A stretch of 22,770 bases of DNA. Origin: a virus. The stretch is from positions 1-22,770 of the IMG/VR virus record IMGVR_UViG_3300027760_000086; one strand, written 5' to 3'. Under the pieces are notes generated by a model. That model made no database searches. It was not told the DNA's origin and worked only from the letters and a program-made list of their open reading frames with translations. Shown one piece after another: positions 1 to 22,770 of this stretch (its first letter is position 1; each line of letters opens with the position of its first letter). Position numbers and translations under genes: made by a program.

Positions 1-1
1 A

Positions 2-154
2 AAACCAGGCGGATTCCAACCCCCACCAGGAGCAGCAAAACCAGAAGCAGCACCACCTCAGCAAGGTGCTTTTGATTACACTACAACAGGTGAAAGTAGA
101 CTTAGAGAAGATCCAGAACTCACAGCTATGCTACGTATTGCAGGACTTAGATGA
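2..154 (+). CDS. C-terminal end of an unidentified protein (5' end outside window)
   Basis: Only the last 50 codons are present, open from the window edge to TGA at 152-154. The visible part begins with a Pro/Ala/Gln-rich stretch that looks like a flexible linker (residues PPPGAAKPEAAPPQQ). It ends with the peptide ELTAMLRIAGLR. The next gene ends with exactly the same twelve residues, so this is a shared C-terminal tag and not chance. The stop overlaps the next ATG (ATGA at 151-154), which implies translational coupling within one operon. I do not recognise the family. A role as a virion or capsid-internal component is possible given the structural genes downstream, but nothing in this fragment proves it. 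The reading frame is certain because of the shared tag and the clean overlap. Confidence 0.75.
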   Translation, partial: KPGGFQPPPGAAKPEAAPPQQGAFDYTTTGESRLREDPELTAMLRIAGLR

Positions 155-157
155 AAA
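122..157 (+). repeat. 36-bp exact direct repeat, copy 1
   Basis: This segment is identical over 36 bases to 508-543. It encodes the last ten residues (TAMLRIAGLR) of the upstream gene, its TGA, an AGGA ribosome binding site at 142-145, and the first bases of the next gene in the ATGA overlap. The match stops abruptly on both sides. Confidence 0.9.
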
Positions 158-540
158 CATTTAAGCACTATTTAAAAGAAGCAGAAAAATCTCTTTCTGA
201 CTTGACGGATGAGGATATCTCATTTAACGGTGTGACACAACACGACAACGGCGACATGACCTATCGTCAAGGTCCCTTAACTATGAGAAAGAACAAAGAT
301 GGATCTTCAGACACAACAGCCACAATAGGCGACACTACTGCTAGAGTTCAACAAAGCCCAATTGGTGTTAAGACAATGACTGCACAGGGTTCAGCTGCTG
401 ATTCTATTGTTGGTGTGGATGCTAGTGCAGAGCGAACAGGCGTTGATCCTAAAAAATTTGCAGCTTTTCAAAAACAAAATCCAGCAGTTAAAGAAAGCTC
501 AGAGTTAACAGCTATGCTACGTATTGCAGGACTTAGATGA
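151..540 (+). CDS. Hypothetical 129-residue protein with repeated C-terminal tag
   Basis: The product is small, hydrophilic and rich in Thr, Ser and Asp, with no signal peptide or membrane segment. Residues 1-20 look helical (KHYLKEAEKSLSDL). The middle (about 25-75) is Gly/Asp/Thr-rich and likely beta or disordered. Residues 118-129 are ELTAMLRIAGLR, the same tag that ends the preceding gene. The ATG at 151 overlaps the upstream stop and has AGGA at 142-145, five bases upstream, which supports the start. Its own stop overlaps the next ATG at 537 in the same way. I do not recognise the family. The shared tag suggests that this protein and its upstream neighbour bind the same partner or are sorted the same way, for example into a prohead; that is inference. 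Confidence 0.75.
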   Translation: MKTFKHYLKEAEKSLSDLTDEDISFNGVTQHDNGDMTYRQGPLTMRKNKDGSSDTTATIGDTTARVQQSPIGVKTMTAQGSAADSIVGVDASAERTGVDPKKFAAFQKQNPAVKESSELTAMLRIAGLR

Positions 541-543
541 AAA
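508..543 (+). repeat. 36-bp exact direct repeat, copy 2
   Basis: This is the second copy of the repeat at 122-157, with a copy-to-copy distance of 386 bp. It carries the C-terminal tag, the TGA, AGGA at 528-531 and the overlapping ATG of the next gene. Recombination between the copies would remove exactly the 129-residue gene while leaving an intact upstream C-terminus and coupled downstream start. Confidence 0.9.
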
Positions 544-749
544 TCAACGAACTGATAAAGAGTTTTGAAATCTATACTACTAACGAGGAACGTGCCTTAT
601 TAGACAAACTAACTAGGCCTACTTTGCTAAGTACTATGCCCCAACGCGAACAACAAATAGCCGAAGTAATGATACGTAAGCACTTGTTGATCAAGATAGG
701 GCATAAGGATCCAAAGGTTGTAGCCAATGACTATCAAGCAAGTCGCTAA
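537..749 (+). CDS. Hypothetical 70-residue protein
   Basis: This is a short, charged, mainly helical protein. It contains TNEERALLDKL, then LLSTMPQREQQIAEVMIRKHLLIKIG, which reads as two amphipathic helices joined by a turn. It has no cysteines, signal peptide or membrane segment. The start at 537 lies in an ATGA overlap with the preceding gene and has AGGA at 528-531. Its end overlaps the next gene by 23 bases. The general look (E-x-ALLDKL ... REQQxxEVMIRKxLL) is that of small conserved proteins found among T4-like phage structural genes, but I cannot name it. A DNA- or protein-binding helical hairpin would be a reasonable guess and no more than that. Confidence 0.7.
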   Translation: MKINELIKSFEIYTTNEERALLDKLTRPTLLSTMPQREQQIAEVMIRKHLLIKIGHKDPKVVANDYQASR

Positions 750-1167
750 GAAATTAGAAAAGTTTTTGGAAGAAGTCAATGACATAATGCCATTGACTAT
801 ACTGCCAGATGGCAGTGTGGCCTACAAGAACTATGTTATTAAAAAGAACAAAGATGCCAGCTGGACACTGAGTAGAATACAGAATCAAAGCAAAGTATTC
901 ATAGACGACTTTAACTTAAAAAGTAGCGCATTGCTGGCAGCTAACTATCATAGAACAAATAGAATTGATCTATTAATTGAAACTAAAATACTAGACGAGC
1001 ACTATTGGGCCAATTACAACGATCATTTGACTTTTAAAGAGCTATATAAGAAAACCAAAGACCTAGTCAAAAGAGATTTATACTTATGGCGAGGCGAATT
1101 GACTAGAGATCGAGCAGACTACTATCGTGATAAAATAAGCAATGCGTTTGCTACGTCATTTAGATAA
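727..1167 (+). CDS. Hypothetical 146-residue protein
   Basis: The protein is soluble and rich in Lys, Asp and Tyr. Residues 1-20 form a likely helix (MTIKQVAKKLEKFLEEV). Residues 22-65 alternate in a beta-like way (LTILPDGSVAYKNYVIKKNKDASWTLSR). The rest is helical and highly charged, ending in RDRADYYRDKISNAFATSFR. There are no cysteines and no signal peptide. The ATG at 727 lies inside the preceding gene with AAAGG at 713-717. The overlap suggests one polycistronic unit running from before the window to here. The stop codon lies inside the late-promoter-like octamer of the next gene. Family and function are not recognised. Its position before virion genes suggests a structural or assembly role, but that is context only. 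Confidence 0.75.
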   Translation: MTIKQVAKKLEKFLEEVNDIMPLTILPDGSVAYKNYVIKKNKDASWTLSRIQNQSKVFIDDFNLKSSALLAANYHRTNRIDLLIETKILDEHYWANYNDHLTFKELYKKTKDLVKRDLYLWRGELTRDRADYYRDKISNAFATSFR

Positions 1168-1170
1168 ATA
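1163..1170 (+). promoter_or_regulatory. T4-late-like promoter octamer GATAAATA
   Basis: GATAAATA matches seven of eight bases of the T4 late promoter TATAAATA, which is read by the phage sigma gp55 with gp33 and the sliding clamp. It overlaps the stop of the preceding gene and lies 23 bases before the ATG at 1194, which has AGGA at 1183-1186. The predicted RNA start is about 1176. A weak all-A/T hairpin (1165-1170 with 1178-1183) touches the ribosome binding site. Confidence 0.55.
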
Positions 1171-1193
1171 ACTTAAATATTTAGGAACCCAGT

Positions 1194-2159
1194 ATGAATA
1201 TCAAAGATCTTCATAAACCACTTACCAGTAGACAACTTAATGAAAGTTTATCCCAAAAGTTTGGATACAGCATTAACCTCGAGCGCTTTACCACAGAGCA
1301 ATTGCATGATGCAAGAAACAAGCTAAGAACTGCTCAGAGTCAATTTGAAACTAATGAGAGTTATGACAGTGTATTAAGCAGTCACAAGTATCAAAAGAAC
1401 AAAATGTTTCTTGATGTGATCAATCAAGAAATTGCCGAGCGTGAAACACGTGAAGAAGATGATGTGGAAGAGGGTACTAGAGGTAAGAAGAAAAAGATGA
1501 AGAATCTAAAAGAATATCACAATGCCATGCGTCGTCTACAAGGACATGGATTAAATAGAGGCTGGGTTCAGAACGCAAGACAACGTTTAATGATGGAACG
1601 TGATGCTGATGAGGAAGTTGTTAGCGAACTAATCGTACGTTATGATCTAGACGAGACCACAGCTAAGAGTGTTGTAAGAGATTTAATTATTACAGAAGGC
1701 GAAGAGGAAAAGGCAGAACTAATCATGGCCAGTAAGGACATGGTTGATCGTATTACAGGCTGGTTAGAAGATATTGCTTCAATGAAATCAGAAGCTATGT
1801 TAGATTTATTAGACTCTATAAGAGATGAAATGGGCAGCGACACCAGTACACAATTTGAGCAGACAGTTCGTCCAGCATTGGATGAAATCTATTTGGCACT
1901 GGAAAAGAATCGTCAGGCACTAGCACAGGCTGTTGGCATCTTAACAGGCACAGGTGGCCCAGCTCCAAGTGGCATGGGTGCTGGTCCTGGACTAGCAGGT
2001 GGCATGGGTGGCATGGGTGCTGAAGAAGGTCCTCCAGAGGAGGCAGCAGGTGCAGCCCCAGAAGGTGGAGCAGCTGGCCGTGCCATGAGAGAAAGTATGT
2101 ACAGCCGCAAGTTGGCCACTATCCTAACTTCCAAAAAAAAAAGTAACAGAAGCCACTGA
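1194..2159 (+). CDS. Acidic helical protein with Gly/Ala/Pro-rich tail, frame broken at A10
   Basis: Residues 1-85 are helical (MNIKDLHKPLTSRQLNESLSQKFGYSINLERF, then a coil-like segment). Residues 85-105 switch from very acidic to very basic (REEDDVEEGTRGKKKKMK). Residues 105-250 are helical and acidic (RQRLMMERDADEEVVSELIVRYDLDE; KDMVDRITGWLEDIASMKSEAMLDLLDSIRDEMG). Residues 250-295 are a Gly/Ala/Pro/Met-rich, probably disordered tail, followed by RESMYSRKLATIL. No cysteines or signal peptide are seen. The start has AGGA at 1183-1186 and a T4-late-like octamer upstream. At 2133-2142 a run of ten A ends the sensible frame; eight more codons follow in this frame before TGA. The coding sense continues at 2143 in the next phase. 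If the run were nine A, the product would be 423 residues. Long acidic helices suggest a prohead core, scaffold or other internal head protein, but no family is recognised. Confidence 0.7.
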   Translation: MNIKDLHKPLTSRQLNESLSQKFGYSINLERFTTEQLHDARNKLRTAQSQFETNESYDSVLSSHKYQKNKMFLDVINQEIAERETREEDDVEEGTRGKKKKMKNLKEYHNAMRRLQGHGLNRGWVQNARQRLMMERDADEEVVSELIVRYDLDETTAKSVVRDLIITEGEEEKAELIMASKDMVDRITGWLEDIASMKSEAMLDLLDSIRDEMGSDTSTQFEQTVRPALDEIYLALEKNRQALAQAVGILTGTGGPAPSGMGAGPGLAGGMGGMGAEEGPPEEAAGAAPEGGAAGRAMRESMYSRKLATILTSKKKSNRSH

Positions 2160-2466
2160 TAAGTTATTTGACCTATTGGTGGCAAAGAAAAATGCCGCCG
2201 ATAGCAGAGGCAATCCAGAAATTATTAGTTGGAGAGCTCTTGGTAATGAAACACAAAATGCCATAGGACAGCGCATTGATAGTGTAGACAAGTTTGCTCC
2301 TAGGTTCGATGCCAATCCCAGTTTCAAAGAAATATGTAGTTTTGATCCGCAAGGAGTCAAGTTAAAGACCAGTAAGGAAACAGCCAGTCAACAAAGTGGT
2401 GGTGAAACGGGCAAGAGCACAGTGAGCCAAATGGCTAAAAAAGCAACGGCAAAAAGAATAGGTTGA
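2128..2466 (+). CDS. Continuation of the 1194 gene in another frame (no start of its own)
   Basis: From 2143 the frame reads VTEATDKLFDLLVAKKNAADSRGNPEIISWRALGN and continues without a stop to TGA at 2464-2466. It has no ATG near its beginning. The first possible starts are TTG at 2176 and GTG at 2179, neither with a ribosome binding site, and both lie inside the helix. Upstream the frame is open only to a stop at 2125-2127. The simplest reading is that it is the last 107 residues of the preceding gene, joined by a one-base change in the A10 run. The segment is basic towards the end (SQMAKKATAKRIG) and holds a single Cys (EICSFD). It could be a sequencing or assembly error, a true pseudogenising mutation, or slippage used to make two products. 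Confidence 0.6.
   Translation, partial: LPKKKVTEATDKLFDLLVAKKNAADSRGNPEIISWRALGNETQNAIGQRIDSVDKFAPRFDANPSFKEICSFDPQGVKLKTSKETASQQSGGETGKSTVSQMAKKATAKRIG
2133..2142 (+). other. A10 homopolymer at a reading-frame break
   Basis: Ten consecutive A residues sit exactly where coding sense switches frame. Removing one A (or a +1 or -2 shift) joins the two open frames. A classical -1 shift would hit TAA at 2144-2146 at once. Confidence 0.85.
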
Positions 2467-2491
2467 CAAATCTTTAACTCTGTAGTATAAT
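2463..2491 (+). promoter_or_regulatory. Consensus sigma-70 promoter for the nuclease gene
   Basis: TTGACA (2463-2468) and TATAAT (2486-2491) are perfect consensus hexamers separated by the ideal 17 bases. The -35 box overlaps the stop of the preceding frame. RNA would start at about 2497-2498, which is the ATG of the nuclease gene. Strong sigma-70 promoters are typical of early genes in T4-like phages. Confidence 0.85.
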
Positions 2492-2496
2492 ACGGA

Positions 2497-3213
2497 ATGA
2501 CTTTACTAATAGAACGATATCAATATACCAAATTATCCAGAGATGACAGCACAGGCAAGCGTTTATACGCTTGCCCAGACGGAACCAAAGTTCCCAGCGT
2601 TACCACTGTACTAGATAAAACCAAACCAGAAGAAGCCAAACAAGCACTACTCAATTGGCGACGTAGTGTAGGTGAAGCCAAGGCTCAACAGATCACTACT
2701 GAAGCAGCCAATCGTGGAACTCGTATGCACACTTTCCTTGAACGTTATGTCAAGGGCGAAGGCATTAAAGACACGGTTTCTAATCCTTATGCACAACAAA
2801 GTTTGGTAATGGCCAAAAAGGTCATTGAGAAAGGCTTTGGACATATTACAGAAATATGGGGTAGCGAAGTGCCTTTGTACTATCCTGAATTGTATGCAGG
2901 TACTACCGATTGTGTGGGCCTACATCAGGGTGAAGAAAGTATATTGGACTTCAAACAGACTAATAAGCCAAAGAAAATAGAATGGGTTGACGATTACTTT
3001 CTTCAACTCACTGCCTATGCTCTAGCACATAATCAAGTACATGGCACCAACATACGTAAAGGTGTTATCATGATGTGTGTAAAGCCACCAGAGATTGCAC
3101 CAGGTCAATGGGGCGAGCCCGAGTATCAAGAGTTTCGACTGTTACCAGAACATTTTGATTATTGGACTGATCGTTGGTTCAATAGACTAGAAGAATACTA
3201 TTCGAACATCTGA
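2497..3213 (+). CDS. PD-(D/E)XK nuclease, RecB/Cas4-like exonuclease
   Basis: At 238 residues the protein has the size of single-domain phage nucleases of the PD-(D/E)XK superfamily. Visible motifs run in the family order. VPSVTTVL comes near residue 31. RGTRMHTFLE follows, with H78 and E82. Then come D138 (GTTDCVG) and D151-F-K153 in ILDFKQT, the D...(D/E)xK metal site. Q170 and Y174 in QLTAY form the RecB-family QxxxY motif. Such enzymes cut or resect DNA using magnesium; in a phage this suits DNA recombination, end processing or host-DNA breakdown. Which of these applies cannot be read here. There is no Shine-Dalgarno sequence. The ATG at 2497 coincides with the predicted RNA start, and no other in-frame start lies before the VPSVTTVL motif, so a leaderless message is likely. 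Its neighbours are virion genes, so it is an early gene inside a late region. Confidence 0.85.
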   Translation: MTLLIERYQYTKLSRDDSTGKRLYACPDGTKVPSVTTVLDKTKPEEAKQALLNWRRSVGEAKAQQITTEAANRGTRMHTFLERYVKGEGIKDTVSNPYAQQSLVMAKKVIEKGFGHITEIWGSEVPLYYPELYAGTTDCVGLHQGEESILDFKQTNKPKKIEWVDDYFLQLTAYALAHNQVHGTNIRKGVIMMCVKPPEIAPGQWGEPEYQEFRLLPEHFDYWTDRWFNRLEEYYSNI

Positions 3214-3219
3214 TAAATA
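3212..3219 (+). promoter_or_regulatory. T4-late-like promoter octamer GATAAATA
   Basis: The octamer is identical to the one at 1163 and overlaps the stop of the nuclease gene (TGA 3211-3213). It lies 20 bases before the spike gene ATG. RNA would start near 3225, leaving a very short leader that still includes AAGGGG (3226-3231). Confidence 0.6.
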
Positions 3220-3239
3220 TCCTACAAGGGGATAATTAT
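3213..3239 (+). promoter_or_regulatory. Hairpin covering the spike gene ribosome binding site in read-through RNA
   Basis: ATAA (3213-3216) pairs with TTAT (3236-3239) and TATCC (3218-3222) with GGATA, read as G3230/G3231 to A3234, with one A-A mismatch between them and a short loop. The stem holds part of the AAGGGG site and ends at the ATG. The 5' arm is the late promoter itself, so only RNA arriving from upstream can form it. T4 genes e, soc and 49 are known to use this principle. Confidence 0.5.
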
Positions 3240-4865
3240 ATGGCCGTAGTACAAATTTCCAGAATACAGGTCCGTCGTGGAAGAGAAAATACTGAAACAG
3301 GTATACCACAATTAGCCAGTGGGGAAATGGCCTGGGCCATAGATACTCAACAATTATACATTGGTAACGGAGCAATTAGCGAAGGAGCTCCGGCGGTTGG
3401 AAATACTAGAATATTAACAGGTGCAGATCTTATTGGCGAACGTAATATTTTAAATATTGCTGATTACGTTTATAAGAAGGATCTTACTTTACCGCCTAGA
3501 ACAGTTCAAGATAGGCTAGACGAAAGAGTAAATTTTTCTAGTTTCAATGACACTCGTCCTAGCAAGAATAAAACTATGGCTGATAATATTCAAACAGCCA
3601 TTGATTACTTATATAAGTCTTCATTAGATAAACGAGCCATATTAGAGTTTGGGCCTGGAACATATGAGTTTGATACTACTATAAGAATTCACAGTTTTAC
3701 ACATATTGTGGGTTCTGGTTGTGGGAGGACTATTTTTAAGTATACAGGCACAGGAACAGCTTTTCAATTAGTTAACGATGACACAACTTCGTCTTCAACA
3801 CCAGCTAATACGGGCGACAATCAATGTAGATTTGTTACCCTAACCGGATTTACTTTAATTGTAGACAATACCAATACCACAGCAATGTCAATGAATTCTG
3901 TAAAGAACAGTAAATTTAGTGATTTAGAAATAAAAGGCAATTGGGTTAACAATATTCAAGGTCAGAATTTTTCTAATAGTAAGGCTTTTGATATGTTGTC
4001 TACTACAGAATTAATTACTTGCAATGATAACGAGTTTAACAATATTGATATTTCTAAATTTAGAGTTAGTATAAATGCACAAGGGGATATTGAGTCGAAT
4101 TTTATTCAAAATTGTAAATTTTCTACCAATGAAGTAGCAATAAATTTTGGACAAGGTGCTGATCTAACCTCCTATGGACAAATATATGGTCCCAGAAACA
4201 ATACTATTTCAAACAGTATTTTTAAAAATATTCAAAAACAAGGTATTAAAATATACAATGGATCAGGGAACGTCAGTAGTCAAAACAAATTCACATTAGT
4301 TGGTGATAATTTTGGTAATAGTTTCAATTCTGCTTATGGTGTAGTAGAATTTGATGTTCCGGGAAATCTAGTTAGTAATGACAACTCAGACAGACATACT
4401 GATTTATCCAATGATCTTTATCCTAGACCCTATATTGGCGAAGTAATTGCCAAGGCCAATTATACAAATCCCTTCACTAATGTAAAATTATTAGAGTATA
4501 CAACAACTCCTACTAATATTTTTAGACTACCTATTGCACAGACTTGCCATTTGGAAGTCGAGTATCTTTATCAAAGCACTAATAGAAGTAGAATAAGAAG
4601 AGGTAAATTATCAATTTTAGCAGATGCAAACAATCGTAACGACGATGATACGCCTTCAATAGAACTCATAGATGATTATGATTATCATGGAGTAGGCTCC
4701 GAAGATGATTACACAATAGAAGATACTCATTTAATTTTTACCGCTAGCTCTAGAACATATTTTGGAACAAGATATGTTGTAGAAGTGTTTTATCAATATA
4801 ACGGGGAAACCCTTAGCCAAGGCGATCAAGCCAAACTTACTTACACATATAAGATTTTGAGCTAA
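3240..4865 (+). CDS. Tail-spike or tail-fibre protein with beta-helix domain
   Basis: Residues 1-65 (ISRIQVRRGRENTETGIPQLASGEMAWAIDTQQLYIGNG) match the N-terminal fold seen in the major tropism determinant and many fibre proteins of marine T4-like phages; the marks are RxG, LxxGE and LYIGNG. From about residue 110 (NIQTAIDYLY, AILEFGPGTYEFDTTIRI, HIVGSGCGRTIFKY) the pattern is that of a pectate-lyase-like right-handed beta-helix. It has Asn-rich rungs such as NTISNSIFKNIQKQGIKIYNGSG up to about residue 375. The last 150 residues look like a compact beta domain. Such proteins form trimers on the baseplate or fibres and bind or cleave host surface polysaccharide; catalytic residues cannot be named by eye. 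The start has AAGGGG eight bases upstream and a late promoter. A more A/T-rich body than the neighbouring genes is consistent with exchange of the receptor-binding part. Confidence 0.8.
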   Translation: MAVVQISRIQVRRGRENTETGIPQLASGEMAWAIDTQQLYIGNGAISEGAPAVGNTRILTGADLIGERNILNIADYVYKKDLTLPPRTVQDRLDERVNFSSFNDTRPSKNKTMADNIQTAIDYLYKSSLDKRAILEFGPGTYEFDTTIRIHSFTHIVGSGCGRTIFKYTGTGTAFQLVNDDTTSSSTPANTGDNQCRFVTLTGFTLIVDNTNTTAMSMNSVKNSKFSDLEIKGNWVNNIQGQNFSNSKAFDMLSTTELITCNDNEFNNIDISKFRVSINAQGDIESNFIQNCKFSTNEVAINFGQGADLTSYGQIYGPRNNTISNSIFKNIQKQGIKIYNGSGNVSSQNKFTLVGDNFGNSFNSAYGVVEFDVPGNLVSNDNSDRHTDLSNDLYPRPYIGEVIAKANYTNPFTNVKLLEYTTTPTNIFRLPIAQTCHLEVEYLYQSTNRSRIRRGKLSILADANNRNDDDTPSIELIDDYDYHGVGSEDDYTIEDTHLIFTASSRTYFGTRYVVEVFYQYNGETLSQGDQAKLTYTYKILS

Positions 4866-4871
4866 CTAACA

Positions 4872-4901
4872 TTAGCAATAATTTTAATATTACTGTAAAA
4901 T
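4872..4901 (+). promoter_or_regulatory. Possible sigma-70 promoter before nrdA
   Basis: TTAGCA (4872-4877) and TAAAAT (4896-4901) are 18 bases apart and match consensus 4/6 and 5/6. RNA would start near 4908. The 55-base gap between the spike gene and nrdA holds no late octamer, and nrdA has no clear Shine-Dalgarno sequence. The call is weak. Confidence 0.35.
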
Positions 4902-4920
4902 AACTCTAAAAAGTCAATCT

Positions 4921-7254
4921 ATGAATAAAATTACAGTCAAGAAACGAAACGGGGTCAGTGTTCCTTTAGATTTAAGCAAATGGCAGACACAAATTGCCAA
5001 AGTATGCAGTGGTGTAGCTGATGTTAGTCAAAGTATGATAGAGATCAAAGCACAGCCGCATTTTTACGATGGTATTACCACTAAGGAAATTGATGAAATT
5101 ACCTTACGTGCTATCGTTGATTTGATTGATATTGAAAGTAATCCAGATACGGGCAATACTAACTATCAATATGTGGCGGGGAAGCAACGTCTCAGTATGC
5201 TACGCAAAGATGTATACGGCAGCTATGATGTTCCTAGGCTCTATGATATAGTTAAACGCAATGTAGCAATAGGCCTATATACGCCTGAACTACTAAAATG
5301 GTATACTGAGGCAGATTGGAATACTATTGATTCCTTTGTTCGACATGAACGTGATGAGGAATACGGTTATGCTGCTATTGAACAGCTAATTGAAAAATAT
5401 CTTGTGCGTAATCGTAGTACTAAAGAAATTTATGAAACACCACAAGTTCGTTATATTATTGCGGCAGCAACTATCTTTCATAAGGAAGAGCCTTTGAGTG
5501 CTAGAATGCGTTATATTAGGGAGTATTACAATGCAGCCAGTGATGGGTTATTTACTTTGGCAACTCCAGTATTGGCTGGTCTCGGAACCCCTACTAAGCA
5601 GTTTAGTAGTTGCGTTCTCATACGCAGTGATGACGATTTAGACAGCATCTTTGCCTCAGGCGAAATGATGGCTAAATATGCTAGCAAACGTGCTGGCATT
5701 GGATTAGAGATTGGGAGACTACGTCCATTAGGTAGTCCAATTAGGGGAGGCGAGATCATGCATACTGGCATGATTCCGTTCTTAAAGAAATGGTTTGGGG
5801 ATCTTAGATCCTGTTCACAAGGAGGGATTAGAAATGCTTCAGCGACTGTGTTCTATCCGATCTGGCATCACCAATTTGATGACCTTATTGTGCTCAAAAA
5901 TAACCAAGGAACAGAAGAAACCCGAGTCAGACATATGGACTATGGTGTCGTACTCTCAGCATTCTTCTGGCGTAGGTTTAAGAACAAAGAAAATATTACG
6001 TTCTTCGACCCAAACCAAGTACCGGACCTCTACGAAGCCTTCTACTCCAATACAGAAAAGTTCGAAGAGCTCTATGTAAAATACGAAAATCAAGCAGGTC
6101 TTCGTAAAAAAGTTATTAGTGCTGAAGAAGTATTCAAAAGTGGCATATTAAAAGAACGCACAGATACAGGACGTATCTACTTGGTGTTCATTGATAACGT
6201 AATGAAGCAGGGCCCATTTGATCCTGACTATCATACAATTTACCAGAGTAATCTTTGTTGTGAAATTCTACTTCCTACTCGCCCTTTTAAGCGTTTGGAT
6301 GACAGCGATGGCCGTATCGCTCTTTGTACCTTGGGATCGATTAACTGGGGTGCGTTCAGAAATCCTGAGGATATGCGCCGTGCTTGTCGCATTCTCCAGC
6401 GCAGCCTATGCAACATCCTTGATTATCAGGACTTCCTCAGTATTCAGTCTAAACTAAGCAATGACGAAATCCAACCATTAGGCATTGGAGTAACTAACTT
6501 GGCCTATTGGCATGCCAAGCGCGGCTATAAGTATGGTGATAAGGATGCCTTACAAGATGTTAAAAGTTGGATGGAGCATCAAGCCTACTACTTAACTCAA
6601 GCCACTGTGGAGTTGGCCAAAGAACGTGGCCCATGTAAGGACAGTCATAAGACAAGATATGGACAAGGCATTTTTCCTTGGGAACTCAGAGCCAGTGCTG
6701 TAAATGAATTAGCTGAGTTTACACCAGAACTTGATTGGGAAATCTTACGTGCTAATATGAAACAGTACGGTGTACGCAATGCCACATTGATGGCTATTGC
6801 TCCGGTGGAGTCCAGTAGTGTGGTCATTAACAGTACTAATGGTATTGAAATGCCCATGAGCCTAATCAGTGTGAAGGAAAGTAAAGCAGGCAGTTTCATT
6901 CAAGTTGTTCCAGAGTATCATAGACTTAAAAATCGTTATCAACTTATGTGGGAACAACGAGATTGCGTTGGCTATTTGAAAACAGCAGCAGTATTGGCTG
7001 CCTATGTGGATCAAAGCATCAGTACCAATACATTCTATAGTCCCAAGCATTTTGCAGATCGTAAAGTGCCTAGCACATTAATTGCTAAGAACCTAATGCA
7101 AGCACACATTTGGGGATTGAAGACACTGTATTACAGTTTGATAGATAAGCAGGGTAGTAAAATGCCCGAACCCACTCCCGAAGTACACTACAACGGGTTT
7201 GACAATCACAGAGAATTAATCGAGGACGAGGACTGCGAATCCTGTAAATTATGA
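4921..7254 (+). CDS. nrdA: Class Ia ribonucleoside-diphosphate reductase, alpha subunit
   Basis: The enzyme reduces ribonucleoside diphosphates to deoxy forms, feeding phage DNA synthesis. At 777 residues it is close to E. coli NrdA. Residues 3-95 form an ATP-cone allosteric domain (VKKRNG ... YQYVAGKQRL). Catalytic residues sit at a constant offset from the E. coli numbering: C231 and C469 (redox pair), N444, C446 (thiyl radical) and E448 in SNLCCE, and Y737-Y738 of the radical path in KTLYYS. The C-terminal tail ends DCESCKL, with C772 and C775 as the re-reducing pair; the spacing is CxxC, where E. coli has four residues between its cysteines. The ATG at 4921 is the first start after an in-frame stop at 4885. 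No good ribosome binding site is seen. The stop overlaps nrdB. With nrdB and a glutaredoxin it forms a complete class I RNR module. Confidence 0.97.
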   Translation: MNKITVKKRNGVSVPLDLSKWQTQIAKVCSGVADVSQSMIEIKAQPHFYDGITTKEIDEITLRAIVDLIDIESNPDTGNTNYQYVAGKQRLSMLRKDVYGSYDVPRLYDIVKRNVAIGLYTPELLKWYTEADWNTIDSFVRHERDEEYGYAAIEQLIEKYLVRNRSTKEIYETPQVRYIIAAATIFHKEEPLSARMRYIREYYNAASDGLFTLATPVLAGLGTPTKQFSSCVLIRSDDDLDSIFASGEMMAKYASKRAGIGLEIGRLRPLGSPIRGGEIMHTGMIPFLKKWFGDLRSCSQGGIRNASATVFYPIWHHQFDDLIVLKNNQGTEETRVRHMDYGVVLSAFFWRRFKNKENITFFDPNQVPDLYEAFYSNTEKFEELYVKYENQAGLRKKVISAEEVFKSGILKERTDTGRIYLVFIDNVMKQGPFDPDYHTIYQSNLCCEILLPTRPFKRLDDSDGRIALCTLGSINWGAFRNPEDMRRACRILQRSLCNILDYQDFLSIQSKLSNDEIQPLGIGVTNLAYWHAKRGYKYGDKDALQDVKSWMEHQAYYLTQATVELAKERGPCKDSHKTRYGQGIFPWELRASAVNELAEFTPELDWEILRANMKQYGVRNATLMAIAPVESSSVVINSTNGIEMPMSLISVKESKAGSFIQVVPEYHRLKNRYQLMWEQRDCVGYLKTAAVLAAYVDQSISTNTFYSPKHFADRKVPSTLIAKNLMQAHIWGLKTLYYSLIDKQGSKMPEPTPEVHYNGFDNHRELIEDEDCESCKL

Positions 7255-8351
7255 GTAAAGAACAATATAACCTAACTACTAAGACAGACTATTTAAATCG
7301 TAAAATGTTCTTGGATCCAGCTGGACCAGTAACCATACAACGTTTCGAAGAAGTAAAATATAAAAAGATTGTAGACTTTGAACAGACAGCACGTGGTTTC
7401 TTTTGGGTTCCAGAAGAAATCAGTTTGACCAAAGATGCCAGCGATTTCAAAGATGCCAGTGACAGTGTAAAACATATCTTTACCAGCAATTTGCTACGTC
7501 AAACAGCATTGGATAGTATACAAGGACGTGGTCCAGCACAAGTGTTCACGCCGTGTGTAAGTTTACCTGAAATGGAAGCATTGATGTATAATTGGAGTTT
7601 CTTTGAAACTAATATACACAGTCGTAGCTATAGCCACATTATTCGTAATATCTATAATGTACCTAAAGATGTGTTTAATACTATCCATGATACCAAAGAG
7701 ATAGTAGAAATGGCGTCTAGTGTGGGTAACTATTATGATCAATTGCACATAATTAATTGTCATAAAGAGCTTGGCGAGGCAATCAGTGAAAAGGTACACG
7801 TTAGATCTATTTGGCTTGCTCTTAATGCCAGTTATGCCTTAGAAGCATTTAGATTTATGGTGTCATTTGCCACAAGCCTAGCCATGGTAGAAAATAAAAT
7901 CTTTATTGGCAATGGCAATATTATTAGTCTTATCCTACAAGATGAACTATTACACAAAGGTTGGACTGCTTGGTTAATCAATCAAGTAGTAAAAGAAGAT
8001 GCAAGATTTGCTCAAGCAAAACAAGATTGTGAACAGGAAGTGTATGGTATGTACATGGATGTAATCCGTGAGGAAAAAGCCTGGGCAGACTATTTGTTTA
8101 TGAAAGGTCCAGTAATTGGATTGAACGCCAACATTCTAAAAGATTTTGTGGATTATACAGCAGCCGCAGCCTTAAAGGACATTGGCCTAAAGTACATGAG
8201 TCCCGCACCCAAGACTACTCCTATTCCTTGGTTCAATAAACATAGTGATACTAGCAAAAAGCAGACAGCTTTGCAGGAAAATGAATCGACTAATTATGTT
8301 ATAGGAATTATGGGCGACAGTATTGACTATGATGAGCTGCCCATGTTATAA
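7251..8351 (+). CDS. nrdB: Class Ia ribonucleoside-diphosphate reductase, beta subunit
   Basis: The beta subunit carries the di-iron centre and tyrosyl radical that start catalysis in NrdA. At 366 residues it is of normal length. Recognisable parts are FFWVPEE (Trp of the radical path), D88 in LDSIQGRGP, E119 and H123 flanking the radical tyrosine Y127 in ETNIHSRSYSHII, ALEAFRF (second-half Glu ligand) and QDELLH (Glu and His ligands). The tail has NYVIG, whose Tyr corresponds to E. coli Y356, and ends DYDELPML for binding to NrdA. One thing is unusual: the first Glu and His ligands are separated by three residues (ETNIH), where E. coli and most relatives have two (ETIH). The D88-E119 distance equals that of E. 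coli, so the extra Asn lies between the ligands. The start overlaps the nrdA stop (ATGA), so translation is coupled. Confidence 0.96.
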   Translation: MSKEQYNLTTKTDYLNRKMFLDPAGPVTIQRFEEVKYKKIVDFEQTARGFFWVPEEISLTKDASDFKDASDSVKHIFTSNLLRQTALDSIQGRGPAQVFTPCVSLPEMEALMYNWSFFETNIHSRSYSHIIRNIYNVPKDVFNTIHDTKEIVEMASSVGNYYDQLHIINCHKELGEAISEKVHVRSIWLALNASYALEAFRFMVSFATSLAMVENKIFIGNGNIISLILQDELLHKGWTAWLINQVVKEDARFAQAKQDCEQEVYGMYMDVIREEKAWADYLFMKGPVIGLNANILKDFVDYTAAAALKDIGLKYMSPAPKTTPIPWFNKHSDTSKKQTALQENESTNYVIGIMGDSIDYDELPML

Positions 8352-8352
8352 T
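8323..8352 (+). promoter_or_regulatory. Sigma-70 promoter with extended -10 before glutaredoxin
   Basis: TTGACT (8323-8328), 18 bases, then TATAAT (8347-8352) preceded by TGT at 8344-8346, which gives an extended -10. It lies in the last codons of nrdB. RNA would start near 8359, just at the AAAAGGAG ribosome binding site (8357-8364) of the glutaredoxin gene, so the leader would be only about ten bases. Confidence 0.6.
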
Positions 8353-8369
8353 CCTTAAAAGGAGATATA

Positions 8370-8612
8370 ATGCTTACAGTATATACAAAATATGACTGTC
8401 CATTTTGTGACAGAGCCAAAGCCCTATTGGAAAGTAAAGGCGTACCTTACAAAACAATCAATGTACAAGATGATCCCACATCTAAAGAATTTCTAATGGA
8501 TCAAGGCCTGCGTAGTGTGCCACAGATTTTTGATGGCACTACCTTATTGCCTGGCGGGTTTCAAGGATTGGATAGTAAGCCAGCAGAGTTTTTCGAACAA
8601 TATAAAGGATAA
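8370..8612 (+). CDS. grx: Glutaredoxin
   Basis: This 80-residue, single-domain glutaredoxin has the fold order expected: beta strand LTVYTKYD, active site C10-P-F-C13, helix, then SVPQIF with the cis-proline P51 and the PGGFQGL glutathione-binding turn at 61-67. It would pass electrons from glutathione to the C-terminal cysteine pair of NrdA, so its place directly after nrdAB fits. The active site is CPFC, where the E. coli and T4 proteins have Tyr or Val at that position. Translation starts at ATG 8370 with a strong AAAAGGAG site five bases upstream. A predicted promoter inside the end of nrdB may give it extra transcription. Confidence 0.95.
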   Translation: MLTVYTKYDCPFCDRAKALLESKGVPYKTINVQDDPTSKEFLMDQGLRSVPQIFDGTTLLPGGFQGLDSKPAEFFEQYKG

Positions 8613-8614
8613 AA

Positions 8615-8905
8615 ATGTTAGTTGAAAATAAGTTTAAAAACAATGATATTATCAGTTTCAAAGTAAGTAGCGGGGAAGAGATCCTCGGTCGTTATGTACG
8701 TGAGGATGATGCTAATTTTTATATTACCAAGCCCAGTGTGTTAATGATGAGTCAGCAGGGTATGGGCATGGTGCCATACATGATGACAGTGAGACCAGAA
8801 GAAGAGTATGCCATTGCTAGAACAGCAGTTATCACTTTTGCTCGCACAGATGATGATATTGGCAAGCAATACCTAAGCAAAACCAGTGGGATTCAATTGA
8901 CCTAA
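8615..8905 (+). CDS. Small Sm-like (Hfq/LSm-fold) candidate protein
   Basis: The product has 96 residues and begins two bases after the glutaredoxin stop with AAAGGA at 8606-8611. Residues 11-45 (DIISFKVSSGEEILGRYVREDDANFYITKPSVLMM) resemble the Sm1 signature: a strand, SGEEILG with G20 and G25, a bent strand ending in acidic residues, then a beta strand. Residues 65-78 (YAIARTAVITFART) could be the last two strands. A structure of an Sm-like protein of putative cyanophage origin has been published, so such proteins are known in this phage group. Sm/LSm rings bind RNA in bacteria and archaea, but RNA binding by the phage version is not established as far as I know. Met-rich residues 44-57 are odd. 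The call is by eye, and another small beta-barrel is possible. Confidence 0.55.
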   Translation: MLVENKFKNNDIISFKVSSGEEILGRYVREDDANFYITKPSVLMMSQQGMGMVPYMMTVRPEEEYAIARTAVITFARTDDDIGKQYLSKTSGIQLT

Positions 8906-8918
8906 GCTTAGTTAATAA

Positions 8919-8986
8919 CCAAGCCGTTCTTAATAAATAGTTTTATGGGCGGTTTGGAGTCAGTCTCCAAGCAAATCGCTGGAGAC
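8919..8986 (+). promoter_or_regulatory. Three mutually exclusive hairpins in the giant fibre gene leader
   Basis: Hairpin A pairs 8919-8926 with 8950-8957 (8 bp, one G-U). Hairpin B pairs 8952-8959 with 8965-8972 (8 bp, one G-U, loop TCAGT). Hairpin C pairs GTCTCCA 8963-8969 with TGGAGAC 8980-8986 (7 perfect bp) and hides the GGAG ribosome binding site at 8981-8984. A excludes B, and B excludes C. The late promoter octamer lies in the loop of A, so late RNA lacks the 5' arm of A. Confidence 0.6.
8932..8939 (+). promoter_or_regulatory. T4-late-like promoter octamer AATAAATA
   Basis: Seven of eight bases match TATAAATA. RNA would start near 8945, leaving a leader of about 45 bases, the longest of the late genes here and the one with the hairpin set. 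Confidence 0.6.
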
Positions 8987-8990
8987 AAGA

Positions 8991-11900
8991 ATGGCAAAAA
9001 AAATACAGCTACGAAGAGATACGGCAGCAAATTGGAGTAGAGTTAATCCTAAACTAGCTCAAGGTGAAATCGGCGTCGACATAACCAATAAGAACTTTAA
9101 AATTGGTGACGGGATCAATCTATGGAATCAATTAACCTACGCTGTAACTTCTAGTAAATTATCCAACCTGTTAGGAACTACTTTTGTTTCTACAGGTACA
9201 GATCAGTACCCAACATACACAATATTTTATAATAATGGTTCTAACACTGTTAACATAAGTCCTGCACTGTTTGAAATTCAGAACGGTGTAAATGTTAGAG
9301 TTTTATCTGCCACAGAAAGTACGGATAGCACCACAGGCGCCTTAGTAGTTACAGGTGGAGCAGGAGTAGGCGGCGATCTTAATGTAGCTGGAGATATTAC
9401 AGCTAATAGTATTAGCCTTGACCAAGCATTAAGTACAAATTTAGTTGGTAATGTTACTGGCAATGTCACTGGCAATTTAACAGGTGCTATCTATTCAGTA
9501 AATGGCACTAGAATTTTAAACAATGGCACCGATGGTACAAATGCCAGTTTTAACGGTCATGTAAACGGCACTATTACCAGCACTGGTCAAAGTACATTTA
9601 CTAGAGCTGACATCAGCAGTGGATATATTGATAATACAATTATTGGTAGTATCACACCTGCATCAATTATTGGCACAACAATTAGAGCTAATACTGGATT
9701 TGTTGGCGATTTGTATGCCAACAACGGCTCTTCTAAAATATTAGAAAACGGTACAGATGGTACTAATGCTTCTTTTACCGGTAAACTAATTGGTGACATT
9801 TACGCTGCGGATGGTGTAACAAAAATATTAGAAAACGGCACAGATGGAACCGATGCCGTGTTTACTGGTACAGTGAATACTACCACAGGAGTTACAGGCA
9901 GGCTTATTGGCGATGTCTATGCTGCCGACGGTGTAAACAAAATATTAGAAAATGGTAGCGATGGCACTAATGCTGTGTTCACTGGAAAATTAATCGGCGA
10001 TATCTATTCTGCTGATGGTGTAACAAAAATATTAGAAAACGGCACAAATGGCACAAATGCTTCTTTCAATGGATCATTGAGTGGCAATGTTACAGGTAAT
10101 GTTGCAGGAGACCTAACTGGTGATGTTTATGCCAGCAATGGCACAACTAAAGTATTAGAAAATGGCAATGGTACTACTGTTCCTGCTGCTTTTACTGGTA
10201 ACATAATCGGCGATATCTATGCTGCTGATGGTGTAACAAAAGTATTAGAAAACGGCACAGATGGATCGAATGCTTCTTTCAATGGATCACTGAGTGGCAA
10301 TGTTACCGGTAATGTCGCGGGTAACTTGACTGGCGATGTTTATGCCAGCAATGGCACAAGTAAAATATTAGATAATGGCACAGATGGCACTAATGCCGTA
10401 TTCACTGGCAATGTTAATAGCAGTGGCAAAAGCACATTTAATGAAGTAGCAATTTATTCAACCACAGGTACTCCAGGTACTATAGATAATACAGAGATAG
10501 GTAAGACCACACCATCTCCTATTGCTGGGACTACAATTACTGGCACTGTGATCACTGCTACAGATAAGTTTGTGGGAGTATTTCAAGGTAACAGCTCAGG
10601 TAGTTTCACAGGTGATTTAAAGGGTGACATTATTGCCAATAATGAAGTTAAGGTATTGGATAACGGCACAGACGGATTTAATGCAACCTTTACTGGATCA
10701 GTTACTGGAAATATAAACAGTACTGGGCCCAGTAGTTTCAGCAATGTTACCATTTCAGGTGGTACTATTAATACTACGCCGATTGGTGCTACTACTCCAA
10801 GTAGTGTAAAGGGTACTACTATCACAGCTACTAGTGGATTTAGTGGTGCTTTAACTGGTAATGTCACAGGTAATGTCACAGGCAATGTCACAGGTAATGT
10901 CACAGGCAATGTCACAGGTAATGTCACAGGTAATGTCACAGGCAATGTCACCGGAGACATAACCAGCACTGGAACAAGTAGCTTTAGCAATATCGGTGTA
11001 ACTGGTGGAAATATCGATAGCACCCCGATAGGTAATACTACTCCTACCACTGTAAAAGGTACTACAATCACAGCTACTACTGGATTTATTGGAGACTTAA
11101 CTGGCAATGTTACCGGTAACCTGACAGGTAATGTCACTGGCAATGTCACTGGCAACTTAACTGGTAATGTTACCGGAGACATAAGCAGCACTGGAACAAG
11201 TAGCTTTAGCAATATTGGTGTAACCGGTGGAAATATCGATAGCACCCCAATTGGAGCAACAACCCCAACCACAGTAAAAGGCACTACTATTACTGCAACT
11301 ACTGGGTTCAGTGGTGATCTAACTGGAAATGTGACCAGTACTGGTCCCAGTAGTTTTAGTAATATAACCGTAACAGGTGGTAGCATTAATACTACAACAA
11401 TAGGTGCTACCAACCCAACTACTGTAAAAGGTACTACAATTACAGCTACAACTGGGTTCGTTGGCAACTTAACTGGTAATGTTACAGGTGACTTAACAGG
11501 TAATGTCACAGGTAATGTCACAGGTAATGTCACAGGTAACTTAACTGGCAATGTAACTGGCAATGTAACCAGTACAGGAACAAGTAGTTTTAGCGATATT
11601 GATATTACTGGTGGTAAGATTAATAATACCCCAATAGGTGCCACTACGCCAACTACAGTAAAGGGTACTACAATCACAGCTACTACTGGATTTATTGGAG
11701 ACCTAACTGGCAACGTAACTAGCACTGGATCAAGTAGTTTTACTAATGTTGCAGTTACAGGCGGCAGTATTAATAGTACTCCAATAGGGGCTACAACACC
11801 ATCCACAGTTGACGGCACAACGATCAAAGCTAATGAACAAATTATTAACAATGCTGGCCAACTTAAATTTAAAGAACTTGCCACAAATGGTGTAACATCA

Positions 11901-14900
11901 GTTAATTTCAAAGCACCTGATTACTTGTTGTCATCTTACACAATGACATTGCCTACAGCATTAGGTTTAGATGGCTATGTATTAGGACAAAATGCCACTG
12001 GTGAATTGGAATTTGTCAGTCCAGATGCATTTGGTGGAGGCAAAGTAAACGTCAGTAATGTCTATGGCGATGATGACAACGACGGTATTAACAAGCCAGT
12101 TAAAACAGTTAAAAGAGCACTGCAAATAGCCAGTGGTATTGTTTATGATAGCAATGGCAAACCTAATGATAAAAAACTAGTAGTGTCAGTGGCTAATGGT
12201 GAATACTACGAAGACAACCCTATTATTATTCCAGATAATGTCAGTGTACAAGGTGCTGGACTAAGAGCCTGTAACATTCGTCCACTAAATGCTAACTTGG
12301 ACATGTTACGTGTACGTAACGGATGTTACTTTACTGGATTTACTTTTAGGGATAACCTAAACGTCAATGGAGCACCGCAATTTACATTTGATTATGCTGT
12401 AAGCTTTGACGATCCTACAGATCCAAATTGTGATAGAACCGGCTATGTCAATATGCCTACCGCTCGTCCTACTATTACAATTTCTCCCTATATTCAAAAC
12501 TGTAGTATTATCAGTTTCTTAGGCGGTAATGGTGTATTGATCGATGGTAACAAGGTTAACACACCTAACAAACCAAAAAATCCAAATGAAGTAGAAAATC
12601 CAGTAGAAGGTCCAGAACCAGAACAGGGCAAATCCATGGTGGCCAATGCCTTTACCATGTTAAGTTTTGGTGGTACAGGTTGGCGTGTGATCAATGATGC
12701 TTATGCACAGATTGTTAGCTGCTTCCAAATCTTCTGCTTGAATGGTAGCTATTGCCAAAGCGGTGGATATTTAAGTATCACCAACAGTGCCACTAACTTT
12801 GGTAAGTATGCCCTCAGAGCCAGTGGATATAGTCCCAATGCATTCTCATTTAATAGAGGCGTAGTAGTTGGCACTGGTACTAGTGGCGCACAACAAACTA
12901 TTCAAGCTATTGGTTTTGGTCAATTACCTGTACAAGATTATGTGATTAGATTTAGGGATAATGTATATAAAAATGCCTATTTCCTTCTACAAGAATATAA
13001 GTCACTTTTACAAACACAAGTTATAACCTGGATATCTACACAAGTCAGTGGAAATATTAGCCCGTTCACTTCTAGCTTTGTCTATGACGAAGACAAATGT
13101 CATAGAGATGTTGGGTTGTTGATTGATGCTGTGGCCAACGATGTATTGACAGGCGGCAACAGTAGATCAGTTGAAGCAGGTCGAAGTTATGCCGATGCGG
13201 ATGTGGCTGCATTGACAGCACAAAAGGCGCAAAACATAGCAGCATTTGAATACTTAAAAGGTCGTGCCTCGGCAGTTGTAACAGAACTGAATATTGGATT
13301 TATAATAGAAGAAAAATTCGATATTATTATTGGCATTATTGATGATCCTGCATCAGCACCAGACAGTATATCTTTTAGTAATGTAGGAGATATATCTGCT
13401 GATTATCAACCTATATCAGCTAGCGATTATGTGAACTTTAATGCTAATTCTAATGTTAATTTTGTTGATAATGTATTCAATATTAATAATCATGGATTAT
13501 TAAATGGTCAAAAAATAATTTATAACAGTAACGGTAATTCGACTATCCCAGGCCTGAACAACGAACAAACTTATTATGTAGATTTCGTCACTATAAATCA
13601 ATTTGGGTTATTTTATGATAATAGTTTAACTACTAGAGTTAATATATTAGGCAATAGCAGTGGACAACAAAGATTTGTTAAAAATGTCAAAGAGTTTTAT
13701 GTAGACACAATTGTCGATAGCCACACTGACTATCAAAAATTAACTTTAGATGCAACCTTTTCGACACAATTTGTTACAGGCAGAGTTATAGAAGGCACAA
13801 CTGGAGGTAGTCCAAATAGAGCATATGTTTATAATTATGATATATTAACAAAGGAATTGATAGTCAGTCTGGATTATGTTACTGTAAACAATGTAATATC
13901 AAGAAGACCATTCAATGATACCAGTGTGATCAATTACGATCATGCATCTTCACCTAATAGTAATATTTCAGTAACTGCTGTTGATTCAATCAATACATTA
14001 TATACAGTAGATGTAAAAATATTGCCAGTGACCAATGGTACTCAATTGGTTAATTTAGGAACATTGCCAGAGAAACAGATTTGGTTACATAGACCCAGTA
14101 TTGTCAACAGTAGCAGTCACTCTTGGGAATATGCAGGATCCGGTACAGACTATAATGCCTTGCCACAAAACGGAGGCAAGGGAGATCCCATATACGAACA
14201 GTTTAGTGATCTTCCAGGCAGAGTGTATACTTCAGGTACTAATGAATTAGGTGACTTTAAAGTTGGTAACTTCATTAAGGCTGAAAATAAAACTGGTAAT
14301 GTAACATTTACTAACACAGTTACAATTGGTGCATTGGCCGCACTGAGATTGGCCGTGGGCAATGTGACCATCGAAGAATTTAGCACAGACATTGGCCTTG
14401 GCGACAATGAAGTAGGCGGTCCTAAAGATACAAGACTAAGCACACAGTTGGCAGTAAAGAGTTATCTAGCAAATAGACTGGGTGACTTTATTGATAAACG
14501 GGTCAGTACCAATAATGTGTCCGGAGCTATTCCGCAGTTAAACAGTTTGGGACAGCTCAATGCTGATATTATTCCTCCTGTAAGAAACTTCTTAAGCTAT
14601 CGCAGTCAAGGTTATGATAGTAGATTAGTACAGGTTCAAAACATTCCGGCAGTAAATCTACTTAACGGTGATCTTGCAACAGAAACATATAGTATACAAG
14701 AGTTAACTTTAAATCGTGCCATAACAGCAGCAGATGGCACATTAGTTGAGCAAAACACCACAGGAGCCAAAGGCGTTATTATAGGTAATGTGGCTGCTGC
14801 AACCTTAATAACTGTGGGTAGTTATTTAAACGCCACATTCAATGCTGTGTTTAATACCACAAACACATTGGTCATAGGCGGTGATAGCACACCAAGTGAT

Positions 14901-17807
14901 ACTAATCAATCAGTTACCCCTAGTAATGTAGGCACAATTACTACTGGTCAAACTGTTAACTATATTCTATCGGAGCAAGAACCTAGTCAATTTTTAATAT
15001 TGGATCCCTCAAAGAGTTATGACTTCACAGGAATAACATCAGTAGTTGGTACTAACTATCAATCTATAGGCGATGTAACTGGTACAGGATATGGTGTACT
15101 TTACACATTAGATAATACAAATATTATAGGTGGTTCAGGCTATACTCCAGCTTCAGGTTTCCAAGTTTATACTAATGTGCCATTAGTAGCAATCACTGGA
15201 TCTGGTACAGGAGCCATCGCAGACATCACAGTAACCAACGGCTCGGTCACTAATGTCTACTTGGTTAGAGGCGGTACTGGTTACGCTGTTAATGATCAAG
15301 TACGTGCTGCATATACTGACATTGGTGGTACTTATACTGTTCAATTTAGTATCAGAGTAACCAGTATACAGAAAAGACTGTATGTGACCACAGTTGGATC
15401 TCAAAAATTCATAGCCAGTAGTGTAGTTCCAGAATATATCTTTGATAACAATGCACTGGTTAATACATTAACTTTGACAACTACCAGTGCAAAAACATTC
15501 AACGCAGCTTCTTCGGGCGGGGATGTTGATTATATCAATAGCAGAATAACTATCAGTAGTCACGGACTGTCTAATGGTGATCCTGTAAAATATACTTCTT
15601 CACCTTACCCTAACATAGGTGGTTTAGTTGGCGGAACTGTTTATTATATTAAAGTATATAACAGTAACACAGTTGAACTGTGTAGTGATTATACAATACA
15701 AAATAAAATCTCATTTGTTAGCAGTGGTACAGGCACGCAAAGTTTAACCGTAAATGCAATTGACCTTATTAAAGACACCGTATACTTGCCTGCACATGGT
15801 TTTGTCACAGGCGATCCTATTTGTCTAACAGGTGCAGCATTGCCAAATGGTCTACCATCTGGTAATTTTTATTTTATTGGATCTGTAACTGAAAATAGTT
15901 TTACACTACATCAACTTAAGGCAGATGCGTTATCCAGTATTAATGGGCAAACTGTTAATGCCATAAACTTATCTAGTACTGGAAGTGGCACTGCTACATT
16001 TACTTTACAAAACGTACAGATCGTAGGAACAGTTAATACTGGCTCCCAAACTTCCATTAACTGGAGCAGTTTAAGTGCCAATAACATTGATGCCAGCAAC
16101 ATAGTTAGTGGTATAGTTAATACCAGTAGATTAGCCATTGGCACAGCCAACACAGGAACTTTCCTAAGGGGCGATAGCAGTTGGGCTAAAGCTGTTCAAA
16201 CTTTAAAAACAGGCACCAATAGTCCTATAAGTTTAACAGGTGATTTTTTCACAACTGGTGGTACTAATAACTTCTATGCTGATGTTACATTAAACATTGA
16301 TCCAGTAGATGGAACTCGTGGTGATCAACTATACTCCAACAGTGGTGTAGTAGCATTCAGTAAAAGTCAATTTAATATAAGCGATGGAGTTACTGCTGGT
16401 AAAGTCTATATCAAAGATAATGTAATCGATGCTGCCACAGTAAACGGTAATAACAGTAGTTATCTATTAGATTCAGTTAACCATACTACACAGCCGGTTA
16501 ACAAAGGCGGTACTAATTTAACCAGCTATACTACTGGTGACATGATATATGCCAATGCTAGTAGTTCGTTTGGCAAGTTAAACATTGGAGCAGTCAACAA
16601 GGTCATGGTCAGTACAGGCTCTGCACCGAGTTGGAGTGATACAATTAGTATAAAGGGATTGACGGTCAATGGTGATGTTAATCTTGAAGGTGGCATAGTT
16701 ACAATCAATTCCGGCAAAGTTAAGATAGCTGATAAAAATATTGAATTAGGTGTAATTGCAGCACTGAATAATTTAACTGGCACTATTGCTGATTCGGCTA
16801 GTTTAACAACCATATCAGGAATGACCAGCACAGCTGGAATCATTGGGGGAATGTTATTGACTAAGGTCAGTGGCAGCGGTGACGTTGGTCCTAATGCCAG
16901 AGTGGTTGATGTATTAAGTAATACTGCCATAACTGTACAAGCAGACAGCAGTAATACTATAGGATCAATTACATTTAACCTTGGGGGTGTATCTGATTAC
17001 TCGGCCGATAGTGGCGGCATTACTGTACATGGTGCTGACAATAAAACTTTTGTTTGGAAAAGAACCACATCAGCATGGACCAGCAATGATAATTTAGATT
17101 TAGATTCCGGCAAGGTTTATAAGATTGCAGGAACACAGGTACTGTCATCCTCAAATTTAGGTGCAGGAGTAACAGGCTCCAGTCTAACAACAGTGGGCAC
17201 AATTGGCACTGGTACATGGCAAGGCACTATTGTCAATCCTACATATGGCGGCACTGGAGTTAATAATGGTACCAATACATTAACCTTGGGTGGTAGTTTA
17301 TCTACTACAGGAGCATATAGTACTAATTTAACAACTACAGCCACTACCAATATAACATTACCAACTACAGGCACATTGGCCACATTGGATAATCTTGAAA
17401 CATTTACTAACAAGACATTGACCAGTCCAACCATCACAGGAACTGGTTCGATTGCTGCTGGTGTAGTTACATTGGACAATGAAACAATTCTAATAGATTC
17501 AAGTACACTGACCACAACTACCACAGCCACTGATCAAGTAGCAGCTACGGTTAATGGTGTAAAATATAGAACTGTGGAGTTTACGGCGTCAGTGACCAGT
17601 GGCGCATATTATCATGCCTTAAAGATTCTAGTAGTGCATGATGGTGCCGCAGTATTTTTGACACAGTATGGAGAGATCTTGTCTAATCCTAGCCAATTAT
17701 TGGCCACATTCACTGCTGATATTTCAGCTAACAATATTAGATTGTTAACTACACCAGTGTTCAACGACACTGTGTATAAGGTCGCAATCAATGCAATTTC
17801 AGTATAA
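8991..17807 (+). CDS. Giant modular tail-fibre protein (2938 residues)
   Basis: Residues 1-50 (KIQLRRDTAANWSRVNPKLAQGEIGVDITNKNFKIGDG) are a short fibre N-terminal domain of the same type as in the gene at 3240. Residues 165-570 hold nine copies of a GDIYAADGVTKILENGTDGTNASFTG repeat. Residues 577-948 hold six copies of a longer STGTSSFSN...TPIGATTPTTVKGTTITATTGF repeat, joined by GNVT or GNLT runs. About residues 1019-1250 (VYGDDDNDGINKPVKTVKRALQIA, NVSVQGAGLRACNIRP) look like a beta-helix. Around 1750-1900 there is an ELGDFKVGNF / TRLSTQLAVKSYL region typical of phage fibres. Residues 2580-2938 resemble the end of the next gene, with GTWQGT, YGGTG and TFTNKTLTSPTITG motifs. It probably forms a long trimeric fibre that carries receptor binding at its end. 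GGAG six bases before the ATG supports the start. Confidence 0.85.
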   Translation: MAKKIQLRRDTAANWSRVNPKLAQGEIGVDITNKNFKIGDGINLWNQLTYAVTSSKLSNLLGTTFVSTGTDQYPTYTIFYNNGSNTVNISPALFEIQNGVNVRVLSATESTDSTTGALVVTGGAGVGGDLNVAGDITANSISLDQALSTNLVGNVTGNVTGNLTGAIYSVNGTRILNNGTDGTNASFNGHVNGTITSTGQSTFTRADISSGYIDNTIIGSITPASIIGTTIRANTGFVGDLYANNGSSKILENGTDGTNASFTGKLIGDIYAADGVTKILENGTDGTDAVFTGTVNTTTGVTGRLIGDVYAADGVNKILENGSDGTNAVFTGKLIGDIYSADGVTKILENGTNGTNASFNGSLSGNVTGNVAGDLTGDVYASNGTTKVLENGNGTTVPAAFTGNIIGDIYAADGVTKVLENGTDGSNASFNGSLSGNVTGNVAGNLTGDVYASNGTSKILDNGTDGTNAVFTGNVNSSGKSTFNEVAIYSTTGTPGTIDNTEIGKTTPSPIAGTTITGTVITATDKFVGVFQGNSSGSFTGDLKGDIIANNEVKVLDNGTDGFNATFTGSVTGNINSTGPSSFSNVTISGGTINTTPIGATTPSSVKGTTITATSGFSGALTGNVTGNVTGNVTGNVTGNVTGNVTGNVTGNVTGDITSTGTSSFSNIGVTGGNIDSTPIGNTTPTTVKGTTITATTGFIGDLTGNVTGNLTGNVTGNVTGNLTGNVTGDISSTGTSSFSNIGVTGGNIDSTPIGATTPTTVKGTTITATTGFSGDLTGNVTSTGPSSFSNITVTGGSINTTTIGATNPTTVKGTTITATTGFVGNLTGNVTGDLTGNVTGNVTGNVTGNLTGNVTGNVTSTGTSSFSDIDITGGKINNTPIGATTPTTVKGTTITATTGFIGDLTGNVTSTGSSSFTNVAVTGGSINSTPIGATTPSTVDGTTIKANEQIINNAGQLKFKELATNGVTSVNFKAPDYLLSSYTMTLPTALGLDGYVLGQNATGELEFVSPDAFGGGKVNVSNVYGDDDNDGINKPVKTVKRALQIASGIVYDSNGKPNDKKLVVSVANGEYYEDNPIIIPDNVSVQGAGLRACNIRPLNANLDMLRVRNGCYFTGFTFRDNLNVNGAPQFTFDYAVSFDDPTDPNCDRTGYVNMPTARPTITISPYIQNCSIISFLGGNGVLIDGNKVNTPNKPKNPNEVENPVEGPEPEQGKSMVANAFTMLSFGGTGWRVINDAYAQIVSCFQIFCLNGSYCQSGGYLSITNSATNFGKYALRASGYSPNAFSFNRGVVVGTGTSGAQQTIQAIGFGQLPVQDYVIRFRDNVYKNAYFLLQEYKSLLQTQVITWISTQVSGNISPFTSSFVYDEDKCHRDVGLLIDAVANDVLTGGNSRSVEAGRSYADADVAALTAQKAQNIAAFEYLKGRASAVVTELNIGFIIEEKFDIIIGIIDDPASAPDSISFSNVGDISADYQPISASDYVNFNANSNVNFVDNVFNINNHGLLNGQKIIYNSNGNSTIPGLNNEQTYYVDFVTINQFGLFYDNSLTTRVNILGNSSGQQRFVKNVKEFYVDTIVDSHTDYQKLTLDATFSTQFVTGRVIEGTTGGSPNRAYVYNYDILTKELIVSLDYVTVNNVISRRPFNDTSVINYDHASSPNSNISVTAVDSINTLYTVDVKILPVTNGTQLVNLGTLPEKQIWLHRPSIVNSSSHSWEYAGSGTDYNALPQNGGKGDPIYEQFSDLPGRVYTSGTNELGDFKVGNFIKAENKTGNVTFTNTVTIGALAALRLAVGNVTIEEFSTDIGLGDNEVGGPKDTRLSTQLAVKSYLANRLGDFIDKRVSTNNVSGAIPQLNSLGQLNADIIPPVRNFLSYRSQGYDSRLVQVQNIPAVNLLNGDLATETYSIQELTLNRAITAADGTLVEQNTTGAKGVIIGNVAAATLITVGSYLNATFNAVFNTTNTLVIGGDSTPSDTNQSVTPSNVGTITTGQTVNYILSEQEPSQFLILDPSKSYDFTGITSVVGTNYQSIGDVTGTGYGVLYTLDNTNIIGGSGYTPASGFQVYTNVPLVAITGSGTGAIADITVTNGSVTNVYLVRGGTGYAVNDQVRAAYTDIGGTYTVQFSIRVTSIQKRLYVTTVGSQKFIASSVVPEYIFDNNALVNTLTLTTTSAKTFNAASSGGDVDYINSRITISSHGLSNGDPVKYTSSPYPNIGGLVGGTVYYIKVYNSNTVELCSDYTIQNKISFVSSGTGTQSLTVNAIDLIKDTVYLPAHGFVTGDPICLTGAALPNGLPSGNFYFIGSVTENSFTLHQLKADALSSINGQTVNAINLSSTGSGTATFTLQNVQIVGTVNTGSQTSINWSSLSANNIDASNIVSGIVNTSRLAIGTANTGTFLRGDSSWAKAVQTLKTGTNSPISLTGDFFTTGGTNNFYADVTLNIDPVDGTRGDQLYSNSGVVAFSKSQFNISDGVTAGKVYIKDNVIDAATVNGNNSSYLLDSVNHTTQPVNKGGTNLTSYTTGDMIYANASSSFGKLNIGAVNKVMVSTGSAPSWSDTISIKGLTVNGDVNLEGGIVTINSGKVKIADKNIELGVIAALNNLTGTIADSASLTTISGMTSTAGIIGGMLLTKVSGSGDVGPNARVVDVLSNTAITVQADSSNTIGSITFNLGGVSDYSADSGGITVHGADNKTFVWKRTTSAWTSNDNLDLDSGKVYKIAGTQVLSSSNLGAGVTGSSLTTVGTIGTGTWQGTIVNPTYGGTGVNNGTNTLTLGGSLSTTGAYSTNLTTTATTNITLPTTGTLATLDNLETFTNKTLTSPTITGTGSIAAGVVTLDNETILIDSSTLTTTTTATDQVAATVNGVKYRTVEFTASVTSGAYYHALKILVVHDGAAVFLTQYGEILSNPSQLLATFTADISANNIRLLTTPVFNDTVYKVAINAISV
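9483..10701 (+). repeat. Nine in-frame copies of an approximately 25-residue repeat
   Basis: The unit, seen as GDIYAADGVTKILENGTDGTNASFTG, recurs nine times with small changes (YSVNG, YANNG, YAADG, YASNG, IANNE variants; ILENGTDG is the most constant part). Copies are separated either by nothing or by spacers such as SLSGNVTGNVAGNLT and one STFNEVAIYSTTG unit. The repeats likely form successive beta layers of a fibre shaft. Confidence 0.85.
10719..11834 (+). repeat. Six in-frame copies of a 45-75-residue repeat with GNVT linkers
   Basis: Each unit begins STGxSSFSN, continues with TGGxIxxTPIGATTPTTVKGTTITATTGF and ends in LTGN followed by one to eight GNVT, GNLT or GDLT linkers. Unit length varies almost only through the linker number. 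Two degenerate relatives of the unit occur earlier, near 9580 and 10420. Confidence 0.85.
10857..10952 (+). repeat. Eight tandem 12-bp units encoding GNVT
   Basis: The units read GGY-AAT-GTC-AC(A/C) eight times in a row, nearly identical at the DNA level. This makes them a likely site of slipped-strand gain or loss in multiples of four residues without loss of frame. Confidence 0.9.
17500..17804 (+). repeat. Shared fibre C-terminal module, copy in giant fibre
   Basis: This is the last roughly 100 residues of the 2938-residue protein (TDQVAATVNGVKYRTVEFTASV, LVVHDGAAVFLTQYGEIL, NNIRLLTTP). It aligns end to end with the module at 20299-20603. Similarity is clear in protein but diverged in DNA, so the duplication is old. 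Confidence 0.8.
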
Positions 17808-17808
17808 C

Positions 17809-17816
17809 AATAAATA
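17809..17816 (+). promoter_or_regulatory. T4-late-like promoter octamer AATAAATA
   Basis: The octamer lies two bases after the giant fibre stop and 27 bases before the next ATG. RNA would start near 17822. No hairpin over the ribosome binding site (GGAA 17833-17836) was found here. Confidence 0.55.
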
Positions 17817-17843
17817 TACTACTAGATAACTTGGAATAAAAAT

Positions 17844-20606
17844 ATGGCAGCAACTAATAAACGATTTGTAGCAAAAAATGGATTAGACAACAATGCTAAT
17901 TCTATTTCAAATTTAGGTGTAACAGGAGCATCATTGGCCTTAAATGGTCAATACGCAGTTACATTAACTAGTACTGGTACAACGGGTGTTACACTGCCTC
18001 TCACAGGTACATTGGCTACATTGTCAAATGTTGAAACACTCAGTGATAAAACCATTGCTTCTAGTACTGGTCTTAAATTTGCAGGATCAACTAGTGGAAC
18101 TATTACAGTTCAAGCCGCTGCGACTGCCACAGGAACGTTGACGTTACCAGCAGTGGCTTCTAGTGACACATTGGTTGGCAGAGCCACTACTGATACATTA
18201 ACCAATAAAACATTTAACGCAGCTAGTAATGGTAATGTATTACAAATTAATGGTACAACTGTCAGTGCAGTAACTGGAACTGCTGGAACAGCAGTTGTAT
18301 TAGCTACAAGTCCTACATTAGTTACTCCTACGTTAGGGGCTGCCACAGCTACAACAATCAATAAAGTTACAATTACGGCGCCGGCTACTGGTTCAACATT
18401 AACCATTGCAGATGGTAAAACTCTAACAGCCAACAATACATTAACATTCACTGGAACTGACGCAAGCAGTGTGGCATTTGGTGGCGGTGGCACAGTGGCT
18501 TATACGGCCAATAAATTAAGTGCGTTTTCTGCAACAAGTAGTAGTGAATTAGCCGGTGTGCTCAGTGATGAAACTGGTACTGGTGTAGTGGTATTTGGAA
18601 CTAGTCCTACTTTTACCACTTCTATAGACGGCGGTGCTACATTTGGAGCTTTTGCTAGTTCGACAGCATTGACTGTGGGATACACCGGAACATCAGCCAG
18701 TACTACGAATATTTCAAATGGTGTAAATGCCAGTGGAGTAACTAAAACAGTTAATATTGGTACAGGGGGAGCATCAGGTTCTACTTCTAACATAAATCTA
18801 GGCAGTGCTAATGGCGGTACCACAACAGTCAATGCTGATTTAAGTGTAGCTGGCAATGCGGTAGTTACAGGAAATTTAACAGTTAATGGTACTACTACAA
18901 CATTCAACACGAATGTATTGTCTGTTGATGATAAAAATTTAGATTTAGGTTCAGTTGCAGCAGTAAGTGTAACAGGTACTATAGCAGCTGGATCCGCCGT
19001 TGTTACAAGCCTAGCCAGTACAGCAAATATTATTCCTGGTTCGTCAGTTACTAGTTTAAGTAGTGCAGGAACAGTTACGCTACCAGCAAGTACAACAGTT
19101 TTATCGGTTGATAGCGCAACACAGATTACATTAAGCCAAGCATTAACGGGCTCTGGTTCAGCAGCAGCAGCAATTTTAAATATATCCGGTGCAACAGATA
19201 CTACTGCCAATGGTGGTGGTATTACACTTAAAGGTGCTACAGATAAAACTATTATTTGGGATAGTACCAATACTAATTGGACCAGCAGTGAACATTGGAA
19301 CATAGCTTCTGGCAAGTCATTTAAAATCAATAACACTAGTGTATTAAATGCAACCACATTGGGTTCAGGAGTAACTGGATCAAGCTTGACGTCAGTAGGT
19401 ACAATTGGTACTGGTGTTTGGCAGGGTACTGTAATTACAGGAACTTATGGCGGCACTGGTGTAAACAACGGTGCTAGTACATTAACTCTAGCAGGTAACG
19501 TATCACACGCTGGTGCATTTACTCAGACATTTACTGCTACTGCTAATACTTCAGTAACATTGCCAACAACAGGCACATTGGCCACATTAGCTGAAACAGA
19601 AACATTTACAAATAAATCATTAACCAGTCCAACTATCACAGGTACAGGTGCTAAGTTTAATGGATCGACCAGTGGAACAACTACCTTATTAGCTACAGCA
19701 ATAGCAGGAACTACCACAATAACATTACCTGCTGTAACCGGTACGGTTGTAACAACTGGTGATACTGGCACTGTTACCAATACTATGTTAGCTGGATCGA
19801 TTGCAAATGCAAAATTAACTAATAGTAGTATTAACATTAACGGCCAACCAGTTAGTTTGGGAGGAAGTGTAACTGTATCTGCAACAGCAACCGCAGCATT
19901 GACTATTGGTACTGGCCTAAGTGGAACCAGTTCCACTTACAATGGATCAGCAGCAGTTACCATTTCCATAGACACTGCTACTACAGTTGATAAAACAACA
20001 TCTCAAACTTTGACTAACAAAACACTAACAAGTCCAGTTATTAGTACAATCAGTAATACTGGCACATTAACATTGCCAACAAGCACTGACACATTGGTTG
20101 GTAAAGCTACTACTGATACATTTACTAACAAAACATTTGATACAGGCAGTGCTGGTAATGTATTACAAATTAATGGCACACAAGTAAGTGCAGTAACTGG
20201 TACAGGAGCAGTTGTGTTAGCTGCAAGTCCAACAATTACTGGTACACTTGCTACATCTGCTATTACTATTGACAGCTTATTATTAGAAGATACTGCTACA
20301 CTTAGTGCAACTACCACAGGAACCAATCAAGTAATTGCTTCAGTGGCCAGCGCCACATATAGAAGTGTGGAATTTTTAGTTTCGATTACTTATAGTACTA
20401 GCTATCATTTAACCAAAATTTTAGCCATACATGATGGCACCGCAGTATATATGACTCAATATGGCGAAATATATTCATCAGCTAGTTTGGCTACATTTGA
20501 TATGGATATATCTGGAGGTAATCTTAGATTATTAGCTAGTCCAGTAACTGCATCAGTAGGAACACCAACAGTATTTAAAGTAGCCATTAAAGCAGTAGCA
20601 GTTTAA
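17844..20606 (+). CDS. Tail-fibre protein, 920 residues, shares modules with both neighbours
   Basis: The N-terminus (MAATNKRFVAKNGLDNNANSISNLG, residues 1-60) is clearly related to that of the following gene. Residues from about 361 (DDKNLDLGSVAAVSVTGTI) through GVTGSSLTSVGTIGTGVWQGT, TYGGTGVNNG and TFTNKSLTSPTITGTG resemble the giant fibre from about residue 2580. The last 100 residues (819-920; TNQVIASVASATYRSVEFLVSI, AIHDGTAVYMTQYGEIY, NLRLLASP) match the last 100 of the giant fibre. The composition is very rich in Thr, Ser, Gly and Ala with almost no Cys, as in trimeric fibre shafts. Repeated short motifs (TLVGKATTDTFTNKTF, GNVLQINGTxVSAVTGT) occur twice. It is probably a fibre subunit or an alternative receptor-binding fibre; catalytic function is not indicated. 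GGAA at 17833-17836 precedes the ATG. Confidence 0.8.
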   Translation: MAATNKRFVAKNGLDNNANSISNLGVTGASLALNGQYAVTLTSTGTTGVTLPLTGTLATLSNVETLSDKTIASSTGLKFAGSTSGTITVQAAATATGTLTLPAVASSDTLVGRATTDTLTNKTFNAASNGNVLQINGTTVSAVTGTAGTAVVLATSPTLVTPTLGAATATTINKVTITAPATGSTLTIADGKTLTANNTLTFTGTDASSVAFGGGGTVAYTANKLSAFSATSSSELAGVLSDETGTGVVVFGTSPTFTTSIDGGATFGAFASSTALTVGYTGTSASTTNISNGVNASGVTKTVNIGTGGASGSTSNINLGSANGGTTTVNADLSVAGNAVVTGNLTVNGTTTTFNTNVLSVDDKNLDLGSVAAVSVTGTIAAGSAVVTSLASTANIIPGSSVTSLSSAGTVTLPASTTVLSVDSATQITLSQALTGSGSAAAAILNISGATDTTANGGGITLKGATDKTIIWDSTNTNWTSSEHWNIASGKSFKINNTSVLNATTLGSGVTGSSLTSVGTIGTGVWQGTVITGTYGGTGVNNGASTLTLAGNVSHAGAFTQTFTATANTSVTLPTTGTLATLAETETFTNKSLTSPTITGTGAKFNGSTSGTTTLLATAIAGTTTITLPAVTGTVVTTGDTGTVTNTMLAGSIANAKLTNSSININGQPVSLGGSVTVSATATAALTIGTGLSGTSSTYNGSAAVTISIDTATTVDKTTSQTLTNKTLTSPVISTISNTGTLTLPTSTDTLVGKATTDTFTNKTFDTGSAGNVLQINGTQVSAVTGTGAVVLAASPTITGTLATSAITIDSLLLEDTATLSATTTGTNQVIASVASATYRSVEFLVSITYSTSYHLTKILAIHDGTAVYMTQYGEIYSSASLATFDMDISGGNLRLLASPVTASVGTPTVFKVAIKAVAV
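20299..20603 (+). repeat. Shared fibre C-terminal module, copy in 920-residue fibre
   Basis: This is the partner of 17500-17804. The constant elements are a TxQV start, YR-VEF, a His-Asp-Gly-x-Ala-Val core, TQYGEI and the closing VFKVAI/VYKVAI strand. A receptor-binding tip or trimerisation cap are both plausible roles. Confidence 0.8.
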
Positions 20607-20609
20607 ATA
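20602..20609 (+). promoter_or_regulatory. Degenerate T4-late-like octamer TTTAAATA
   Basis: Seven of eight bases match TATAAATA, and the octamer overlaps the stop of the 920-residue fibre gene, as at the other late genes. The TATA part is weaker. A 6-bp stem (20617-20622 with 20634-20639) would place the GAGGAAAAGGGA ribosome binding site in its loop. Confidence 0.35.
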
Positions 20610-20637
20610 GCTTAAAATTTGAGGAAAAGGGAATCAA

Positions 20638-21780
20638 ATGCCGGCAACCAAAAAGAGTTTTTCAGTAAAGAGTGGATTAGATGCAAACGCCAACTCTATT
20701 AGTAATTTAGGTGCATCCAGTTCGTCTTTGGCACTCAGCGGCGGACATTCTGTTGTACTAACCACAGGTGGTGCAACCACATTAACATTACCAACATCAG
20801 GCACTTTGTTATACAATGGTGGAGCATTAGGTACACCAGCAAGTGGTAATTTAGCCAATTGTACTTTTCCTACATTAAATCAAAATACCTCGGGTAGTTC
20901 AGGTAGTTGTACAGGTAATGCTGCCACAGCAACCACAGCAAGTAGCTGTTCAGGAAACTCTGCCACAGCTACAAAAATTAATAGTCAAGGGGCTTACACA
21001 AATACAGCACCAGGCACTACTCGCGGATCTACTGGATTAAATCTTTATGAAGTTTATAACAATGGTTATCCCACAACATATGGAAATTTACTTCATATGT
21101 ATGGAGCCGGTGCGGGACAACTATTAGTTGGCTGGAGTGGAACAGATGGTGCTGATGCAGGTGTATATGTTCGTAGCAAACGTGATAATGATTCTGGAGC
21201 ATGGTCGGCTTGGAGAGAAGTTATAACATCAAATAATATTGGTAGCCAATCAGTAAATTATGCAACCAGTGCTGGTTCAATTACCAGTCAGGCAAACTCT
21301 GCAACAATCACAGCTACTAGTGCAAATACTGCTAATCAAATTGTGCTTCGTGATGCCAGTGGCAACTTTAGTGCTGGTGTTATGACTGGTACAGCTACAA
21401 CAGCACGTTATGCTGACTTGGCAGAAAATTATGTATCTGATCAACAATATGATTATGGTATTGTATTAATGATCGGCGGTGATGAAGAAGTCACCATAGC
21501 TGATGAGGATACTCAACGTCTTGCTGGTGTAGTGTCACAAAATCCAGCATATTTAATGAACAGTGAGTGTGAGGGGAAACATGTAGTAGCAATTGCTCTG
21601 CAAGGAAGAACTCCAGTGAGAGTTAAGGGCAAGGTAAATAAAGGTGACTTTTTAGTGTCAGCAAGGGATGGATACGCCAAAGCCACTGACAATCCTAAAA
21701 TTGGTTCTATCATTGGCAAAAGCCTAGAATCATTTGATGGTGAATATGGCATGGTAGAAGCAATGGTAGGTCGTCTATGA
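20638..21780 (+). CDS. Short tail-fibre protein with pyocin-knob-like and YADLAE C-terminal domain
   Basis: The protein has 380 residues. Residues 1-60 (KKSFSVKSGLDANANSISNLG ... TLPTSGTLLYNGG) match the N-terminus of the preceding fibre, so both may dock at the same site. Residues about 118-198 (GSTGLNLYEVYNNGYPTTYGNLLHM ... GVYVRSKRDNDSGAWSAWREVIT) look like a pyocin-knob fold. From residue 258 (YADLAENYVSDQQYDYGIVLMIGG ... LAGVVSQNPAYLM, S300) the protein resembles the Peptidase_G2-type or related C-terminal fibre domain that caps or self-processes phage appendages. Whether S300 acts in self-cleavage is unknown. A strong AGGAAAAGGG site precedes the ATG. The stop overlaps the start of the nuclease gene (ATGA 21777-21780). 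Confidence 0.8.
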   Translation: MPATKKSFSVKSGLDANANSISNLGASSSSLALSGGHSVVLTTGGATTLTLPTSGTLLYNGGALGTPASGNLANCTFPTLNQNTSGSSGSCTGNAATATTASSCSGNSATATKINSQGAYTNTAPGTTRGSTGLNLYEVYNNGYPTTYGNLLHMYGAGAGQLLVGWSGTDGADAGVYVRSKRDNDSGAWSAWREVITSNNIGSQSVNYATSAGSITSQANSATITATSANTANQIVLRDASGNFSAGVMTGTATTARYADLAENYVSDQQYDYGIVLMIGGDEEVTIADEDTQRLAGVVSQNPAYLMNSECEGKHVVAIALQGRTPVRVKGKVNKGDFLVSARDGYAKATDNPKIGSIIGKSLESFDGEYGMVEAMVGRL

Positions 21781-22601
21781 AAACTTTAATAAAATCAGCA
21801 TTTTTTTTACTAGCAATGACAGTGGTCAGCACCGCTCACGCATGGACTCAACGACCAGTATTACCTGTGCAGCAATGCGAACAACATAGTCCATATGGTT
21901 TTGCCTCTACAAAAAGTCAACTAACTCCAATTTGTCGTCAAGCTTATTTGAGTGCTTATGATGCAGCAGCTAAAATACCTAAGTATGTTAGTTACACATT
22001 AGAACCAAAAAATGCATTAGGTTGTGTTGAACGTACTAATGCTTTTGTAGCTGATGCCAGTGTGCCTGGCGGCCCAACACCAGATGATTATGTAGGCACG
22101 GGCTATGATAAAGGACATGCTGTTCCGGATGGCGATCTCAGTTGGGATCAACAGGTAGAATATGAAAGTTTCCTAATGACCAATATGTATCCACAGGCTG
22201 GTTCTTTGAATAGAGGCATATGGAAATTATTAGAAACTTCAGTTCGTGGATGGTCTGTGCAATTAAACAGTAGTTATACCATATATGTAGGTGCAGTATA
22301 CGACAATAACGATAAAAAAATTGGTAAAAATATTGTTGTTCCACATGGATTCTATAAAATTGTAGTTAATAACTCAACTAAAGAAGTTGCTGGATGGGCT
22401 TTCCCACATGTTCCTCCATACCCTAATTTAGGCAATGATCTTACCAAGTTCAGAATGCCTATTAGTCAAATTGAATCAGCAGCTGATGTAAAATTTGGGT
22501 TTCCTAAAGGTGCCGTAGAATTATCTCCAGGTAAAGAATGGCCAGTAAATTTTGGTCAGTTAACTACAGACAAACGTAAAAAGTGTGGTAAAGCAGATTA
22601 A
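21777..22601 (+). CDS. Secreted DNA/RNA non-specific endonuclease
   Basis: The protein has 274 residues. Residues 1-22 form a typical Sec signal peptide (K2, K6, hydrophobic core AFFLLAMTVV, AHA before the cut and W23 after it). The mature part carries the Endonuclease_NS (Serratia nuclease type) core: Y-D111-K-G-H114 in place of the usual DRGH, with H114 as general base, LMTNMYPQ, and N145 in SLNRGIWKLLE as the magnesium ligand. Four cysteines (QQCEQ, PICRQ, LGCVE, KKCGK) could form two disulphides, as expected outside the cytoplasm. Such enzymes cut DNA and RNA without sequence preference. The ATG overlaps the stop of the fibre gene, so it should be made late together with it. In a phage it may degrade DNA in the periplasm or medium, or help at lysis; a virion-bound role is also possible. 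The next gene overlaps by one base. Confidence 0.88.
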   Translation: MKTLIKSAFFLLAMTVVSTAHAWTQRPVLPVQQCEQHSPYGFASTKSQLTPICRQAYLSAYDAAAKIPKYVSYTLEPKNALGCVERTNAFVADASVPGGPTPDDYVGTGYDKGHAVPDGDLSWDQQVEYESFLMTNMYPQAGSLNRGIWKLLETSVRGWSVQLNSSYTIYVGAVYDNNDKKIGKNIVVPHGFYKIVVNNSTKEVAGWAFPHVPPYPNLGNDLTKFRMPISQIESAADVKFGFPKGAVELSPGKEWPVNFGQLTTDKRKKCGKAD

Positions 22602-22770
22602 TGGCTGAATATACTACTGACATAGGAAGAATAGCAACAGCTTTAGAAAGTATTGCTGAATCCTTAGCACATTTTCGAACAAATGGAATTAAAAATTCTT
22701 ATGAGTATCTATATACTCATTCGGCAGTTGAATCTATTCAAGCTATTGGTAGCAGTGTTCAACAAGCAAT
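22601..22770 (+). CDS. Start of an unidentified protein (3' end outside window)
   Basis: The ATG at 22601 shares one base with the nuclease stop (TAATG), and the frame stays open for 56 codons to the window edge. It reads MAEYTTDIGRIATALESIAESL, an amphipathic helix or coiled-coil start, then NSYEYLYTHSAVESIQAIGSSVQQA. No signal peptide or membrane segment is visible. The tight coupling suggests that it belongs to the same late unit as the short fibre and the nuclease. The family is not recognised from this fragment. Confidence 0.65.
   Translation, partial: MAEYTTDIGRIATALESIAESLAHFRTNGIKNSYEYLYTHSAVESIQAIGSSVQQA

Follow-up and report, generated by a model that had tools for sequence, protein, structure and literature searches.

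The fibre gene and its leader

The window, which is the whole 22,770-base virus record IMGVR_UViG_3300027760_000086, carries a run of nrdA, nrdB, glutaredoxin and a 96-aa ORF, followed after a gap of 85 bases by a fibre gene of 2938 residues (Table 1). The two nrd genes are recognised by their Pfam matches, Ribonuc_red_lgC (2.8e-110) and Ribonuc_red_sm (2.3e-41); by analogy with T4 biology, they are presumably an early or middle operon. The N-terminus of the fibre protein matches Mtd_N (3.9e-14).

Table 1. Positions of the genes and leader elements around the start of the fibre gene
Feature	Positions	Strand	Remarks
nrdA and nrdB, upstream operon	4921-8351 (nrdA 4921-7254; nrdB 7251-8351)	+	
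Glutaredoxin gene	8370-8612	+	Pfam Glutaredoxin, 5.6e-17
96-aa ORF, last gene 5' of the leader	8615-8905	+	phrog_527, 1.6e-11
A 5' arm (segment 1)	8919-8929	+	folds; pairing across 16 leaders
Stem A, core	CCAAGCCG 8919-8926 / CGGTTTGG 8950-8957	+	
Late-promoter-like octamer, AATAAATA	8932-8939	+	in the loop of A
Putative late transcription start	8945, within a few nt	+	analogy with the T4 late TATA box
A 3' arm (segment 2)	8947-8957	+	folds
Helix D	5' arm 8949-8953, 3' arm 8975-8979	+	pairing across leaders
Stem B	GTTTGGAG 8952-8959 / CTCCAAGC 8965-8972	+	8 pairs, one G.U
B 5' arm, of the putative anti-masking stem	8952-8959	+	overlaps segment 2
B 3' arm (segment 3)	8965-8972	+	
Stem C	GTCTCCA 8963-8969 / TGGAGAC 8980-8986	+	7 pairs
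C 5' arm	8963-8969	+	overlaps segment 3
C 3' arm (segment 4)	8980-8986	+	holds the GGAG ribosome site, 8981-8984
Tail fibre gene, 2938 residues	8991-17807	+	PHROG tail fiber protein phrog_5342, 3.8e-174

The original prediction, made from the letters of the window, placed three overlapping stems in this gap, put a late octamer in the loop of stem A and had stem C hide the ribosome site of the fibre gene. Checking the sequence confirms all three stems at their places. Stem A is longer than first noted, since 11 pairs form in folding (8919-8929/8947-8957). The GGAG of the fibre gene lies within the 3' arm of C and is predicted to be masked there. An additional helix, D, can stack on B and extend it. 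The 72-base leader (8919-8990) folds at -30.4 kcal/mol, with a z score of -6.3; none of 200 dinucleotide shuffles folds as well. A search of positions 8600-9200 against Rfam 15 gives no match up to E = 5. Hairpin A was considered as a terminator; this is ruled out by the absence of a T run after it.

The loop of A does contain ATAAATA (8933-8939), which by its motif resembles a late promoter. ATAAATA is found four times in the window, compared with 9.9 copies expected from shuffles. All four copies are on the + strand, 27-58 nt upstream of a listed gene start, and the - strand of the window has none; the zones 7-65 nt ahead of listed starts cover 3.9% of the + strand. T4 late transcription begins roughly one helical turn downstream of the TATA box (available text of PMC2988020). 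By analogy, the octamer may be a late promoter at which RNA starts a similar distance downstream.

Distribution and pairing of the leader

The same leader is found upstream of a homologous fibre gene in 29 further virus contigs. Relatives were sought with the 96-aa ORF, the fibre N-terminus and DNA patterns; 24 of these contigs were found with the 96-aa ORF and five otherwise (L257, L261/L289, L293, L295 and L302). Identical leaders were collapsed, which leaves 16 distinct leaders including that of the window; counts are therefore per leader, not per contig. The distance from octamer to ATG is 55-58 nt in all 25 leaders measured.

The searches also delimit the range of the leader. A model of the leader gives one strong match in each of 13 virus records, plus three weak matches, and none in T4 or Melnitz. 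Five distant contigs (L304-L308) among the 33 relatives of the fibre N-terminus do not have the leader. Scanning genome contigs for the 96-aa ORF gave no relative. A distant homologue of this ORF occurs in five phage records; in the two inspected, Melnitz and DLP_6, the gene that follows it is annotated as MazG-like or hypothetical, not as a fibre gene. One DNA-pattern scan of viral contigs returned 92 stretches, mostly a coding motif with a 14-nt gap, and these were discarded. A second scan of viral contigs gave five stretches, one of them new (the L126 contig), and a fourth gave 27 stretches with two new leaders (L257 and L261). In the third scan, among the 119 matches listed, those that had arms and passed a filter for GAG shortly before ATG were known contigs only.

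A gp55-type late sigma gene (phrog_234, 6.8e-25) is present in one of 13 records searched other than the window, the 400-kb relative; the other 12 records are 15-110 kb long. The leader and fibre arrangement of L127 lies in a virus record of 399,796 bases, which has a gp55-like sigma gene at 77327-77677.

In seven close relatives the leader differs by 0-1%; third codon positions of the 96-aa ORF differ by 9-39% and fibre codons 11-50 at 0-65% of bases. More distant leaders differ by 14-26%. The near-identity of the close leaders could be due in part to exchange together with the fibre head. L011 (L028) keeps the leader and fibre codons 1-10 (7% difference) and differs at 65% in codons 11-50, a figure to which an insertion in codons 20-40 adds; this pattern suggests exchange of the fibre gene with the leader as a fixed head.

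The genes directly upstream vary. Two ORFs, one of 206 aa and one PAAR-like, separate the fibre gene from the 96-aa ORF family in L257 and L293/L295. In L261 the fibre gene comes after a collagen-like ORF and one of 97 aa; the PAAR and collagen names come from inspecting the sequences. Because of these other neighbours, the rationale of read-through from the nrd genes is not universal, and the leader seems to travel with the fibre gene.

An ATG at 8945, on the putative late start, could in principle open a small leaderless ORF. This reading was rejected because the ATG is not conserved: among the leaders inspected it is missing in L013, L257, L261, L293 and L302, its frame reaches a stop after five codons in L125 and L129, and in L127 and L128 it is in frame with the fibre gene.

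The structural alignment of the 16 leaders was set by hand because MAFFT shifted L126 and L131. Standard pairs fill 169 of 176 cells in A (96%), 122 of 127 in B (96%) and 101 of 112 in C (90%). Helix D is paired in 73 of 80 cells, with broken pairs in some leaders. Pair type changes on both sides at four pairs in A and at two pairs each in B, C and D; in B these are changes from G-C to A-U, at 8952/8972 in L013 and at 8957/8967 in L293. In the plain MAFFT alignment, pairing is 96.0% (A), 94.5% (B) and 86.6% (C), with two-sided changes, by that tool's definition, at three, two and two pairs; 22, 45 and 108 of 500 column shuffles, respectively, reach this pairing. Sliding the 3' partner by 1-3 columns lowers pairing to 28-61%. 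The original prediction had relied on complementary arms persisting in related phages; the arms of all three stems are kept, with some paired changes.

A tree-aware null was made by redistributing the substitutions on a tree in 2000 runs; a weakness of its p values is that the same leaders also served to build the tree. When pairing and two-sided changes are taken jointly, p is 0.006 (A), 0.017 (B), 0.076 (C) and 0.0005 (all three). Pairing on its own gives 0.02, 0.05, 0.14 and 0.005 in the same order. Two-sided changes by themselves give 0.07, 0.29, 0.46 and 0.01, so that no single stem is significant by this measure. Taken together, these tests give fair support to the set of three stems, moderate support to A and B, and weak support to C alone.

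Predicted folding of read-through and late RNA

All folds come from one energy model and are for 37 C unless stated. Late RNA was modelled from six bases after the octamer, either with the leader only or with 9 or 30 nt of coding sequence added (+9 nt, +30 nt).

In read-through RNA, A is predicted at 1.00 in 15 of the 16 leaders (leader only). C reaches at least 0.75 in 14 leaders and at least 0.99 in 12; it is at 0.75-0.81 in L128 and L293, 0.40 in L131 and 0.00 in L013, and goes down to 0.49 in L293 with +30 nt. In the window's own read-through RNA, A and C are predicted at about 1 and B at 0, as had been claimed.

In late RNA with the leader only, B is predicted at 0.95 or more in 12 of 16 leaders, at 0.60 in L011, at 0.18 in the window and at 0.00 in L001 and L131; it is the majority state in 13 of the 16. 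With +9 nt, B is at 0.5 or more in nine leaders and below 0.5 in seven, and the same counts apply with +30 nt; L130 is at 0.50 with +9 nt. L127 and L129 have B at 0.99-1.00 whichever of the three lengths is folded. Folds with the leader only agree in most leaders with the claim that late RNA forms B and so blocks C, and disagree with it at equilibrium for the window, whose late RNA favours C. There C is at 0.82 and B at 0.18 with the leader only; C is at 0.97 with +9 nt, 0.93 with +30 nt and 0.998 when the RNA is folded to 9060. At 20 and 10 C it is at 0.99-1.00, stronger than at 37 C. The two states of the window are near balance (C -15.7 vs B -14.6 kcal/mol). Equal dominance of C in both RNAs had been named as a result that would speak against the switch; C is not equal in the two RNAs, although in the window it dominates both at equilibrium.

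The order of folding may matter here. When the window's late RNA is folded at equilibrium as it grows, B is at 0.99-1.00 for 3' ends from 8972 to 8985 and at 0.61 at 8986, and C is at 0.83 at 8990. To pass from B to C along the direct path, the RNA is predicted to face a barrier of 15.3 kcal/mol. The growing read-through RNA is predicted to form A first, then C. Since late RNA of the window favours C, an active fibre gene needs B to be trapped during transcription or merely a lower opening cost; in this sequence, expression would depend on the order of folding, or on a mask that opens at less cost without being absent. The original chain of A, B and C is right in form, and these models partly support its interpretation as a switch.

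At 37 C and with the leader only, 15 of the 16 show a lower predicted cost of freeing positions 8980-8985 in late RNA than in read-through RNA; with +9 or +30 nt, all 16 do. L128 shows no difference with the leader only, nor at 10 C. In 13 of 16 leaders the effect exceeds that in 95% of their own 200 shuffles; L001, L131 and L293 fall short. The effect of the start site on opening of the window's ribosome site is matched by 8 of 1000 shuffled leaders and by 3 of 200.

Some lineages are predicted to use other pairs. Late RNA of L131 has D in place of B. In the predicted read-through fold of L013 an upstream segment pairs straight with the ribosome-site region, beside B: in L013:3285-3378, CUGUUCU of the old A arm pairs with AGAACAG next to the ribosome site. 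L014-L016 share this leader. The mask of the L013 lineage seems nearer to the T4 type, coexisting with B, and in the models both L013 and L131 would keep the logic of the switch with other pairs. L001 is predicted to be masked in late and read-through RNA alike. L001:2574-2655 is a natural single-base variant in which one pair is broken in both A and B; the variant may be a sequencing error.

A candidate switch read from the transcription start

The leader is real and conserved; its sequence, conservation, pairing and predicted energies are observations. It is probably an RNA switch read from the start site. We put the probability at roughly 0.65 that it is explained as a four-segment switch which reads which promoter made the transcript. 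In RNA arriving from the nrdAB-grx side, segment 1 would pair with segment 2 to give stem A. With segment 2 taken by A, segment 3 would be free to pair with segment 4 as C, and the fibre gene would be silent. Late RNA would begin inside the loop of A; since the 5' arm of A lies upstream of this start, segment 1 would be present in read-through RNA only. In late RNA, segment 2 would pair with segment 3 (B, often with D) upon emerging, and GGAG would then be unpaired or open at less cost. The parts of this scheme that are inferred, with T4 biology as the guide, are the start of late RNA, read-through early in infection, access of ribosomes to the site and the biological effect.

Masking hairpins are described for T4 e, soc, 49, I-TevI and segB and for Aeh1 mobE, which are late genes on transcripts that also carry early genes (available text of PMC3014915 and PMC2988022). 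The late promoters of T4 e and I-TevI are placed such that the 5' part is missing from late RNA, which is translated (PMC3014915, PMC2988022), and masking of the ribosome site of T4 e cuts translation 100-fold (PMC3014915). By analogy with T4 e, masking of the fibre ribosome site would block translation. The fibre leader is like the e and soc type in that the longer RNA hides the ribosome site, here by C as predicted in 14 of 16 leaders, and in that a late promoter, here identified by motif, lies inside a leader hairpin. In the T4 type, the masking helix is incomplete in late RNA owing to where that RNA starts; in the window, by contrast, both arms of C (8963-8986) are downstream of the putative start, and C has to be outcompeted by B, a separate anti-masking stem that A keeps from forming in the long RNA. 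The fibre leader may work like the e, soc and I-TevI hairpins, differing from them by this anti-masking stem.

In the four-segment leaders of attenuators and translational riboswitches, such as the trp attenuator, pairings 1:2 and 3:4 exclude 2:3. The fibre leader has the same mutually exclusive 1:2, 2:3 and 3:4 pairings, as judged from the shared arms and the partition functions. Unlike those leaders, the switch as proposed calls for neither a ligand nor a stalled ribosome; its input would be whether or not segment 1 is transcribed. Unlike an attenuator, it has no intrinsic terminator on the + strand between 5000 and 11000, where the four terminator-like sites are all on the - strand. In pyrC-type switching, the start position decides whether a ribosome-site hairpin forms. 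In pyrC, however, the start shifts by a few bases at one promoter and one hairpin is involved, whereas the fibre leader would use two promoters and three stems.

The order of co-transcriptional folding sets access to the ribosome site in hok and in H. pylori aapA3, where transient hairpins prevent early toxin translation; the metastable hairpins of aapA3 show paired changes among strains (available text of PMC6733600). In the fibre leader, in contrast, the early-forming hairpin would permit translation, and the start of the transcript would be the switch. A chained or anti-masking late phage leader was not found in the open-licence literature searched, including the available text of PMC3014915, PMC2988022, PMC2988020, PMC2864571 and PMC6733600; subscription papers lay mostly outside this search, and absence is unproven. 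According to the available text of a T4 review, no riboswitch system has been functionally characterised from T4, and genomes of related phages are a possible source (PMC3014915). The fibre leader, which is conserved, is a candidate RNA switch that would work without protein or ligand. It suggests a way to place an 8.8-kb late gene right behind an early operon without wasting ribosomes early, and natural variants with a graded predicted balance make the idea testable. The chances are about even that such leaders form a ligand-free class of switches in T4-type phages, with promoter identity as the sole input, folding order locking the on state and lineages rewired. Rewiring within the class would consist of B being swapped for D, or of direct masking by an upstream segment.

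Other roles for the stems are possible. The leader could be a quantitative brake that does not flip: C would mask both RNAs, A would strengthen the off state, abundant late transcripts would suffice, and B would be a weak by-product in the window phage. C at 0.82-0.97 in late RNA of the window is consistent with a brake, as is the masking of both RNAs in L001. A brake is nevertheless unlikely, given that B is predicted to prevail in late RNA in 13 of 16 cases with the leader only (nine with +9 or +30 nt), that pairs of B change on both sides in L013 and L293, and that B is kept though it only opposes C. Alternatively, B/D could protect the late mRNA or bind a phage protein, with A and C secondary. 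B/D is located at the putative 5' end of late RNA, and the growing late RNA of the window folds B. This role is improbable, however, because it leaves two things unexplained: segment 1 stays in pairing register without being part of late RNA, and segment 3 pairs with the ribosome site in 14 of 16 folds of read-through RNA.

Two further explanations concern the DNA. The leader and the first ten fibre codons could be homology for swaps of the fibre gene; this agrees with L011, where codons 1-10 are kept and codons 11-50 diverge, and with the different upstream genes of L257, L261 and L293. Such a joint requires identity, not pairing, yet L013 and L131 alter the sequence and keep an alternative fold; as the explanation of the leader it is quite improbable, and it may act in addition to the switch. 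The arms of A, with the octamer between them, could also be a DNA dyad, i.e. an operator for a dimeric regulator of the promoter, and T4 I-TevI does autorepress at an operator over its own late promoter (available text of PMC2988022). A dyad predicts no bias towards G.U, yet A has 43 non-Watson-Crick cells and, read on the + strand, G.U accounts for 36 of these (15 of them from one pair, 8927/8949); of the seven others, five are A.C. This bias points to RNA of the + strand and not to a DNA dyad, which would also leave B and C unexplained; an operator is very improbable.

The four-segment switch proposed for the fibre gene is accompanied in the window by a simpler leader. Directly behind a PD-(D/E)XK exonuclease gene, at 3240, lies a fibre-like gene of 541 aa. 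It gives weak Mtd_N and pectate-lyase-like matches and has a simple hairpin of the T4 e type (3210-3242), in which ATAAATATCC (3213-3222) pairs with GGATAATTAT (3230-3239); this joins the octamer bases and those just after them to the ribosome-site region. RNA made late, from about 3225, would be without the 5' arm, and the predicted opening cost is 7.8 kcal/mol in the longer RNA vs 1.3 in the late RNA. Two other genes, at 1194 and 17844, show little change in opening cost (1.8 vs 1.7 and 1.0 vs 0.6). Given the simple hairpin at 3240 and the chained leader at the fibre gene, the same phage seems to use both forms. Seven distinct versions of the 541-aa leader, from relatives and the window at pattern-matched loci, all keep the octamer and AAGGGG. 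Two of them have the window's arm, four have a CCC arm just after the octamer and one has neither; their fold energies range from -1.9 to -8.3.
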